Part shown: positions 1 to 64,000 of the stretch, one piece after another
How positions within the stretch are numbered: position 1 is the stretch's first letter
Layout of the letters: each line of letters opens with the position of its first letter
Assembly: GCA_022821965.1 (NCBI GenBank)
Contig: JAJECN010000020.1
Location: 62,001-126,000, forward strand
Length of the DNA: 64,000 bases
Direction: 5' to 3'
Origin: Candidatus Poribacteria bacterium
GTDB lineage: Bacteria > Poribacteria > WGA-4E > WGA-3G
Notes under the pieces: generated by a model
Seen by the model: only the letters and a program-made list of their open reading frames with translations
Database searches by the model: none
Told to the model about the DNA's origin: nothing
Translations under genes and position numbers: made by a program

Positions 1-1
1 C

Positions 2-820
2 CTTCAACTTCGGACAGAGGTAGAAAATACTGGGTTGCGATTAGCAGCACTTGAGAATGTGCCTGTCTCATTTTACGACAAAGCGATGCTCGGTCTGCCC
101 GGTCGTGATGAACAGATTGAGAACATGGCAACGACGATTCGTAACATCGGTAAGGCGGGTGTTGAGATTTTCGGATACCATTGGATGCCCAACGAAGTCT
201 GGCGAACCTCCCGAACTACGCCGGGGAGAGGCGGTGCTGCCGTTACCAGTTTCGATATGGAGCAGGTTAAAGACGCGCCTTTAACGCACGGTCGTGTTTA
301 CAGTGAAGCCGAAATGTGGGAGAATTACGAGTACTACATGAACGCCATCCTACCCGTCGCAGAAGAGGCAGGCGTTAAACTTGCACTCCATCCCGACGAT
401 CCGCCCGTGGAATCCCTTGCCGGGGTGCCGCGTCTGTTCCGTAACTTTGAAGGCTTCAAACGTGGAATGGAAATCGCCGATAGTCCGATACATGGACTTG
501 ACTTCTGTGTCGGTTCTTGGTCTGAAATGGGACCGGGTGTCACGGATGCTATCCGTTACTTCGGCGAGCGTGATAAAATCTTCTATGTTCACTTCCGTGA
601 TGTGCAAGGGCATGTCCCCAAATTCGCCGAATCCTTCGTTAACAACGGCAATTGCGATATGTTTGATGTGATGCGGACACTCAAAGAGGTCGGCTTCACA
701 GGTTTCATGATTACTGACCACGTGCCGCATATCGTAGATGACACAGGTTGGGGACACCGGGGTCGCGCCTACGCCATCGGATACATGACAGCCTTTCTTG
801 AAATTTTGACAGCAACGTAG
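2..820 (+). CDS. Mannonate dehydratase-like TIM-barrel protein (5' truncated by window edge)
   Basis: The reading frame is open from base 2, so the true start lies upstream of the window and the N-terminus is missing. The visible part resembles UxuA-type mannonate dehydratases: an early ALENVPVSFYDKAMLG segment, then LALHPDDPP, GLDFCVGSWSEMG, FYVHFRDVQG and a late TDHVPH. These are the usual His/Asp/Cys positions at the C-terminal ends of the barrel strands. UxuA converts D-mannonate to 2-keto-3-deoxygluconate in hexuronate catabolism. The substrate here is inferred from family resemblance only. A P-loop kinase gene follows 23 bp downstream, so the two may be co-transcribed. Confidence 0.75.
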   Translation, partial: LQLRTEVENTGLRLAALENVPVSFYDKAMLGLPGRDEQIENMATTIRNIGKAGVEIFGYHWMPNEVWRTSRTTPGRGGAAVTSFDMEQVKDAPLTHGRVYSEAEMWENYEYYMNAILPVAEEAGVKLALHPDDPPVESLAGVPRLFRNFEGFKRGMEIADSPIHGLDFCVGSWSEMGPGVTDAIRYFGERDKIFYVHFRDVQGHVPKFAESFVNNGNCDMFDVMRTLKEVGFTGFMITDHVPHIVDDTGWGHRGRAYAIGYMTAFLEILTAT

Positions 821-843
821 AGGTGGAATGATCATAAATACGG

Positions 844-1506
844 ATGGCAGATCAGCAGATGTCCCAAGATGAGTTCGCAGCGTACATCGCCCAGAAAATC
901 CAAACCTGCTCTTTACAATCTCGTGCTCCACAATTGGTTGCACTAAGCGGTCCTGATTGTGCCGGAAAGTCAACCCTCGCTGTTGATGTGTGCAAGCAAC
1001 TGGATCGTCTTGATTTGACCATGCGCGTAAAATTGTTGTCAATGGATACTTTCTTAATTCCTCGACATCTTCGGACACCAAAAACGCCCGAATTCAAGGA
1101 GTATTTTGAGTGTGCTTTTGACTATCCTATGCTTGTGGAGACGCTTAAAACTGTGAGGTATCCTATGCCTTCAGTCGATCCAAACAGTGTAGCCAGGAAC
1201 ACACCTGACATTGTTCTGGTTGAAGGAGTCTTTTTGCTACGGAAAGAACTTTATCAATGGTGGGATCTTACGGTCTGGTTAGAGGTGGATGCCTCTGTGA
1301 TTATGAATCGAGCCATCAAGCGTGATAAGGAATACTTTGGTGATGAACGGACCGTGCGACGCGTTTATGAAAATAGGTGTCTGCCAGCCCAGGATTACCA
1401 TATACGTCGAGATTTACCAAAGCAAAACGCTGACATCACCGCTACGTTTGAGGAGGGGTTGTGGACAGTACAGACATCGTTAGCAGCCGATTGGTGCTGC
1501 CCTTGA
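844..1506 (+). CDS. P-loop kinase, uridine kinase-like
   Basis: A 220-residue cytoplasmic protein with a Walker A motif GPDCAGKST at residues 36-44 and a later hydrophobic strand ending in acid (DIVLVEGVFLL) that fits the Walker B/lid region of uridine kinase-like NTPases. The segment RAIKRDKEYFGDE resembles the Arg-rich lid. The ATG at 844 follows a GAGGTGG stretch near 820. Related proteins phosphorylate nucleosides or small metabolites; the substrate cannot be read from sequence. Its position after a sugar-acid dehydratase might suggest a sugar-like substrate, but that is weak inference. Confidence 0.65.
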   Translation: MADQQMSQDEFAAYIAQKIQTCSLQSRAPQLVALSGPDCAGKSTLAVDVCKQLDRLDLTMRVKLLSMDTFLIPRHLRTPKTPEFKEYFECAFDYPMLVETLKTVRYPMPSVDPNSVARNTPDIVLVEGVFLLRKELYQWWDLTVWLEVDASVIMNRAIKRDKEYFGDERTVRRVYENRCLPAQDYHIRRDLPKQNADITATFEEGLWTVQTSLAADWCCP

Positions 1507-1678
1507 AAGGTATTATCCTGATCGGGTATTAAAAAATGACACATGCTTTTAAGCCTTACTTTTTCAGCGGCGACTTCACTCTTGACACCTAATCATATGA
1601 ATCGACTCATCTAATCTAACACAATTGGTGCAATGAATTAAAAATTAAAACAATAATTACACACAGCGAGGTGCCTCC

Positions 1679-3319
1679 ATGTTCAACAGACCCCCAACAA
1701 TCGGCGAATATCTAATCAGAAAACTGGAGAGCTATGACATTGAACATATCTTCGGCATCCCCGGCGATTATGTGCTGCGGTTCTATAACCTTATTGAACA
1801 GAGTTCAATTCAGCACATCGGCATGACCCGCGAGGACGCAGCAGGCTATGCAGCGGATGCCTACGCGCGGATAAAAGGCATGGGCGCGGCTTGTGTTACC
1901 TATTGTGTCGGAGGGCTGTCGATGGTGAACGCCGTTGCAGGTGCCTACGCCGAGAAATCGCCCGTTGTTGTTATTAGCGGTGCGCCGGGCATTAGAGAAC
2001 ATGGAAAAGACGCACTGCTACACCACAAAGTCCGAGATTTCCATACACAGCAACGGATCTATGACGAGATAACCGTCGCAACGGCATTGCTTGATGAACC
2101 CTTTACTGCCTTCAATGAAATCGATCGAGTGCTTGATGCCGTGTATCGTTATAAACGTCCTGGCTACATTGAACTTCCGCGTGATATGGTCGATGTCCGC
2201 GGCACGCTCTACCAACGTCCTTCAACCGGTGGACACCTTAGCGACCCAGAGATATTGGATGCTGCCGTTGAAGAGGCTGTTGATTTCATTAATCACAGTA
2301 AAAGGCCTGTCATCCTCGCCGGTGTAGAAGTCCACAGATTCGGCTATCAAAATAAATTGCTTAGATTCGTTGAAGAAAAACGGATTCCCGTCGTTGCGAC
2401 GCTCCTCGGAAAATCGGTGATGCCGGAAGCGCACCCGCTCTACTTGGGTATTTATGAAGGGGCGATGGGCAGAAAAGAGGTTCAAGAGTTTGTTGAGGAT
2501 TCGGATTGTGTGATCATCCTCGGGGCATTCATGACGGATGTGAATCTTGGTATTTACACCGCGAACCTTGATCGCTCGCATTCTATCTATGCCACATCGG
2601 AAAAAATCTCAGTCCGCTATCATACCTATGAAGAAGTAATGTTTGATGACTTTATTGATGGCATCAATTCGCCGAAACTCCGAAGACGAAGGAAACCGAA
2701 TTTAGGATGGGCATTGCCAGATACGGAACCTTTTGAGGTCGAACCCAAGGCACCTCTAACAGTGCGTAGACTGTTCCAACATCTCAATGAATTCATCAAT
2801 GATGAATTGACGGTTATCGCTGACGTTGGTGATAGTTTATTCGGTGCTGTGGAGTTGCGAATTCATCAGCACACTAATTTTATCAGTCCTGCCTACTACA
2901 CCTCAATGGGGTTTGCAGTGCCAGCGTCCGTTGGCGCGCAGCTCAGTATGCCAAACACCCGATGTCTCGTTATCGTCGGGGATGGTGCCTTCCAAATGAC
3001 GGGCACTGAACTCTCAACAGTTGCACGTTACGGACTCAATCCGATTGTCCTTATTTTAAACAACCACGGGTATGGCACAGAACGACATCTCCTTGAGGGT
3101 TCCTTTAACGATATTGGTTCCTGGAACTATAGCTGCATGCCTACACTCTTCAGTACGGGGCGCGGATTCCATGTCCGAACCGAGGGCGAATTTGATGAAG
3201 CCATCAAAACCGCTCTTGATGAGACAGAACATTTTACCGTGATTGAAGCAGAGCTTGACAAGTTGGACACTTCACCTGCACTTGCGCGATTGGCAGAACG
3301 GATGTCTGGGGAAGTCTAA
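1679..3319 (+). CDS. Thiamine diphosphate-dependent 2-oxoacid decarboxylase (indolepyruvate/pyruvate decarboxylase type)
   Basis: The 546-residue length and layout match the PDC/IPDC family. An N-terminal PYR domain carries the cofactor-activating glutamate (E52 in MTREDAAGYAADAYAR). It is followed by a central domain and a C-terminal PP domain with the Mg-ThDP motif, beginning VGDGAFQMTG and ending LILNNHGYGTE. The HH pair typical of true pyruvate decarboxylases is not evident, though LLHHKVRDF near residue 120 is a candidate (H118-H119). Members decarboxylate pyruvate, indolepyruvate or phenylpyruvate non-oxidatively. Start chosen at ATG 1679, 8 bp after GAGGTG. It stands alone, facing the convergent isomerase gene at 3361. 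Confidence 0.8.
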   Translation: MFNRPPTIGEYLIRKLESYDIEHIFGIPGDYVLRFYNLIEQSSIQHIGMTREDAAGYAADAYARIKGMGAACVTYCVGGLSMVNAVAGAYAEKSPVVVISGAPGIREHGKDALLHHKVRDFHTQQRIYDEITVATALLDEPFTAFNEIDRVLDAVYRYKRPGYIELPRDMVDVRGTLYQRPSTGGHLSDPEILDAAVEEAVDFINHSKRPVILAGVEVHRFGYQNKLLRFVEEKRIPVVATLLGKSVMPEAHPLYLGIYEGAMGRKEVQEFVEDSDCVIILGAFMTDVNLGIYTANLDRSHSIYATSEKISVRYHTYEEVMFDDFIDGINSPKLRRRRKPNLGWALPDTEPFEVEPKAPLTVRRLFQHLNEFINDELTVIADVGDSLFGAVELRIHQHTNFISPAYYTSMGFAVPASVGAQLSMPNTRCLVIVGDGAFQMTGTELSTVARYGLNPIVLILNNHGYGTERHLLEGSFNDIGSWNYSCMPTLFSTGRGFHVRTEGEFDEAIKTALDETEHFTVIEAELDKLDTSPALARLAERMSGEV

Positions 3320-3323
3320 AGGC

Positions 3324-3337
3324 AGGCGATAAATCGC
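3324..3337. repeat. Small stem-loop between convergent genes
   Basis: GGCGATAAATCGCC is a 6-bp inverted repeat with a 2-nt centre, lying five bases after the decarboxylase stop. No T-run follows on either strand, so it is not a convincing intrinsic terminator. It may be a remnant of a dispersed palindromic repeat. Confidence 0.3.
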
Positions 3338-3360
3338 CCTACTACAAGCCAGTGCGTTTC

Positions 3361-4161
3361 CTACAGCGCAGCAATTTTCTCACGTAAGAATCCGGTGCAA
3401 TAAGGCACCTGCTCTTCCGACAAGCCGTGCAGCACAACAGCACCTTCATAACCGCTTTCCTTTAGCAGACCCAGATACTGATCGTAATCCAGCAATCCTG
3501 TCCCAGCAGCGAGGTGTCCTGCCTGCCCGTCGCGATCCAAGTCTTTCCCGTGCGCAAGCGCGATGTCATCGCCGAGCAGTGCGAACGCTTCATCAAGGAT
3601 TTCTTTCATTTTCGGCAGTTCGCCTTTGTGGAAGATATTCGCACCGTCTATACACACCTTCAGGTAGGGTGATTGCATCTCATCAAGCAGCCGCCGCGCT
3701 TTCTGCGCAGAATCGACCACGTTTGCCACTTCAGGTTCGAGTGCGAGTGTCACCTCGTATTCTTCCGCTACTTCCAGTGCCTGTTTCATGGATTCAACGA
3801 GATCGCGCCACGCCTCCGGTGTATTGTTATCCCGGTGGGCGCGCCACATGCTGTCCGGGTCACGTGAACCGGTGCAGATCGTAATTACCGATGTCCCCAT
3901 CGGCGCGCATTGCGCTGCGACAGAACGCAACATCTGTAAACCGGCGTGGCGTTTCTCAACGTCCGGATCAATCATGTTATAGGTGCCTCCAAGTGCCGAG
4001 ATTGTAATCTGTCGGTCGTCTATCTCCTTGCGAACCTCCGCAAGCGACAGCCCGGCAGGCACATGATATTGTAAATGATGGACATTGTGTTCCACAATAG
4101 CATCCAAGGTCGCACCGAGTGTTTTCCGACGAATTGTCCCAACCATAAGTCCAACGTGCAT
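3361..4161 (-). CDS. Sugar phosphate isomerase/epimerase-type TIM-barrel protein
   Basis: A 266-residue xylose-isomerase-like (AP endonuclease 2 superfamily) protein. Barrel features visible are an early MHVGLMVGTIRR strand, VTLALEPEVANVV with a catalytic-type Glu, LKVCIDGANIFH, IALAHGKDLDRDGQ and a terminal GAVVLHGLSEE. Those acidic and His residues usually bind a divalent metal. Family members isomerise or epimerise keto-sugars and inositol derivatives, or process oxidised glucosides; the substrate is unknown. Start at 4161 is supported by AGGAG just upstream on the minus strand. It converges on the ThDP decarboxylase gene with a 41-bp gap. Confidence 0.7.
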   Translation of the reverse strand: MHVGLMVGTIRRKTLGATLDAIVEHNVHHLQYHVPAGLSLAEVRKEIDDRQITISALGGTYNMIDPDVEKRHAGLQMLRSVAAQCAPMGTSVITICTGSRDPDSMWRAHRDNNTPEAWRDLVESMKQALEVAEEYEVTLALEPEVANVVDSAQKARRLLDEMQSPYLKVCIDGANIFHKGELPKMKEILDEAFALLGDDIALAHGKDLDRDGQAGHLAAGTGLLDYDQYLGLLKESGYEGAVVLHGLSEEQVPYCTGFLREKIAAL

Positions 4162-4293
4162 AAGTCTCTCCTATCAATCAAGAATCATCTAAATCGCGGA
4201 TTTTCACAGATAAATATTCAATGCGGATAAAGAATTTTATAAATTGCCATCTTTAATCAAATAGGTGCCGCATTCATATCGGTTTCTTCTTAC

Positions 4294-4314
4294 CTGACGA
4301 CTGATAACCGAAAA
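4294..4314. repeat. Heptanucleotide array (3 units)
   Basis: CTGACGA, CTGATAA, CCGAAAA run in exact 7-base register in a non-coding gap. They resemble the arrays at 6102, 9788, 35068 and 63049. Individually short and degenerate; noted because the period recurs in other spacers. Confidence 0.4.
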
Positions 4315-4508
4315 CTATATCGCGATTATACAACACAAGGGATCAGATGGCAAGAAAAAGTTTTCTGTTGGGCAAGCACAAGACATGCCCCTACAAACTT
4401 GTCTGGGAAGGACCTCTTTTATGTTTCACCATAGGTCAGGACTATTTAGTTTTATAGTTTGGGAACTCATTTTCAATAGCTGCCCTGCTGCCTGTATACT
4501 GAGAACCC

Positions 4509-4569
4509 TTGTAGCATAGACTGTTAGTCTGTGCGTGTATAGGGCGCAAACTAAAAGTTTACGCTACAA
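4509..4569. repeat. 61-bp inverted-repeat element, MITE- or REP-like
   Basis: The segment is bounded by TTGTAGC (4509-4515) and its exact complement GCTACAA (4563-4569). Inside are two smaller palindromes: AGACTGTTAGTCT and AAACTAAAAGTTT. It lies in the 500-bp gap 4162-4674 between divergent genes, upstream of the promoter at 4611. Apart from this, the heptad array at 4294 and the promoter, I see nothing else in that gap. No second copy was noticed in the window. Confidence 0.45.
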
Positions 4570-4610
4570 AAGAGAAAACTAAATGACCCCGCACCACAGG
4601 TGTCCTAATC

Positions 4611-4639
4611 TTGACATTTTAATGGGTTCGTGATACGAT
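4611..4639 (+). promoter_or_regulatory. Sigma-70-type promoter for the 4675 gene
   Basis: TTGACA (4611-4616), 17-base spacer, TACGAT (4634-4639). The -10 box lies downstream of an in-frame GTG at 4630, which rules that codon out as the start and supports ATG 4675 behind GGAGG at 4659-4663. Confidence 0.65.
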
Positions 4640-4674
4640 GTTTTCATTCAGCAAGAGTGGAGGTATCGTTTCTG

Positions 4675-6096
4675 ATGAACCCGGAAGCAATTATAAACAA
4701 AATATGCAACGCTATTGATCTGATGATCGAAAGCAGTAAGCCATACAAAGGGCTGTTCCCCTCCATTGTGCATCCACAGACGGGTGAGATGCTAACGGAA
4801 AAACCGACGAAGATTCCGGGACAGCGGAATGGGGACCGGGCGCACCTCGGTTCTAACTTGATCCACGATGAGCCATTACTCTGCACGATGAACGTGCTCG
4901 CTGAAACTGAATCGAAACCGGAATACGTTGAAGTTGTGGATCGGTATTTGGCGCACTTTGCTCAGAATTGCACGAATACGACAACAGGATTGTTTCCTTG
5001 GGGTGAGCATTCATTTTGGCAGCTCATTGAGGAACGGGTCGGGTGTTCGCGAAATCCAGAGGGTGGTGCTGCAATTCACGACCATCTGCGTAAGGTCCCG
5101 CTCTGGCTCTGGCAAAAATTGAATACGTTCAGCCCCGCCTGTGTCCAAAGTTTCGCCGATGGATTGGAGTATCATTGGACCGAGGGGGACGGGCTTGAAT
5201 ACATCCGTCATGCGAATATCGACACAAAAGCACATCTCGGTCGCGGGGGTCGCGCATGCGATTTTCCGCGGCACTCAGGTTTTTACATCTTCGATTTAGC
5301 GTTCGCGTGGACGCAAGACCAGCGTCCTGAAACCCTTCAACAGATTCAGAACTATACCGATTACTGGTGGGAAAAACGGGATGACCATGGGCTTTTGCGT
5401 ATTGAGAGTCGCTCACCAAAGGAAGATGAACGTTTTTTTGACAATAACGCTCCCACACAAACGCTCTCATTAGGAATCAGTCTACTTGAATCTGCAACAT
5501 TGATAGAATCACTTCTACCCGAATTGGCAGATCGGATGCGGCAATACGGCTCGGTTTACATTGATGGGTTTCTCGCTGCCCCGCATAATCTTGAAACTCG
5601 TGAGTTTATTAGTTTATGCCAGTGCAAGACGAATCGAATTGTTGAACGTATGTCCGCATGGGGGAGCGTTTACGGTGCTGGGACTTCCTGCAGCACGGGG
5701 GTGCTCTGTCTTGCTGGTTGGCGATTGACGCAGAATGGAAAATTGATGGCGTACGCACGTGCTGTTGGCAGAACCTATCTTGATGAGGAATTTCCGGTTG
5801 ACCAAGTTCACGCGGATGGGTTCAAGATTCCTGCATCGGATGCCGGTCTTACGCTTGAGTTGTTCGCGGATCTCTATGACATTACCGGTGAATCGGTGTG
5901 GTTGGAAGGCGGCGTTGAACTGGCAGAAACGGTGCTGGACGTTTATTTTCCAGAAACGCTTCCATACGGCGCATCAGGGATTGACTGGTATGAATCACAG
6001 ATGGGAGCAGCGTTTTTGATTCACGGTTTAGCACGAGTGGCACTCTTATCACGTTCCCAAACCTGTCCGCTCGCACCTAATTACACGGCGCGATAG
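4675..6096 (+). CDS. Helical-toroid (six-hairpin glycosidase-like) protein, function unknown
   Basis: A 473-residue protein without a signal peptide. It is rich in Trp/Tyr/His and in amphipathic helices separated by short loops, as in (alpha/alpha)6-barrel glycosidases and lyases. Segments such as TGLFPWGEHSFWQ, YIRHANIDTKAHLGRGG, RHSGFYIFDLAFAW, SVYGAGTSCSTG and GIDWYESQMGAAFLIHG give that impression. I do not recognise a specific family or catalytic pair. Members of such folds hydrolyse or isomerise uronic acids and sugars. The start at ATG 4675 is set by GGAGG 11 bp upstream and by the promoter overlapping the longer frame. It forms its own transcription unit. Confidence 0.6.
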   Translation: MNPEAIINKICNAIDLMIESSKPYKGLFPSIVHPQTGEMLTEKPTKIPGQRNGDRAHLGSNLIHDEPLLCTMNVLAETESKPEYVEVVDRYLAHFAQNCTNTTTGLFPWGEHSFWQLIEERVGCSRNPEGGAAIHDHLRKVPLWLWQKLNTFSPACVQSFADGLEYHWTEGDGLEYIRHANIDTKAHLGRGGRACDFPRHSGFYIFDLAFAWTQDQRPETLQQIQNYTDYWWEKRDDHGLLRIESRSPKEDERFFDNNAPTQTLSLGISLLESATLIESLLPELADRMRQYGSVYIDGFLAAPHNLETREFISLCQCKTNRIVERMSAWGSVYGAGTSCSTGVLCLAGWRLTQNGKLMAYARAVGRTYLDEEFPVDQVHADGFKIPASDAGLTLELFADLYDITGESVWLEGGVELAETVLDVYFPETLPYGASGIDWYESQMGAAFLIHGLARVALLSRSQTCPLAPNYTAR

Positions 6097-6101
6097 ACGT
6101 T

Positions 6102-6122
6102 CTGAAAACGAAAACCGAAACA
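6102..6122. repeat. Degenerate heptanucleotide array
   Basis: CTGAAAA, CGAAAAC, CGAAACA follow each other at 7-base spacing just after the stop of the preceding gene. Degenerate relative to the clear arrays at 9788 and 63049. Confidence 0.3.
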
Positions 6123-6143
6123 GAATACTTACGCATCCGTATT

Positions 6144-6421
6144 AGGAAATTTGGCAAACGCACCATAAATATCAATTTTAGGAAAATAGACGTGTTTTTC
6201 TTTGAGATACAGAGTTCTGAAATCAAGATGCCTCACGTATCAGGTAAAAGTGTGGGAGAAATCCTCGCTCTTTAGTCCCGTAGGGACGGCATGTTTATAG
6301 GAATGCGCCTCCTCCATTTCCTAAGCCCTGTAAGGGCGGTATGTTTATTACATCCGTTATAAAATCCTGCGAAAATCCCTAAATTGACACCTATGGAAAA
6401 TTTGACAAATGCACCAATAAT
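6144..6421. repeat. Non-coding segment bounded by imperfect direct repeats and holding two copies of a stem-forming repeat
   Basis: Outer direct repeats: a 27-base stretch starting AGGAAATTTGGCAAACG (6144-6170) and its relative GGAAAATTTGACAAATG plus CACCAATAAT (6395-6421). Between them two related units lie 50 bp apart: TAGTCCCGTAGGGACGGCAT...TATAG (6273-6300) and AAGCCCTGTAAGGGCGGTAT...TATTA (6323-6350). Each has a GTCCC/GGGAC or GCCCT/AGGGC stem. The gap 6097-6520 has no plausible gene otherwise. Confidence 0.5.
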
Positions 6422-6520
6422 GCACATAAAATTATTGACATCATTGATTCAGATCAACAGATTTAGGAAGTTATCAAAACCGTCTCGGCACGGGTAAGTT
6501 GGTATCAAACGAGGGTTCCC

Positions 6521-8806
6521 ATGCAAGATATCCGCAAATCACCAGAATATCAGCGATGGCGCAGAGAAGTCAGACATCGTGATGAAAATACATGTCGTAT
6601 ATGTGCCGTGCAGCGCAACCTCCATGTACACCACATAAAACCTTTGGAAAAGTACACTGAATTCGCTACCGACCTTGACAATGGCATAACGCTGTGTGGA
6701 AACTGCCACGCTTTTTTGAGTGGGAAAGAAGAAAACACCAACCTCCAGACGATTACTGAAGCGCTTACAGGTCAACAGGATATGCGAACTGCTGAGCAGT
6801 TAAAGCGGCTTAACAGTAAGTTTTCTGCCTATTTGGAGGACCTTTTAAAATCAGAAGATCAGGACGCTGTGAACAATGCTGTTCACAAAATGTTTGTCCA
6901 CCTCCAAATCTACCCAGATTCACTTGACCAATTTCTACACCTTATTGAATATATCTTGAGTAGTGAGAAAGGATTTGAGAATCAGTTTGCCAGACAGATA
7001 GCGATTGAAACTCTTAAAAATCACTCAAACAAGACAGCATCAGAGATTATTAGCAAATATGAAACTTCGTGGAATTATCAAGATGGTAAGAATGCATATT
7101 TGCGAGGGAACTACACTACAGCATTGGAGGAATTTGAGCCACTTGCTGAAAGCGGACATACTGAATCCCAATACTACTTAGGTGTGATTTACGAGGAGGG
7201 TAAAGGTGTTGTTAAAGACGCTACGGCAGCTATTAAATGGTATCTAAAAGCCGCACAACAAGGGAATAAGGATGCCCGTACTCGGCTTGAACGGATCTAC
7301 GCGAAGCGTAGAGACACTCGGGAAAAAGATGAAAATGCTTTACAAGAAACATCCTTAACGCGTCAAAGTTTTTTTCAAAGACTCTCTTCAATAGGCATAG
7401 AGTTATGCTTATCCGCACTTGAAACTTACGATGTGCGGATTGAAATTAAGGACAGTAGATTTACGTTGTTAGATATAGAAAGGTCATCCGGGTCTCCTGT
7501 GTCAGGATCTTCAGGTGTGTCAGCACCTTTAAATACGATCTTTGATGAAAAATTGGAAACAGAATCAGATCCGTCAGAAGCATATAGTCAGTTGAGCGGC
7601 GAGGTTTTCTTAACCCAAGAAGATATTCCTATCCTCAGAGCGTTCTTAGCTGGTATTAAAGCGGATGTTTTCGTGAACGCTCCTACAGTTTTTGCTCGTG
7701 TCAAAGAGAAACTTGATGTCGCAAAGAAAATATATTATGAAGCTCATAATGAACTTACCGAGTTTCAGGCACAAACTGCTGGACTTTGGAATAAGGAGAT
7801 AGAACTTTGGCGCGATGAAATCGAACTTGAAGGTAACAAATGGGATAGAAAAGTATTGAATAGAAAAATATCGGACGGTGAAATAATTGACTATTTGAGA
7901 CGTGAACTTTCTTTTCAGACACATCCAGAAGATATAATATACGATTATAATCAGAAAATAGATGGTTTTTTAGAGGCACTCCACCGATTAGAGGAAAGGA
8001 CACGAATAGAAAATACCTGGCAACCAAAAGAAGATAGTGAACTCGATGAACTACTACGAGAAAGCAGACTATGTGAGTGTAACGTTTGCCAAATCATAAG
8101 AGATGAACTCAATGAATTGCTACGAGAAAGTGGATGGACTCATGAAGACGATGAGGAAGTACAAAAACTGAACTTTACCAAACAGATAGAGAAACTGAAT
8201 GAGCATCCGATAAACCAACATGCAAAAGAAATATTGGAGGAACTGGCACCGACATATTATGAGCTGAACCAAGAGTTGCGGCCCAAGATCACGGAGGATA
8301 AGAAGAATATAGACATAGAGTACGGTATATCACCTTGGTGGGGATTAGACGTGATTATACTTCTAGAGTGGGTAGAGTGGGCGGAAACACATAGCCCAAT
8401 CCATTTAGAAAACAAGGTGGGCATCCTCCAGATACCAAAAACGGAGTTGGGATGGGAAGAAATGTATGAGGAGACATTACCTACGATGTTTGAAATATCT
8501 TATCACCTGAGATGGCTGGCCGAACCTCTCTGGGAACCAGATCAACAGCCGAAGGATGTGTTGGACAGACTTTGTGGAAAACACCGACCAGTGTGCCAAG
8601 AATTGGAACAGACGAGGGAAAATTTTCGTAAATTATATGGAGACGAAGCCGTACAGGTGTCTCAAGGAAGCCTATCAGAGGATATTGTGACTTTTCTCAC
8701 TGAACCCGATCCGGAAGAAGCAGTAAATACACTTAAAAGACTGCTCAGAACGGCAGCTACAGGAATGTGGCAGCGATACAGTCCGATTTTCTATCCATAC
8801 ATGTAA
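6521..8806 (+). CDS. HNH endonuclease domain fused to Sel1-like repeat and a long acidic C-terminal region
   Basis: 761 residues. The N-terminus is a clear HNH nuclease: C25xxC28, the HH pair in VHHIK (37-38), Asn54 in LDNGITLC, and C59xxC62-H63. All zinc and catalytic positions look intact. Residues about 186-262 carry a Sel1/TPR-type repeat (ALEEFEPLAESGHTESQYYL, GVIYEEGKGVVKD, AAIKWYLKAAQQGN). The rest, about 490 residues, is charged, Trp-rich and predicted helical, and I cannot assign it. There is no signal peptide. A nuclease head joined to a protein-interaction module suggests a defence or DNA-processing effector; that is inference. The gene stands alone, without a methylase or obvious partner nearby. 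Confidence 0.7.
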   Translation: MQDIRKSPEYQRWRREVRHRDENTCRICAVQRNLHVHHIKPLEKYTEFATDLDNGITLCGNCHAFLSGKEENTNLQTITEALTGQQDMRTAEQLKRLNSKFSAYLEDLLKSEDQDAVNNAVHKMFVHLQIYPDSLDQFLHLIEYILSSEKGFENQFARQIAIETLKNHSNKTASEIISKYETSWNYQDGKNAYLRGNYTTALEEFEPLAESGHTESQYYLGVIYEEGKGVVKDATAAIKWYLKAAQQGNKDARTRLERIYAKRRDTREKDENALQETSLTRQSFFQRLSSIGIELCLSALETYDVRIEIKDSRFTLLDIERSSGSPVSGSSGVSAPLNTIFDEKLETESDPSEAYSQLSGEVFLTQEDIPILRAFLAGIKADVFVNAPTVFARVKEKLDVAKKIYYEAHNELTEFQAQTAGLWNKEIELWRDEIELEGNKWDRKVLNRKISDGEIIDYLRRELSFQTHPEDIIYDYNQKIDGFLEALHRLEERTRIENTWQPKEDSELDELLRESRLCECNVCQIIRDELNELLRESGWTHEDDEEVQKLNFTKQIEKLNEHPINQHAKEILEELAPTYYELNQELRPKITEDKKNIDIEYGISPWWGLDVIILLEWVEWAETHSPIHLENKVGILQIPKTELGWEEMYEETLPTMFEISYHLRWLAEPLWEPDQQPKDVLDRLCGKHRPVCQELEQTRENFRKLYGDEAVQVSQGSLSEDIVTFLTEPDPEEAVNTLKRLLRTAATGMWQRYSPIFYPYM

Positions 8807-8919
8807 ATTTTGCCGGACACTAATGATCCGCTTGGCAATATTGGATATCCCGTTTAATCTTCCAAAAGTCTCATAGATTACATTAACCAAATAGAAAACT
8901 GGATACCCCTAAATTTGGG

Positions 8920-8948
8920 TTGAATTGCATATACATCTGTCCTATAAT
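8920..8948 (+). promoter_or_regulatory. Sigma-70-type promoter for the 9008 gene
   Basis: TTGAAT (8920-8925), 17-base spacer, TATAAT (8943-8948), 60 bp before the start codon. Confidence 0.6.
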
Positions 8949-9007
8949 GCTGTCATGAATTTAGAACAACATCATTCCACACCTACAAAAAATATGAAAG
9001 GAAAATT

Positions 9008-9784
9008 ATGTCAAGAGTACCAATTGGTTTAGAGCTATTCTCCGTCCGAAACGAGTTAGCAGAGGATGTCCGTGGCACGATAAAAGCGGTTGCGGAGATG
9101 GGATATGAAGGTGTTGAATTCGCGGGTCCACCGCAACATTCCGCCCAAGAGTTAAAGGGTTTGCTTGACGAGTTCGGCTTGATCTGCTGCGGTTGGCACA
9201 CACCGTTCAACCTTGTCCAAGAAGACACCCTTGATGAGACGATTGAATTCAACAAGGTTTTGGAAAACCCGTATGTCATCGTTCCGGGTATTCCGGGTGA
9301 GCTGCGTCAATCGCGGGCGGACTGGCTGAAGTTAGCAGACACTTTCAATGGGATTGCTGATAAACTCGCAGCGCACGGTATGGTGACCGGCTATCACAAC
9401 CATCACGTCGAATTTACGCCGCTTGACGGTGAACAACCGTGGGATACTTTCTTCGGTAACACGAACGAAGGGGTTGTGATGCAGCTGGATATGGGCAATG
9501 CGCTGTCTGGTGGTGCCGATCTCGTCGGTATTCTGGAGAGATACCCCGGTCGCGCTGGTACAGTCCATCTCAAACCATACACTGAATCAGCAGGTGAGGC
9601 AGACAGACACGCCGGTTTCCGTCCGATTATTGGTGAGGACAGTGTGCCATGGGATGAAATCTTCCGAGTCTGCGAAACCACAGGTGGCACGAAGTGGTAT
9701 ATCGTCGAATATGAAAGCGATGCCTTCCCGCCGCTTGAGGCTGTCGAACGCTGCCTGAGTGCGCTAAAAGCGATGGGTAAATAG
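9008..9784 (+). CDS. Sugar phosphate isomerase/epimerase-type TIM-barrel protein
   Basis: 258 residues of the xylose-isomerase-like barrel superfamily. Conserved landmarks: IGLELFSVRNEL at the N-terminus, EMGYEGVEFAG, TGYHNHHVEF with the typical His pair, VVMQLDMGNALSGG, GTVHLKPYT, and WYIVEYESDAFPP near the end. The Glu, Asp and His residues in these strands normally hold a divalent metal. Members act on sugars or inositols; close relatives are often beside Gfo/Idh oxidoreductases. ATG 9008 follows AAAGGAAA. It has its own promoter and is followed 174 bp later by a second, divergent member of the same superfamily. Confidence 0.8.
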   Translation: MSRVPIGLELFSVRNELAEDVRGTIKAVAEMGYEGVEFAGPPQHSAQELKGLLDEFGLICCGWHTPFNLVQEDTLDETIEFNKVLENPYVIVPGIPGELRQSRADWLKLADTFNGIADKLAAHGMVTGYHNHHVEFTPLDGEQPWDTFFGNTNEGVVMQLDMGNALSGGADLVGILERYPGRAGTVHLKPYTESAGEADRHAGFRPIIGEDSVPWDEIFRVCETTGGTKWYIVEYESDAFPPLEAVERCLSALKAMGK

Positions 9785-9787
9785 CGT

Positions 9788-9815
9788 TCAGCCGTCAGCC
9801 ATCAGCAATCAGTAA
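9788..9815. repeat. Heptanucleotide tandem array (4 units)
   Basis: TCAGCCG, TCAGCCA, TCAGCAA, TCAGTAA in perfect 7-base register, starting 3 bp after the stop of the 9008 gene. It is the clearest of five such arrays in intergenic spacers of this window. Confidence 0.6.
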
Positions 9816-9958
9816 AAGAACCTTGTGGCAGTTACACACATTTTACATGCTACAGCTTGCTGATGGCTTCCAACAATCCGATGGTTTATTAATGTGGTGT
9901 CATGCTGAACGATTATGTACCACCCTTAAATGATTAGGTATTAGTTGGGGTAAAAATT

Positions 9959-10717
9959 ATGAGAACCTATTGTGCAAGCACCCTTCCGTTCTCCCCTTTT
10001 CCTTTGGCGGAATTTGTCGGCGAGTTATCCCAAAATGGCGTGTCTGCTATTGAACTCGCCCAATCCCATTTTTCAGACGTGGAAGTTGAGACTATCGCCG
10101 CGCTTCGAGAGGAGACCGGAATCCGTTTCAAATCCATGCTGAGCACAGTGGCAGTTGATGCACCAGACGGACTTGAAGCGTTAATTTCAATTCTCGACAC
10201 TGCCCAAAGGCTCTCCATTCCAATGGTCAGTATCGCGAGTGGTGGGAACGAGACTGCCACCGCTCGCGAGATTGAAACGATCATTGCTCATCTCAAAACG
10301 ATCACTGAAGAAGCACAGGCTCGGAATCTAACTCTTATGCTCTACGCGCATGAAGGGAGCCTCGCCTACAACCTCGAACGTACCCAGCAGATCCTCGATG
10401 CGATCCCCTCCGAAAACTTCGGCTTCTACTACAGTCCGTTCCATTTCCATCGCGCCGGAGACGATCCCGTTGTTGCTTTACGTACGTTGTCAGAACGGTT
10501 GTTCAGCGTCTATTTCAACTGTGGTGTCGATTCTCAGACAGGCAGTGAACCTTTCTGGGCACCAGAGATGGATTTTCCCGCCATCTGTCAGGAGATAGAG
10601 CGTGTCGGCTACACTGAGGAAATCATGCTGATCTATTTGGGATTGAAAGCGGAAACATCACAGCCGATTGTTAAGGGAGTCGCAAACGCGCGAGCGAAAT
10701 TAGAAACTTATTTTTAA
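9959..10717 (+). CDS. Sugar phosphate isomerase/epimerase-type TIM-barrel protein
   Basis: 252 residues, same superfamily as the preceding gene but clearly divergent. Barrel elements: YCASTLPFSPFPLAEFV, GVSAIELAQSHFSDVE, SIPMVSIASGGNET, LTLMLYAHEGSLAYN, GFYYSPFHFHRAGDDP and EEIMLIYLGL. The His-rich FHFHR loop may contribute metal ligands. The ribosome-binding site is weak (GGGG 12 bp before ATG 9959). The substrate is unknown. Downstream of the stop lies a copy of the AGGACTTACGCA element rather than a terminator. Confidence 0.65.
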   Translation: MRTYCASTLPFSPFPLAEFVGELSQNGVSAIELAQSHFSDVEVETIAALREETGIRFKSMLSTVAVDAPDGLEALISILDTAQRLSIPMVSIASGGNETATAREIETIIAHLKTITEEAQARNLTLMLYAHEGSLAYNLERTQQILDAIPSENFGFYYSPFHFHRAGDDPVVALRTLSERLFSVYFNCGVDSQTGSEPFWAPEMDFPAICQEIERVGYTEEIMLIYLGLKAETSQPIVKGVANARAKLETYF

Positions 10718-10733
10718 GGGAAGGCACCTTAAA

Positions 10734-10878
10734 TAGGACTTACGCATTCCCTCTTAAAGTCTCCCTACCCCCTGATAAGCGGGGATGTGGGGGGTGGGGG
10801 ATTTAAGGGTTTCAATACGGAAATTACCGATTTTTTGCGTCTGAATGTCCGATATTTTCTCAATTTGCGTAAGTCCTG
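10734..10878. mobile_element. MITE-like element, AGGACTTACGCA family, copy 1
   Basis: Terminal inverted repeats TAGGACTTACGCA (10734-10746) and TGCGTAAGTCCTG (10866-10878) enclose 119 bp of non-coding, partly G-rich DNA. The flanks are identical pentamers, TTAAA at 10729-10733 and 10879-10883, as expected for a target duplication. It has no transposase and so would need one supplied in trans. Confidence 0.75.
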
Positions 10879-10919
10879 TTAAAATTACATAATTTATCCA
10901 AAACTAAATACCCCTGGAC

Positions 10920-12068
10920 TTACTCGTTTGCTTTCACAACAGTGTGTTGCTGCGGTTGACCATCAACAATTTTCAACACGCGGATACCCGCAGCAGGTTT
11001 GACAGGATGACGGTTCCCATCAAAGCCGGAAATAGCTGTCGCCCCTTGGTAGTCAGTGATAGCAGCAACCGCATCCCGAATCATAACTGGGTCTGTTGAT
11101 TGCACGTTTTCAATCGCTATTGCCAATAACTTCATCGCATCGTAACCTAACGGAGCAATACCAATAGGCTGATTTTTAAACATTGTTTCATAAGCAACAG
11201 TAAAATCTGCAGCAAGCTCATCCGAGATACTACAATAATAGGAATTTTCGAGAGGCGTGTTATCCTCTAAAATGTCTAACATCAACGAATCATCCCAACC
11301 ATCACTGCCGATGAAGATGGACTTAATGCCCATCTCGCGTGCCTGCTTTACTATCATCGGGCTCTCTGGCGGAAAACTTGCCAGAAGCAGAACATCAGCG
11401 TTTGCCTCTTTGATGATCCCAAGTTGTCCATCAAACATTATATCGCCTTGTTCATAGATTTGATTGGCAACAATGCGACCGCCAAGGTCCTGGAAATTCG
11501 CATCAAATGCGTTAACGAAACCTTTAGAATAGACATCCCCGTTCTGCCAAATCATCGCTGCAGTTTTCTTTCCGAGGTCCTTCACCACAAAACCTGCCAT
11601 CACTTTCGCTTGCAACGCATTTGAATTCGCCACCAAAAAGAGAAAATCTCCCGGATCGTTCCCTGTATTCGTCACGTCGGCACCCGTTGCCCCTACAATG
11701 ACAGGGATATTGATGATCGGTCCAACTTTAACAGCACTACTCGAAAACATGGGACCTAATATGGCAACAACATTTTCCATTTCAGCTAATTCTCTTGCAG
11801 AATTAGCAATGCTTCCTGTTTCTACTTTATAGATAAGTTCTACTTGTCTCCCAAGCACACCGCCTGCCTTGTTGATTTCCGCTAAGGCGAGTTTGGCACC
11901 GTCGCCGAAAGTGGCGTAATTTAGCAACGGATGAATCAAACCCACTTTAAGTGTAGGCATCGGTTCTTCAGTTATTCCGACATCTTCCGTTCTCTCCTCC
12001 GCAGAGAGGTAAGCGACTGAGAGGACCAGTAATACGCATAGTGCTAACCTAAAAATTTTCGGATTCAT
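10920..12068 (-). CDS. Periplasmic ABC-type substrate-binding protein, LivJ-like
   Basis: 382 residues with an N-terminal signal peptide (LALCVLLVLSVAYLSAEE). Type I periplasmic binding fold typical of branched-chain amino acid/amide receptors: LKVGLIHPLLNYATFGDGAK, AEINKAGGVLGRQVELIY, VVAILGPMFSSSA, later IFIGSDGWDD and GYDAMKLLAIAI. It is a paralogue of the lipoprotein at 19392; both share the late NRHPVK motif. No LivHMGF permease or ATPase is in the window, so it may serve a distant transporter or act as a sensor. Start at 12068 is supported by AGGAG on the minus strand. A good promoter lies at 12137-12165. Confidence 0.8.
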   Translation of the reverse strand: MNPKIFRLALCVLLVLSVAYLSAEERTEDVGITEEPMPTLKVGLIHPLLNYATFGDGAKLALAEINKAGGVLGRQVELIYKVETGSIANSARELAEMENVVAILGPMFSSSAVKVGPIINIPVIVGATGADVTNTGNDPGDFLFLVANSNALQAKVMAGFVVKDLGKKTAAMIWQNGDVYSKGFVNAFDANFQDLGGRIVANQIYEQGDIMFDGQLGIIKEANADVLLLASFPPESPMIVKQAREMGIKSIFIGSDGWDDSLMLDILEDNTPLENSYYCSISDELAADFTVAYETMFKNQPIGIAPLGYDAMKLLAIAIENVQSTDPVMIRDAVAAITDYQGATAISGFDGNRHPVKPAAGIRVLKIVDGQPQQHTVVKANE

Positions 12069-12136
12069 AAACTACTCCTGTTTTTTTAGACCAACGCACC
12101 AAGGATGAATTGTCCAAAGTTTGGTAATATGTAAAA

Positions 12137-12165
12137 ATTATACTAAATTTTGTGGTTTTAAGCAA
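12137..12165 (-). promoter_or_regulatory. Promoter for the LivJ-like gene
   Basis: Read on the minus strand: TTGCTT (12165-12160), 17-base spacer, TATAAT (12142-12137), about 70 bp upstream of the start. The rest of the gap 12166-12536 shows only a poor 60-codon frame (12280-12462), which I do not accept as a gene. Confidence 0.6.
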
Positions 12166-12536
12166 TATTAAGAAACAAATTTTACAGTGTTATTTAGTTT
12201 TCCATCATTATTGGATCTCGTCGCTATCTCGTCCTCATTACTTAACATCTAAACGGAAAAAATAACAACGTCTGTAATATTGTGTGTGAATACTCTCGAT
12301 CCTTACGCAATCGGCGGTTTATTGCGCGTTTGGAATCCGACTTTTGCAGAAAAACGGCTAAGAAATTCAGATAATTTTCATTTTTTTTCAGATTATGCAC
12401 GTTTTCAGCACCCAAATTACGTCATTAAACAATCAAAGGGTAAAACAATCGTTTCGTTTTAACGATACTATGTGTTTTGCTTCAGTATTTACGTGGTTTA
12501 TCTGAATTCTACAGTCGTATAAAAAGGAGAAAAAAG

Positions 12537-13100
12537 ATGTCAAAAACTTTTAGTTCGGAAACCTTCAAAAAAACGTTTGACGCGTACGTCCGAAACTGGC
12601 ATATATCGGAAGCAGTCTTATTGATTTTGGCTTTTTTGCCTTTTTTGGCGTACGGCATAGCGAAATATTTGGAATTTTCATGGATACCTATCTTGAGTGA
12701 CATAACATTTGGGGCAATTTCATCTGGTATTGTTTCTTTTGGGGCGGTCTCTTTTGGAGTTGTTTCGATTGGTGCTGTTTCTTTTGGTGTGATTGCTATT
12801 GGCACCGTATCTTGCGGGATCATCACGATCGGTGTAACATCCATGGGGGTTTTCGCTTTTGGAAATGCCGCTGCTGTTGGATTTATCGCCATTTCTACAG
12901 GTTCTACTGGGGTAACCCCACGGATCGGCGGCAATGCTTTTGGAGTTATAGCGATCGGTCGGCAGGCAAGCGGACTATACGCGCTTTCCTATGAAAGGAA
13001 AGGCAACAGTGTTTATCAGTTTTCACCTGAACGCCAAGATATAGAGGCTGTTGCACTGTTTACCCGCTGTCTCCGAAAGTTTAAGAAGGTGTACGCATAA
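12537..13100 (+). CDS. Membrane protein with glycine every fifth residue (hydrophobic pentad repeat)
   Basis: 187 residues from ATG 12537, which follows AAGGAG; the longer frame from 12477 has no such site. After one transmembrane-like segment (about 24-44), glycine falls exactly at residues 59, 64, 69, 74, 79, 84, 89, 94, 99, 104 and 109. The pentads read like GAVSF, GVVSI, GVIAI, GIITI. The period resumes at 131, 136, 141 and 146. Such a register suggests a small-residue-packed helical bundle or a beta-solenoid like pentapeptide proteins, but fully hydrophobic. I do not recognise the family. It sits 90 bp upstream of the M16/sigma pair and on the same strand, so a functional link is possible. 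Confidence 0.65.
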   Translation: MSKTFSSETFKKTFDAYVRNWHISEAVLLILAFLPFLAYGIAKYLEFSWIPILSDITFGAISSGIVSFGAVSFGVVSIGAVSFGVIAIGTVSCGIITIGVTSMGVFAFGNAAAVGFIAISTGSTGVTPRIGGNAFGVIAIGRQASGLYALSYERKGNSVYQFSPERQDIEAVALFTRCLRKFKKVYA

Positions 13101-13121
13101 AACCCTCTTAAACTGACGTGA

Positions 13122-13146
13122 GAAACATACCCTATGTGCTAACGTA
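13122..13146 (+). promoter_or_regulatory. Possible ECF-sigma-type promoter upstream of the M16/sigma operon
   Basis: GAAAC (13122-13126), 16-base spacer, CGTA (13143-13146). This spacing and sequence resemble promoters read by ECF sigma factors, and the operon encodes one. The motif is short and could occur by chance. Confidence 0.3.
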
Positions 13147-13154
13147 GTCCCACA

Positions 13155-13169
13155 AGGTTTTGAAAACCT
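13155..13169. promoter_or_regulatory. Palindrome in the leader of the M16/sigma operon
   Basis: AGGTTTTGAAAACCT, a perfect 7-bp inverted repeat around one base, placed between the possible ECF promoter and the GGAGGT ribosome-binding site at 13177-13182. It could be an operator or a weak hairpin. Confidence 0.35.
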
Positions 13170-13190
13170 AACACTTGGAGGTATCTAAAG

Positions 13191-14495
13191 ATGATTAACA
13201 GGATTAAACACACCATCGTGGCATTACTCATCCTTGGTAGTTTTTCTCTCGCTTCCGCTGCCCCGCCTGAGGTAACACGCTTTACATTAAACAACGGCAT
13301 TAAGGTTGTCAATCTCTATGTTGAGAATTCCACGGATGTGGCGATTTTCAGTTATTTGCCTCTTGGACTTGTTGCTGATGGAAAAGCAAAGACACAGTGG
13401 AGCCATCTGATTGAACACTTGACAATCCGAACCACAGGACCGATTGATTTCAAAACGAGTGGCGCAGAAACAATGGCTGATAACATGCGCTTGGATTTTA
13501 TCGGGAACACCGACAATTGGACACAGGGCTTGAAACGACACGCACAGTGGCTTTCTGGATTGCCATTTTCAGCAGAAAGTTTAGCCGAGGAGTTACCGAA
13601 CGCCTTGTCCGAGATTGACGCTACTGAAATCAGATTAGCGACGCACAAATGGGCGTTCGCTGCATGGAATCAAGTTTTTCGACATGGTGAAACCGCCATA
13701 TCAATGCGCGGTGATGTTCAATCAGCACAGTTGAGTGAATTACAAGAATACCGAGATCTACACTTGGTCCAAGCAGATCGCGTGCTTTTGTGTGTCATCG
13801 GTGGAGTTAAGGCGGAAACACTACAGCCAGTAATGGAAGAACAACTCGGATCTATCAACCTAACAGCAAAAACACTTCCGCCAGCAACAACAACATCGGA
13901 GACGGCGAAAGACCAAGTTGCCACTTGGGATATCAATGTAACCCACTACATGGAAACTTACGCGATATCCAGCGTTGCGAACAGAGACTACCCAGCACTT
14001 TATATGGCGAGTCTGCTTTTGCGGGTAGCCTGCATGCAAGATGCGCAATTGAAGGAATTGATTGGTCTCGTTTTCTGTGGGGTTGACCTTATCACGCCTG
14101 AACAGATATACTTATATGTCAGTGCTTCGCTCAAACGGGATACAGATATAGAAAAGGTTAAGCAGCGGATTGGAGAGTTGATAAACCGGTTAAAGCAACC
14201 AGCAAACAACGCGCAGGTGCCGATGTACGCGCAAGCCCTTTCAATGGAACTCGGTTCACCCCCAGATATGACGATGGTAATGCGACAGAAACCTGTAGGT
14301 ATGACAGAAACTATGATGCTTGCGAATATCGGTGTACAGTGGGGTATGCTTGAATATCAATATGGCGATACCTTCCCCCACCTGGCGAAGGCGTTTGCCA
14401 ATGTCTCCGCGGATGATGTCGCCGATGTTGTTAATCGGTATCTAACCGAAGATAAGCAGATGACACTGCTTCTCACACCGCGTGCGTCGGAGTGA
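13191..14495 (+). CDS. Secreted M16-like (inverzincin) peptidase with intact HxxEH motif
   Basis: 434 residues. A signal peptide (IVALLILGSFSLASAA) ends near residue 24 and directs it to the periplasm. The body looks like one M16 domain pair. VTRFTLNNGIKVVNLYVENS starts the fold, and the inverted zinc motif HLIEH is at 72-76. A helical stretch with E141 and E146 could supply the third zinc ligand, and a second-half domain ends near ADVVNRYLTEDKQMTLLLTP. The usual C-terminal R/Y substrate pair was not identified. It lies 24 bp upstream of a sigma-factor gene whose C-terminal half is a clear duplicate of this protein. Co-transcription is likely. Confidence 0.8.
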   Translation: MINRIKHTIVALLILGSFSLASAAPPEVTRFTLNNGIKVVNLYVENSTDVAIFSYLPLGLVADGKAKTQWSHLIEHLTIRTTGPIDFKTSGAETMADNMRLDFIGNTDNWTQGLKRHAQWLSGLPFSAESLAEELPNALSEIDATEIRLATHKWAFAAWNQVFRHGETAISMRGDVQSAQLSELQEYRDLHLVQADRVLLCVIGGVKAETLQPVMEEQLGSINLTAKTLPPATTTSETAKDQVATWDINVTHYMETYAISSVANRDYPALYMASLLLRVACMQDAQLKELIGLVFCGVDLITPEQIYLYVSASLKRDTDIEKVKQRIGELINRLKQPANNAQVPMYAQALSMELGSPPDMTMVMRQKPVGMTETMMLANIGVQWGMLEYQYGDTFPHLAKAFANVSADDVADVVNRYLTEDKQMTLLLTPRASE

Positions 14496-14519
14496 TATGA
14501 GACATTACGGAGAATTCTG

Positions 14520-16712
14520 ATGGAGAAAAACGATGTTCAGTTGATTCACAGCATCTTATCCGGCGACGATGAGGCGTTCGGCACCTTGGTTCAAAAATAC
14601 CAAAAGAGCGTTCACGCCTTGGCGTGGCGGAAGATCGGTGATTTTCACTATGCTGAGGAAATTACACAAGACACCTTCCTTCAAGCTTATGAGAAACTCC
14701 CGACACTCAAGGACCTGAATCAATTCGCAGGATGGCTGTATGTCATTACAAATAATCTATGCACCGATTGGCTCCGAAAGCAAAAACCTGCGATGCAACC
14801 GCTGGGGGACGCATCTGTGAAAGCGATAGATAAATTAACTTATGAGCGTTATGTGTTAGAACAGCGCGAGACAGAAGCTACTGAACATCGTCATGAAATC
14901 GTCAAGCAACTTCTGAAAAAATTGCCAGAGAGCGAACGCACCGTGGTAACGCTCTACTATCTCGGTGAGATGACCACAAAGGAAATTGGCAAGTTCTTGG
15001 GAGTATCGGTGCACACAATTACGAGTCGGCTCCAGCGAGCGCGGGAGCGTTTAAAAACGTCAGAAGAACTCTTGATTAACGAAACCCTTGGCGGTTTGCA
15101 ATTGTCTAACAATCTATACGAGAACATTATGCGAGAGGTTGCTGACATAAAACCGGTATCACCGCCAAGTGGAAAACCGTTGCTGCCCTGGATGTCCTTT
15201 AGTGCAGCTACAGTTTTGATTGTATTGCTGCTCGGTGCAAGTCATCAATATCTCGTCAGATTCCAGCGACCGTATAGTTTTGAGGCACAAGCCGAGCCTA
15301 CTATTGAAATTATTGAGACGGCTGTCGTTCTTGAAACCGACGCAAAACCGGCGGTACGAAATCAAGTCGGACAAGCTGCCACCCCCGGTAAAAACAACAG
15401 TATCGGGGTACAAGTCTCTGAGGAAGTCTTAGGACCTAATGCATCAAAGGAGTTCCCTAATCTGCTTACTTCTAATACTACACCTAAAGTGACACGCTTT
15501 ACGCTAAGCAACGGTATCCAAGTCGTCAATCTCCATGTCGAAAATTCCACGGATGTTGGTATCTTCAGTTATTTGCCCCTTGGACTCGTCACTGACGGGA
15601 AAGCAAGGGCGTATTGGAGCCATCTTATTAATCATCTGACCGTCCGAACCACAGGTCCCCTTGATTTCAAAACAAGTAACGCGGAGACAATGGCTGATAA
15701 CATGCGCTTGGAGTCTTGGGGTGGGAAAGATACATGGACCCAGAGTTTAGCACGACATGCGAAATGGCTTTCCAGACTGCCGTTTTCAGCAGAAAGTCTT
15801 GCTGAGGAACTCCCGAGAGTCTTGTCTCAGTTTGACTATATTGAAGCGAACTTGGCAACGCATAAGTTGGCAAATGTTGCGTGGAACCAAGTCTTTCGGC
15901 ATGGTGAAACCGATATAGCGATGCGCCGAGGCATTCAATCAGCACAACTCAGTGAACTCCAAGAATATCGCGATCAGCATCTGGTCCAAGCAGATCGCGT
16001 CCTTTTGTGCGTCATTGGGGGCGTTGATCCCGAAACACTGAAAGACACAATGGAAAAACAATTGGGAGCTATCAGCTTAACCGAGAAAACGCTTCCCCGA
16101 CCAACGGTCCCTCCAGAGATAGCGAAAAATCAAAATGCTACTTGGGATATCAATGTAACGCATTACATGGAAACCTACCCAATTCCTCGCACTGAAAACG
16201 AAGACTACCCCGCACTCTATGTAGCGAGTCTGATTTGGGGATTAGCCTGCACACAGGATGCCCAATTGAAGGAATTGACAGCTTACATTCATTGTGGTGT
16301 TGATCTCGTCACACCTGAACAGGTCTACTTATACGTCAGTGCCTCACTCAAACAGGGTACAGATATAGAAAAGGTTAAGCAGCGGGTTCGGCAGTTGATG
16401 AACCCCTTAAAACAATCGGAGAACAACACGCAGGTTCTTATGGTTGCCCAATCCCTTTCCAAGGAACTCGGTGCACCACCAGACATGAAAACGCTCATGA
16501 AATATAAACCTGAGAATGTACCGGAGGCTCTGATGCTCCTTCAGCTCGGTGTCCGTTGGGGAACGATAGAATACCAATTTGGTGGGAACTTATCGCAGCT
16601 TGCGAGTGCATTCGCCGATGTCTCGGCGGTTGATGTTGCGAGCGTCGTCAACCGATACCTCACTGAAGAGCAACGGATGACGTTAGTTCTCACGCCACGA
16701 GCATCGGAATGA
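14520..16712 (+). CDS. ECF sigma factor fused through one transmembrane segment to an M16-like pseudopeptidase domain
   Basis: 730 residues in one uninterrupted frame. Residues about 18-88 are sigma region 2 (YAEEITQDTFLQAYEKL, FAGWLYVITNNLCTDWLRK). Residues about 125-180 are region 4 with a helix-turn-helix (LPESERTVVTLYYLGEM, TTKEIGKFLGVSVHTITSRL). A single hydrophobic segment spans about 222-241 (LLPWMSFSAATVLIVLLLGA). An 80-residue linker leads to an M16-like domain (about 322-730) closely similar to the upstream protease. The zinc motif is HLINH (368-372), with Asn in place of the catalytic Glu, so it is probably not a protease. Topology would place the sigma part in the cytoplasm and the pseudopeptidase outside. 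No anti-sigma gene is adjacent. I infer a membrane-tethered transcription factor that senses or is cleaved in response to an envelope signal. Confidence 0.85.
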   Translation: MEKNDVQLIHSILSGDDEAFGTLVQKYQKSVHALAWRKIGDFHYAEEITQDTFLQAYEKLPTLKDLNQFAGWLYVITNNLCTDWLRKQKPAMQPLGDASVKAIDKLTYERYVLEQRETEATEHRHEIVKQLLKKLPESERTVVTLYYLGEMTTKEIGKFLGVSVHTITSRLQRARERLKTSEELLINETLGGLQLSNNLYENIMREVADIKPVSPPSGKPLLPWMSFSAATVLIVLLLGASHQYLVRFQRPYSFEAQAEPTIEIIETAVVLETDAKPAVRNQVGQAATPGKNNSIGVQVSEEVLGPNASKEFPNLLTSNTTPKVTRFTLSNGIQVVNLHVENSTDVGIFSYLPLGLVTDGKARAYWSHLINHLTVRTTGPLDFKTSNAETMADNMRLESWGGKDTWTQSLARHAKWLSRLPFSAESLAEELPRVLSQFDYIEANLATHKLANVAWNQVFRHGETDIAMRRGIQSAQLSELQEYRDQHLVQADRVLLCVIGGVDPETLKDTMEKQLGAISLTEKTLPRPTVPPEIAKNQNATWDINVTHYMETYPIPRTENEDYPALYVASLIWGLACTQDAQLKELTAYIHCGVDLVTPEQVYLYVSASLKQGTDIEKVKQRVRQLMNPLKQSENNTQVLMVAQSLSKELGAPPDMKTLMKYKPENVPEALMLLQLGVRWGTIEYQFGGNLSQLASAFADVSAVDVASVVNRYLTEEQRMTLVLTPRASE

Positions 16713-16796
16713 TATGCAATGTTGGTGGGAATCCAATGGTTAGCGTAATTTTAAGGAATTCACAGAATTCACGGAAAATAGGACACAGCTGTACCT

Positions 16797-18038
16797 TTAT
16801 GCGTTTTTCAATTTCCCCAATAGATCCGTTATTTCCACGTGAATCTGTTCTTCAACCGCTGGCACTAATGCTAACCGATACGGACCGCTGAGGGCATGGT
16901 TCCGAGGTCCTGCTTCATAGCCTGCTTTTAGTCCTAACTCATAAGCCGCTCTTGTCGCAATATAGACCTCACTCCCGTTCGTATATCCAAAGACGAATGT
17001 GTGGGAGAACGGGGACGTTTCGTCCGCAAAGAGTTGATACTCCGAAAAGAGTTCGTGCGATACAGACAGGAAGCAGAGCGTGTCACCGACTGCAAACGCG
17101 CTTATTGGGAAGGGGAGTGTACGCTTTTCACCACTCTTGGCAACTTCTAATAAAGCGGCGTAACGTTCATCGTCAGGGAATTCTTTTATTAACTGCTCGC
17201 ATTCTGCAACCGACGGTGGATCTCGGAACGGCAAATTAACGAGTTTTGAACACGCTTTAAGAGGTGCGGTGGGGACTTCTTCGGCAGTCTTTAACGCTTG
17301 GTGTGTCGCAAATGCGAGTGCGAATCCAGCGACATCACATGCATCGAAACCACCTCGCAATGGATACCCGTTGATGTCTGCTGCGCAGCCTTGTGCGAAC
17401 AGCAAAACGCTTTCCGGCTTCAGGTCCAAGAAATTGCGCAGATGTTCAACAGCATAGCCGGGATAATCAGCCCCCATTTCTTCGCTTGACCAGTGGACAA
17501 TAACCGGGTGTGCAGCATGAGAGAACAGCACCGCGATGATGTCCCCATTTTCGTCATAAGCCCCTAATACATCAACCCACGGCACAACCGGACCTTCCGG
17601 ATTCGGTGCCATGGTAATATAGCCCTCGTCGTTCATTATACGACGGTTGTAGCCGATTTGAACAGGGGCACGTCCTGACCGCAATGTCGCGGGTTCAAGC
17701 GCGTCTACTGCGTCTTTCACCAACTCGGCAAGGCAGGTCGCCAACCACGCCTCGGATTCCTCTGTTATCCACCGTCCATCAACTCCCGGGGCGTTGTGCG
17801 TATGGCTGCAGTTGATAACAACATGCTCTGGCGGTATATCCGTTGCGCTCTGGATTGCCTCAAGTAGTACTTGGTTGTACTGAAGTGGAAACTGTCCGTA
17901 ATCCGCTGTTACGATAGCGAGTTGTTTTTCACCATCCGAAAGCACCAACGCGCGTGCATACAGCTCGGCATAAACTTCGGGCTTGTCCTTTATGGAGGTA
18001 ATCACAGTCTCTGAGGCACCCGCCATGAGGGTATCCAT
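16797..18038 (-). CDS. Neutral/alkaline ceramidase-like hydrolase
   Basis: 413 residues from the ATG at 18038, preceded by AAGGAG on the minus strand; a longer frame to 18161 would run into the next gene and lacks such a site. Features of the ceramidase N-terminal superfamily: LAIVTADYGQFP, VINCSHTHNAPG with metal-type His pair, VLFSHAAHPVIV, FAQGCAADINGYPL and a late FVFGYTNGSEVYI. True ceramidases are about 650 residues and exported; this is shorter and lacks a signal peptide, so the substrate may be a different amide. It follows the flavin monooxygenase gene with 41 bp between, probably one operon. Confidence 0.7.
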   Translation of the reverse strand: MDTLMAGASETVITSIKDKPEVYAELYARALVLSDGEKQLAIVTADYGQFPLQYNQVLLEAIQSATDIPPEHVVINCSHTHNAPGVDGRWITEESEAWLATCLAELVKDAVDALEPATLRSGRAPVQIGYNRRIMNDEGYITMAPNPEGPVVPWVDVLGAYDENGDIIAVLFSHAAHPVIVHWSSEEMGADYPGYAVEHLRNFLDLKPESVLLFAQGCAADINGYPLRGGFDACDVAGFALAFATHQALKTAEEVPTAPLKACSKLVNLPFRDPPSVAECEQLIKEFPDDERYAALLEVAKSGEKRTLPFPISAFAVGDTLCFLSVSHELFSEYQLFADETSPFSHTFVFGYTNGSEVYIATRAAYELGLKAGYEAGPRNHALSGPYRLALVPAVEEQIHVEITDLLGKLKNA

Positions 18039-18079
18039 AAAATTACTCCTTGTCCTGACATTACGATGTACGGTGACTC

Positions 18080-19138
18080 TTAAGTCAAATCCGCCAGTTG
18101 TGGCATGACCTCGTTCTTGAGGAGTGTCATTGAGTTCAACCACTGTTCTTTCGGTTCCCACTCGTGTCCCATGGCGAGTAAGACCCCAAAACCACCGACT
18201 TCATCGTAAAGTTCGCGCAAACGATTGGCAACGTGATCCGGACTTCCAACAATCCACAAGGTATCTAACAAATGCTCGAGGGTCATATCCGCGTCGTCCA
18301 TATCTGGATCCGGTTTGAAGTTCCCCGGGCTAAATAACTTGAACCAATAGTCCGTAAAATCGCGTCCGAGCGTGCCTTCAAGTGCCTCTTTACGCGCCTG
18401 TTCGGTCGTATCCGCAACATAGACTTCACGGGCAATGCGCCACGTCGAGCGAGATGGCGATAAGCCAGTCTTTTCCGCGCCCTCTTCCACCGCGTCCCAG
18501 TGGGTCTTGATAGTAGAAACATGCGCTAAATTAATACTCATCGGAATCCAGCCCCGTTCACCAGCGAAGATTAACGTGTCCGACCTTGCGGAAGACCCTG
18601 CCAACGCAATTGGCGGATGCGGTTTCTGATAAGGCTTCATGTGGACACTTACAATGTTCGGACGGTACTCAGGGATCTTAAATTCCCAGAAGTCGGTTTT
18701 GTAATGTCCGGGTTCTGGGTCTGTCCAAATTTTGAGTACGGCATCAATCCCTTCTCGGGTAGACTTCCGTCTGTCCCCGTCTGCCATGAACATCTCCGCA
18801 TCGCTCGGTGTGGAACTTGAACCAACCCCCCAGTGAAAGCGTCCGTGCGTTTGGTGATCCAGTTGCGCGATGCGATGCGCCACAACGGCAGGATTGTGTA
18901 TCGGCATACAGGTGATCCCCGTGCCGAAAATGATGTTCTCTGTCATCGCAGCCGCTTTTGCAATAAAGAGATCTGGAGACGGAATATTCTCCCACGTAAA
19001 CGTGAAATGCTCACCGACGTAAGCTTCTTTGTAGCCCAGTTCGTCCAGGACTATCATCTGCTCAAGATCGTCGTCTAACGTTTTAGTAGTGTCGCTACCG
19101 GGTGGATGCAATGGCATTGTGAAAAAACCGAGTTCCAT
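18080..19138 (-). CDS. Luciferase-like flavin-dependent monooxygenase
   Basis: 352 residues of the bacterial-luciferase/F420 TIM-barrel family: MELGFFTMPLHPPGSD, LDELGYKEAYVGEHF, IIFGTGITCMPIHNPAVVAH, LDHQTHGRFHWGVGSSS and a later PPIALAGSSARS. These enzymes use reduced flavin and oxygen to oxidise small organic substrates such as alkanesulfonates, nitrilotriacetate or aldehydes. The substrate is unknown. ATG 19138 is backed by AAGGAG. It is transcribed divergently from the LivJ-like lipoprotein gene and leads an apparent two-gene unit with the ceramidase-like gene. Confidence 0.8.
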   Translation of the reverse strand: MELGFFTMPLHPPGSDTTKTLDDDLEQMIVLDELGYKEAYVGEHFTFTWENIPSPDLFIAKAAAMTENIIFGTGITCMPIHNPAVVAHRIAQLDHQTHGRFHWGVGSSSTPSDAEMFMADGDRRKSTREGIDAVLKIWTDPEPGHYKTDFWEFKIPEYRPNIVSVHMKPYQKPHPPIALAGSSARSDTLIFAGERGWIPMSINLAHVSTIKTHWDAVEEGAEKTGLSPSRSTWRIAREVYVADTTEQARKEALEGTLGRDFTDYWFKLFSPGNFKPDPDMDDADMTLEHLLDTLWIVGSPDHVANRLRELYDEVGGFGVLLAMGHEWEPKEQWLNSMTLLKNEVMPQLADLT

Positions 19139-19274
19139 GAAAAGGCTCCTTCGTGTATTCCTAATTTTCTAACTATTGGGTTTTACTCCGTTTTTTACCG
19201 TTTATGCTACGAACTAAGTCTGTTGCAAGCGATATGTTGTCACGGAAGAGGTCAGTTAACCGTATTTTAGAAAC

Positions 19275-19303
19275 TTGACAAAATCGGTTGGATGTGTTAC
19301 TGT
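19275..19303 (+). promoter_or_regulatory. Promoter for the 19392 lipoprotein gene
   Basis: TTGACA (19275-19280), 17-base spacer, TACTGT (19298-19303); GGAAGGAG lies at 19371-19378 before the ATG. Confidence 0.55.
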
Positions 19304-19391
19304 TTTCACGAAACTTTAGAACATTAGGTAACAAAGTTACCACAAATCCAAATATTTTTCAAGCATTTTCCGGAAGGAGAAAATCTACAGT

Positions 19392-20573
19392 ATGCATGCA
19401 AGAATTTTTATCTTAATTTCAGTTATTCTGCTTACCGCCCTAACGGGATGTGAACGAGCAAGCCAGATGGTTCAGCCCGATGCTACCACTGCTCCGACTG
19501 AAACAACATTGAAAATTGGTGTAATTCAGCCAAAGTACAGTTACACAACCTTTAGCCAAGGTGCTGAGACCGCCCGTGTTCAAATCAATGAAAACGGAGG
19601 GGTACTTGGTATGCGGGTAGAGTTTATCAGTCGAAATAATCAACTCATAGAGAATGAGCTTCCGACACCCGAAGCAAGTATTGGTGCTGCGAAAGAACTC
19701 ATTGAGATGGAAAACGTCTTCGCGTTACTCGGTCCCGTTCGTTCCACTATGTCTATTGAGGTCGGTCCAATTGCGCAACAGGCACAGCGGCTTATGCTTC
19801 CTGGCTCCAGCGGCTCGAATGTACCAGCAGTTGGAGATTACGTTTTTCTGATTACAGTGCCCAACCCATTTCAAGGAAAAGTGATGGCGAGTTTCGCTAT
19901 GAACCCTAATGAACTTGGTGCCAAAACAGCTGCGACAATTTATGAGGAAGATGATGACTACTCCATTGATCTCGTCCAAGCGTTTGAAGCAGCTTTTCAG
20001 GAAATCGGTGGAGAAATTGTTCATAGTGGTGCCTATTCCGCTGGCAATACGATCCTTACTGACTTGCTCACCGAAATTCATGATGCCACGCCTGACGTTA
20101 TCTTCTGTCCCGGTCATCAGCCAGAAGTACCGCTATTGATAAACGAAGCACGTCAAATCGGCATCAAAGCGACCTTCCTTGGTGGGAGTGCGTGGGATGA
20201 TAGAGAACGCTTCCTCAGCGTTTTAGACAATATCAGTGTTCTGGATGGCAGCTATTATCCGACTAATTTTTCTGTCGCAACGCAGGATGTAGATGTTCAA
20301 GAATTTGTGAAGGGGTACACGGCACTGTTTGAGAGTCCACCGGATGGTGTTGCAGCGTCAGGCTACGATGCGATGCGACTCTTGGCACGGGCAATAGAGA
20401 CAGCAGGTTCGCTTGATCCGATGGCTGTTCGTGATGCGTTCGCAAAGGTCAGCGATTACAAAGGGGCAACAACCATTTCACATTACGATGCGAACCGCCA
20501 CCCCGTCAAAAGTCTCGCAATCCAAGTCATTCGGGGTGGACAGGTGGAGCACTACAAAGTTGTGGAACCGTAG
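19392..20573 (+). CDS. LivJ-like substrate-binding lipoprotein
   Basis: 393 residues. Lipoprotein signal with lipobox LTGC (Cys19), then a type I periplasmic binding fold: LKIGVIQPKYSYTTFSQGAE, VQINENGGVLGMRVEFI, VFALLGPVRSTMS, LPGSSGSNVPAVGDYVFLIT and GYDAMRLLARAIETAG. Paralogue of the protein at 10920, sharing the NRHPVK motif near the C-terminus. The ligand is probably a small amide or amino acid but is not determinable. No permease or ATPase is adjacent; the gene is followed 14 bp later by a HAD phosphatase, so both may be co-transcribed. Confidence 0.8.
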   Translation: MHARIFILISVILLTALTGCERASQMVQPDATTAPTETTLKIGVIQPKYSYTTFSQGAETARVQINENGGVLGMRVEFISRNNQLIENELPTPEASIGAAKELIEMENVFALLGPVRSTMSIEVGPIAQQAQRLMLPGSSGSNVPAVGDYVFLITVPNPFQGKVMASFAMNPNELGAKTAATIYEEDDDYSIDLVQAFEAAFQEIGGEIVHSGAYSAGNTILTDLLTEIHDATPDVIFCPGHQPEVPLLINEARQIGIKATFLGGSAWDDRERFLSVLDNISVLDGSYYPTNFSVATQDVDVQEFVKGYTALFESPPDGVAASGYDAMRLLARAIETAGSLDPMAVRDAFAKVSDYKGATTISHYDANRHPVKSLAIQVIRGGQVEHYKVVEP

Positions 20574-20587
20574 CGCACGAGAGGACA

Positions 20588-21367
20588 ATGCAGAAAATAT
20601 CACCAACGCGCCCGAAGGCTTTTTTGATTGATTTAGACGGGACGCTCTATTTTAAAGGCGAACCTTGCCCCGGCGCAATCGAAACTGTTAACTACCTACG
20701 TCAGGAGAAGTACCAACTCCGATTTTTGACGAATACGACTGCCAAAACGCCGAAGATGCTTCACGAACAGATGCAAGCGTTGGGCTTTGACATCTACGAA
20801 GATGAGATTTTCAATGCAACTTACGCCTGTCTCCAATATTTACGCGCACAACCTGAGATAAGCTGCCACTTCATGGTTGACGATGCCGTCAAAGCGTTTT
20901 TCAAAGAGATATCGGTAGATGACGATGCCCCTGATTTTGTCGTCGTTGGAGACTACGGCGAACGGTTTGATTTTCACGCTTTAAATCACGCCTTTCGTCT
21001 GTTAATGAATGGGGCTGAGTTGATAGCATTGCAGAAAGGACTCTACTGGTTTTCTTCTGAGGGAATGTTCTTAGATTGTGGGGCATTCGTGACGCTTCTG
21101 GAAGCAGCCGCAGGCAAAACCGCTAAAGTCATGGGCAAACCGAGTGAGACGTTTTTCAAGTTAGCACTTGAGAGTCTTCAGCTTTCGCCAAGTGAAGTAA
21201 TCGTAGTTGGCGACGACATCACCTCTGATATAGTTGGCGCACAAACAATGGAGATGCAGAGTATTCTCGTCAAGACTGGAAAGTTTAAATCCGATCAATT
21301 GGAAGCCCCGGTTGCAGAACCAACATGGGTGCTTAAGGATGTCTCGGAGTTAGCACAACTCTTTTAA
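20588..21367 (+). CDS. HAD superfamily hydrolase (subclass IIA, NagD/LHPP-like)
   Basis: 259 residues. Motif I is DLDGT at 15-19 (nucleophile D15, acid D17), motif II FLTNTTAKT, motif III VMGKPSETFF with the conserved Lys, motif IV VVGDDITSD. The cap sits between motifs II and III, as in NagD, phosphoglycolate phosphatase and LHPP-type enzymes. It would dephosphorylate small phosphorylated metabolites in the cytoplasm. The ATG at 20588 is 14 bp after the lipoprotein stop, behind GAGAGGA. Confidence 0.85.
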   Translation: MQKISPTRPKAFLIDLDGTLYFKGEPCPGAIETVNYLRQEKYQLRFLTNTTAKTPKMLHEQMQALGFDIYEDEIFNATYACLQYLRAQPEISCHFMVDDAVKAFFKEISVDDDAPDFVVVGDYGERFDFHALNHAFRLLMNGAELIALQKGLYWFSSEGMFLDCGAFVTLLEAAAGKTAKVMGKPSETFFKLALESLQLSPSEVIVVGDDITSDIVGAQTMEMQSILVKTGKFKSDQLEAPVAEPTWVLKDVSELAQLF

Positions 21368-21416
21368 ACACAATGTTTTCACACACTTTTCCATAGAAGT
21401 ATTGGAGGCAACACCT

Positions 21417-22457
21417 ATGGCAAACCAACTCACTCAACTCGGTGTCGTCGGATGCGGATGGGCAGGTCGTCAAGCTATCCAAGCTGCCAACGCCACCGCT
21501 CGCCTAAACGTCATTGCGATTGCGGAGCGCGATCCTGCTCGTCGTGCGGAAGCAGGAGATGAGAGTGAAGTCCCGCATCGCTATGCCGACTATCACGAAC
21601 TCCTTGACAATCCGGCTGTTGAAGCGGTCTATCTCGCTACGGGACCAGACGGTAGGCTACAGCAGGTACTGGATACGCTCAATGCGGGGAAGCATGTCTT
21701 GGTACAAAAGCCGCACGCGATCCGCGCCCCCGAAATTTTAGAGATGGAGTCAGCGGCACAAGAAGCCGGGAAAACGCTCCAATTCTGCTATTTTATGCGC
21801 CACTTCCCGAATAACCGAAAGATTCGGAGTGCTGTCCTGAACGGCGCAATTGGCGACCTCTATCACGCCCGCGTCTTTGGAAAGTACAACTTCATCCCGG
21901 ACTTTGATACCAACAGTCGTTGGTTGCATGTCTACGGGCAGAAGGGTGGTTCATTGGGACAGCATTACTCCCATGAACTCAACCTCACTTGGTGGTGGAT
22001 GGGATGTCCGAAACCGGAGTGGGCATTTGCTGCGAAGCACGTGCTTTACCCACAATATGACGGACCTGAAGGTGCAGCGGAGGACTATTTCACCGGTATC
22101 CTCGGATGCGAAGGTAGGAAAACCATCCAAATCGACTGTTCTCGGATGAGCCACTCGGATTCCGCGAGTGTCGTTGAACTTTACGGCACCACCGGCGCAA
22201 TCACGAGTGGTGGTATATCCCGCTTTAAAGATGGCGAGTTTATCCGAGAGGATATTGATGAACCGCTTGAGATTGACCACGGTGAACTGCCTGAAGAGGT
22301 GCATGTCTTCTACTATGAATTGAACCACTTCGGCATGGCGATAGCGGGTGAGGTAGTGCCCGATGTCTCAGCACCGGATGCTTATGTCTTTATGCAAATC
22401 TTAGATGCGTTTTACGACAGTGCGAAGAGCGGTGAGAAAGTGGACATCGCCTCGTAG
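21417..22457 (+). CDS. Gfo/Idh/MocA family oxidoreductase
   Basis: 346 residues from ATG 21417, 8 bp after GGAGG; a TTG 15 bp earlier overlaps that site and is rejected. Rossmann motif VVGCGWAGR near the N-terminus binds NAD(P). The usual EKP motif appears as QKPHA, with Gln for Glu. HYSHELNLTWWWMG and a C-terminal beta-sheet domain complete the fold. Such enzymes oxidise or reduce sugars and inositols. It is only distantly related to the four-copy array that starts 82 bp downstream. Confidence 0.8.
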   Translation: MANQLTQLGVVGCGWAGRQAIQAANATARLNVIAIAERDPARRAEAGDESEVPHRYADYHELLDNPAVEAVYLATGPDGRLQQVLDTLNAGKHVLVQKPHAIRAPEILEMESAAQEAGKTLQFCYFMRHFPNNRKIRSAVLNGAIGDLYHARVFGKYNFIPDFDTNSRWLHVYGQKGGSLGQHYSHELNLTWWWMGCPKPEWAFAAKHVLYPQYDGPEGAAEDYFTGILGCEGRKTIQIDCSRMSHSDSASVVELYGTTGAITSGGISRFKDGEFIREDIDEPLEIDHGELPEEVHVFYYELNHFGMAIAGEVVPDVSAPDAYVFMQILDAFYDSAKSGEKVDIAS

Positions 22458-22478
22458 CAGCGAATCCTGAAATAACGT

Positions 22479-22507
22479 TTGACAAAAACATTTTCTACTG
22501 TTAATCT
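22479..22507 (+). promoter_or_regulatory. Promoter for the first array paralogue
   Basis: TTGACA (22479-22484), 17-base spacer, TAATCT (22502-22507). The start codon at 22540 follows AAGGAGACA, a leader kept in front of all four paralogues. Confidence 0.5.
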
Positions 22508-22539
22508 GATACAACCTCGGATACTAAGGAGACAGTCCT

Positions 22540-23586
22540 ATGTATAAAACTGCGATGTTAGGGTGTGGCGGTCGCGCCCGAGGACACGCAGATGCGTATC
22601 GCTTCGTCAAACGCGGAAAACTCGCTGCAATCTGCGATATGAATGAAGAACGCCTCAACAGATTCGGAGACGACTTCGGTATATCTTCGCGTTACACCGA
22701 TTTGGACGAGATGCTTGAAAAAGAGAAACCCGATGTCCTCCATATCGTCACAAGCCCTGTGGTTCCGAGTCGTGAGGAACGTCTCCGTTATCCGTTGATG
22801 AAACAGGCATCGGATCACGGCGTGCCAGCGGCGATTATTGAGAAACCGGTCGCTATTGAAGGCGAGGATTGGAAACAGATTGCGGGGTTAGCCGAAGAGA
22901 CGAAAACGAAATTTGTTGTCAATACACAACTCGACTTCCACCCCAAGAATCTGGAGTTAAAAAAAGATGTCGCAGAGGGACGGATCGGCGAGATTCGGTT
23001 TATTGATGCCAGTACACGTAGTAGACCCTCTGAGCAGGGAGGGCATGTGCTACAGTTGGTGTCCTCATACATTGACAACGCGCGGCCGGTGCGAGTTCTT
23101 GGACAAATCTCTGGAAGCGAAAATTTAAATTCTGCTCCCGGTGGTCATCCGTCTCCGACGCATGCTGTCGCTCACGTTTTGCATGAAAATGGTGTCCACG
23201 TCTCTGTTGCATTTGGAACAGAGATGGCACAAAAGGCATCCGATGACCCGGGTATCTATGGACACAAACGTGTATTTGTTGCTGGGACAAAAGGATTTGT
23301 ACACTGGCGTTTCAGTAGTTGGGAACGTTCAACGCTGGAGGGTGGCTATGAGGGCGGGCCGTTGAACTATGGAGAGCAAGATGTCGTTGCGCAGGCGAAC
23401 TTCACCGAAGCCATTTTCGATTGGTTAGACGATGAGAGCAATGTCCATCCGACGCATCTTAGGCAATCGCTCGTTGAGAATAACATTATCTTAGGGATGT
23501 ACTACAGCGGGATAACAAATGAGATTATTGAACTCCCGTTTGAACCGCCCGATGGGTTAATGGACGCACTTCGAGAGAAGTTATAG
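22540..23586 (+). CDS. Gfo/Idh/MocA oxidoreductase, array paralogue 1
   Basis: 348 residues. Rossmann motif LGCGGRARGHADAYR (about 7-21), EKP motif in IEKPVAIEGEDW, then IGEIRFIDAS and the substrate-domain strand KGFVHWRFSSWER. It begins MYKTAMLGCGG and is nearly identical over long stretches to the genes at 23789, 24913 and 27386. Differences concentrate in residues about 190-235 (SGSENLNSAPGGHPSPTHAV and following). Substrate unknown; probably a sugar or cyclitol oxidised with NAD(P). Confidence 0.85.
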   Translation: MYKTAMLGCGGRARGHADAYRFVKRGKLAAICDMNEERLNRFGDDFGISSRYTDLDEMLEKEKPDVLHIVTSPVVPSREERLRYPLMKQASDHGVPAAIIEKPVAIEGEDWKQIAGLAEETKTKFVVNTQLDFHPKNLELKKDVAEGRIGEIRFIDASTRSRPSEQGGHVLQLVSSYIDNARPVRVLGQISGSENLNSAPGGHPSPTHAVAHVLHENGVHVSVAFGTEMAQKASDDPGIYGHKRVFVAGTKGFVHWRFSSWERSTLEGGYEGGPLNYGEQDVVAQANFTEAIFDWLDDESNVHPTHLRQSLVENNIILGMYYSGITNEIIELPFEPPDGLMDALREKL

Positions 23587-23601
23587 TAAAGTTAACTTGT
23601 A

Positions 23602-23765
23602 CAGGACTTACGCAAAATCCCTGCTTATTGGAGCAATCGGAAGATTGGAAGGCGGGAAGGGTGGGGGGAAGTACCCCATCCTTCCATCCGACAGGAGGCG
23701 CGCGAAGGGTAGGAGATTCCTTCCATTCTTCCATCCTTGAATAGGTGCGTTGTGCGTAAGTCCTA
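23602..23765. mobile_element. MITE-like element, AGGACTTACGCA family, copy 2
   Basis: Inverted ends AGGACTTACGCA (23603-23614) and TGCGTAAGTCCT (23753-23764) enclose about 140 bp with strong G-run/C-run self-complementarity (GGGTGGGGGGAAG and CCCCATCCTTCC). The flanks TTGTA and AATAG do not form a target duplication. It occupies the promoter region of paralogue 2, ending about 10 bp before its AAGGAGACA site. Confidence 0.7.
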
Positions 23766-23788
23766 AATAGTATTGAAGGAGACATTTT

Positions 23789-24832
23789 ATGTATAAAACA
23801 GCGTTCTTAGGGTGCGGGGGTCGTGCCCGTGCGCACGCCGATGCCTACCGCTTCGTCAAACGTGGCAAGATCGGCGCAATTTGCGATATGAACGAGGAAC
23901 TACTCAACAGCTTTGGAGACGACTTTGGGGTTTCGTCGCGCTACACCGATTTGGACGAGATGCTTGAAAAAGAGAAACCGGATGTCCTTCACATTGTCAC
24001 GGCACCGGTGTTACGCGGCACCAACCAACGTATTCGGTATTCACTGATGAAACAGGCATCGGATGCGGGTGTTCCGGCAGCGATTGTCGAAAAACCGATT
24101 GCCGTTGAAAGCGAGGACTGGAAGCAGCTTGCCGGATTAGCAGAAGAGACACAAACGAAGTTTGTCGTTAATACACAACTCAACTTCCACCCGAAAAACT
24201 TAGAACTGAAGCGGGATGTCGCAGACGGTAGAATCGGCGAAATCAAGTTTATCGATGCCAGCGCACGCAGCACGCCTGTCGATCAGGCACCGCATGTGTT
24301 ACAGCTCGTCTCTTCCTACATCGACAACTCGCGTCCGGTGCGGGTGCTCGGACAGGTCTCTGGTGCTCAGGATTTGGACTCCACTCAGCCTTCCCCTATG
24401 CATGCTGCTGCGCAAGCGCTATATGAAAATGGACTTCACGTCTCTCTCGCATTCGGGACAGGTGTAGGGCAGAAAGTACCTAAAGAACCGGATGCGGGGA
24501 ATCACACCCACAAACGCGTCTTTGTCGTCGGCACGAAAGGATTTGTGCACTGGCGGTTTAGCAGTTGGGAACGCGCCACACCAGAGGGGGGTTACGAAAG
24601 CGGTCCGCTTGACTACGGAGAGCAGGATGTCGTCGCGCAGGGTAATCTCACCGAAGCCGTTTTCGATTGGTTAGATGATGAGAACAAGCAGCATCCGACA
24701 CATCTCAAGCAGTCACTTGCGGAGTTCAACCTGCTTTTGGGAATTTACTACAGTGGTGTAACAAATGAGATTATAGACCTCCCATTTGAACCACCCGACG
24801 GGTTAATTGATATACTCCGAGAGAGGCTATAG
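23789..24832 (+). CDS. Gfo/Idh/MocA oxidoreductase, array paralogue 2
   Basis: 347 residues, same layout as paralogue 1: LGCGGRARAHADAYR, VEKPIAVESEDW, IGEIKFIDASARSTPVDQAP. The variable segment here reads SGAQDLDSTQPSPMHAAAQ, then GVGQKVPKEPDAGNH. ATG 23789 follows AAGGAGACA. Its native upstream region has been replaced or displaced by the MITE-like element. Confidence 0.85.
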   Translation: MYKTAFLGCGGRARAHADAYRFVKRGKIGAICDMNEELLNSFGDDFGVSSRYTDLDEMLEKEKPDVLHIVTAPVLRGTNQRIRYSLMKQASDAGVPAAIVEKPIAVESEDWKQLAGLAEETQTKFVVNTQLNFHPKNLELKRDVADGRIGEIKFIDASARSTPVDQAPHVLQLVSSYIDNSRPVRVLGQVSGAQDLDSTQPSPMHAAAQALYENGLHVSLAFGTGVGQKVPKEPDAGNHTHKRVFVVGTKGFVHWRFSSWERATPEGGYESGPLDYGEQDVVAQGNLTEAVFDWLDDENKQHPTHLKQSLAEFNLLLGIYYSGVTNEIIDLPFEPPDGLIDILRERL

Positions 24833-24912
24833 GAAGGTAACTCGTATTTTTTTTGTTGACATCTAACCATTTTGGCTTGATGTTGGCGAGAGTATTTTAA
24901 GGAGACAGTTTC

Positions 24913-25950
24913 ATGTATAAAACAGCGTTCTTAGGGTGTGGCGGTCGTGCTCGCGCCCATGCAAGTGCCTACCGTTTCGTCAAACGCGGCAAAATCGGCG
25001 CGATCTGCGATATGAATGAAGAACTCCTCAACAAATTTGGAGATGACTTCGACGTTTCCTCACGCTACACCGACCTTGATGAGATGCTTGAGAAAGAAAA
25101 GCCGGATGTCCTCCACATCGTCACTGCTCCAGTGCTGCGGGGGACGAGTGAGCGTATCCGATATCCGTTGATGAAGCAAGCATCGGATGCTGGAGTTCCG
25201 GCGGCGATTGTGGAAAAACCGATTGCCGTTGAGAGCGAAGATTGGAAGCAGATTGCGGGATTGGCAGAAGAAACGGAAACGAAGTTTGTCGTTAATACAC
25301 AACTTAACTTTCACCCCCAAAACTTGGAATTAAAGCAGGATGTGGCAGAAGGACGGATCGGCGAGATTAAGTTCATTGATGCCAGCGCACGCAGCACACC
25401 AGTAGATCAAGCACCCCACGTGCTGCAGTTAGTTTCGTCCTATATTGATAACTCACGTCCAGTGCGGGTGCTGGGTCAAATCTCGGGGAGAGAACAGTTA
25501 GACTCTGCACAGCCGTCTCCCATGCATGCCGCTGGACAAGCCATATATGAGAACGGTCTCCATGTCTCTCTTGCGTTTGGGACCGGTATGGGAACATTGG
25601 CATCGGACAGTGAGAGCACTGTTGCGCATAAACGTGTTTTTGTCGTCGGAACAAAAGGTTTTGTGCATTGGCGTTTCAGCAGTTGGGAACGTGCAACACC
25701 AGAGGGTGGCTACGAAGGCGGTCCACTCAACTATGGCGAACAAGACATCGCTGCACAAGGCAATCTCACTGAGGCTGTCTTTGACTGGCTCGACGATGAA
25801 AATAACGTACACCCAACGCATCTCAAGCAATCACTTGCAGAGTTCAACCTACTTTTAGGTCTTTACTACAGCGGGATAACGAACCAAATTATTGATCTCC
25901 CATTTGAACCACCTGACGGCTTGATGGACTCGCTCCGAGAAAAGTTATAG
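24913..25950 (+). CDS. Gfo/Idh/MocA oxidoreductase, array paralogue 3
   Basis: 345 residues. LGCGGRARAHASAYR Rossmann motif, VEKPIAVESEDW, and KGFVHWRFSSWER in the C-terminal domain. The variable segment is SGREQLDSAQPSPMHAAGQ and GMGTLASDSESTVAH. It follows AAGGAGACA. TTGACA occurs at the 5' side of the spacer, but the matching -10 box is weak. Closest in sequence to paralogue 2. Confidence 0.85.
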   Translation: MYKTAFLGCGGRARAHASAYRFVKRGKIGAICDMNEELLNKFGDDFDVSSRYTDLDEMLEKEKPDVLHIVTAPVLRGTSERIRYPLMKQASDAGVPAAIVEKPIAVESEDWKQIAGLAEETETKFVVNTQLNFHPQNLELKQDVAEGRIGEIKFIDASARSTPVDQAPHVLQLVSSYIDNSRPVRVLGQISGREQLDSAQPSPMHAAGQAIYENGLHVSLAFGTGMGTLASDSESTVAHKRVFVVGTKGFVHWRFSSWERATPEGGYEGGPLNYGEQDIAAQGNLTEAVFDWLDDENNVHPTHLKQSLAEFNLLLGLYYSGITNQIIDLPFEPPDGLMDSLREKL

Positions 25951-25959
25951 ACTTTGGTG

Positions 25960-26005
25960 GGCGTAGCGGCGGCAGGTGAGGTCTTAACCTGCCGCAGACT
26001 ACGCC
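25960..26005. repeat. 46-bp compound hairpin after paralogue 3
   Basis: Outer arms GGCGTAG (25960-25966) and CTACGCC (25999-26005), inner arms GGCAGGT (25971-25977) and ACCTGCC (25987-25993). No T-run follows, so it is more likely a REP-like palindrome than a terminator. Confidence 0.5.
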
Positions 26006-26011
26006 GAAAAA

Positions 26012-26041
26012 TTGACATGCCTCCCGCACGTGTGCTATAAT
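26012..26041 (+). promoter_or_regulatory. Strong promoter for the Rpn gene
   Basis: Perfect TTGACA (26012-26017) and TATAAT (26036-26041) with an 18-base spacer, 40 bp upstream of the Rpn start codon. Confidence 0.7.
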
Positions 26042-26080
26042 TTCCAAAAAGAGACGCACTAAAACCGAGAAAGGAATGAG

Positions 26081-26998
26081 ATGGCAAGTTTTGATGCTGC
26101 CTCTAAGAAACAGGTCGAAACAAACCCACAAGATTTCGTAGACCTCTGCTTCAAATTCGGATTGGCAAATATCACGGTGCTGGAGGTTGTAACCCCCGAA
26201 CAACCTACCGTTGAAATGCATCAAGCAGATATCCTCATTAAAGCATTGCGCGATGGTCAAGAGGTACTTGTGCATTTCGAGTTTCAAACTACCGATAGTT
26301 ACGATCCTGAGATGCCGCTCCGGATGGCAGGTTATATTATCAGAGCGATTGAGGTCTACCGGCTGCCGGTATATTCCAATGTTATCTACCTGCGTCCTAA
26401 TGCCGGTAATAACGATCCGGGAAAATTTGCGCAAAATCTGGAAGGTCATAATATTTCGATTGAATACCAAGTTTTCTGTCTAATTGAGATGGATGGACAG
26501 GAAATTTTTGATTTGAAACCTGTGGGATTGATACCGTTTACCCCGCTCATGAAGCCTCCAGCGGATATGAATGAAGAGGAGTGGCTTCGTCGTTGTGTCC
26601 AAACTGCGGACGGTATTGATGTTCCCAACAAGCCAGAATATCTTGGAAGTCTCGCTGTTTTGGGGAATTTAATCTATGATGCGCAAACGATTTTAGAGAT
26701 TATTTCGGAGGAAACCATGCAACAATCTTCTATCGCTGAATACTTAGCACCAGAAGCACATGAACAAGGAATCCAACAAGGAATCCAACAAGGAATCCAA
26801 CGAGGTGTGAGAGAGAGCACTCGTGAGAACATCCTTGAAATTCTGGCGATTCGCTTACAACCCGATGCAGCGGAAACCTTCAAACCGACGCTGGAAGCGA
26901 TTGATGATCTGCAACGTCTCAAGCAGTTACATCGCGCCGCGATACTCGCGGAAAGTCCAGAAGATTTCACGCAAGCGTTGAACGAAAAAAACAAATGA
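26081..26998 (+). CDS. Rpn-family PD-(D/E)XK nuclease with internal start
   Basis: 305 residues. The N-terminal 150 residues form the PD-(D/E)XK core of the Rpn/transposase_31 family: D50 in HQADILIK and the ExQ version of the motif in HFEFQT (E67, Q69). Residues about 228-243 are the repeated EQGIQQGIQQGIQRG, followed by a helical tail. A GGAGG (26707-26711) and an in-frame ATG (26717, Met213) lie inside the gene and could give a separate 93-residue C-terminal protein. Rpn proteins are DNA nucleases implicated in recombination and phage defence, in which a small intragenic product can inhibit the large one. ATG 26081 follows AAAGGAATGAG. Confidence 0.8.
   Translation: MASFDAASKKQVETNPQDFVDLCFKFGLANITVLEVVTPEQPTVEMHQADILIKALRDGQEVLVHFEFQTTDSYDPEMPLRMAGYIIRAIEVYRLPVYSNVIYLRPNAGNNDPGKFAQNLEGHNISIEYQVFCLIEMDGQEIFDLKPVGLIPFTPLMKPPADMNEEEWLRRCVQTADGIDVPNKPEYLGSLAVLGNLIYDAQTILEIISEETMQQSSIAEYLAPEAHEQGIQQGIQQGIQRGVRESTRENILEILAIRLQPDAAETFKPTLEAIDDLQRLKQLHRAAILAESPEDFTQALNEKNK
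26717..26998 (+). CDS. Possible intragenic RpnS-like small protein (in frame within Rpn)
   Basis: Starts at the internal ATG of the Rpn gene, 5 bp after GGAGG, and would give the 93-residue C-terminal part (MQQSSIAEYL, EQGIQQ repeats, helical tail). The same GGAGG-5 bp-start arrangement opens the separate downstream copy at 27032. That match argues the internal site is real. Known intragenic Rpn products neutralise the full-length nuclease; that role is inferred here. Confidence 0.5.
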   Translation: MQQSSIAEYLAPEAHEQGIQQGIQQGIQRGVRESTRENILEILAIRLQPDAAETFKPTLEAIDDLQRLKQLHRAAILAESPEDFTQALNEKNK

Positions 26999-27031
26999 AC
27001 CACTGCACCTTGTTGCTGATTGGAGGAAACT

Positions 27032-27301
27032 GTGCAACAACCGCCTATTGTTGAATATTTCAAGAAAAAAGCATACGAACAAGGATTTCAGCAAGGATTT
27101 CAGCAAGGTGCTCAAGAAGCCAGTCGCGAGTGTATCCTCGAGGTTCTGAAGTTTCGATTTCAGTTTGACGCAGCGCAAAACCTCAAGTTAACTTTGGATG
27201 GAATTAACGATCTACAGCGTCTCAAGCAGCTCTTTCGCACCGCATTACGGGTGGAAAGTCCCGAGGAATTCACACGCGTATTGAAGGAGAGCAGCAACTG
27301 A
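27032..27301 (+). CDS. Stand-alone duplicate of the Rpn C-terminal domain
   Basis: 89 residues from GTG 27032 with GGAGG at 27022-27026. It matches Rpn residues 213-305 throughout: QQPPIVEYF, EQGFQQGFQQG, CILEVLKF, DGINDLQRLKQLFRTALR and a closing ESPEEFTRVLKE. It has no nuclease core. It lies 33 bp after the full-length gene on the same strand. It may be a free-standing antitoxin-like partner or simply the remnant of a second, truncated Rpn gene. The intact frame and the ribosome-binding site favour expression. Confidence 0.6.
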   Translation: MQQPPIVEYFKKKAYEQGFQQGFQQGAQEASRECILEVLKFRFQFDAAQNLKLTLDGINDLQRLKQLFRTALRVESPEEFTRVLKESSN

Positions 27302-27385
27302 ACCTGTATCGTGTTCCACACGATCCCATATTTTATCACCATTGATATTCATTTTTCTTAACTTTACATTAAAGGAGACATTTCT

Positions 27386-28423
27386 GTGTATAAAACCGCA
27401 ATGTTAGGGTGTGGTGGCCGCGCCCGTGCGCACGCTGATGCCTACCGCTTCGTCAAAGGCGGTAAACTCGCTGCAATCTGCGATATGAACGAAGAATTAC
27501 TCAACAAATTCGGAGACGATTTCGACATCTCATCACGCTACACTGACTTGGACGAAATGCTTGAAAAAGAGAAACCCGATGTCCTCCATATCGTCACAGC
27601 ACCGGTGCTGCGGGGTAGCAACGAGCGCATCCGTTACCCGCTCATGAAACAAGCATCCGATGCGGGTGTTCCGGCAGCGATTGTGGAAAAACCGATTGCT
27701 GTTGAAAGCGAAGATTGGAAGCAAATTTCAGGGCTTTCCAAAGAGACGAAAACGAAATTCGTCGTCAACACACAACTCAACTTCCACCCACAAAACTTGG
27801 AATTAAAAGCAGATGTGGCGGCAGGACGTATCGGCGAAATTAAGTTCATTGATGCGAGCGCACGCAGCACACCTGTTGACCAAGGTCCGCACGTACTTCA
27901 ATTGGTATCTTCCTACATTGACAACTCGCGTCCAGTCCGTGTTCTCGGGCAAATCTCTGGCGGCGAACACTTGGATTCAGCACAACCCTCTCCGCAGTAT
28001 GCGAGTGCGCGCGTCCAATATGAGAACGGACTTCATGTCTCTGTGGCATTTGGCACAGCCATCGCGCCGACTGCGTCCGATGATCCAGTTGTTTTCTTCC
28101 ACAAACGCGTTTTTGTTGTAGGGACGACAGGGTTCGTGCATTGGCGGTTCAGCAGTTGGGAACGCTCAACCCATGAGGGCGGTTATGAAGGCGGTCCACT
28201 CAGTTACGGAGAGCAAGATGTCATCGCACAAGGCAATCTTACCGAAGCCGTTTTTGATTGGTTGGATGATGAGAGCAAGGTACATCCGACCCATCTTGAA
28301 CAATCGCTCGCAGAATTCAATCTGCTTTTGGGAATTTACTATAGCGGCATCACAAACGAAGTGATTGATCTCCCGTTTGACCCACCGGATGGACTGATGG
28401 ATAAACTGAGAGCCAAACTATAA
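27386..28423 (+). CDS. Gfo/Idh/MocA oxidoreductase, array paralogue 4
   Basis: 345 residues, starting at GTG 27386 behind AAGGAGACA. LGCGGRARAHADAYR, VEKPIAVESEDW, IGEIKFIDASARSTPVDQGP and FVHWRFSSWERS are shared with the other three. The variable segment is SGGEHLDSAQPSPQYASAR, then AIAPTASDDPVVFFH. It is separated from paralogue 3 by the Rpn unit. There is a typical NAD(P)-binding first half; the substrate is unknown. Confidence 0.85.
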   Translation: MYKTAMLGCGGRARAHADAYRFVKGGKLAAICDMNEELLNKFGDDFDISSRYTDLDEMLEKEKPDVLHIVTAPVLRGSNERIRYPLMKQASDAGVPAAIVEKPIAVESEDWKQISGLSKETKTKFVVNTQLNFHPQNLELKADVAAGRIGEIKFIDASARSTPVDQGPHVLQLVSSYIDNSRPVRVLGQISGGEHLDSAQPSPQYASARVQYENGLHVSVAFGTAIAPTASDDPVVFFHKRVFVVGTTGFVHWRFSSWERSTHEGGYEGGPLSYGEQDVIAQGNLTEAVFDWLDDESKVHPTHLEQSLAEFNLLLGIYYSGITNEVIDLPFDPPDGLMDKLRAKL

Positions 28424-28474
28424 GGTAGCTTCTTGCACCTTTTGCGCACGCGTATCCAAATGTCTTTTTTATCC

Positions 28475-28502
28475 TATGGCGAGGTCTCCGGATCTCGCCA
28501 TA
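28475..28502. repeat. Stem-loop upstream of the first LamG gene
   Basis: TATGGCGAG (28475-28483) and CTCGCCATA (28494-28502) form a perfect 9-bp stem with a 10-base loop. No T-run follows on either strand. It lies just before the GGAGG site of the LamG gene and could affect its leader. Confidence 0.4.
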
Positions 28503-28527
28503 CGCTCACTTGAATGGAGGTACAACC

Positions 28528-29256
28528 GTGTCCCTTTCAAAAATTGGGTGTCTGATCTTCTTTCTATCTGGCATTGTCAGTCTCACAGCAAATGCGGGAT
28601 TGGTGGGTTATTGGTCGTTTGACGGGGCAGACGAGGCGAACGATCTGAGTGGGAACGGGCACGATGGCGTTATCCGTGGAAATCCGAAGGTGGTAGCCGG
28701 AAAATTCGGTGAGGCATTGGAATTTAACGGTGGCACTGACTATGTTGAAATACCGGATGCACCGGCAATTTCTGAATTGAAAGTACTGTCTATGTCGGCA
28801 TGGATTAATCCAACGAAACTCGGTGCGTGGGTGGCGGTTGCGGAGAAAGGTATCCATCTTAACTGGAGTTACGGTTTTTTCATTGAACCTGACGGAACAC
28901 TCTCCTTTTACGTCTCCACCGGTCCTGGCAACAATCTCGTCTGTTGTGTTGGCAATTTTGCGCTTGAAATTGGAAAGTGGTATCACATTTTCGGTTCCTA
29001 CGACGGTAAGTCTGTGAAGGCTTACGTTGATGGAAAACTGGAAGGTGAGATGCCCGGTAATGATGCCGTTCATATCACTGAGGGATTACCCCTCACGATC
29101 GGTAGTCGCAATGGTCAGAACCATTTTGCCGGTGCTGTTGACGAGGTGGCGTTCTGGGATGAAGCCATCGCTGTTGAGGACGCTATGGACCCACTTCTTG
29201 TGAAACTGGGACGGAAACTAACGACTACTTGGGGTGCAATAAAAACACGACGTTAA
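28528..29256 (+). CDS. Secreted LamG-domain protein
   Basis: 242 residues from GTG 28528, 7 bp after GGAGG. Signal peptide IGCLIFFLSGIVSLTANA, then a concanavalin-like LamG fold: GYWSFDGADEANDLSGNGHD, GEALEFNGGTDYVEIPD, MSAWINPTKLG, WYHIFGSYDGKSVKAYVDGK, VDEVAFWDEAI. Such domains bind carbohydrate or protein surfaces. The tail KLTTTWGAIKTRR matches the C-termini of the proteins at 30270, 31073 and 34282. The dioxygenase gene starts 2 bp after its stop. Confidence 0.8.
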   Translation: MSLSKIGCLIFFLSGIVSLTANAGLVGYWSFDGADEANDLSGNGHDGVIRGNPKVVAGKFGEALEFNGGTDYVEIPDAPAISELKVLSMSAWINPTKLGAWVAVAEKGIHLNWSYGFFIEPDGTLSFYVSTGPGNNLVCCVGNFALEIGKWYHIFGSYDGKSVKAYVDGKLEGEMPGNDAVHITEGLPLTIGSRNGQNHFAGAVDEVAFWDEAIAVEDAMDPLLVKLGRKLTTTWGAIKTRR

Positions 29257-29258
29257 AA

Positions 29259-30113
29259 ATGATGGAAACGAATTCTGAAAAATTTACGGAACAGGGGTAT
29301 CTTGTTGTCCAATCGGTGCTGGCTGAGTCTGATCTTGCCCCGTTAATTGCTGTTGTCTCTGAAGTCGTTGATACACGCGCCACTGAACTCTATAACGAAG
29401 ATGTCATCTTGAATACATACAAAGAGATGTCTTTTGAACACCGTTGGCACGCTGTCCTAAAAGCGTGTGGCAGAGAGAACGAGGTCTTTGGCTGGCATAC
29501 GCTTGTCTTCAGCGAAGCACTCTTTAATCTGATAACCCATCCAAAGGTGTTGGATGTCTTAGAATCCCTTATCGGAAGCGATATTCAGTTTAACGGCGAC
29601 TTTTGGGTGCGTCCAAAACTTCCCAACGAAAAGTTGACGACACTCCCGTGGCACCAAGACAGCGCATATATGCCGAATACCGAAACAGATACGCATCTCA
29701 CCGTTTGGCTTCCACTCGTCGATGTCAAAACGGAAAACGGTGCTTTGCAATTCCTGCCCGGAAGCCATAAGTCAGGTCTTCAAACCTATCACCGTGTTCC
29801 CGGTGAGGCATTCGCTGTGCCAGTTCTCTCCCCTACAGCGTCTGACACTGATATTCACACCTTAGAGATGAAGAAGGGTGATCTGCTCGTTTTCAACAAT
29901 CTGGTCTTTCATCGGTCGTTATTCAACCGCAGCGACATCATCCGATGGTCGGTGGATTTTCGGTTCAGTCCGACTGCTACTTCATTGGATGGGCTTTGGC
30001 ACGAAGCGATTGCATGCCCTGCGCGTGAAAGTACAACTCGGCAGTGTCCAACGTCGTGGCAGGCGTGGCGTGCCCAATGGGAAGCCAGTCCACATAAGGG
30101 TAGATTTGTTTAA
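29259..30113 (+). CDS. Phytanoyl-CoA dioxygenase (PhyH) family protein
   Basis: About 284 residues. Fe(II)/2-oxoglutarate dioxygenase fold with the metal motif HxD in PWHQDSAY, a distal His in LVFHRSLFNR and the 2-oxoglutarate-type Arg in RWSVDFRF. GALQFLPGSHKSG is the characteristic turn between them. These enzymes hydroxylate diverse small molecules and are expanded in some marine lineages. Two adjacent ATGs (29259, 29262) start the frame right after the LamG stop, without a clear ribosome-binding site, suggesting translational coupling. Substrate unknown. Confidence 0.85.
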   Translation: MMETNSEKFTEQGYLVVQSVLAESDLAPLIAVVSEVVDTRATELYNEDVILNTYKEMSFEHRWHAVLKACGRENEVFGWHTLVFSEALFNLITHPKVLDVLESLIGSDIQFNGDFWVRPKLPNEKLTTLPWHQDSAYMPNTETDTHLTVWLPLVDVKTENGALQFLPGSHKSGLQTYHRVPGEAFAVPVLSPTASDTDIHTLEMKKGDLLVFNNLVFHRSLFNRSDIIRWSVDFRFSPTATSLDGLWHEAIACPARESTTRQCPTSWQAWRAQWEASPHKGRFV

Positions 30114-30147
30114 CCCTTCGGCGAAGGTTTCCAGTCTTAAAAAGAGG

Positions 30148-30176
30148 TTGTATTTCCACATTTTTTATGTTACAAT
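30148..30176 (+). promoter_or_regulatory. Promoter for the 30270 LamG gene
   Basis: TTGTAT (30148-30153), 17-base spacer, TACAAT (30171-30176); the leader then runs about 85 bp to TAGGAGGT. Confidence 0.5.
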
Positions 30177-30269
30177 TGATTAAACTATACGCAGCATAAG
30201 AACATGTTTCGGAAGAATCGGAGAATATACACGATTCACCGGTCTTCTGACAACAGGTAGGAGGTAAAT

Positions 30270-31028
30270 TTGTTAAACGCAAGAGGTATAACAATTGTTC
30301 TCAGCCTGATGCTCATCTTGAGTATGAGTCTAACGGGTTCTGCTGAGATTAACGAAGATATGATTGCAGCGGCATGGCTGTTTGAAGGCGATGCCGAAGA
30401 CGTTTCTGGTAACGGGTTTGATGGTGAAGTAAAAGGTGGTAAGTTTGTCACAGGCAAAATCGGCGATGCCATCGAACTAAACGGCGCAAGCGACTGGATC
30501 GAAATCCCGAAACGGATCGGCGAATTTGAAGAAATTACCTTCACGCATTGGGTCAAATCCACTGGACGCGAGGGAGCATGGCGTGTTTTCTTCAACGTCA
30601 ACGGTTGGAAAGCCGGGGACATCCATTACCAGATGCACCCGAATAATAAGGTTGAGTTCTCCATTCACAGTAATCCAGGCGGGAATGATACCTTTGCGAA
30701 CTATATGTTAGCAGGGGATCAGATGGACAAATGGGTCCACATCGCGACTGCCTACAGCGCGAAGGAAAAGAAAATTCGTTTTTACGTTAACGGCGAACTC
30801 GATATCGAAAACGATTGGGGTGGAAACCCCGGGGTCCTCGACCCAGCTCGGATTGGCGATTGGAATCAATCAAGACAGTGGGAAGGGTTAATAGACGAGT
30901 TCATCATCTTCAACACTGTTCTTGACGAGGGCGACATACAAGCCGTTATGAATGATGGTCTTGAGCCAACCCTCGCTGTAGACGCGAAACAAAAGTTAGC
31001 TGTCACGTGGGGCAGTCTCAAGAAATAA
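30270..31028 (+). CDS. Secreted LamG-domain protein
   Basis: 252 residues from TTG 30270, supported by TAGGAGGT at 30258-30265. Signal peptide (VLSLMLILSMSLTGSAE), then the LamG fold: AAWLFEGDAEDVSGNGFDGE, IGDAIELNGASDWIEIP, FTHWVKSTGR, WVHIATAYSAKEKKIRFYVN, LIDEFIIFNTVLDEGDIQ. The C-terminus KLAVTWGSLKK is the shared tail. Likely exported and perhaps attached to the surface. Its ligand is unknown. Confidence 0.8.
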   Translation: MLNARGITIVLSLMLILSMSLTGSAEINEDMIAAAWLFEGDAEDVSGNGFDGEVKGGKFVTGKIGDAIELNGASDWIEIPKRIGEFEEITFTHWVKSTGREGAWRVFFNVNGWKAGDIHYQMHPNNKVEFSIHSNPGGNDTFANYMLAGDQMDKWVHIATAYSAKEKKIRFYVNGELDIENDWGGNPGVLDPARIGDWNQSRQWEGLIDEFIIFNTVLDEGDIQAVMNDGLEPTLAVDAKQKLAVTWGSLKK

Positions 31029-31072
31029 GCGAGAAGTGATTACTGAATCGCTTTTCCAAAGAGGAAATAAAT

Positions 31073-31915
31073 ATGTTTTTGGCAAAACGGTATCTGAATT
31101 ACACATTCACTGCGATTGTTGTCATTACCTTCAGTTTCGCGATGATGGCTACAAGCCACGCGGCGTTTGATGAAGGAGACATTGCGGGGATGTGGACCTT
31201 TGAAGAAGGTAAAGGTAAAGTTGTAAAAGATCTTTCCGGTAATGGAACCGACGGTGAATTTGTCGGCGACCTGAAATGGGCGAAAGGCAAATTCGGCGGT
31301 GGGTTGGAATTTAACGGTGCAGACACTTGGGTCAAACTCGGCACTAAAGGCGAAGACAAAACGTTAGCCGCCTTGGATTTCAAAGATTCCAAAGGATTCT
31401 CAATCCATTCTTGGGTCTATGCAGCAGAGGATCCGACCGGCAAATGTGTGGTATGGAAAGGGCTTGGGTGCTCGACTTGGTCGCAGTTTTTGCTTGGAAC
31501 GGGTGCACACGAGAACGGCGAAAATAGCACGAAAGCAGCGTTCCACATCCGCATTGCCAATGGTGGCGCGAAACTTGAAGTTCTCGGTGATGAACTTTCT
31601 GCTAAAGAGTGGATTCACCTCGTTGGTACATGGGATGGATCCAAACTCCACGTCTATGTTAATGGCAAACTGCAAAACTCCGAGGATGCAAAAGGACCGC
31701 CGTGGGCATCTCCCGAAGAGGTCTATATCGGTGCTGACCCAGGCTGTGGCAAACGCTGTCAGTGGAACGGTATCATTGATGAAGTCGTTATCTTTGACAC
31801 AGTACTCTCTGATGATGACGTAGCAAAACTCGGTGAGGGTATTGAAGGGGCATTAGCCGTTGAAGCCGCTGGAAAAATAGCGACAACTTGGGGTTCACTT
31901 AAATCTTCCCAGTAA
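31073..31915 (+). CDS. Secreted LamG-domain protein
   Basis: 280 residues from ATG 31073, behind AGAGGAA. Signal peptide TAIVVITFSFAMMATSHAAF. LamG signatures: AGMWTFEEGKGKVVKDLSGN, GGLEFNGADTWVKLG, FSIHSWVYAAED, WIHLVGTWDGSKLHVYVNGK, GIIDEVVIFDTVLSDDDV. A Cys pair (GCGKRC) could form a disulfide. The tail KIATTWGSLKSSQ repeats the shared motif. It lies 44 bp after the previous LamG gene and is probably co-transcribed. Confidence 0.8.
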   Translation: MFLAKRYLNYTFTAIVVITFSFAMMATSHAAFDEGDIAGMWTFEEGKGKVVKDLSGNGTDGEFVGDLKWAKGKFGGGLEFNGADTWVKLGTKGEDKTLAALDFKDSKGFSIHSWVYAAEDPTGKCVVWKGLGCSTWSQFLLGTGAHENGENSTKAAFHIRIANGGAKLEVLGDELSAKEWIHLVGTWDGSKLHVYVNGKLQNSEDAKGPPWASPEEVYIGADPGCGKRCQWNGIIDEVVIFDTVLSDDDVAKLGEGIEGALAVEAAGKIATTWGSLKSSQ

Positions 31916-32019
31916 GTATCCTTTGAGGTATACATCGTATTGAAAATGAGGTGTCCTCCAATTGAGGTGGGCATCTCATCTTATACGGACTAAGTGAAGT
32001 GTATGAGGACGGTTGATCC

Positions 32020-32808
32020 ATGGATTTAGGACTCCGCGGAAAACGTGCAATTGTTACCGGCGGTAGTCGCGGCATTGGTAAACAGTGCGCGCTTGCCCTC
32101 GCACGTGAAGGTGTTCACGTCTGCATTGCTGCCCGAACTGAAGACATACTCAATCAAACCCTTGCGGAACTTGAGCAGACCGGCGGCAAAGGACATACCG
32201 TTGCGGTGGATCTAACCACACAAGCCGGTTGTAAAAAAGTGGTGCAGGAGACGATTGATCGTTTTGGTGGTGTTGACATTCTCGTCAATAATGTCGGTGC
32301 CGCTCGAAACGCTGATATTTTAGGACTGTCGCCGAAACTGATTGATGAAGCACTTTCATTGAAAACTTACAGTTATCTACGAATGTCACAACTGGTTATT
32401 CCGTATATGAGGGAAAATCAGTGGGGACGAATTGTCAATGTCGCTGGTGCAGCTGGCACGAGTCCCACCCGTGGTAACATACCGACAGGAGCTGCGAATA
32501 TCACTATTCTGAACATCACAAGAGCACTCTCTGATGCTGTCGCAGGTGATGGAATCTTGGTAAATACTGTTTGCCCGGGATTGACCAATACCGGTCGAGC
32601 ACGCACACAGCAAAGTGCAAGAGCCAAGCGCGAAGGACGTGATGTTGAGGAATTATTGCAGGAACTTGGACAAGAACTGCCTGCAGGACGTATCGCGGAG
32701 CCGGAGGAGGTGGCGAATGTCGTGACGTTCTTAGCTTCTGAAGCTTGCTCTTATATGTTTGGGAGTGCACTTTATATGGATGGTGGTAAACGTCGCGCAA
32801 CCCCGTGA
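32020..32808 (+). CDS. Short-chain dehydrogenase fold protein lacking the usual catalytic residues
   Basis: 262 residues. The nucleotide site TGGSRGIG (13-20) and NNVGAARN are intact. In the active-site stretch VNVAGAAGTSPTRGNIPTGA, the expected Ser is Ala/Gly, and alignment on the following LNITRAL puts Thr156 and Asn160 where Tyr and Lys of YxxxK should be. SDR subgroups without YxxxK exist, so the protein may bind NAD(P) with altered chemistry or act as a non-catalytic partner. GRIAEPEEVANVVTFLASE and YMDGGKRRA complete the fold. Confidence 0.75.
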   Translation: MDLGLRGKRAIVTGGSRGIGKQCALALAREGVHVCIAARTEDILNQTLAELEQTGGKGHTVAVDLTTQAGCKKVVQETIDRFGGVDILVNNVGAARNADILGLSPKLIDEALSLKTYSYLRMSQLVIPYMRENQWGRIVNVAGAAGTSPTRGNIPTGAANITILNITRALSDAVAGDGILVNTVCPGLTNTGRARTQQSARAKREGRDVEELLQELGQELPAGRIAEPEEVANVVTFLASEACSYMFGSALYMDGGKRRATP

Positions 32809-32911
32809 GCGTAACAGCATCTGTCTGAGTGAGATTTTTGCCGCTCAAACAACTGACAAATTTCCAATTAATCGTAACCAACCTCCCCACACTCTATTTA
32901 TAGGCAGTAGA

Positions 32912-34285
32912 ATGAATGTCGAGAACCGAACCATCTTTGAAGGGGACAATCTGCATGTACTTCGCGGTCTTGACACAGACACCGTAGATCTGATCTACCT
33001 CGACCCACCCTTTAATTCCAATCGAACCTTTGAAGCACCGGTGGAGAGCGAGGCAGCGGGCGCAGCTTTCAAAGATTCATGGACGTTAAGCGATTTGGAT
33101 AAAGCATCGCACGGTGAACTGGCGGAAAGAGACCCTGCGGTTTACTATACCATCAGTTCCGCTGAGTTTAGTCATGGGAAGTCCATGAAAGCCTATCTCA
33201 TTATGATGGGTATCCGAATGCTGGAGATGCATCGAATCCTGAAATCGACAGGGACTATCTATCTCCATTGTGATGATAACGCAAGCCACTATCTTAAAAT
33301 GATGATGGATGGCATTTTTGGGAAGGACAATTTTAGGAACGAGATCGTTTGGCAAAGGGCTGCAACCAGCAAGGGAAACCTTAAAAAAGGGTTGGCGCGA
33401 GATTCGGATCTCATCTTCCGGTATTCAAAAAGCAACGACTTTGTATGGAATCCTGAGGCTGTTACGATTCCTTATGATATGGCGGACTTGGATGAAAAAA
33501 CCAAACGCCAATATTATTGTGTTGAACCGGAAACTGGACGACTCGTTTCACATACCTCTATAACCGCTCAGACGCAGGATCCCGATTCTCATCTTACATA
33601 CGAGGTGATGGGAGTCGTCAGGACATGGCGGTGGGCGAAAACGCGGATGCTGAAAGAGATTGAAGCGGGACGCGTTGTACAAACAAGTCCCGGGAACGTT
33701 CCCCGATATAAACGGTATCTTGATGAGCAAAAAGGCAAAACGCTGAACAATATCTGGGTGGATATTCCTAACTTAACCGCAAGAAGTAAAGAGCGGATTG
33801 GATATCCCACACAGAAGCCGCTTGCGCTGTTAGAGCGAATTATTCATGCAAGTAGCAATCCGGGGGACATGGTACTTGATCCGTTTTGTGGGTGCGCTAC
33901 CACATGTGTTGCTGCGGAACGTCTACAGCGTCACTGGGTAGGCATTGATTTGAGTCACAAATCTTTTGAACTCGTCAAATCGCGTCTTGAACAACGCGGT
34001 GTCCTTGAACCGGTTATCCACCGAAAGGGTAACCCTGAGTTTTACCAACAGGATCGAACCTATAAGCACACATTATTCGGATGCCAAGGTGGCAGGTGCA
34101 ACGGTTGCCAGATATTATTTCCGTTTTCTAATATGACAGTTGACTATATTCTAACGAAATCCAAAGGTGGTGCCGAAACTCCCGATAATCTTCAGTTATT
34201 GTGTAGTGGATGTCAGTTAATGAAGGGGGATGGCACACAGGAACAATTAATTCAGAAGTTGAAAGACGAAGGAACTCTGAAATGA
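32912..34285 (+). CDS. Site-specific DNA methyltransferase (N4/N6 amino type) with degenerate C-terminal HNH domain
   Basis: 457 residues from ATG 32912; the frame is open further upstream but overlaps the SDR gene. The catalytic motif DPPF is at 31-34, ahead of the AdoMet motif DPFCGCAT (323-330) followed by WVGIDLS, i.e. beta-class order. It would methylate an adenine N6 or cytosine N4. Residues about 391-440 form an HNH-like zinc domain: C396xxC399, VDYILTKSKGG, Asn426 and C431xxC434. The normal DH pair is D411-Y412, so the nuclease His is lost and the domain may only bind DNA. No restriction gene is adjacent. The stop overlaps the next gene's ATG by 4 bp. Confidence 0.8.
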   Translation: MNVENRTIFEGDNLHVLRGLDTDTVDLIYLDPPFNSNRTFEAPVESEAAGAAFKDSWTLSDLDKASHGELAERDPAVYYTISSAEFSHGKSMKAYLIMMGIRMLEMHRILKSTGTIYLHCDDNASHYLKMMMDGIFGKDNFRNEIVWQRAATSKGNLKKGLARDSDLIFRYSKSNDFVWNPEAVTIPYDMADLDEKTKRQYYCVEPETGRLVSHTSITAQTQDPDSHLTYEVMGVVRTWRWAKTRMLKEIEAGRVVQTSPGNVPRYKRYLDEQKGKTLNNIWVDIPNLTARSKERIGYPTQKPLALLERIIHASSNPGDMVLDPFCGCATTCVAAERLQRHWVGIDLSHKSFELVKSRLEQRGVLEPVIHRKGNPEFYQQDRTYKHTLFGCQGGRCNGCQILFPFSNMTVDYILTKSKGGAETPDNLQLLCSGCQLMKGDGTQEQLIQKLKDEGTLK

Positions 34286-35064
34286 AAAAGTTTATGAAGA
34301 CCTTTAAGTTTGCGGTTGGGATAATAACAGCGGGCGCACTGATGTGCTTCTTGGCGCATCCCACCGCCTTTGCGAAGCGCGATAAACAGTACGTTGCTAA
34401 ACAGATTAGAAACATTAAGATAGACGGAAAACTTGACGAATGGAAACGCGCTGAAATTGTTGCCTTTGATGAGTTGAAAGATGTCGGGGACGGTATCCCG
34501 AAAGCTAATGATTTTACCGGTCAAGGCAGAGTCGCGTGGAGTTCACAAGACGCGACCCGTATCTATTTCGCTGTTGAAATTACGGACGATGAACTCCAAG
34601 ACATTAATCCTCCTGATGCCAGATGGTGGGAAGATGATAGCGTCGAATTTATGTTTGATTTCAAAAACGGCATGGTGCGGGACACCCTCGTTCAGTGGAC
34701 ACTCGGTGCGAATGGCAAGGACTTATCCGCCGCCGCGTCAAAAGAGAACACCGAATGGGTGTTAGTGAAGAATGGGAATGATTACATCTACGAAGTCGCT
34801 ATTGACCCGACGAAACCGCGCGGCAATCCCGCGTTCGCAAATCCAGGGGAAGGGAAAAACTTCAAAGCGAAAGACGGGTTGACGATTGGACTCAGTTTCC
34901 ACATGAACGATTGTGAGAACGGCGGACGCGAACATCAGATCGGATGGATACCCGGCGGGGCATGGGATGGTCTTGCTTACGGCGACCTCACTTTTGACAA
35001 TGAGATATTAGCCGTTGAACCTTCAGGCAAACTCGCAATAGTGTGGGGTTCCCTGAAGCGGTAA
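34282..35064 (+). CDS. Secreted CBM9-like (DOMON-like) carbohydrate-binding protein
   Basis: 260 residues from ATG 34282, which overlaps the methyltransferase stop (ATGA). Signal peptide VGIITAGALMCFLAHPTAFA. The body has the CBM9 pattern: IRNIKIDGKLDEWKRAE, GRVAWSSQDATRIYFAVEIT, RWWEDDSVEFMFDFKNG, YEVAIDPTKPRG, LTIGLSFHMNDCENGG. CBM9-type modules bind sugar chain ends. The tail LAVEPSGKLAIVWGSLKR is the same motif seen on three LamG proteins though the fold differs. Translational coupling to a DNA methylase is curious and probably accidental. Confidence 0.75.
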   Translation: MKKFMKTFKFAVGIITAGALMCFLAHPTAFAKRDKQYVAKQIRNIKIDGKLDEWKRAEIVAFDELKDVGDGIPKANDFTGQGRVAWSSQDATRIYFAVEITDDELQDINPPDARWWEDDSVEFMFDFKNGMVRDTLVQWTLGANGKDLSAAASKENTEWVLVKNGNDYIYEVAIDPTKPRGNPAFANPGEGKNFKAKDGLTIGLSFHMNDCENGGREHQIGWIPGGAWDGLAYGDLTFDNEILAVEPSGKLAIVWGSLKR

Positions 35065-35067
35065 AAA

Positions 35068-35095
35068 GCGGTCAGCGGTCAGCAGCCAATAGCCG
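35068..35095. repeat. Heptanucleotide tandem array (4 units)
   Basis: GCGGTCA, GCGGTCA, GCAGCCA, ATAGCCG in 7-base register in the 45-bp gap between the CBM9-like gene and the membrane protein gene. Confidence 0.5.
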
Positions 35096-35109
35096 TCTGC
35101 TATTTAAAT

Positions 35110-37038
35110 ATGCAAGAATCTCGTACTTCCTTTACATCTGGAATTACGCTCCGGGCACTTCTGATTGGGACACTTCTCGTTATCGGGAACGCCTATTGGC
35201 TTGCCTACGCTGCGGAAATGATCCAACCGCAGTTTCTTCTCAACTTCGTTTCACTTTTTTTCAATGCTCTTTTCACTCTCTTCGCTGTTATCGGCTTCAA
35301 TTTCGTTTGGAAAAGGCTTTCTCCCCGCAACGCGCTGACTCCCCAAGAACTTCTTGTCATCTATATCATGGTCGTTATGGTATCGACGATCGGCGGTCAT
35401 TCTATGATGACATTCCTGATCGGCACGCTGGCGCATCCGTTCCGATTTGCGACACCGGAAAACGAATGGGCGGATCTGTTCTGGCGTTACATCCCGACGT
35501 GGTTTGTGCCTGAGAACAAAGCATTAGATGCCTATTTTGAGGGCGATTCGACCTTTTATCTCGCAAAACACCTGCGCGGTTGGGCAGTGCCGATTCTTGT
35601 CTGGACAGGGTTCGTCGCGTTGCTCTGGTTTACGCTGATATGTCTCATTACGCTTATTCGTGTTCAGTGGACCGAGCGTGAAAAGTTAGCATATCCGATA
35701 ATCCAGCTACCCCTCCAGATGGCACACGGACGGAAAAGTTTTTACAAAAACGGCACGATGTGGATAGGCTTTTCGGTCGCTGCGTTTATTGAACTTCTCG
35801 CAGGGTTAAGCTATCTATTTCCCCAAGTCCCTTCTATCCAACTCAATTATTATTCCATCACACATCTATTTACCGATAAACCGTGGAACGCTGTCGGGTG
35901 GATTTCGTTATCTGCTTACCCGTTTATTATAGGATTGACCTTCTTCGTGCCGTTAGATATTTCGATGTCGGCGTGGTTTTTCTATCTCTTTGGCAAAGCA
36001 GAACGGGTTGTTCGTATGGGGATGTTGGGTGAAGGGGAACTCTATTTCGCCGAACGCGCCGGTGGTGCTTGGCTTGCTGTCGGTCTTCTCGCGTTGTGGG
36101 GAACTCGGCATCACCTGCGAGATGTCGTGAAGAATTGCTTTACGAACAAGCAGGCGTTTGACGATTCAAATGAACCGATGCCGTATCGGGTTGCTGTCCT
36201 CGGATTAGTCTTCGGAGGCATCGGACTCACCCTATTTTCAGTACAGGCAGGAATGACCTTGGGCGGTGTCCTCGGCTTCATCATTATTTTCATCTTGATG
36301 GCACTCGGTGTAACGCGCGTACGTGCCGAATTCGGTCCACCATCGCATGAGATTCTTGCCCTGGATCCAGCGCGGTTGATGGCAGTCACCTTCGGACCGC
36401 GGTTTGTTGGTACCAGCAACCTCACAATTATCTCGTTCTACTACTGGCTGAATCGACTCAACGTCTCGCATCCGATGCCAAACCAATTGGAGGGTTTCAA
36501 GCTCGCTGAACGTTCTGGTATTAACAGCCGAAAACTGGTTTGGGTGATGATGTTCTCAATCATCATTGGGACGCTTGCCTCGTTTTGGGCGTTTCTCTAT
36601 CTACTCTACGATACAGGTGCCTTGGCGGTGCATGGATACGTCGTCGGTATCGGCAACGAAGTCTTCGGAAGGCGTTTGCAGCGGTGGATTAACAACCCTA
36701 CCGGACCGAATTGGGACGGCACGCAATCCATGGGGATCGGGGCAGTGATGACATGGATCCTCTACTTCCTGCGGCACAAATTTATCTGGTGGCCCTTTCA
36801 TCCGATCGGGTATGTGATGACAGCTGCAACGTGGGGCGGACTTGCTGATTTCTGGTTCTCAGTTTTCCTTGGATGGTTGGTGAAGTTCATTATCCTCACC
36901 GTCTTCGGTTTACGTGCACACCAACGTGCGATCCCGTTCTTTTTGGGGTTAGTAATGGGTGATTATGTGTTCGTGGGAATGTGGGCGCTGCTCGGCACGC
37001 TGTTTAATATCCCAACCTACGTGCTCTGGTCACCTTAA
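35110..37038 (+). CDS. Polytopic membrane protein, uncharacterised (resembles DUF6785-type)
   Basis: 642 residues with about a dozen hydrophobic segments along the whole length, beginning ITLRALLIGTLLVIGNAYWL. LTPQELLVIYIMVVMVSTIG, ISMSAWFFYLFGKAERV and AEFGPPSHEILALDPARLM look like conserved loops. My impression is of the uncharacterised DUF6785/6784 membrane proteins common in planctomycete-like and poribacterial genomes; I cannot verify this. It could be a transporter. ATG 35110 lacks a strong ribosome-binding site. The SDR gene at 37067 follows after 28 bp, so the pair may be co-transcribed. Confidence 0.6.
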   Translation: MQESRTSFTSGITLRALLIGTLLVIGNAYWLAYAAEMIQPQFLLNFVSLFFNALFTLFAVIGFNFVWKRLSPRNALTPQELLVIYIMVVMVSTIGGHSMMTFLIGTLAHPFRFATPENEWADLFWRYIPTWFVPENKALDAYFEGDSTFYLAKHLRGWAVPILVWTGFVALLWFTLICLITLIRVQWTEREKLAYPIIQLPLQMAHGRKSFYKNGTMWIGFSVAAFIELLAGLSYLFPQVPSIQLNYYSITHLFTDKPWNAVGWISLSAYPFIIGLTFFVPLDISMSAWFFYLFGKAERVVRMGMLGEGELYFAERAGGAWLAVGLLALWGTRHHLRDVVKNCFTNKQAFDDSNEPMPYRVAVLGLVFGGIGLTLFSVQAGMTLGGVLGFIIIFILMALGVTRVRAEFGPPSHEILALDPARLMAVTFGPRFVGTSNLTIISFYYWLNRLNVSHPMPNQLEGFKLAERSGINSRKLVWVMMFSIIIGTLASFWAFLYLLYDTGALAVHGYVVGIGNEVFGRRLQRWINNPTGPNWDGTQSMGIGAVMTWILYFLRHKFIWWPFHPIGYVMTAATWGGLADFWFSVFLGWLVKFIILTVFGLRAHQRAIPFFLGLVMGDYVFVGMWALLGTLFNIPTYVLWSP

Positions 37039-37066
37039 TGATACAATTCAGAGGAGTTATGTTCCA

Positions 37067-37903
37067 ATGTACAACTTAAATGGAAAAGTCGCTTTAGTAA
37101 CAGGGGCAGGCGGCAAAAACGGCATAGGACGTGCCATTGCAACCCGCTTGGCGAAAGAGGGTGCTGATGTCGCTGTCAACGATATTACCGATCATCCTTA
37201 CGCCTCAGATCAAACGGACTGGCAAGGGTTACCCGATGTCGTTCGTGAAATTGAAGCGATGGGACAACGTGCCATCAGCGTTGTTGCGGACGTTTCGGAT
37301 GCGGGGCAGGTTCGCGAGATGGTGGACCAGACCGTCGCACATTTCGGGAAAATTGATATTCTTGTCAATAATGCGGGGACAATCGCTGGTAAGGATCGCG
37401 TGCCTGTCGTAGATCTGGCTGAAGAGGATTGGGACAGGGTGCAGCGGGTCAATGTGAAAGGTGTATTCCTCTGTTCACAGGCGGTGGCACGTCATCTCAT
37501 CGCGCAGGGAACGGGAGGCAAAATTATCAATATGTCTTCTGTTACGGGGAAACGGGGATCGGCGCGCTTTGCTGCATACAGTGCCTCGAAATTCGCTGTG
37601 ATTGGTTTCACGCAATCGCTGGCGTGTGAACTTGCACCCTATCAGGTCAACGTAAACGCCATCTGCCCTGGGCTTGTGGACACAGAGCGATTTGGGCATC
37701 TTGCATCTGTGCTAATGCCCGAAAATCTTTCCGCTGATGAACAACTCTCGGAATACGCACGCCGCTCCGAAGCAGCCGTACCCCTCGGACGACTCGCTGA
37801 GGGAGCAGATGTTGCCAAGATGGCTGCGTTCCTCGCCTCAGACGAAGCCGCCTACCTATCAGGAGTTTCCATCACCGTCTCAGGTGGTACAGTAATGGAT
37901 TAA
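37067..37903 (+). CDS. Short-chain dehydrogenase/reductase
   Basis: 278 residues from ATG 37067, 10 bp after GAGGAG; the longer frame from 36959 lies inside the membrane protein gene. TGAGGKNGIGRA binds the nucleotide, NNAGTIAG is canonical, and the triad is present: Ser in NMSSVTG, and Tyr/Lys in YSASKFAV. YLSGVSITVSGGTVMD closes the fold. It probably oxidises or reduces a sugar acid or related alcohol with NAD(P). It is convergent with the decarboxylase-like gene, with only 3 bp between stops. Confidence 0.85.
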   Translation: MYNLNGKVALVTGAGGKNGIGRAIATRLAKEGADVAVNDITDHPYASDQTDWQGLPDVVREIEAMGQRAISVVADVSDAGQVREMVDQTVAHFGKIDILVNNAGTIAGKDRVPVVDLAEEDWDRVQRVNVKGVFLCSQAVARHLIAQGTGGKIINMSSVTGKRGSARFAAYSASKFAVIGFTQSLACELAPYQVNVNAICPGLVDTERFGHLASVLMPENLSADEQLSEYARRSEAAVPLGRLAEGADVAKMAAFLASDEAAYLSGVSITVSGGTVMD

Positions 37904-37906
37904 AAA

Positions 37907-38755
37907 TTAACGCAAGATGCGTTGATCGCTGAGGTCTTTTCCTCCGACAGTTTTGACGATAGATGCACCACGCCACTCTTTGACTTCCAGCTCATGGAAG
38001 GCGTTGACGATGTTATACTGCGTTGGTAAGTCTTCCCAGCGCGCTTTGTGGAATTCCACCGTTCCCTCGCCGCGCCAATGCTCCTGTACAACCCGGTTTG
38101 GCGTATGCGCCGGTGTTAGCACGGCGTAGGCAATGTCGGCAGTCCCCCATTCACCGGTTCTCGGCATATATTTATAGTGTAGTGTACCAGTAAGCGGTTG
38201 TTCGCCACTCGTCTGTTGCGCGGGTGAAGTCGGGGTTGGTATGGGGACTTGCTCTGTCGCTCTCACGTGCATATCCATGAACTTAAAACCGAGCCAACTG
38301 GCGGTGCAGTGTGTTTCGCCGTTAAACGTTAGCGGATCCGGGAGTTCGCAATAGATTTTGGAGAAGCCTAATTCCTCGCGTCCTGTCAAAATCGGATCAG
38401 TCAGGTTTTCCCACAGCACTGTCAGAAGTGATCCAGTTGCCCTGTCTACTTCACCTTCAAAAACCGCTGGGAAACTGACACCGAGGGTATTGTAGCCGCG
38501 TCCTGCCAACCACTCGATTTCTTTCATGTAGCCTCCGGACACGGATACAACAGGTTCACCGTTAAGCGAGAAACCTGGCGGTAGAAAAGCCTCAAGTTGT
38601 TCGCTGTTTGTCAGGAAACTCACTGAGACTGACGTTGATTTCGGATTATCTTTACACTCAAATTTTCTGCCATCGGGTCCAAATCTCGGTCCTGTTCTCG
38701 CTCCAAAATGTGTCGGCATCCGATACATTGCGTTCGGATCTAATTTATATCCCAT
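37907..38755 (-). CDS. Acetoacetate decarboxylase-like protein
   Basis: 282 residues. The family motif is clear: DPILTGREELGFSKIYCELP, where the Lys after GFS aligns with the Schiff-base lysine of acetoacetate decarboxylase. The second lysine of the usual KK pair is Ile here and the preceding Pro is Ser, so chemistry may differ. AFLPPGFSLNGEPVVSVSGG and NTLGVSFPAVFEGEVD are other fold landmarks. Members include decarboxylases, aldolases and cyclases. ATG 38755 is followed upstream by a GGAGGG on the minus strand. Confidence 0.75.
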   Translation of the reverse strand: MGYKLDPNAMYRMPTHFGARTGPRFGPDGRKFECKDNPKSTSVSVSFLTNSEQLEAFLPPGFSLNGEPVVSVSGGYMKEIEWLAGRGYNTLGVSFPAVFEGEVDRATGSLLTVLWENLTDPILTGREELGFSKIYCELPDPLTFNGETHCTASWLGFKFMDMHVRATEQVPIPTPTSPAQQTSGEQPLTGTLHYKYMPRTGEWGTADIAYAVLTPAHTPNRVVQEHWRGEGTVEFHKARWEDLPTQYNIVNAFHELEVKEWRGASIVKTVGGKDLSDQRILR

Positions 38756-38775
38756 CTCATTCCCTCCATGTTTTG

Positions 38776-38867
38776 GAGGACTTACGCACGTTTCTGATAA
38801 TTACTTACCTCCCACACGCCGTTGGCGAGGTTTAAAACCTCGCCAGCGAGAGACTACGTAAGTCCTG
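38776..38867. mobile_element. MITE-like element, AGGACTTACGCA family, copy 3
   Basis: Ends AGGACTTACGCA (38777-38788) and TACGTAAGTCCT (38855-38866, one mismatch). The flanks duplicate TTTTG (38771-38775 and 38868-38872), extendable by G on either side. This shortest copy (92 bp) contains a perfect palindrome, GGCGAGGTTT (38824-38833) with its complement at 38835-38844. Confidence 0.75.
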
Positions 38868-38949
38868 TTTTGGATAGTGTGTCTCTATTGTATCAGTGTG
38901 AGGCAGAATGTCAAGTACGAATCGTGTAATCTCTGAATAACAAGGCTAA

Positions 38950-38978
38950 TTGACTTTAGCACCGAAGTGTAATATAAT
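38950..38978 (+). promoter_or_regulatory. Promoter for the SOD-like lipoprotein gene
   Basis: TTGACT (38950-38955), 17-base spacer, TATAAT (38973-38978); AAAGGAGT follows at 38997-39004. Confidence 0.65.
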
Positions 38979-39017
38979 ACCTCCAATGCTATTCCGAAAG
39001 GAGTAATTTATACGTCT

Positions 39018-40214
39018 ATGAACATCAGACACCGTACGTGTGCCGTGCTAATGACCGTTATGATGGCGACATGTCTTGTGAGCAGTTGTGAAAATATGCC
39101 GACGCAGGTTATTACCACAGCACCTATCGAAAAAGTTGCAGTTGCTGTTATCTCTGAAAAAGACGGAAGCGGTCTAACTGGCAAAGCCACGTTCGCGGAG
39201 GTAGATGGAACGGTTCATGTCCGGATTGAAATTCAGAATGCATCCCCAGGTTTGCACGCGGCACACCTCCATATCGGCAGCTGCACCGATGTGGGACCGC
39301 ATTGGCACCCTATGGAGGTTCCAGCAGGTACTGTCGGGGTACCTGTTGCTGAAGCGACACCTGAGATGCCGCCTATCGGTATCGGTGAAATCGGCAACAT
39401 TCCGGTAGACGAAGATGGTACGGGGGTTTTAGAATTTACGACATCGCTCTGGTCTCTTGGCGGTGCCACAAGCACAGACATCCTCGGCAAACTGATGCTT
39501 ATCCACGAAACAGGTGATACATTCCAAACCAATCCTCACACACATCACATGATGCCTAACGCCGGAGCTGGAACGCACACCCATAATATGGAACAGATGC
39601 AGATGAAAATGGAGATAGTGGAAGCTACGCATGCTTGTACATTGGCAGTGCTCGGTCAGCAGATTGACTTGGAAATGGAACACCATCTTCCGGGTCAAGT
39701 GGTGGATCCGCATAGCCATGATCCGTTGGAGCTGCTGCTTAGTTGTTTCTTTACGCCTGAGCAATTGTTAGATCTGGCATTTTTGGCTGTAATTCAGCTT
39801 ACAGAATCGCCAGAGTTTCAAGTGTTTTTGGAAGGCGAGCCGAGCAGTTTAGCTGCCTACCACGACTTTTTTCTCTCTAAGGGAGCACCTATAGATCCCG
39901 ATTTCTTTACAAACCAGTATCGGCGTACCTTTCCCATTGGAGCACCTGAGGAATTTGAGCAGGAGATGCGGATGCGGTTAACGGCTCTTTATATCACATC
40001 AGGCATAGATATGGAGAACCCTGCCGACTTAGCGGACTATAATCAACTCCTCATTACGTTTCTGGATGCTCGGACGACAGTGTGGATGTTAGGTTATTTC
40101 CAAGGGGACGATACGGCATTCGGTGAATGGATCGTTGCGGTGCTTAAAGATGTGCCAGTTAGAGCAGGCGGTGGTGCTCGCATTGCTTGTGGTGTGATTG
40201 AATTGATGGAATAA
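39018..40214 (+). CDS. Cu/Zn superoxide dismutase-like lipoprotein with a ~200-residue internal insertion
   Basis: 398 residues. Lipobox VSSC (Cys24). Residues about 38-170 match the Cu/Zn-SOD barrel: H83 and H85 in AAHLHIGSC, H95 in GPHWHP, EIGNIPVDEDGTG and H163 in LMLIHETGD. These are the four copper ligands. The zinc ligands His71/His80 of classical enzymes have no clear counterpart. The last strand of SOD, AGGGARIACGVIE (383-395), with the catalytic-type Arg388 and Cys391 that would pair with Cys89, is at the extreme C-terminus. About 215 residues, His/Met-rich at first and then helical, intervene. A copper-binding envelope protein is likely; dismutase activity is uncertain. Confidence 0.8.
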   Translation: MNIRHRTCAVLMTVMMATCLVSSCENMPTQVITTAPIEKVAVAVISEKDGSGLTGKATFAEVDGTVHVRIEIQNASPGLHAAHLHIGSCTDVGPHWHPMEVPAGTVGVPVAEATPEMPPIGIGEIGNIPVDEDGTGVLEFTTSLWSLGGATSTDILGKLMLIHETGDTFQTNPHTHHMMPNAGAGTHTHNMEQMQMKMEIVEATHACTLAVLGQQIDLEMEHHLPGQVVDPHSHDPLELLLSCFFTPEQLLDLAFLAVIQLTESPEFQVFLEGEPSSLAAYHDFFLSKGAPIDPDFFTNQYRRTFPIGAPEEFEQEMRMRLTALYITSGIDMENPADLADYNQLLITFLDARTTVWMLGYFQGDDTAFGEWIVAVLKDVPVRAGGGARIACGVIELME

Positions 40215-40230
40215 ATTTAACACTTATACC

Positions 40231-40259
40231 TTGAATTAAACGCTGCATTATGGTATCAT
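40231..40259 (+). promoter_or_regulatory. Promoter for the enolase-superfamily/SurA/TPR operon
   Basis: TTGAAT (40231-40236), 17-base spacer, TATCAT (40254-40259), 28 bp before the start codon. Confidence 0.55.
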
Positions 40260-40286
40260 GCGGCAAATCTTGAACGGAGTGAGCGC

Positions 40287-41459
40287 ATGAAAATCAAAGA
40301 CATACAGACTGTCCGAATCAACGTGCCGCCGCGAGACATCAAACGCACAGAACCTCGCCGCGAAGTGTGGAGTTCACACGCTGAAGTTGCCAACCCGATG
40401 TCGCGCTACCCACAATACAAACGCCACCGTTCCAGTTGGATGCCGAAGAAGTGGGATACCGTTTACGTCAAAGTTACCGCAGAAGACGGCACTTGGGGAA
40501 TAGGTGAAACCTCTTTCGGCACCCCAGTCGCTGCGATTATTGATGAGCATTTCGCACCGATGCTGATTGGCGAAAACTGCTTCGCCGTTGAGAAGATTTG
40601 GGATATGATGTTCCGTATGTCCAAACCCTATGGCTCACAGGGCTTAACCAGTTGTGCGATGAGCGGGGTTGACATCGCCTTGTGGGATCTGAACGGTAAA
40701 ATCAAGAACCAACCCGTCTATGAACTGCTCGGTGGACCTTTGCGTGAGAAGATGTTCGCTTACGCCACTGGCAACGATACCGATTGGCAGTTGGAACTCG
40801 GATTCAAGGCTGTGAAGTTGGCGTGTCCGTACGGCCCGGTAGATGGCGAATGGGGCTTAAAAGAGAACGAAAAACTGGTCGAGAAAACCAGAGAAATGGT
40901 TGGGGACGATGTCGAAATTATGCTTGATTGCTATATGGCGTTCGATGTTGATTATACGATCCGTTTGGCACACCGCCTCCGTCCGTATCGCCTTAAATGG
41001 ATTGAAGAGTTCCTCATTCCAGAAGACATCGACGGCTTGGTAAAGGTCAGAGAGGCTGTTGATTGGGTGAGCTTGGCAAGCGGCGAACATCACTACACCC
41101 GCTTCCCGTTTCAGCAGATTATTGAAAGGCGGTGCTTGGATATTCTACAACCGGATACCTTCTGGGTGGGTGGCATCACCGAGTGTGTCAAAATCTGCCA
41201 TCTCGCAGATGCTGCAGGACTCACCGTTATTTTTCACGGTGGTGGGCTTCGACAGTCCGGACTCCATCTTTCCGCTGCTATGCCTAATACACCTTGGGTT
41301 GAATATTACCTCGGCGTTCCACCGGGGGTGCCGTTAGAGGAGACGATACTGTTTGAGGGTGAATCTCTCCCAACAAATAGTTACATCTCTCCGAATGACG
41401 GTCCCGGACTCGGTTTACACATTGAAGAGGAATGGCTAACGCCGAGAAATCCGAGATAA
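40287..41459 (+). CDS. Enolase-superfamily sugar acid dehydratase (L-rhamnonate dehydratase-like)
   Basis: 390 residues of the mandelate racemase/muconate lactonising family. An N-terminal capping domain (to about 130) precedes the barrel. Metal ligands appear in order: Asp in MLDCYMAFD, Glu in WIEEFLIPED and Glu in ASGEHHYTRF. A Lys in GFKAVKLACP and His in VIFHGGGLR may be the acid/base pair. The YKRHRSSWMPK stretch and overall look recall L-rhamnonate dehydratase, which gives 2-keto-3-deoxy-L-rhamnonate. The substrate is inferred. A SurA-like gene starts 1 bp after its stop. Confidence 0.75.
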   Translation: MKIKDIQTVRINVPPRDIKRTEPRREVWSSHAEVANPMSRYPQYKRHRSSWMPKKWDTVYVKVTAEDGTWGIGETSFGTPVAAIIDEHFAPMLIGENCFAVEKIWDMMFRMSKPYGSQGLTSCAMSGVDIALWDLNGKIKNQPVYELLGGPLREKMFAYATGNDTDWQLELGFKAVKLACPYGPVDGEWGLKENEKLVEKTREMVGDDVEIMLDCYMAFDVDYTIRLAHRLRPYRLKWIEEFLIPEDIDGLVKVREAVDWVSLASGEHHYTRFPFQQIIERRCLDILQPDTFWVGGITECVKICHLADAAGLTVIFHGGGLRQSGLHLSAAMPNTPWVEYYLGVPPGVPLEETILFEGESLPTNSYISPNDGPGLGLHIEEEWLTPRNPR

Positions 41460-41460
41460 T

Positions 41461-42447
41461 ATGGGACGTTATATCTTCTTTTTATTCCTACTTTCTATTA
41501 GTGCTGGTGCCTACGCGCAAACGTTACTCGATTCTATCATTGCGGTTGTTAATACAGATGCTATCACGCGCAGCGAACTTGAAAACGAATTTCGTGTCGC
41601 TGCGCTCATGCAGATACGCCCTGATACAGCACCGACTACCGCCGAGCGGCGCGCTGTCCTTGATACTATTATAACCCGAAAATTCGTCTTGCAAGAAGCT
41701 GAACGACGCGGCATCGTTGTAACTCAGCGCGACACAAGGGTGGCGGAAAAAATAGCCGAAATTCGTGCCGGATATACCTTTGAAGGGGATCTTCAGAGCG
41801 TTTTACAGCAGTACCAGTTAGAAGAGGAGACGGTGAAAACACGGGTCTATGAGCAGCTAATTTACGACGAATTCTTTCGCCGTATATTTTTCAATGATGT
41901 CAACAGTGAGACGGTCGCGAAGTTAGCCAAGTCTTATTATGATGCGAATAGCACTAAATTTATTGTACCGCCTACTGTCACCTTTAACTCACTATTTATT
42001 GTCATGCCGAAGGATAAGTCCACAGCAGAAAAACAGGCTGCCGAAGATTTAGTGCAACAACTCAGCGAGCATTTGCAACAGGGTGAAACATTTAAGACTG
42101 TTTATGAAGCTTATAAAACACGTTTGGCACTCTGGATTGAGGAGTTAACACGTGAGGTAGACACCCCAGTGGGCACTATTGTGACAGAATTGCAAATTTC
42201 TGAGCGAAGTGCACCGCTCCGCGTTTCAGAGGGATACCAGATCGTCGAACGCGTTCGGAATAACCCGTCACGCCAAAAGCCCTACTCGGAGGTCAGTGAG
42301 GAGATTTCAGAGCGGATTCGTCGGGATTTAGCAGAAAGCGAGTTCGAGACGTGGTTAAGGGAACGGAAAGAGGAGGAGACGTGGCATATTTTGGATGATG
42401 AACTTGTGCAGACAGACGGTGAGACGAGGCAAACAGATGTCAAATAA
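41461..42447 (+). CDS. SurA-like periplasmic chaperone/peptidyl-prolyl isomerase
   Basis: 328 residues. Signal peptide FFLFLLSISAGAYAQ, then the SurA N-terminal signature LLDSIIAVVNTDAITRSELE and the helical chaperone region (TRKFVLQEAERRGIVVTQRD). A parvulin-like segment follows, from about KFIVPPTVTFNSLFIVMPKD to GYQIVERV. It looks shortened, so prolyl isomerase activity is doubtful. SurA-type proteins escort outer membrane proteins. The start overlaps the upstream stop region without a strong ribosome-binding site, implying coupling. Its end overlaps the TPR gene by 11 bp. Confidence 0.75.
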   Translation: MGRYIFFLFLLSISAGAYAQTLLDSIIAVVNTDAITRSELENEFRVAALMQIRPDTAPTTAERRAVLDTIITRKFVLQEAERRGIVVTQRDTRVAEKIAEIRAGYTFEGDLQSVLQQYQLEEETVKTRVYEQLIYDEFFRRIFFNDVNSETVAKLAKSYYDANSTKFIVPPTVTFNSLFIVMPKDKSTAEKQAAEDLVQQLSEHLQQGETFKTVYEAYKTRLALWIEELTREVDTPVGTIVTELQISERSAPLRVSEGYQIVERVRNNPSRQKPYSEVSEEISERIRRDLAESEFETWLRERKEEETWHILDDELVQTDGETRQTDVK

Positions 42448-44107
42448 TCCGCGCTTAAAGCAGACGAGGGATGGAATCGCTCAGAAGCCTATATCTATAG
42501 AGTGGTGGAGGCATTTTGCCGTTGGCGTGCTGCTGTTTGTGTTTGCTGTGTTAGGATCGGCGGACGATATGGCAGCAGATTATCCTAAAACGTTCCAGAA
42601 GCAGTTGAAGGATGCACAGCGTGCGTTCCAAGCGGAGCAGTGGCATGAAGCACTCCGTTTGTACCGAGTTCTTGCTAAAGAGGCTCCTGAATTCCCGATT
42701 GTTTACATCGGTGAAGGGGATGCTGCCGCAAAACTGAAAGATTATCCCGCCGCTATTACTGCTTTTCAGCATGCTTTGCGATTCCTCTCCACGCAATCGC
42801 AAGGCGATATTGAAAGAGTACGCTTAGAAATTGTGGTGCAAGCGAAACTCGCTACTGCGTATCATCGGAACAAACAACTTGACAAAGCCGATACATGGTT
42901 CCAAAAAGCCATCAAGGGTGCCGGTGAAGATGCTCCAGCAGCGTGGTATGTCGCTTTGGGACAGATTGAAACAGAGCGTGGAAACTTGGAGCAGGCACGC
43001 CGCTACTATATTGTCGCTGTGCAGCTGCACCCGGATACAACTGCTGCGTATAATAATCTCGGACATGTTCTGCTTAAGCTCAATCGCATTGACGAAGCCG
43101 ATGCTGTTTTTCGGGAAGCACTCGCCCAAGACAAGACACTTGCCAGTGCTGCCTTCGGACGCGGTGAAGTCGGGATAAGACGGGGACAACTCGCTGTCGC
43201 CCAACGTTTTTATGAAAGTGCTGTTCAACACGCGCCAAACGAACCCGTATTTCATAAAGCACTCGCGGATGTCTTCCATGATATGGGTAACAACGAGGCA
43301 TCTGAGGCTGCATTGACGCGTTACCGCCGAACCTTGACGGAACGCTACCGTCGTCAAGCGCATTGGTTCATTGAGAATGGACAGCTACAACGTGCCTTAA
43401 CGCCCTTGAAGAAAGCTCTGGAAACAGATGAGGCATTTATACCAGCCTTGAAAGATTATGCCTACGTTCAGATGCAGCTCGGCGAATTAGCGGATGCCAA
43501 GCAATCGTATCAACGTGTGCTCACCATAGAACCTACTTCACGTCAGGGACTTTTACATCTCGGCATGATAGAAGCCAAGCTTGGAAATCAAGCAACAGCA
43601 GTATCACACTATCTCACGCTCATCAAACACGAACCGGATTTTATGGATGCCTACGTGCAACTCGCAAATCTGCACGAGCGTTCGGGAGACTTGAATGCTG
43701 CGGCGCAAGCATTGACAATGGGCATTCGACACGAACCGACATGGGCACCCGGATATTTGTGGCGTGGGAAGATTTATCAGAAACAGAACAAGTCCAACAT
43801 GGCTGAGACCGATTTTCGACAATCCATTCAGCTCGCACCAGATGTCCCTTTTCCGAAAGAGGCGTTAGCGTCCCTGCTTGCAATGGAAAACAGGAAGCTC
43901 ACTGAAGCACTTACCTTCGCCACGGCTGCCGTTGCGAGTGAGGGGCAACCTGCACACCGTGCTACGCTTGCCTTCGTCTATTACCGACTCAACCACATTC
44001 CCGATGCACGACGTGAAATTGAAACTGCATTTACCCAAGCCCCTAATCATCCTTATGTTTTGAGGATTCGTTCGGAGATCCTATCCATAGAGACAATTTC
44101 TGAATAA
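42437..44107 (+). CDS. Membrane-anchored tetratricopeptide repeat protein
   Basis: 556 residues from ATG 42437, overlapping the SurA-like gene. One hydrophobic segment (HFAVGVLLFVFAVLGSADDM, about 27-46) is a signal or anchor. The rest is a run of TPR units, roughly ten or more, e.g. AWYVALGQIETERGNLEQAR, AAYNNLGHVLLKLNRIDEAD, GLLHLGMIEAKLGNQATAVS, and PGYLWRGKIYQKQNKSNMAE. TPRs mediate protein-protein contacts. Operon position with a SurA-like chaperone suggests envelope protein assembly. Confidence 0.8.
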   Translation: MSNNPRLKQTRDGIAQKPISIEWWRHFAVGVLLFVFAVLGSADDMAADYPKTFQKQLKDAQRAFQAEQWHEALRLYRVLAKEAPEFPIVYIGEGDAAAKLKDYPAAITAFQHALRFLSTQSQGDIERVRLEIVVQAKLATAYHRNKQLDKADTWFQKAIKGAGEDAPAAWYVALGQIETERGNLEQARRYYIVAVQLHPDTTAAYNNLGHVLLKLNRIDEADAVFREALAQDKTLASAAFGRGEVGIRRGQLAVAQRFYESAVQHAPNEPVFHKALADVFHDMGNNEASEAALTRYRRTLTERYRRQAHWFIENGQLQRALTPLKKALETDEAFIPALKDYAYVQMQLGELADAKQSYQRVLTIEPTSRQGLLHLGMIEAKLGNQATAVSHYLTLIKHEPDFMDAYVQLANLHERSGDLNAAAQALTMGIRHEPTWAPGYLWRGKIYQKQNKSNMAETDFRQSIQLAPDVPFPKEALASLLAMENRKLTEALTFATAAVASEGQPAHRATLAFVYYRLNHIPDARREIETAFTQAPNHPYVLRIRSEILSIETISE

Positions 44108-44129
44108 CGACTCCTTTGTATATTTTTTC

Positions 44130-44158
44130 TTGAAAATTAAAGAGAAAAATTGTATAAT
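44130..44158 (+). promoter_or_regulatory. Promoter for the Met-Asp lipoprotein gene
   Basis: TTGAAA (44130-44135), 17-base spacer, TATAAT (44153-44158). The same -35 with the same spacing precedes the P460 gene region (44938). Confidence 0.65.
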
Positions 44159-44186
44159 TCACTAAAGTTGTATGGTACATAGATTT

Positions 44187-44256
44187 GGAGAGTCACGTTC
44201 TAACCTGAACGGGCTTTATTGTCTTGAAGCCGCACCAAGAGATTCGAGACTCTTCC
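44187..44256 (+). ncRNA. Possible structured RNA leader A (three-stem junction)
   Basis: Between the promoter and the lipoprotein start, GGAGAGTC (44187-44194) can pair with GACTCTTCC (44248-44256, one bulge). It encloses the hairpins CGTTC/GAACG (44196-44211) and GGCTT/AAGCC (44212-44231). I recognise no known riboswitch class. Structure is predicted by eye only. Confidence 0.35.
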
Positions 44257-44309
44257 ATAACTGCTTACTTTAAGTATATAAAAAGGATATAGAATAAGGA
44301 GCTCTAACA

Positions 44310-44639
44310 ATGTTAAAGTTTCAGATAGTTTTAATTGCCATTTTGGTTTGCTGTGTTGCCTTTATATCTTGTGACAGAACTCAGTCGATCATGACACCAG
44401 TTACGGATGACATGATGGCAGAGGATAGCATGTCGGACGACATGATGACAGATGACATGATGACAGATGACATGATGGACGACGGCATGATGGACGATGG
44501 CATGATGGACGACATGGATGACATGGATGACATGGACGACATGGATGACATGGACGACATGGACGATATGGATGACATGGACGGCATGAATGGCGATGGC
44601 ATGAATGGCGATGGTATGAATGGCGATGGTATGAATTAG
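44310..44639 (+). CDS. Small lipoprotein with Met-Asp tandem repeats
   Basis: 109 residues. Lipoprotein signal MLKFQIVLIAILVCCVAF with lipobox FISC; this leader is nearly the same as in the P460 protein at 45347. After about residue 35 the protein is almost only Asp, Met and Gly: repeats of DDMMTDDMM, DDGMM, a run of DDM triplets and a final GDGMN series. The DNA is a 9-bp tandem repeat and probably varies in copy number. Met/Asp-rich stretches can bind copper or other metals; function is otherwise unknown. ATG 44310 follows AAGGAG. Confidence 0.75.
   Translation: MLKFQIVLIAILVCCVAFISCDRTQSIMTPVTDDMMAEDSMSDDMMTDDMMTDDMMDDGMMDDGMMDDMDDMDDMDDMDDMDDMDDMDDMDGMNGDGMNGDGMNGDGMN
44420..44636 (+). 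repeat. Coding minisatellite, 9-bp unit
   Basis: Units like GACGACATG and GATGACATG repeat in frame (Asp-Asp-Met), changing to GGCGATGGTATGAAT-type units at the 3' end. Such arrays expand and contract by slippage without frameshift. Confidence 0.7.
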
Positions 44640-44671
44640 CCCAATAGTTCATCTCACATCATTTCTGAAGG

Positions 44672-44711
44672 GGATCAGTGACCACATTCTATGGTTGCTG
44701 ATCCTTTTTTT
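44672..44711 (+). terminator. Intrinsic terminator after the Met-Asp lipoprotein gene
   Basis: GGATCAG (44672-44678) pairs with CTGATCC (44698-44704), inner ACCA/TGGT extends it, and seven T residues follow. The gap 44712-44937 shows nothing further. Confidence 0.85.
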
Positions 44712-44937
44712 ATTCCCCAACCTACGATGACCAAATCTTTCTATCGAACCCACATTTTATGGTGAAATCTACAATTAACCTAAATTGCTACCTTTGTAAT
44801 TCACTCGCAATTGTAGGAGTGCCTCTACCTAAAACACGGCAGACATAGCCCTCTCAGGTAATTAGTCGTTTCTCGTTTACCAACAGAGTGTCATGTTTGT
44901 GAAAGATTAAAAAGCTCTATCTACGCTCTATTTTTTC

Positions 44938-44966
44938 TTGAAAACTAAGTCGCGATGTGATACTAT
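44938..44966 (+). promoter_or_regulatory. Promoter upstream of leader B
   Basis: TTGAAA (44938-44943), 17-base spacer, TACTAT (44961-44966). It would read into leader B and, through the MITE-like element, the P460 lipoprotein gene 380 bp downstream. Confidence 0.5.
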
Positions 44967-45069
44967 TTAAAGTGAAGTTATGTAGTATGTGAACCTTGAA
45001 AAGGAATACAGTGAAGTGGATGAGCTTGTCGCTTTAAAGCTCGTAACCCTTCGTCAATTTTCACTTTAA
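44967..45069 (+). ncRNA. Possible structured RNA leader B
   Basis: A perfect 10-bp closing stem, TTAAAGTGAA (44967-44976) with TTCACTTTAA (45060-45069), encloses the hairpins CCTT/AAGG (44994-45004) and GAGCTT/AAGCTC (45022-45042). It begins right after the -10 box. Architecture resembles leader A, but the sequences are not similar. The MITE-like element is inserted immediately after the closing stem. Confidence 0.35.
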
Positions 45070-45311
45070 TAGGACTTACGCAAAGTTGACGACAATAGAA
45101 GGATTTTCGATTTATTAAAACATCTTATAATTTTAGTAGTTACATTTAGGTTTTTTATCATTTTTATGTTGACAAAAATAAGAATTAGCCTATTATAACT
45201 TATGAATTGCGCGACTACAAGCCGGACGGCTTTTAAGCATTGTAGTCATGCGATTTTGCGGCGTACTCGCCTAAATGCGACGTGCATTATCGCATGTTTG
45301 CGTAAATCCTA
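45070..45311. mobile_element. MITE-like element, AGGACTTACGCA family, copy 4
   Basis: Ends TAGGACTTACGCA (45070-45082) and TGCGTAAATCCTA (45299-45311), one mismatch. The flanks duplicate TTTAA (45065-45069 and 45312-45316). At 242 bp it is the longest copy. It contains an 8-bp-stem hairpin, GACTACAA/TTGTAGTC (45213-45247), and a promoter-like sequence directed at the P460 gene. Confidence 0.75.
45169..45196 (+). promoter_or_regulatory. Promoter-like sequence inside MITE copy 4
   Basis: TTGACA (45169-45174), 16-base spacer, TATTAT (45191-45196), pointing toward the P460 lipoprotein gene 150 bp downstream. Confidence 0.45.
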
Positions 45312-45346
45312 TTTAATTTAAAATATGAGACAAGGAGCATTAAATA

Positions 45347-46558
45347 ATGTTAAAACTTCAGGTCGCTTTAATTGCGATTCTAATTGCCTGTGTTGCCTTC
45401 ATATCCTGTGAACGGATATCGAAAACGTTAGAGCCGGTTGCTGATGACATGGTGACTGGTGATGATATGATGGCTGCTGATGACACGGAAGACATGGCTG
45501 AGTTGGCTGATGCGGAAAGCATAGCTGAGCTAGCTGAAATGTACATGTCGTGGGCACATGTTGCGCTACCAGCACCGACGATGACTGTAGCAGAAGCTGC
45601 TGCCGCCATGAATTTCGCTGGCACTGGGGCAGCGCACAATCCAGGCAGCGATGTTTTTACCCCGCGTACCGTCTATATCAACGCTATCGGTGCCATGGCG
45701 AACAAGGCAGGAACAGCATATCCCGCAGGAACCATAATTGTCAAGGAAATTATGGATGAGACCAACACGTTTGTCGATAAAGTCGCCATGATGATGAAAA
45801 GTGCCGACCCGATGTATGCCGGTCACAATGGGTGGGTTTACGAAAAATATGCCCGTTCTGGTGTAGATGCCGAGTATATGCAAGTCAAGGGTTCAAGTCT
45901 TGCGGATGCTGGTAACGGCTGCCACGGCTGCCACACCAAAGCCGAGAATGACAGCGTCTTTGTCTCACTCTCCATGGATACCATGATGGACATAGATGAT
46001 ATGGCAGATGATATGATAGCTGGTGATGACACGACTATGGACACGACCCCGGACATGACTACGGACACACCTATGGACATGATGATGAAAATGATGATGG
46101 ACATGGAAACGCACAAGTCGTGGGACAGTGTTACGCTTCCAGTACCAGTGGGTACCGGAGCAGCTCACGGGGCGGGAGCTCGTACTGTATATTTCAATGA
46201 AGCTGGGGCTATGGCAAACATGGCAGGGACAGCTTATCCTGCAGGAACCGTGATTGTCAAAGAGATCATGGATGCTACTAATACATTTGTCGAGAGGGTT
46301 GCAAAGATGGTAAAAACCGACTCAGCAGATCCAATGTCCGCAATGTACAAAGATCATGGCTATTGGATGTACGTCCAAGTTAAACTCGACGCAATGTCAA
46401 ATGTCATAGAAGGAGAAACAAAGGGCGATGTTCCTGGGGGCAGCAGTGCCGGTTGTCATGGATGCCACTCAACAGCCGCTAATGACAAAGTCTTCGTACC
46501 GCTCTCCATGGCCGATACTGCTGGCATGGACGGTGCTGGCGATGGTGCTGCCCAATAG
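45347..46558 (+). CDS. Lipoprotein with two cytochrome P460-like domains and Met-Asp linkers
   Basis: 403 residues. Lipobox FISC (Cys21). Two repeated P460-type domains, about 64-208 and 255-388. Each has the conserved strand AGTAYPAGT-IVKEIMD, whose Lys could be the heme cross-linking residue, and a heme motif CHGCH (192-196 and 370-374). The domains are joined by a Met/Asp/Thr-rich linker (about 209-253), and another such stretch follows the lipid anchor. That composition matches the small lipoprotein at 44310, which also shares the signal peptide. P460 proteins oxidise hydroxylamine or handle NO; here a periplasmic two-heme redox protein is the safe reading. ATG 45347 follows AAGGAG. Confidence 0.8.
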   Translation: MLKLQVALIAILIACVAFISCERISKTLEPVADDMVTGDDMMAADDTEDMAELADAESIAELAEMYMSWAHVALPAPTMTVAEAAAAMNFAGTGAAHNPGSDVFTPRTVYINAIGAMANKAGTAYPAGTIIVKEIMDETNTFVDKVAMMMKSADPMYAGHNGWVYEKYARSGVDAEYMQVKGSSLADAGNGCHGCHTKAENDSVFVSLSMDTMMDIDDMADDMIAGDDTTMDTTPDMTTDTPMDMMMKMMMDMETHKSWDSVTLPVPVGTGAAHGAGARTVYFNEAGAMANMAGTAYPAGTVIVKEIMDATNTFVERVAKMVKTDSADPMSAMYKDHGYWMYVQVKLDAMSNVIEGETKGDVPGGSSAGCHGCHSTAANDKVFVPLSMADTAGMDGAGDGAAQ

Positions 46559-46576
46559 TTCCATCTAACAACACCT

Positions 46577-46624
46577 ATAAGGAGGGGATTGGTAACCATA
46601 TTTTGTGGTTGTCAGTCCCTTTCT
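46577..46624 (+). terminator. Probable terminator after the P460 gene
   Basis: GGGATTGGTAACCA pairs imperfectly with TGGTTGTCAGTCCC around ATATTTTG, followed by a T-rich stretch (TTTCTACTTTTC). Similar in design to the terminator at 44672. Confidence 0.6.
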
Positions 46625-46641
46625 ACTTTTCTACGAATGTT

Positions 46642-48423
46642 TTAAGCAATGAACGCTCCACTCTGCGCTGTAAGCGAGATTTTTACGGAATCTCTTGATA
46701 CTGTCACCTGATTTCCATTGAGGCGGTCTTCCAAGATAGGAGCGATCTCCGAATCACGACCCCTCCTCAACGAAATCGGGACATCAATCGTCTGAGAACA
46801 TAGACTCGTATTCAATGCAATCAGGACTTCACTATCTGCTGAAGCCTGTAAATACGCATAAGTCCCCTTCTGAACGTTCAAATGAACGACTTCTCGCTTG
46901 CCTAAAGTCAGTACTGGAAACTGTTTTCGTAATGCTCCTAAGCGTCGGAAATAGTCCAACAGGTTTCTATCCACTTCATCTCCCCATAGCATAGGTAATC
47001 GCGCTTCTTCAAAACGCCCAAGTGGATTGCGTTGTGAAACTCCGACCTCAGTGCCATTGTAAATCACGGGTGGTGCGGAAAGTGTGAACAGCACCAGTGC
47101 CGCCAACTGGACCTTCGCCTTGTCTTCACCTGCCAAGTAGAGAATACGGGTCATATCGTGATTGTCCAGAAACGCGGGCAGTAGAAATTCCTTTGGAAAG
47201 TATGCCTCGTGTGCGGTTAAGAACGCCTCAAACTCCAGCAACGTTGAAGTTTCTATAACAAAGGTTCGTCGGAGTGCATCCGCAAGCAGGAAATCGAGGC
47301 ACCCGTCAAAATGCGGGATATAGGATGCGATCCCCTCTGAATGACTCACGACCTCGCCGAACAGAAGAGCGTCAGGGTTTACCGCTTTGCATGCTTGACG
47401 GAACTCTGCCCAGAACGTCCGTGGTGGTCCCGGAGCATAGTCGAGTCGGTAGCCATCAATGCCGTTGTGTAGCCAGTGCTGCGCACACTTCAGTAGATAG
47501 TTGATCGCTGGTTTGTGCTTTAAGTTTAGTTGTGGCATCCCCTTCACGCCAAAGAAACTTGTGTATTCATCGGGCCATCGCTGCCATGTGTACCATGCCC
47601 GATACTCGTTGTCCTTCTCACTTTGCGCTGCCTGAAAGGTTGGATGTTGGTTGGACCAGTGATTGGCTACAAAATCAAGGATAACCCGTATACCACGCTG
47701 ATGTGCTTTTTCAATCAATTCCTTCAAGTCACTGTTTGTGCCGAACCGAGGTTCAACGATGTAGTAATCTGTAGCATCATAACCGTGATGCGATGGGCTT
47801 GCAAAAAGGGGTGAAAGCCAAATTGCGTTGCATCCAAGCGATTGAATGTAGTCAAGTTTCTGAATTGCGCCGCGGAGTGTTCCTCCGAAAAAACCGGAAA
47901 GATTTGTTGGCTTTTTCCATGGTACACCGTCACCCGGATAAAATCGATCCAAGAAGATGTGGTAAATAATCGCCTCGCGTGCCCACATCGGCATGCCGTA
48001 GTCATCAACAAAGATAGCGAATTCAGTTGCTTCCGATAACACCCGTGCTTGGTTATCCGCGAAAATCCATCTCTCTGAACCCACGACACGTCCACCGATT
48101 CTGTAGCGAACCACTGTACTGCTTGATTGTGGAGGAATCTGTCCGTACCAGTGGCGCACGTATCGCCATTCAAGTGTGCTCCATACCGATTCTCCCGGTA
48201 CGAGTTCAAATATGGTCTCTTCGCCATTTGCATTCATCCAACAGCAAACCGAATCGTAAGCGATACCGCCAGACGTTGTCATGTAGAGGGGGATCGGTTG
48301 ATTCAGGGTGGGACGCGCCAGCGATCCAGACTGCGACCTTAATCGGTGAAGATGCTTGATGCCTGCTAAGTTGCTCCGATGTTCAACAATACGGTTTTCA
48401 AAATTTCTTTGCGGACCAAACAT
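46642..48423 (-). CDS. GH13 alpha-amylase family glycosidase (cyclomaltodextrinase/neopullulanase-like)
   Basis: 593 residues from ATG 48423, behind GAAAGAGG; a TTG 15 bp earlier overlaps that site. An N-terminal beta-sandwich (about 40-145) precedes the catalytic barrel. All four GH13 regions are intact: DFVANH (250-255), GYRLDYA (324-330, nucleophile D328), FGEVV with acid E357, and FLDNHD (418-423). A C-terminal beta domain follows. No signal peptide, so it would act on imported maltodextrins in the cytoplasm. It follows the TIG lipoprotein gene but is separated by that gene's terminator. Confidence 0.9.
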   Translation of the reverse strand: MFGPQRNFENRIVEHRSNLAGIKHLHRLRSQSGSLARPTLNQPIPLYMTTSGGIAYDSVCCWMNANGEETIFELVPGESVWSTLEWRYVRHWYGQIPPQSSSTVVRYRIGGRVVGSERWIFADNQARVLSEATEFAIFVDDYGMPMWAREAIIYHIFLDRFYPGDGVPWKKPTNLSGFFGGTLRGAIQKLDYIQSLGCNAIWLSPLFASPSHHGYDATDYYIVEPRFGTNSDLKELIEKAHQRGIRVILDFVANHWSNQHPTFQAAQSEKDNEYRAWYTWQRWPDEYTSFFGVKGMPQLNLKHKPAINYLLKCAQHWLHNGIDGYRLDYAPGPPRTFWAEFRQACKAVNPDALLFGEVVSHSEGIASYIPHFDGCLDFLLADALRRTFVIETSTLLEFEAFLTAHEAYFPKEFLLPAFLDNHDMTRILYLAGEDKAKVQLAALVLFTLSAPPVIYNGTEVGVSQRNPLGRFEEARLPMLWGDEVDRNLLDYFRRLGALRKQFPVLTLGKREVVHLNVQKGTYAYLQASADSEVLIALNTSLCSQTIDVPISLRRGRDSEIAPILEDRLNGNQVTVSRDSVKISLTAQSGAFIA

Positions 48424-48442
48424 AGTTTCCTCTTTCAAAAAA

Positions 48443-48474
48443 TAAAAAAGCCGTGTACCTGCTACACGGCTTTT
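48443..48474 (-). terminator. Intrinsic terminator after the TIG/LysM-like lipoprotein gene
   Basis: On the minus strand AAAAGCCGTGTA pairs with TACACGGCTTTT around a 5-base loop, followed by a T-rich run. The stem also works in the opposite orientation. Confidence 0.85.
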
Positions 48475-48495
48475 CGATTTCGGTTGTGAGTTTGC

Positions 48496-49422
48496 TTACT
48501 TGTCACCCCAAGCGCGCCCGCGTGGAATTAGTAGCAATTGTCCTACGCTCAATCTCGTCCGATCGAAAATGTAGTCGTCTTGATTCGCGGCGACCAGTCG
48601 TGTCCACATCTCTTCGTTATCGAAAATCTCAGGACGTGCTGCGATGCGCTTAAGGGCAGCCTCCCCATTTTCTTCTTGAATGTCTTCTTCTCGGACGTGG
48701 TATTTGTAGAGCGCTTCAGGACTCGTTATACTGAAACTGAAGGTGTGTGAACTCGCAAGGGTATTACCAGCCATATCAGCGGCACCGGAAACAGTGACAG
48801 TGTACATGCGTCCAGCGCGCATCGGCATATCGGATGTGAACGTCACGGAATCACCGGTTCCACTCACTGTACCTGACAACGTTGCGTTCATCGGTTCACT
48901 CATCGAATCTTCTGTTTTCGTAACTGCTACATCCACAGAGACGCTGTTACTGTCAATGGGTTCACTGAACGAGACCGTCAGACTGTTCATTACATTTAAT
49001 GAATCTTCGTATTCGGATATGATGGTGCCATCGGCTGGTTCATTCATTGTAACGGTTGGTGGTGTTGCGTCGGTGTAAGTAAATTGCTGTGAAAGTGTGA
49101 CGGGAACTTCGGGTTTCCCTTTATTGGTAACGACAACGGACACAGATTGCCCCGCCATGCCATCGGGAGTCACTGCCGTGATTTGCGTTTCACTCGGAAC
49201 AGTTACGCTTTGGGCGTTTTTCCCACCGAACGTCACGGTTACGCCGTTTTTCATGTCGAATTTTTCACCGGTAATCTGGACGGTTGTCCCACCGGTCTCC
49301 GGTCCCTGCGTGGGGCTCATCCCGCTCGGTATCGGTTCTGGGTTACAGCCGCCGCAGCCCATCATCCATGCAAAGATGATCGTGATGACAGCCAACACGG
49401 CTATGTTTCTGGGTTGTTTCAT
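48496..49422 (-). CDS. Lipoprotein with IPT/TIG, bacterial Ig-like and LysM-like domains
   Basis: 308 residues from the ATG at 49422 (AAGGAG upstream); the frame is open further but without such a site. Signal VLAVITIIFAWMMGCGGC gives a lipidated Cys. An IPT/TIG domain follows (SGMSPTQGPETGGTTVQITG, FGGKNAQSVTVPSETQITA). An Ig-like domain typical of surface proteins comes next (VTFTSDMPMRAGRMYTVTVS, GAADMAGNTLASSHTFSF). The C-terminal 60 residues resemble a LysM module: MWTRLVAANQDDYIFD, LSVGQLLLIPRG. It probably sits in the envelope and contacts peptidoglycan. Confidence 0.75.
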   Translation of the reverse strand: MKQPRNIAVLAVITIIFAWMMGCGGCNPEPIPSGMSPTQGPETGGTTVQITGEKFDMKNGVTVTFGGKNAQSVTVPSETQITAVTPDGMAGQSVSVVVTNKGKPEVPVTLSQQFTYTDATPPTVTMNEPADGTIISEYEDSLNVMNSLTVSFSEPIDSNSVSVDVAVTKTEDSMSEPMNATLSGTVSGTGDSVTFTSDMPMRAGRMYTVTVSGAADMAGNTLASSHTFSFSITSPEALYKYHVREEDIQEENGEAALKRIAARPEIFDNEEMWTRLVAANQDDYIFDRTRLSVGQLLLIPRGRAWGDK

Positions 49423-49474
49423 TAATTCAGTCTCCTTATGGTCAGAAGGGTTCTCATTCCGTAACGCGCCAAAT

Positions 49475-49524
49475 CTTGCTATTAAAAGTGGCGTAGTTTG
49501 CCAGCCCAAACTTGCTATTAAAAG
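49475..49524. repeat. Direct repeat CTTGCTATTAAAAG in the lipoprotein leader
   Basis: Two exact 14-base copies at 49475-49488 and 49511-49524, 36 bp apart, between the promoter and the start of the minus-strand gene. They could be operator sites or a leftover duplication. Confidence 0.45.
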
Positions 49525-49570
49525 AAGATTTCGTGGATTAGAGGAAAGCCTCTAAATTACGCCTTAATCT

Positions 49571-49600
49571 ATTATACATATAAATTGGTACAGTTGTCAA
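49571..49600 (-). promoter_or_regulatory. Strong promoter for the TIG/LysM-like lipoprotein gene
   Basis: On the minus strand: TTGACA (49600-49595), 18-base spacer, TATAAT (49576-49571). Both boxes match the consensus exactly. Confidence 0.7.
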
Positions 49601-49623
49601 CACTTTTTTCTGTTGTAAGTGTC

Positions 49624-50472
49624 CTAACCGCGCCAAGTTGTCCGCTTTAGTGGGTCGCTAACGGCGACTGCTAATTCTGGACCAAAACCTTCTACTGATA
49701 GTTTTACCGTATCCCCGTCGCCAACTGCGGTGAGTGCTTCATGGTGTGTTCCTGTGGACACAACATCACCGGGTTCTAATGTCACCACGCTTGTTACCTC
49801 TGCGAGCAATTCCGGGATAAAACGTGCCATCGAGTTCGTGGAGAAATCGTGTTGCAAACCGTCGTTAATCCAGAGTTGCACGCCGAGGGCGTTCGCGTCC
49901 TCTACTTCGTCAGCGGTGACGAGTGCTGGTCCCATCGGTGCAAACGTATGCCAACTTTTCCCTAAGAAGAAACCGCCGGGCAATCCTCGTGCAGACACAT
50001 CAATAAATTGCGTGTAACCAAATATGCAATCTAAGGCGTTCTCTTCAGATAGATGTTTTGCTGTTTTACCAATCACAATGGCTAATTCTGGCTCAAAGTG
50101 AAATACGGTTACGTCTGCTTCTGGGAGTTTCACTGTATCCTTTGTGGCGATGATACCGGTCGGCGACTTCAGAAAGGCATTGAAATCTCCGCGGGAGGGA
50201 CTGTCCGGTTCGATATAATTGCCAGCAAGGCAGACGAGTTGTCCGGGACGCGGGACGGGTGCTTTGAGACTGATGCAGTCTAAAGCGATCGCAGTTCCGT
50301 TTTCAGCCGCGTCTGCTATTGTTGAACCGAGGTTGTCAAAGTCCTCAATCACTGTTCGTATCAGTTCTTGTGGTGTGTCGGGCGACAACCCACTCAACGC
50401 ATCACTAATGTCAACGATTCCGTCTTCTGTTATTACACCGAGTTGGTAGTCATTAAAGAAGGCAAGTTTCAT
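49624..50472 (-). CDS. Fumarylacetoacetate hydrolase family protein
   Basis: 282 residues. The FAH C-terminal fold is visible: VCLAGNYIEP, the metal-binding acidic motif FEPELAIVIGKTAKHL, GYTQFIDVSARGL, GKSWHTFAPMGPALVT, and DVVSTGTHHEALTAVGDGD. These enzymes cleave beta-diketo acids or decarboxylate/isomerise related compounds. A hydrolase for 2,4-diketo-3-deoxy sugar acids is plausible given the neighbouring dehydrogenases. Its ATG directly abuts the stop of the Gfo/Idh gene, so they are translationally coupled. Confidence 0.85.
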   Translation of the reverse strand: MKLAFFNDYQLGVITEDGIVDISDALSGLSPDTPQELIRTVIEDFDNLGSTIADAAENGTAIALDCISLKAPVPRPGQLVCLAGNYIEPDSPSRGDFNAFLKSPTGIIATKDTVKLPEADVTVFHFEPELAIVIGKTAKHLSEENALDCIFGYTQFIDVSARGLPGGFFLGKSWHTFAPMGPALVTADEVEDANALGVQLWINDGLQHDFSTNSMARFIPELLAEVTSVVTLEPGDVVSTGTHHEALTAVGDGDTVKLSVEGFGPELAVAVSDPLKRTTWRG

Positions 50473-51597
50473 TTAGGTTTTTGCTCCTCTGTTAAGGCGT
50501 TTTGCAAGCGGATGGCTCCGCTCCTTTAGCGGCAGTTGCACCTTTGTTCCACTGAAATGGGAAACATAGGTTGCGCTCACACACTCAAGCGAAGTCAGCG
50601 CGTTGCGTCCACCGAGTTCTGGTTGACTTTTGTTAAGAATCGCATCTCGCATATTTTTCGCACTCCAGATCGTGTGGCGAGACTGCCACGCTTTTCCAGA
50701 GATCAGAAACGCTGATGCGTCAAGTTCTATTTGTTCCCATGCGGGTGTATGTGCTGCAAACGAGACATCGAACGGACAGTACCACATTTCATCTATACCC
50801 GTGTCTGGATTCGGTTTTATCATCAATTGCCCCTCCGAACCGAGCAGGTGTGGTCCCATCATCCACCCGTGTCTCGGTTCGCGGCAATAGAGTTCCATGA
50901 TACCGTAGGCACCGTTTCCACCTCCGATGTGCACGAGCATTGTGTCTCCGGCAACGATGCCGTTGTCGCGTCGATCCGTTTTACACAACTCGCTGCTGTG
51001 CATGATGTCTGGATCTGTTACATCGTGCCCCTGATATGTGATATGTGCCTGGATCCAAGAAATACCGTCCAAAAAGAAATCCATCTCATCAAAATAGTGT
51101 ACACCCATCTCCATTAACTCGAATCCTGCTTCGCGTCCTTTGCCGACTTCGCGAATTGAACGGAGTTCACCGATTTTACCTTCGTTAATCACGGATTTCG
51201 CGTGCCGAAAGAGTGGTGTGAATCGGAATTGATGGCTGACTGCCAAGTGCACGCCCGCTTCACGACATGCCGCGAACATCTGATCCGCCGTTTCTAAATC
51301 AACGGACAACGGCTTCTCGCATAAAACATGGATGCCTGCTTTTGCGGCTGCAATCGCTATCGGTGCATGTAAGGGGGCATGCGTACACACGCTCACGATA
51401 TCCAATGCTTCGCGTGCGAACATCTCTTCATAGTCGGTGTATCGGTTTGAAACATCGTATTCATCGGCGCGGGCGTTGAGCGCATCACAGTTTATGTCGC
51501 ACATCGCAACGAGATCGACTCCCTCTAAGTTCGCGTGTGCGCCCGCGTGGCTCCGGCTAATCCCGCCACAACCGACAATTCCTGCCCGTAATGTCAT
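50473..51597 (-). CDS. Gfo/Idh/MocA family oxidoreductase
   Basis: 374 residues. Rossmann motif GIVGCGGISRSHAGAH, then SNRYTDYEEM, and EKP motif in LCEKPLSVDLETAD. HQFRFTPLFRHAKSVI starts the substrate domain. GKGREAGFELMEMGVHYFDE provides the usual helix with His. It is distinct from the four-copy array. ATG 51597 follows AGGAGA. It leads a two-gene unit with the FAH hydrolase, under the promoter at 51664. Confidence 0.85.
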   Translation of the reverse strand: MTLRAGIVGCGGISRSHAGAHANLEGVDLVAMCDINCDALNARADEYDVSNRYTDYEEMFAREALDIVSVCTHAPLHAPIAIAAAKAGIHVLCEKPLSVDLETADQMFAACREAGVHLAVSHQFRFTPLFRHAKSVINEGKIGELRSIREVGKGREAGFELMEMGVHYFDEMDFFLDGISWIQAHITYQGHDVTDPDIMHSSELCKTDRRDNGIVAGDTMLVHIGGGNGAYGIMELYCREPRHGWMMGPHLLGSEGQLMIKPNPDTGIDEMWYCPFDVSFAAHTPAWEQIELDASAFLISGKAWQSRHTIWSAKNMRDAILNKSQPELGGRNALTSLECVSATYVSHFSGTKVQLPLKERSHPLAKRLNRGAKT

Positions 51598-51663
51598 GAG
51601 TTTCTCCTGAATCCAGTTTGTGTGTGCTAATTTAGGACGTATGCGGGTTTTGTGTTAAAGTGT

Positions 51664-51691
51664 ATTATACGCTGATGGAAAAAGAGTGCAA
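51664..51691 (-). promoter_or_regulatory. Promoter for the Gfo/Idh-FAH operon
   Basis: On the minus strand: TTGCAC (51691-51686), 16-base spacer, TATAAT (51669-51664), about 65 bp upstream of the start. Confidence 0.55.
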
Positions 51692-51802
51692 CCAAAAATA
51701 TCTTTTTAATTTTCCTTGCGGTTCGGTTAGGTTTATGTTTGAGTGTTCTTTTACGTATATTGGCTTTCCACTTCTTTCCAAGTTACACACCTGAGACTAA
51801 TT

Positions 51803-52813
51803 TTAAGAGATGGTCATGTCTAATAACGCCTGCCATTGCGCCTCATCCACAAGGACCCCCTTTTCAAGGCTTTCCTGTCGTGTCCGTAGCATGCCTTCTC
51901 CCGGATACCTGACACTCTCATTTTCATCTAACGGGGTCGCCGTGTGGAAATCGTCAATGATTGCCGCCACCGTTTCGTCTAACGCTGCTTGTCCCATCAT
52001 TCCGGTGGCATGAATCGCAATATATACCTGAGAGACGGCGTATTCCGAGCCTTGCTTTCCAATTTCGTGTGTCGCTTGTCCACCGGATATAACGGATGCC
52101 ATCGTGTCGAGCACCAAAGCTAACCCAGACCCTTTCCAGTAACCGATAGGGAGTGCCCTTGAAGAGTCAAGAATTTCTCCGGGTTCAATCGTTAGTTCTC
52201 CTTTGGTGTCGTATCCGCCCGGTAGCGGTAATTGTTTCCCTTGCAGCTTTAGCACTTCCAATTTGCCGTTTGAATACTGACTCATCGCCATGTCCAGCAG
52301 AATATGCCCTGCTTCTCTTGGAATGCCAATCGCCATCGGATTGTTTCCAATCTTTTTTTCGGTAGAACCCCACGGCGGCATGAGTCGTGTCGTGTTGGTC
52401 CAACATATCCCGATGTATCCGGCTTCCGCGGCTTGTAGTGCGTAAGCACCGCCGCGCATCCAGTGATTTGTATTTGAAAGCCCAACGCATCCAATGCCGT
52501 GGACTGCAGCGAGTTCCGTTGCCCGTTGCATGCAGAAGTGCGCGTTGACAAGTCCTATTCCCATCTTACCATCCCACCGTTCTAACGCACCAAAACCCTC
52601 GGTTTTCTCTGGTTGCGCACGGAAATCGATCTGTTTGCTCTCCAGTCCAGCAACGAATCCGGGAAAACGATTGAGTCCATGGGAGTACACGCCGTCGCGC
52701 TGGTTTTCAGCGAATAGCCGTGCACATAACATCGCTCGCTCGTCGGCAAGCCCGACTGTCGTGAGCACGCGATAAAATTCATCACATAAAGTTTGGAAAG
52801 GCACACGTTTCAT
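51803..52813 (-). CDS. Malate/L-lactate/ureidoglycolate dehydrogenase family (Ldh/MDH2) oxidoreductase
   Basis: 336 residues. Family signatures: an N-terminal helical domain with DGVYSHGLNRFPGFV, the catalytic-type His in SNTNHWMRGGAYALQAAEAG, TNTTRLMPPWG, KIGNNPMAIGIPR and YWKGSGLALVLDTMASVISG. The NAD(P)-dependent members reduce or oxidise 2-hydroxy/2-keto acids, including 2,3-diketo-L-gulonate. No clear ribosome-binding site precedes ATG 52813. It is followed by the Gfo/Idh-FAH unit on the same strand and may work in the same sugar-acid pathway. Confidence 0.85.
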   Translation of the reverse strand: MKRVPFQTLCDEFYRVLTTVGLADERAMLCARLFAENQRDGVYSHGLNRFPGFVAGLESKQIDFRAQPEKTEGFGALERWDGKMGIGLVNAHFCMQRATELAAVHGIGCVGLSNTNHWMRGGAYALQAAEAGYIGICWTNTTRLMPPWGSTEKKIGNNPMAIGIPREAGHILLDMAMSQYSNGKLEVLKLQGKQLPLPGGYDTKGELTIEPGEILDSSRALPIGYWKGSGLALVLDTMASVISGGQATHEIGKQGSEYAVSQVYIAIHATGMMGQAALDETVAAIIDDFHTATPLDENESVRYPGEGMLRTRQESLEKGVLVDEAQWQALLDMTIS

Positions 52814-52864
52814 ACGCTATAGTAGACTGTTGTTTTAGTGTTAGCTGCTGTTATATTGCGGGTG

Positions 52865-53722
52865 TTACCACATTTCGACCCATTGCGTGAAGGGTGTCAC
52901 GGGTTGTGTTTCGCTACGGATGACCCACTTGAAATCGGGATCCTGCCAATAAATGGTGCCTGGATGGTCGCCGTCACGGAGATAGCGGATGTCAATTGCC
53001 CAACGAATGTCCGTGCTGGTGGTGTGCGGTAGCGATCGGTGGAGCGTCAAATTGTGGAACACTAAGGCATCCCCTAATTCCATGGGACACGTCACGACAC
53101 GAGAGTCCTCGATGAGTTCGTCCATTACCTCAAGAAACTTCCCTTCCCGTTCTTCTGTGTGATGGTTGACGACCCCTAATTGATGTGAGCCTGCAACCAC
53201 TTGTAGACAGCCGTTTGCCTCATCGACTGGCACCAGCGGTATCCATGCGGTCGGAATAAGCGAGGTTTCGCTGACTGTACCGAAGTAGCCGCTATCCTGA
53301 TGCCACGGGACGACGGTCAATTGCTGACCGGGGAGTTTCGGACGCGCGTTAAAAACGGGATGTCCGATAACATCTGTACCTGTGAGTTGCCCGATTGCAT
53401 CCACGAGGCGCGGTGCGTGGTGCAGCTCGAAAATTTCAGATGTCGCAACTTGGTTACGCCAAGAACGACCGAAGCGGTTGGCATGCTCACCAGCGACTTG
53501 CACGAATCGCGTTTCAAAAGGGAGTTCGGCCCCTTCATCTTCGATAATCCCATCCTCTTTCAACTCGCGAATTATGCCATCTACGACGAGAGCAAAACTA
53601 TCCCGCACACCGTTGATGGCAGATTTCGGAACAACGTTTTTCAGTAGTAAGTATCCGTCATTTTCCCACTGATCCATCTGTTCAGGTGATAGTGGGTTTA
53701 CTTGTTTATATGTATTTTTCAT
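52865..53722 (-). CDS. Phytanoyl-CoA dioxygenase (PhyH) family protein
   Basis: 285 residues. Metal motif HxD in VVPWHQDSGYFG, distal His in LVFHNLTLHRSLPHT, and Arg of the 2-oxoglutarate site in RWAIDIRYLRDGDHPG. The turn GCLQVVAGSHQLGV is typical. It starts MKNTYKQVNPLSPEQMDQWE, as many family members do. It is probably a hydroxylase of a small metabolite. It is transcribed just before the Ldh gene (51-bp gap), so they may be an operon. Confidence 0.85.
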   Translation of the reverse strand: MKNTYKQVNPLSPEQMDQWENDGYLLLKNVVPKSAINGVRDSFALVVDGIIRELKEDGIIEDEGAELPFETRFVQVAGEHANRFGRSWRNQVATSEIFELHHAPRLVDAIGQLTGTDVIGHPVFNARPKLPGQQLTVVPWHQDSGYFGTVSETSLIPTAWIPLVPVDEANGCLQVVAGSHQLGVVNHHTEEREGKFLEVMDELIEDSRVVTCPMELGDALVFHNLTLHRSLPHTTSTDIRWAIDIRYLRDGDHPGTIYWQDPDFKWVIRSETQPVTPFTQWVEMW

Positions 53723-53878
53723 TGCTTCACTCTAAAGTTTGGACGGTTTTGAGAATTAAGATGACAAAAGCAAAAAAGATAGTAAAATAATAGCATATTT
53801 GACAAAAAGAGTCAAAAATAAGCTTGATGGGATTTCCCGCCCAGAAAATAATAGGCTACGCATCAAAGGAGAATATCT

Positions 53879-55252
53879 ATGGCAACCTTAACGCAAACCG
53901 AAAACCGGATCAGACCGTTGTATATTGATGGATATACCCACCAACTCAGTTATGCACCCGGTGAGGAGATTGCGTTCCACATCTCGACGAGTGCAGAAAA
54001 CTATTCACTTGAGATTGCTCGTATCGGTGCGACGCGCGAGGTCGTCTGGCGTCAAGCGGAACTTCCGGGTGAAGCACAACCGATTCCCGCGGATGCGTCA
54101 TCGCAGGGATGTGGGTGGTCCCCTATCTTTACGCTTGAAGTCCCTGAAACGTGGCAGAGCGGTTATTATGAAGGCACACTCCGCGCAATAGACGGTGGTG
54201 GTGACGTTGTCTATCGGAACCATCGCACCGCTGAAAGCACGCTGTTTTTCATTGTCCGTCCCGCGAAACCGGGAGCGAATACGCCTATTCTACTCCAACT
54301 CTCTACCAATACTTATAACGCTTACAACAACTGGGGTGGCTTCAGTCTTTACGGGTATCACGGGGCAAGCAAGATACAGGGAAACCGCGTCTCATTTAAC
54401 CGACCCACTCGCGGTATCTTCAGTAATTGGGAATCGGCTTTTGTTGTCTGGGCGGAACAGAACGGGTATACCCTTGATTACGCTGCGAACTCCGATTTGG
54501 AATTTCACCCTGAAATGTTGGAGCATTACAAACTCGTTCTGAGTGTCGGGCATGATGAATACTGGTCTGCCCCGATGCGCGATAGTCTTGAGGCGTTTAT
54601 CGCAAACGGCGGTAACGCTGCCTTCTTCAGTGGGAATTCCGTTTGCTGGCAGGTGCGTTCTGAAGATAACGGCAGAGCACTCGTCTGCTGGAAACAGACC
54701 TATAATCAGGATCCAGTCTACAAGACTGATGATTGTAGTACCCTCAGCACGCTATGGAGTCACTATCTGGTGGGTCGTCCTGAAAACGAGTTGACCGGTG
54801 TCGGTTTCCTTCAAGGCGGTTATCACTTGAGCCACGGGCAGTTTATGGATGGTGCTGGGGAATATACAGTTCATCGTCCAGAGCATTGGGTGTTTGAAGG
54901 GACAAATCTCGCGCGAAATGATGCCTTTGGCGGAGAAAATACCATTGTCGGCTACGAATGCGACGGGTGTGAGTGGAGCCTTGTGGACGGTTTGCCGGTC
55001 CCGACCTATCGTGATGGCACCCCTGAAAGTTTCACGATCCTTGCGACGGCACCCGTCCGTTGGCATCCAGATGACTGTGAATGGTATGAACGTTGGGAGA
55101 GGGGGAGAACCGGTGCCGCAACGATGGGCATCTATACACAAGGTGGGACCGTCTTTACAGCTGCCACAACCGATTGGTCGCACGGGTTAGCCGGTGGTGA
55201 TCCAGTGGTTGAGCGCATCACGCACAATATTCTGCGCCGGCTTTCAGAATAA
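53879..55252 (+). CDS. N,N-dimethylformamidase large-subunit-like protein
   Basis: 457 residues, no signal peptide. It begins with a beta-sandwich (IDGYTHQLSYAPGEEIAFHI), followed by the DMF beta-subunit-type domain. That domain is recognisable by LLQLSTNTYNAYNNWGGFSL, HPEMLEHYKLVLSVGHDEYW, IANGGNAAFFSGNSVCWQVR and a late TTDWSHGLAGGDPVVERITH. Dimethylformamidase hydrolyses N-substituted formamides with an iron site of Tyr/Tyr/Glu; I cannot confirm those residues here. Homologues occur as single proteins of unknown substrate. ATG 53879 follows AAGGAG. Confidence 0.75.
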   Translation: MATLTQTENRIRPLYIDGYTHQLSYAPGEEIAFHISTSAENYSLEIARIGATREVVWRQAELPGEAQPIPADASSQGCGWSPIFTLEVPETWQSGYYEGTLRAIDGGGDVVYRNHRTAESTLFFIVRPAKPGANTPILLQLSTNTYNAYNNWGGFSLYGYHGASKIQGNRVSFNRPTRGIFSNWESAFVVWAEQNGYTLDYAANSDLEFHPEMLEHYKLVLSVGHDEYWSAPMRDSLEAFIANGGNAAFFSGNSVCWQVRSEDNGRALVCWKQTYNQDPVYKTDDCSTLSTLWSHYLVGRPENELTGVGFLQGGYHLSHGQFMDGAGEYTVHRPEHWVFEGTNLARNDAFGGENTIVGYECDGCEWSLVDGLPVPTYRDGTPESFTILATAPVRWHPDDCEWYERWERGRTGAATMGIYTQGGTVFTAATTDWSHGLAGGDPVVERITHNILRRLSE

Positions 55253-55260
55253 GCAAGTTA

Positions 55261-56709
55261 TTATATCTCCTTGCGTTGAAATGAAACGTTCGCCGCTGCA
55301 AATAACACTGTGAAAAATAGTAGCAACAGCGTCAGGTCCAGAAGTGCGCCTTTGAATGCCTTTGCTAAACGCACCCGATCCTGAAATTTAGGGATACTTT
55401 CAAACGAGACGGGCTTATCAGACATACCTTCCCTAACGAAAGGAACGTGTGGGCTGTCTGGATCCGCGCGATCGGCAGAGATAAGGAAGTTGTTGAATTC
55501 ATCGGCATAACGCTCGGCGTTCTTCAAGAAATTCAGATGTCTCTGAAACCCTGTTCCCGCGAGAGATTCAATGGCATACTGTGCAATTGCAGTCGGTGAA
55601 ATGCGATTGAATTCTCTTGCAATCTGAATCTGGTGTGTTTGCGCATTTAAGTACGTTTTGTTTAACTTTGCCCCTTCTCTCGCCTCCTCGCTTAGAAACT
55701 CTGCCCAGAGCAGTGTCGCTGGTGTTGGTGGATAGGTACGCGTTGGAGCTTCGGTATCTAACCCGCGCGCTTTATAGCGATCTAAAAGCCCGTCACGTAT
55801 GAAATACGCCGGATTGGGGTCGCCACGGACTGATGGTCGATTCAAGCCACCCATGATTGTGCCAAGCATTGATGGCACGAGGATAACCCAAATTACCCAT
55901 ATCAGCAGCAAAATTACAAGACTTGTTGAAGCGTTGCTAACGAGCGTGGATATGAGGATCCCTAAGGCAATAAAGACAGAGATATATACCAAACCTACAA
56001 CGAAAATACCACCGATTCTATTCCATTCTTGTGCATTTAACTGGAGTGTCCCAGAAAGATGTAGTAGTAGAAGGTTAACCAATACACCGCTTATGAACAC
56101 AGTACCAAGACTGATAAAACTGCTTAAGAATTTCGCTGTGAGCACTGTCCGACGTGCAACAGAATTGGATAACGTCAATCGAAGTGTTCCATGCGCCACT
56201 TCACCAGAAATAGCGTCAAACGTAAGAACAAGAGCGAGGAAACTGAGGACATTGGAAATAATGAGGATCCAGTCAATTTTTAAGAATGTCGGGAAAATAT
56301 CTGTCGCCTTTACTGGTGGGAACCCGCCGTATTTCAGTCTCCAGATGCCGGAGACGTTATAGGGTTCTTCATCTATAACCGGACTCCTTCCCCAGCCTGC
56401 GCGTTTCCCTGAGGCAAATTTCGGCAGATTGTTTTCACTGCCGTGTGCACAGAAAGAGAGCAGTGAGGGTTTCTTATGGAGTTCGCCCGGACCATTCAAA
56501 ACGAGTTTATAGAGATTGGTGCTATTCTGTTCCAGTTTTGCCAAGGACTCCGAAACCGCACGCGCATATTCTGCTTGTTGCCTTTTATAGTCATCGATGT
56601 GGCACAAGGCGTTGACAACCATCAAGAAAACAGTGAGGAACATAGCGAACGCGAAGCGGAGACTACTCATCTGTTCAAATAATTCTCGTTTCATGATATG
56701 CCAGAGCAT
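55261..56709 (-). CDS. ABC-2 type transporter permease (paralogue of 56711)
   Basis: 482 residues. One N-terminal transmembrane segment (FAFAMFLTVFLMVVNALC), a roughly 120-residue periplasmic portion, then the ABC-2 core: ILIISNVLSFLALVLTFDAI, SGEVAHGTLRLTLSNSVARR, further segments, a second soluble loop and a final segment (LLDLTLLLLFFTVLFAAANV). The GTLRL element is the usual coupling motif of such permeases. No ATPase gene is adjacent. It lies 1 bp from the 56711 gene, which precedes it in the same transcript. Confidence 0.8.
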   Translation of the reverse strand: MLWHIMKRELFEQMSSLRFAFAMFLTVFLMVVNALCHIDDYKRQQAEYARAVSESLAKLEQNSTNLYKLVLNGPGELHKKPSLLSFCAHGSENNLPKFASGKRAGWGRSPVIDEEPYNVSGIWRLKYGGFPPVKATDIFPTFLKIDWILIISNVLSFLALVLTFDAISGEVAHGTLRLTLSNSVARRTVLTAKFLSSFISLGTVFISGVLVNLLLLHLSGTLQLNAQEWNRIGGIFVVGLVYISVFIALGILISTLVSNASTSLVILLLIWVIWVILVPSMLGTIMGGLNRPSVRGDPNPAYFIRDGLLDRYKARGLDTEAPTRTYPPTPATLLWAEFLSEEAREGAKLNKTYLNAQTHQIQIAREFNRISPTAIAQYAIESLAGTGFQRHLNFLKNAERYADEFNNFLISADRADPDSPHVPFVREGMSDKPVSFESIPKFQDRVRLAKAFKGALLDLTLLLLFFTVLFAAANVSFQRKEI

Positions 56710-56710
56710 C

Positions 56711-58159
56711 TCACACCTCTTCCCTACTGAAAACGGTGAAGGTTATCATAAATAGCAGTGGGTTAAGAATGAAAAGAATCAACAAATCGGACAAAGCACG
56801 GCTTGCATCGTCCAAGACACTCGGCGGACGATAGGAAAATCGCGGCATATCGTCCCAACTAACTTTGCCTCTGTCACTCGCGAACCACAATCGGGAACCG
56901 AACGCCTTTTTGTCGTAAAGGTAGTCTAATACCGTTTGGCGGTACTGTCTGGCTTGCGTAAAGAAATCTTCCGCTCGGAATAATCCCGTGCCTGCCCAAG
57001 CCTCTGTTGTGAGTTGATACAGTCCAGCGGGTGAGAACCGTAGGGTATTCCGTGCCACAGCATATTTTCGGGTATAGGTTTCAACAAATACCTGCTTTCG
57101 CACCGACCAGATTTTTTCTCCCGTACGAATGCGAAACGGCACTAAAAATTGGTAATAGACTTTCGCAGCAGGGATTTCCGACGCAAACTCTGATGGAATA
57201 TAAGAGCAGTTTCTGGAATCATTAGTGCCGCCGTGCCACCTGCTGCATCCTGCTCCTTCAAGCGGGTCGCGTCGTTTTTCTACCTCCCGATAGAATTGTT
57301 CCCAAATTTGATCAATTTCGCGATTTGCCTGCTCCAGTTTTTCTTCTATATCAACCAAGCGGTTTACCATGAAGAGGCTTACGTTCGGGTAAATGAACGT
57401 AAAAACTATCCATACGAAGATTGAGCAGATTAGTGATGTTGCTGTGTAGCGCGTCGCACTTGAGATGAGTAAGCCAATCAAGTAAAAAGTTGAGACATAG
57501 ACAAGGGAAGTTACAAAGATGCCGCCGATTCGGACGAAGTCATCAAGTGTGTAATGCGTAACCCCGGAGAGGAGTTGGAATACCAGTGCAAATAAGAAGC
57601 TAAGGAGAAACGGCAAGAGAAGGCACACCATCGCTCCTATATATTTTGAGAAGAGAATTAGACCACGACTCACTGAATTTGCCAACATCAGACGCAAAGT
57701 GCCAGCCTCGCGTTCGCCTGCTATTGCGTCGTAGGCAAAAACGAGTGCCAATAGGCTCAAAAGAATCTGGAAAATAGAAACAATATCCAGTTCTGCGAGA
57801 AGACGTTGAAACGGATTATCGTAGTCGGCATTGCGATGGGATTTCCAGAGATATGGCACCTCACCACGGAGAATCTGGACCCTACTTGCTGCATGCTTTT
57901 CAAGACCTTGATTGAAAATACTCAACGGGTTGGGTGGTTTATCCAATTCTGGCGTAAAGTACGAGTAAGTTTCAGCACTGAAGTTGCTCTGACGGTGTTT
58001 TATGACATCTGCGTTATAACGAGCCAGTCGCCGTGCGTAATTGTTTGTTAGGACGATGGTACTTGCAAGGACCAGTGAAAGACATGCGATGACCGCCACA
58101 AAAAAGCGAAATGTCATCAAATTGCTCAGAATTTCCCGTCGAGTCAGCGTCCAAAGCAT
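56711..58159 (-). CDS. ABC-2 type transporter permease
   Basis: 482 residues from the ATG at 58159; the frame runs 9 codons further but the AGGAGA site fits the shorter start. The design is the same as its downstream partner, both starting MLW: N-terminal segment FRFFVAVIACLSLVLASTIV, soluble loop, FAYDAIAGEREAGTLRLMLA coupling region, several membrane segments, a long second loop with Cys and charged residues, and LLILFILNPLLFMITFTVFS at the end. Together the pair probably forms a heterodimeric export channel. The ATPase must be elsewhere. Confidence 0.8.
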   Translation of the reverse strand: MLWTLTRREILSNLMTFRFFVAVIACLSLVLASTIVLTNNYARRLARYNADVIKHRQSNFSAETYSYFTPELDKPPNPLSIFNQGLEKHAASRVQILRGEVPYLWKSHRNADYDNPFQRLLAELDIVSIFQILLSLLALVFAYDAIAGEREAGTLRLMLANSVSRGLILFSKYIGAMVCLLLPFLLSFLFALVFQLLSGVTHYTLDDFVRIGGIFVTSLVYVSTFYLIGLLISSATRYTATSLICSIFVWIVFTFIYPNVSLFMVNRLVDIEEKLEQANREIDQIWEQFYREVEKRRDPLEGAGCSRWHGGTNDSRNCSYIPSEFASEIPAAKVYYQFLVPFRIRTGEKIWSVRKQVFVETYTRKYAVARNTLRFSPAGLYQLTTEAWAGTGLFRAEDFFTQARQYRQTVLDYLYDKKAFGSRLWFASDRGKVSWDDMPRFSYRPPSVLDDASRALSDLLILFILNPLLFMITFTVFSREEV

Positions 58160-58252
58160 TGTGAGGCATCGTCTCCTGTGATACAACTTTCACTTATACG
58201 CCTGCTTGGATGCACTTTTCAAGTGTTTAGCGGAATTAGGATTGGAAGTCGG

Positions 58253-58272
58253 GATTCGGAGATCCCTCCTAC
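58253..58272. repeat. Dispersed 20-bp stem element, copy 1
   Basis: GATTCGGAGATCCCTCCTAC; with the preceding GG it forms a GGGAT/ATCCC stem. A second copy at 63948-63967 has the stem changed to GCGAT/ATCGC, which keeps pairing. Confidence 0.5.
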
Positions 58273-58315
58273 AAATGTGTTGCCAATCTTAGGATTGTGT
58301 GCTATGTTATTGAGT

Positions 58316-58456
58316 ATGGAAATGGAAACGCGAATCCCCTCAGCAATGCACACCCACGGCGGAGTCCTTGACGCGCTTGTCGAAAAATTGGAGACGATTA
58401 TGAATACGAATCGTGCGTTAGAGGAATATCATCAGCAACGTCAATCGGAGATTTGA
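58316..58456 (+). CDS. Possible small protein upstream of the SDR gene
   Basis: A 46-residue frame, MEMETRIPSAMHTHGGVLDA followed by a helical, charged tail. It ends 5 bp before the SDR ATG, as a coupled leader gene would. No clear ribosome-binding site precedes it and I recognise no homologue. It might instead be the remnant of a longer gene; the frame is open upstream to 58178. Confidence 0.3.
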   Translation: MEMETRIPSAMHTHGGVLDALVEKLETIMNTNRALEEYHQQRQSEI

Positions 58457-58461
58457 ACGTC

Positions 58462-59271
58462 ATGCAAAAAGTTGCTGTTATCACTGGCGCAGCAAGCGGC
58501 ATCGGGCGCGGACTGGCGGAACGGTTTGCAGTGGAGGATATGAGGATCGTCATCGCTGATATTGAAGAGGCACCGTTAGCCGAACTTGAAGCGGACTTAA
58601 AAGCTAACGGTGCGACTGTTCTCGCCGTCAGGACGGATGTCTCAAACGCCGCGGAGGTTGAAAACCTTGCAGCGCGGACGCTGGAGACTTTCGGGGCGGT
58701 GCATATCCTCTGCAACAATGCTGGTGTTGTCTGCAGTCGTCCTATCTGGGAGCATACCCTTGCTGATTGGGAATGGGTATTGGGCGTTAACTTGTGGGGC
58801 GTGATCCACGGTATCCGAGCATTTGTGCCGCGTATGCTTACACAAGGGGATGCGTGTCATATTGTGAATACAGCTTCTATCTTGGGTTTGGTAGGTGGGA
58901 GTGGCGAAGGCATCTATAAAGTAAGTAAACACGGAGTCGTGGTGTTGTCGGAGACGCTTGCTGATGAATTGGCACAGAAGGGCGCGGATATTCAGGTGCA
59001 TGTGCTTTGCCCGGGTTGGGTCCGCACAGGAATTCTGGATTCTGTCCGAAACCGTCCAGACACATTGCAAAATACAGAAATGGAAACACTCCCGCGTCAA
59101 GAAACTATCGGCGGTTCACGGAATGTTCGCGCTGAGATCGAGGCGGGAATGTCACCAGCAGAAGTAGCGGAGCGTGTCTATAACGCTATCCAAACCGGCA
59201 CCTTCTATATTCACACACATCCTGAGCACAAAGCGTGGATTCGCGAGCGTATGGCGCGTATTCTTGAATAG
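58462..59271 (+). CDS. Short-chain dehydrogenase/reductase
   Basis: 269 residues from ATG 58462, 11 bp after GGAG; a TTG 9 bp earlier is too close to that site. TGAASGIGRG binds NAD(P), D-V motif follows at LAVRTDVSN, NNAGVVCSRP is canonical, and the catalytic Ser (VNTASILG) and Tyr/Lys (IYKVSKHGVV) are intact. The C-terminus is slightly extended (HTHPEHKAWIRERMARILE). Substrate unknown. It is convergent with the alcohol dehydrogenase gene, 6 bp between stops. Confidence 0.85.
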   Translation: MQKVAVITGAASGIGRGLAERFAVEDMRIVIADIEEAPLAELEADLKANGATVLAVRTDVSNAAEVENLAARTLETFGAVHILCNNAGVVCSRPIWEHTLADWEWVLGVNLWGVIHGIRAFVPRMLTQGDACHIVNTASILGLVGGSGEGIYKVSKHGVVVLSETLADELAQKGADIQVHVLCPGWVRTGILDSVRNRPDTLQNTEMETLPRQETIGGSRNVRAEIEAGMSPAEVAERVYNAIQTGTFYIHTHPEHKAWIRERMARILE

Positions 59272-59277
59272 CCTTGC

Positions 59278-60360
59278 CTAAGTTAAATCCAGCACACTCC
59301 GTGCGACTTCACCCCTTGCCAGAGCCTCAAATGCGTCATTAATCCCTTCCAAGGGATAGGTGCGTGTGACGAGTTCGTCCAGTTTAAGTTGTCCCCCTTT
59401 ATAGAGTGAGACTAAGCGTGGAAAGTCCACATGTGGTCGCGCGGTTCCATACATCGAACCGATAACCATTTTCTCCGGCATCAGCATCCGTGCGTCGAAT
59501 TCGACAGGCGTGTTCTCCGGGGCATGTCCGACGAAGACCGTTACGCCTCTGCTCCGTGTGCAGAGAATTGCTTGCCGGAATGTTTCACCGATCAACCCGA
59601 TTGCCTCAAACGCGTAGTGGACACCACGTCCGTTAGTAATCTCCTTAATCTGTTCTACCGGATCCCCTTTGGAGGCGTTAACGGTATGCGTGGCACCGAA
59701 CTGCCTACCGAGTTGAAGTTTATTGTCCAGCACATCGACGGCGATAATCGGTTCGCCGCCAGAGAGGGCGGCACCTTGGATGCAATTGAGTCCGACCCCA
59801 CCGCATCCGAAAACAGCGACTGAACTGCCGGGGGCGACTTGTGCCGTGTTGATAGCCGCACCGACACCCGTCATCACGCCACATCCGATGAGCGCGGCTT
59901 GGGCAAACGGCATGTCCTTATCAATAGGAACAACTGCGTCTTGTGGGACGAGTGTTTCAGTGCCGAATGTCCCTAATCCAGACATCTGATCAATCTCTCG
60001 TCCGCTCGATTTTATAGCCGGTTTACCTGACCCGTCGGCGGGAAGTGTACACAAATTCGGATATCCCTTCTGACACATCTCACAGTATCCACAATTCCGT
60101 TTCCATGAAAGGATAACATGATCGCCGACTTGCACTTGCGTTACATCGCTTCCGATCTCTTCTACAACACCAGCCCCTTCATGCCCCAGGATAACAGGTA
60201 ACCTGACGAAGTGCCAATCCCCCTTAACGACATGCCAATCGGAATGACAGACACCACTGGCGACCAATCGCACCCGCACCTGATTTGCCCTTGGACGCGG
60301 TAGGTCAAACTCTTCGATTTTTAAATGCGTGTCGGTTTCATATAATACTGCAGCTTTCAT
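59278..60360 (-). CDS. Zinc-dependent alcohol dehydrogenase (MDR family, class III-like)
   Basis: 360 residues. Catalytic zinc ligands Cys38 and His60 (GVCHSDWH, LGHEGAGVVEEIG) and a third Cys in ALIGCGVMTG. The structural zinc lobe has Cys90, Cys93, Cys96 and Cys104. Rossmann motif GCGGVGLN. The layout resembles S-(hydroxymethyl)glutathione and aryl-alcohol dehydrogenases, including LSWKRNCGYCEMC. It probably oxidises primary alcohols or formaldehyde adducts with NAD. ATG 60360 follows GGAGGAA. Confidence 0.9.
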   Translation of the reverse strand: MKAAVLYETDTHLKIEEFDLPRPRANQVRVRLVASGVCHSDWHVVKGDWHFVRLPVILGHEGAGVVEEIGSDVTQVQVGDHVILSWKRNCGYCEMCQKGYPNLCTLPADGSGKPAIKSSGREIDQMSGLGTFGTETLVPQDAVVPIDKDMPFAQAALIGCGVMTGVGAAINTAQVAPGSSVAVFGCGGVGLNCIQGAALSGGEPIIAVDVLDNKLQLGRQFGATHTVNASKGDPVEQIKEITNGRGVHYAFEAIGLIGETFRQAILCTRSRGVTVFVGHAPENTPVEFDARMLMPEKMVIGSMYGTARPHVDFPRLVSLYKGGQLKLDELVTRTYPLEGINDAFEALARGEVARSVLDLT

Positions 60361-60396
60361 GGGGTTCCTCCGAAGTTTTATATGGCGAAATCCAAT

Positions 60397-60948
60397 CTAC
60401 TCTTTCTGAAAATAGAGGTTGTCCTGAAGAAAAGGAATTAAGGCAAACGTTATCGCCTGTGTGTAATTTTGCCGTCTGTCCACTTCTCCGTTTGTCAAGA
60501 ATCCGCTGGCACTCTGTTTCTCTTTTGTGTTGGTATCTTTGGCGAGTTCGTCAATAATATCGCTTAGTTCGATTCCTGTCAAAAGTTTCTCGACAATCCA
60601 GTTGGGTAGTTCATACAGACCGGTCGTGCTGAAACTGTCTCGGTGTTGTGAGTCTAATATATAGATGACGGTAAATTGGAACCATCTCTTGTGCAGCTGA
60701 AGGATTCCACCTTCGATGCCGACAAAGAAGTTGGCATTGAGGAGCTGTTCATCGTTGATGCGCTTGGCGTGTTCTGCTCGGTTCTTGGCACCTGTGAATA
60801 CCTCTTCATTGATGGGTTGGGCGGAAACACCGGAATCAACGCGTAATTTGTGAATGTCCAGGGGGTTGAAAAATTTTGAAAAACTCTGCCTCGCGCTCTC
60901 AATTTTTACCCTGTTTTCTGAACCGATTAAGACTTTAGTAGTTGCCAT
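60397..60948 (-). CDS. YjjX-like inosine/xanthosine triphosphatase (DUF84 family)
   Basis: 183 residues from ATG 60948; an ATG 9 bp earlier (60957) is equally possible and no ribosome-binding site decides. Family features: KVLIGSENRVKIESARQSFS at the N-terminus, VDSGVSAQPINEEVFTGAKN, and FFVGIEGGI. YjjX-type enzymes remove non-canonical ITP/XTP from the nucleotide pool. The region upstream was separated from its former neighbour by the IS element inserted 46 bp away. Confidence 0.75.
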   Translation of the reverse strand: MATTKVLIGSENRVKIESARQSFSKFFNPLDIHKLRVDSGVSAQPINEEVFTGAKNRAEHAKRINDEQLLNANFFVGIEGGILQLHKRWFQFTVIYILDSQHRDSFSTTGLYELPNWIVEKLLTGIELSDIIDELAKDTNTKEKQSASGFLTNGEVDRRQNYTQAITFALIPFLQDNLYFQKE

Positions 60949-61065
60949 GGTTATCATTATATCACTTTTGGGAAAAGATACAAAGTGGATTTTGTCACTT
61001 ACCCCCATTTTTTTTCGAGTGTAGATTGTAGTTGATACCGTCAGGTTTGTATGTGAGAAAAGCAG

Positions 61066-62214
61066 TCAGTTTCCACGGGTCTCGGAAACCAGTGGATCTC
61101 CTCTGGGGCGTATCTCGGTGAAAAAGGAGATAAGAAAGTGTTGGTTCCATAAGTCAGTGAGAACACGTTTGATAATGGTAATCACAGAAAAACCTTTTCT
61201 GTGATTACCATTATGTGCCTTCTGCCAATGTGTAGAGGCAACCTTCTCATAACTGATAAAAAGCAATCCATAAGATAGACAGGCAGACAACCAAAGGACA
61301 TCAAGACGGGCTTGTGTTGGTTTTTTCAAGACGAGTTTTCCAAATCCGAAGCACGACTTTATATCTCGGAAACCGTGTTCAATCTGCATGCGGCGTTTGT
61401 AGCAGTGATGTATCTGATGGCCACGCAGGCGATTTGAGATAAGATACATCGGGTCTTTGAAGGTTTCATCTCTGATGATATAGAGTTGGAGCGGTATCTG
61501 CTCGTGCGTCTGATAAAGGATATGCGGATACCAGCCAGCTTCCAAGTCATCAAGTTTCTTCAGACTTCCGTCGAGCATAATACCGACATGCCTCGGGACA
61601 CGCATCACTAACGGGATATCCCGCTCCTTGAGAAACTTGATGACGTATCGCGCACGCGCAAAACCACGATCAAAGACCAGAACAGGACGTTGGCTCTGCT
61701 TCGACACCACACCTAATGCCTCTTGATAAACATAGGCACAGAAGTATTGGATGATCTCGTTATGACTCTTATAGATACCCTCGCGAATTTGTGCGTCACT
61801 GTAGATGAACCAGAACACAGGGATCGCACGATGCCGAAACGCAATCGCAACCACAACGGCTTGCCACCCAGCAATGAGTTTCGTCTCATCTACGAGCAAA
61901 TACAGATGGGCATTGCCATCCTTGGAAAACCAACTTACAACCGACACGAACCAGGCTCTCTTGAGCGCATCAATAGGCAACGGGGTTTCAAGAAAACGCA
62001 GAAACCTTTTCTGCTTAGATTTCTCCCGGGCAACAACAATCGGCAAGCGCAACGCAATCTCATTGATTCGAAACGTTCGCGCAACACTGATCGCTATCAA
62101 GACGAACAACAGATTCCGGAAAATCGGTTTTTTCAGACCAACAGATTTGAATATTTCTTGAAAACGTGTTATCATGGGTTGTGGATTTACCCGTTTTGGG
62201 TATCTCTTTTTCAT
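61066..62214 (-). CDS. IS4-family DDE transposase
   Basis: 382 residues. Catalytic Asp109 (LLVDETKL), Asp182 (LVFDRGFARARY) and Glu279 within the IS4 signature Y-x2-R-x3-E-x6-K (Y272, R275, E279, K286). The frame is complete. Start codon and the AAGGAGG site are buried in an 18-bp perfect stem (62213-62230 with 62262-62279). That should limit translation from outside transcripts. Confidence 0.95.
   Translation of the reverse strand: MKKRYPKRVNPQPMITRFQEIFKSVGLKKPIFRNLLFVLIAISVARTFRINEIALRLPIVVAREKSKQKRFLRFLETPLPIDALKRAWFVSVVSWFSKDGNAHLYLLVDETKLIAGWQAVVVAIAFRHRAIPVFWFIYSDAQIREGIYKSHNEIIQYFCAYVYQEALGVVSKQSQRPVLVFDRGFARARYVIKFLKERDIPLVMRVPRHVGIMLDGSLKKLDDLEAGWYPHILYQTHEQIPLQLYIIRDETFKDPMYLISNRLRGHQIHHCYKRRMQIEHGFRDIKSCFGFGKLVLKKPTQARLDVLWLSACLSYGLLFISYEKVASTHWQKAHNGNHRKGFSVITIIKRVLTDLWNQHFLISFFTEIRPRGDPLVSETRGN
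61172..61214. repeat. Perfect 20-bp hairpin within the transposase gene
   Basis: ATAATGGTAATCACAGAAAA (61172-61191) and its exact complement (61195-61214) are separated by ACC. It encodes transposase residues around HNGNHRKGFSVITI without breaking the frame. Confidence 0.8.
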
Positions 62215-62279
62215 AAAATACCTCCTTACATGTTTTGTGAAGTCGCTTTACAAACAGGTGCTGTAAGGAGGTATTTTAT
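62213..62279 (-). promoter_or_regulatory. Translation-masking hairpin of the transposase mRNA
   Basis: ATAAAATACCTCCTTACA (62213-62230) pairs perfectly with TGTAAGGAGGTATTTTAT (62262-62279) across a 31-base loop. On the minus strand the 3' arm holds AAGGAGG-equivalent and the start codon region, so only transcripts that begin inside the loop would leave them free. Confidence 0.65.
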
Positions 62280-62374
62280 CATAAACTCACTGAGTTTCTC
62301 ACACTTTTAATAACGAAAACCTTTCACCACAAACCTTCAGAAAAAAATGGGGGTAAGTGACAGTGGATTTTAGA

Positions 62375-62404
62375 TTGACATCTGTCCTCTAAAAGCGGTA
62401 TAAT
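62375..62404 (+). promoter_or_regulatory. Consensus promoter just outside the IS right end
   Basis: TTGACA (62375-62380), 18-base spacer, TATAAT (62399-62404), driving the 62477 gene. The IS target duplication ends only 3 bp before the -35 box, so the insertion removed or replaced any upstream elements but left the core promoter. Confidence 0.75.
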
Positions 62405-62476
62405 AAACAGGTGAAGTGGGTTTCTATAGGAACCCTGTGAGATGCCGTTAAAAAAATGTGAAAGAGGAGAATTAAC

Positions 62477-62995
62477 GTGTTTCGTTTTAACTTGCCTCGC
62501 AAGTTTATACTAAAAGGTCGGAGAATCGCGTTCGTTGGTATTTGTGTTCTTGCTATGCTTTCATGTGGGAGCGGTGTGATTCAGAATTTTGAGGGCATCC
62601 AGCTCCAATCTGACCCGCGCGTTGACAGGATTGATCTACGGATTTATCTGGTTGACAAAAACGGAATACCGCTGATATGGAACCAGAGCATTCTCAGCCC
62701 AAGTGTCGGCGTGAGTACTATCTCTGAGGCGGACTTTACTACCAGTGCCCAGGTTTACTCCATGCGCAATGGGGTGCAACATAAGAAGGTCTACGATGGA
62801 CGACTCATTGATCTCCGTTGGTCTCAGGAACTCAATCGACTGGATCGGCTCATGACTGCAGAGATTCCACGCTACTTAATAGAGGAAGATCCAGAGCGCG
62901 ATACGCCTTTAGGGATCATCACCGTTGAAATCCAGACTGAAAAACAGGGTCCCTTCTCAGATACCTTAGAAAGAACCGCCATCTACAAGTATTAA
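62477..62995 (+). CDS. Hypothetical lipoprotein
   Basis: 172 residues from GTG 62477, behind AAAGAGGAG. Lipoprotein signal IAFVGICVLAMLSC after a basic N-terminus. The mature part has a beta-rich look: RVDRIDLRIYLVDKNGIPLI, WNQSILSPSVGVSTIS, YDGRLIDLRWSQELNRL, GIITVEIQTEKQGPFSDTL. I recognise no family. It precedes an ABC-2 permease gene by 94 bp and may belong to the same envelope function. Confidence 0.65.
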   Translation: MFRFNLPRKFILKGRRIAFVGICVLAMLSCGSGVIQNFEGIQLQSDPRVDRIDLRIYLVDKNGIPLIWNQSILSPSVGVSTISEADFTTSAQVYSMRNGVQHKKVYDGRLIDLRWSQELNRLDRLMTAEIPRYLIEEDPERDTPLGIITVEIQTEKQGPFSDTLERTAIYKY

Positions 62996-63048
62996 GATGG
63001 TTGTCAGTTATTGGTTACAAGATAATTCTGTTGAACGAGAGCCTCTTA

Positions 63049-63083
63049 ACTGAAAACTGACCACTGAAAACTAAAAACTACTA
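63049..63083. repeat. Heptanucleotide tandem array (5 units)
   Basis: ACTGAAA, ACTGACC, ACTGAAA, ACTAAAA, ACTACTA in 7-base register, ending 6 bp before the permease start. It leaves no room for a normal ribosome-binding site. Confidence 0.55.
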
Positions 63084-63089
63084 AAAAAT

Positions 63090-63935
63090 ATGCCTATTCA
63101 CACACAAAACTACCGACATTGGGAAGGGACACTCAACCCCAGCCATTATACACGGTGGTGGATTATAGCGAAAGCAGAACTGAAACTGCTTGCCCAACGC
63201 AAGATTGTCCGGCTCATCGTTGCCATTCCGCCTGTTATCTACATCTTGGCTCACGCCGTAATTATCTATATTGTTAATCAGTTTCCAGGTTCCCTGCTTC
63301 CGATCAACATTGACAGTGTATTTTTCAGAAATTTCCTATTTAACGCCTCACTTTTCATCGCGCTGATTGCTGTTTTTGGGGGGTCCGGGTTAATCGCCAC
63401 GGATCTAAAGAACAACACGCTTTCCCTTTATCTATCCAAACCGATTTCATGGATCGATTACCTTATAGGGAAATTTGCTGTCATGGGTATATTGCTTGGC
63501 TGCCTTACGCTGATCCCGGGGCTTTTGCTGTTTCTTGAACACGTGCTGTTAACCGATACCTCCTTTCTAAAAGAGAATTATTGGATGCCTTTTTCAATCA
63601 TCGCCTATTCCATAATTATCATCCTCGTTTCCAGCCTGTTGATGTTGGTATTTTCATCGCTCACCTCAAACTCTCGCTATGCCATAATAGGCTTCTGCGC
63701 TGTGTGGTTCGGTACGCCTGTTATCTATGAAATCCTCAAAGTCATTACACGCACCAGCAAAGTCGCTTTAGTGTCTATTTGGGCAAACTACGACATTCTC
63801 GGCACAGCACTATTTGGCGATTCCCCCAACTATGCTATGCATTGGGTCTGGGCACTCCTCACCCAAATCGCACTGATAGCCCTCTGTCTCTTTGTCCTCC
63901 ACCGTCGGATCCGCGCTGTCGAAATTGTTAAGTAA
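63090..63935 (+). CDS. ABC-2 type transporter permease
   Basis: 281 residues with about six hydrophobic segments: IVAIPPVIYILAHAVIIYIV, FLFNASLFIALIAVFGGSGL, FAVMGILLGCLTLIPGLLLF, FSIIAYSIIIILVSSLLMLV and IALIALCLFVLHRR. The coupling element is ATDLKNNTLSLYLSKPISW, as in Na+-efflux/gliding-type and multidrug ABC-2 permeases. The ATPase partner is probably beyond the window end. It is not a close relative of the 55261/56711 pair. ATG 63090 lacks a good ribosome-binding site. Confidence 0.8.
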   Translation: MPIHTQNYRHWEGTLNPSHYTRWWIIAKAELKLLAQRKIVRLIVAIPPVIYILAHAVIIYIVNQFPGSLLPINIDSVFFRNFLFNASLFIALIAVFGGSGLIATDLKNNTLSLYLSKPISWIDYLIGKFAVMGILLGCLTLIPGLLLFLEHVLLTDTSFLKENYWMPFSIIAYSIIIILVSSLLMLVFSSLTSNSRYAIIGFCAVWFGTPVIYEILKVITRTSKVALVSIWANYDILGTALFGDSPNYAMHWVWALLTQIALIALCLFVLHRRIRAVEIVK

Positions 63936-63947
63936 CTGTTGCATCGC

Positions 63948-63967
63948 GATTCGGAGATCGCTCCTAC
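63948..63967. repeat. Dispersed 20-bp stem element, copy 2
   Basis: GATTCGGAGATCGCTCCTAC, one base different from copy 1 at 58253. With the upstream GC it forms GCGAT/ATCGC. It lies 13 bp after the permease stop. Confidence 0.5.
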
Positions 63968-64000
63968 CGGTTAGCGTAATCTTGCGCCGTTCGCGTCCCA

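Follow-up and report, generated by a model that had tools for sequence, protein, structure and literature searches.

The rpn locus at positions 26081-27301 of the window, the whole 64,000-nucleotide stretch of a Candidatus Poribacteria genome (G000) analysed here, is read as a genes-within-genes RpnL/RpnS unit with an extra RpnS gene, which is kept by selection and whose specificity is most likely untied from that of the adjacent RpnL. The probability of this reading, drawn from computational evidence, is put at about 60%. Zhong et al. (2023) described RpnL/RpnS of Escherichia coli as a toxin-antitoxin pair with an internal RpnS, four-residue repeats and a defence function (PMC10327210). In the sponge symbiont studied here, the first start would give a PD-(D/E)XK nuclease, RpnL, and a conserved internal ribosome-binding site would give the C-terminal antitoxin RpnS. 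The downstream gene probably arose when the 3' end of an rpn gene, with its internal start, was duplicated in tandem; it would be translated, with selection maintaining the product as an antitoxin-like protein.

Layout of the rpn locus

The features of the locus are as follows.

26012-26041, plus strand: sigma-70-like promoter TTGACA-N18-TATAAT 5' of the Rpn gene, 12/12 match
26081-26998, plus strand: Rpn gene, ORF of 305 aa for RpnL, the full-length Rpn-like nuclease
26228-26287, plus strand: candidate catalytic core D50 ... E67-x-Q69, from invariance in homologues
26707-26711, plus strand: internal Shine-Dalgarno sequence GGAGG, 5-nt spacer to ATG 26717, from synonymous-site constraint
26717-26998, plus strand: predicted intragenic RpnS, 93 aa from Met213, from the conserved internal ATG/GTG
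26762-26809, plus strand: four-residue repeats EQGI QQGI QQGI QRGV in the region of the first RpnS helix, from sequence and alignments
27022-27026, plus strand: Shine-Dalgarno sequence GGAGG of the trailing gene, 5-nt spacer to GTG 27032, from the conserved leader
27032-27301, plus strand: trailing free-standing RpnS copy, 89 aa, GTG start with an alternative in-frame TTG at 27020
27077-27112, plus strand: four-residue repeats EQGF QQGF QQGA of the trailing copy, one fewer than in RpnL, from alignment
27308-27324, plus strand: terminator-like hairpin with a T-rich tail directly 3' of the trailing gene, weak, as the region has 3 against 1.5 expected

The Rpn gene and the trailing gene look like one transcription unit, with a promoter before RpnL and a hairpin after the trailing gene; the simplest reading is that this unit would yield three proteins. 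Of the 187 family genes, 97 have a promoter match at 11 or 12 of 12 positions in the 160 nt upstream, compared to 1.3% of random windows, and the Rpn promoter is also kept in syntenic species. The locus is located between the third and fourth of four tandem Gfo/Idh-like oxidoreductase paralogues (22540-23586, 23789-24832, 24913-25950 and 27386-28423), a position conserved across species. Farther downstream, an ORF at 32759-34285 with the motif DPPFNSNR is putatively DNA methyltransferase-like. At locus L018 of G017, the gap of ∼330 nt between rpn and the downstream Gfo/Idh gene has the ends GTTATCTTAACGTGAGTT and AACTCACGTTATCTTAA, resembles a small inverted-repeat insertion and contains no trailing rpnS; a search of this gap for a decayed trailing copy found none.

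A conserved start inside RpnL

The first-pass annotation had noticed a GGAGG and an in-frame ATG within the Rpn gene that could start a C-terminal protein. The coordinates of both elements, of Met213 and of the 93-residue product are exact, and synonymous constraint supports an internal ribosome-binding site. The alignment comprises 101 distinct full-length homologues, corresponding to 39 clusters at 80% identity. The codon of Glu-210 is GAG in 101/101 homologues and 39/39 clusters, against a GAG share of 41% among the Glu codons of these genes. Codon 209 ends in G in 36 of 36 ungapped clusters (background of 25%), although the residue itself varies among Ser, Pro, Leu, Met, Lys, Ala, Gln and Thr. 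Apart from the single-codon residues Met and Trp, third positions conserved above 95% are restricted to codons 209 and 210 and the start codon. The internal GGAG is invariant in all 101 homologues, which is beyond chance, and the start is ATG or GTG in 96 of them; the other five have CTC or CTG aligned there and an ATG one codon later. In the distant relatives G063 and G064, the Shine-Dalgarno position reads AGGAGG and encodes Arg-Arg, not Glu-x, indicating that the DNA motif is kept rather than the peptide. These patterns identify a conserved internal ribosome-binding site, from which translation of a C-terminal product is predicted. Made from a site inside the toxin gene, the in-gene RpnS would always match its own toxin.

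RpnL as a divergent Rpn-like nuclease

The window gene is filed as a divergent Rpn-like nuclease, a remote assignment. RpnL has no Pfam match, PF04754 does not recognise its N-terminal domain, and its TIGR01784 score (E=5e-6, 26.5 bits) lies below the cut-off of 52.1; the same model matches 14 of 41 homologues. A comparison of the window family with canonical Rpn by hhalign gives a probability of 99.1%, carried largely by the C-terminal domain. Matches to FliH, Yae1_N and an "invertase" family are due to chance, at least partly over the Gln/Glu-Gly repeats, and were rejected. D50, H65, E67 and Q69 are invariant among 41 diverse RpnL homologues. The models draw on 41 and 28 sequences. Residues 1-137 of the PD-(D/E)XK-like model align to EndoMS/NucS with a modest Z of 8.5, and the N-terminal domain model reaches Z values of about 5-6 with other PD-(D/E)XK nucleases. 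Computationally, RpnL shows both the PD-(D/E)XK fold and the active-site residues, and it would act as a nuclease. Its N-terminal domain has a dN/dS of 0.073 between G000 and the sister species G008.

Among named genomes, the relatives come almost entirely from metagenome-assembled genomes (MAGs) of Candidatus Poribacteria, with one labelled Latescibacteria. The window genome contains nine Rpn-like genes of the same branch that keep most of the nuclease domain, the window gene included, along with C-terminal copies, either trailing or solitary, and other Rpn genes that match in the C-domain. It also contains three canonical PF04754 Rpn genes (G000:C12, C36 and C57). One of these, C12 (L013), has the same C-terminal domain as the window RpnL with 42% identity; the N-domain branch of the PF04754 genes differs from that of RpnL.

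The trailing RpnS gene

The downstream gene had been described as encoding the same segment as the RpnL tail. It is homologous and has the same GGAGG-5-start layout, but the two have diverged, with 55% amino acid identity over residues 210-304. Syntenic orthologues with a trailing copy occur in G000 and G008, and most other species lack the copy at this site. Between the two species, the trailing gene shows a dN/dS of 0.22 (bootstrap 0.11-0.41), indicating purifying selection; the value was calculated by the Nei-Gojobori method on ∼90 codons from MAGs, and gene conversion between copies can lower it. The 36-nt leader from the RpnL stop to the trailing start is identical at 35 of 36 positions. 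Decay of the copy in related strains, which the first-pass annotation had named as counterevidence, is not what this one sister species shows: purifying selection and the near-identical leader argue against a decaying fragment. A dimerising helical bundle is expected of an RpnS in genes-within-genes systems; the model of the trailing RpnS is all-helical with a pLDDT of 80. No significant match to the RpnS model was found with Foldseek, no match in a sequence search of the PDB, and no relative of the trailing protein on viral contigs.

Loss of the nuclease domain and retention of RpnS

In seven species (G004, G005, G010, G019, G024, G025 and G027), 114-209 residues, some or all of the nuclease domain, are missing at the window's syntenic site, and the breakpoints differ. 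The domain of an eighth species, G013, is interrupted early by a stop. All eight retain an intact RpnS and its Shine-Dalgarno sequence. The distance from the rpn promoter to RpnS is now 72 nt in G005 and 274 nt in G024, and a solitary copy of the window genome, L011, has a perfect promoter 54 nt upstream. A large STAND/NACHT-like ORF is located upstream of L011. The surroundings of L011 and L061 of G007 (713 and 1347) contain solitary RpnS-like genes of different subfamilies.

Syntenic pairs of solitary RpnS genes mostly show dN/dS values of 0.07-0.17. In the pair L070/L076, which has one common deletion junction, dN/dS is 0.12 and the flanks align through the junction, so that the constraint would postdate the loss of the toxin, barring gene conversion. 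Some gene conversion is plausible for this pair, since RpnS has diverged more than the flanks.

Trailing arrays in other genomes

A survey of Rpn loci for trailing C-terminal copies, proposed by the first-pass annotation as a check, reveals a recurring pattern. Among the loci fetched, there are ∼40 distinct arrays of RpnL plus trailing genes in nine genomes, with 54 trailing genes, a maximum of three copies per array and a Shine-Dalgarno sequence in 41-46 of the 54; G060-G064 were chosen for showing arrays, so that these counts give no estimate of frequency. Within the genus of the window, a trailing copy is found at only about five of ∼120 full-length genes. At the window's syntenic site, other Poribacteria have one trailing copy (L183 and L189) or three (L206). 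In a tree built on 89 columns, the trailing copies at this site fall into at least four separate groups, three of which group with their own RpnL, which points to four or more separate origins, or homogenisations, of such copies. As judged from these sequences, spare copies have arisen repeatedly and outlive deletion of the presumed toxin part.

Several further loci were observed. A second rpn gene on the same contig, L009 (G000:C17:7654-8669), is followed by a trailing RpnS-like ORF without a clear Shine-Dalgarno sequence, and its RpnL lacks the first domain residues, in frame. L185 (SB0670) carries two full-length rpn genes (2387-3280 and 4545-5438) with matching translated tails ∼2.2 kb apart, either a recent segmental duplication or an assembly effect. 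The complete chromosome G060:C1 (OY282383.1) has 81 RpnS-domain matches and ∼20 arrays of RpnL plus RpnS, several of them clustered within 60 kb, e.g., at 5264000-5326500.

The frequent and scattered duplications could be taken to mean that the 12-bp repeats merely promote tandem duplication of the rpn 3' end, leaving nonfunctional copies to drift. The absence of the copy from most species at the window's site fits this explanation, as do broken copies or copies without a Shine-Dalgarno sequence, such as L083, which has a stop, and L283, whose third copy is frameshifted. Drift is at odds with the upper bound of 0.41 for the dN/dS of the trailing gene, with its leader and with the low values of the solitary copies, and a nonfunctional by-product is improbable.

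Recombination between copies

The in-gene tail of G008 and the trailing copy of G000 have a 47-nt exact tract in common; within each of these genomes, the in-gene and trailing copies share at most 12 nt. G013 and G015, sisters of G000 and G008 in the N-domain tree (99/96), have an in-gene tail that is like the G000 in-gene copy in its 5' half and like the G008 trailing copy in its 3' half. These tracts show recombination of the trailing RpnS with the in-gene copy. This mosaic and the conversion tract would also be produced if trailing copies served as cassettes, donating C-terminal domains to RpnL and thereby altering toxin-antitoxin specificity. Recombination is, however, expected between any tandem homologues, the direction and benefit of the swaps are conjectural, and donation alone leaves the conserved translation signals unexplained. 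The cassette explanation is quite improbable.

Repeat number and specificity

In E. coli, the four-residue repeat is reported to set RpnL-RpnS specificity, and RpnCS with one added repeat no longer neutralised RpnC (PMC10327210). The trailing copy has 89 aa in both G000 and G008, compared to in-gene products of 93 and 81 aa, respectively, that is, one repeat fewer in G000 and two more in G008. The length of the repeat region differs from that of the copy's own RpnL in 40 of 48 measurable trailing copies, with differences that are multiples of four residues (zero included) in 44 of the 48 comparisons. Among trailing copies with at least 90% identity beyond the repeats, 17/21 differ from RpnL in repeat length. 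The three trailing copies of L206 hardly differ outside the repeats but contain 3, 6 and 8 QQG[IV] units, whereas the toxin gene has 10, as counted from translations. Mismatch is about as frequent between the in-gene copies of different loci (13/48 equal at ≥90% identity), and positive selection for mismatch was rejected on this basis. The trailing copies would accordingly be decoupled from their neighbour, neither matched to it nor driven apart, and a mismatch in repeats by itself argues only weakly for changed specificity.

The trailing RpnS may instead add antitoxin dose or a backup for the adjacent RpnL. The apparent single transcription unit, the common ancestry, the separate Shine-Dalgarno sequence and purifying selection are all consistent with such a role, and E. 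coli RpnES is made from the downstream gene (PMC10327210). A simple backup restraint of the neighbour is made uncertain by trailing copies that usually differ by multiples of four residues. The 55% identity, the differing repeat number in both species, the effect of a single repeat on RpnC neutralisation and the failure of trailing repeat numbers to track RpnL across arrays all make this role rather unlikely. In the preferred reading, the specificity of the trailing RpnS is most likely no longer tied to the adjacent RpnL, and the protein may act on other Rpn variants, past ones included, or by forming mixed oligomers.

Relation to known Rpn systems

E. coli RpnA-E and RpnP2 (COG5464, PF04754) resemble the window protein in having a nuclease N-terminal domain and a variable C-terminal domain with four-residue repeats. 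The Poribacteria unit further shares with E. coli RpnL/RpnS the internal Shine-Dalgarno sequence and start for a C-terminal product and a small protein homologous to the tail, but its N-terminal domain is not recognised by PF04754, and it belongs to another phylum, in which toxicity, neutralisation and phage defence would be predicted traits. A separate small partner, suggested earlier as a variant of the Rpn design, has a published precedent: downstream rpnS copies are already known from E. coli rpnE/ypaA and rpnC-rpnCS (PMC10327210). These are likewise free-standing copies directly downstream with their own Shine-Dalgarno sequences, of independent origin, and ypaA has one four-residue repeat more than the tail of RpnE. 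In contrast to the E. coli copies, as many as three copies trail RpnL in the arrays of Poribacteria, and purifying selection maintains solitary copies where the nuclease domain has been deleted. No account of trailing arrays, or of solitary RpnS under selection, was found for Poribacteria in the literature collection searched. The evidence for selection, the arrays, the repeated loss of the toxin domain and the decoupling of the repeats are new here.

Implications

The findings add a divergent Rpn branch from a phylum without cultured members to the range of genes-within-genes antitoxins, and the codon-level evidence for the hidden start is strong. A single site offers a natural series of a toxin with an inner antitoxin, a toxin with one or three extra antitoxins and an antitoxin alone, which makes the role of extra and orphan RpnS genes directly testable. 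More tentatively, and with the odds against it, the RpnS repertoire of Poribacteria, comprising trailing arrays of graded repeat number and solitary genes left after deletion, may give protection from Rpn nucleases whose specificity differs or is older, instead of acting as antitoxin to the gene beside it. Should specificity depend on repeat number as it does in E. coli, the arrays would amount to immunity repertoires and not to backups.
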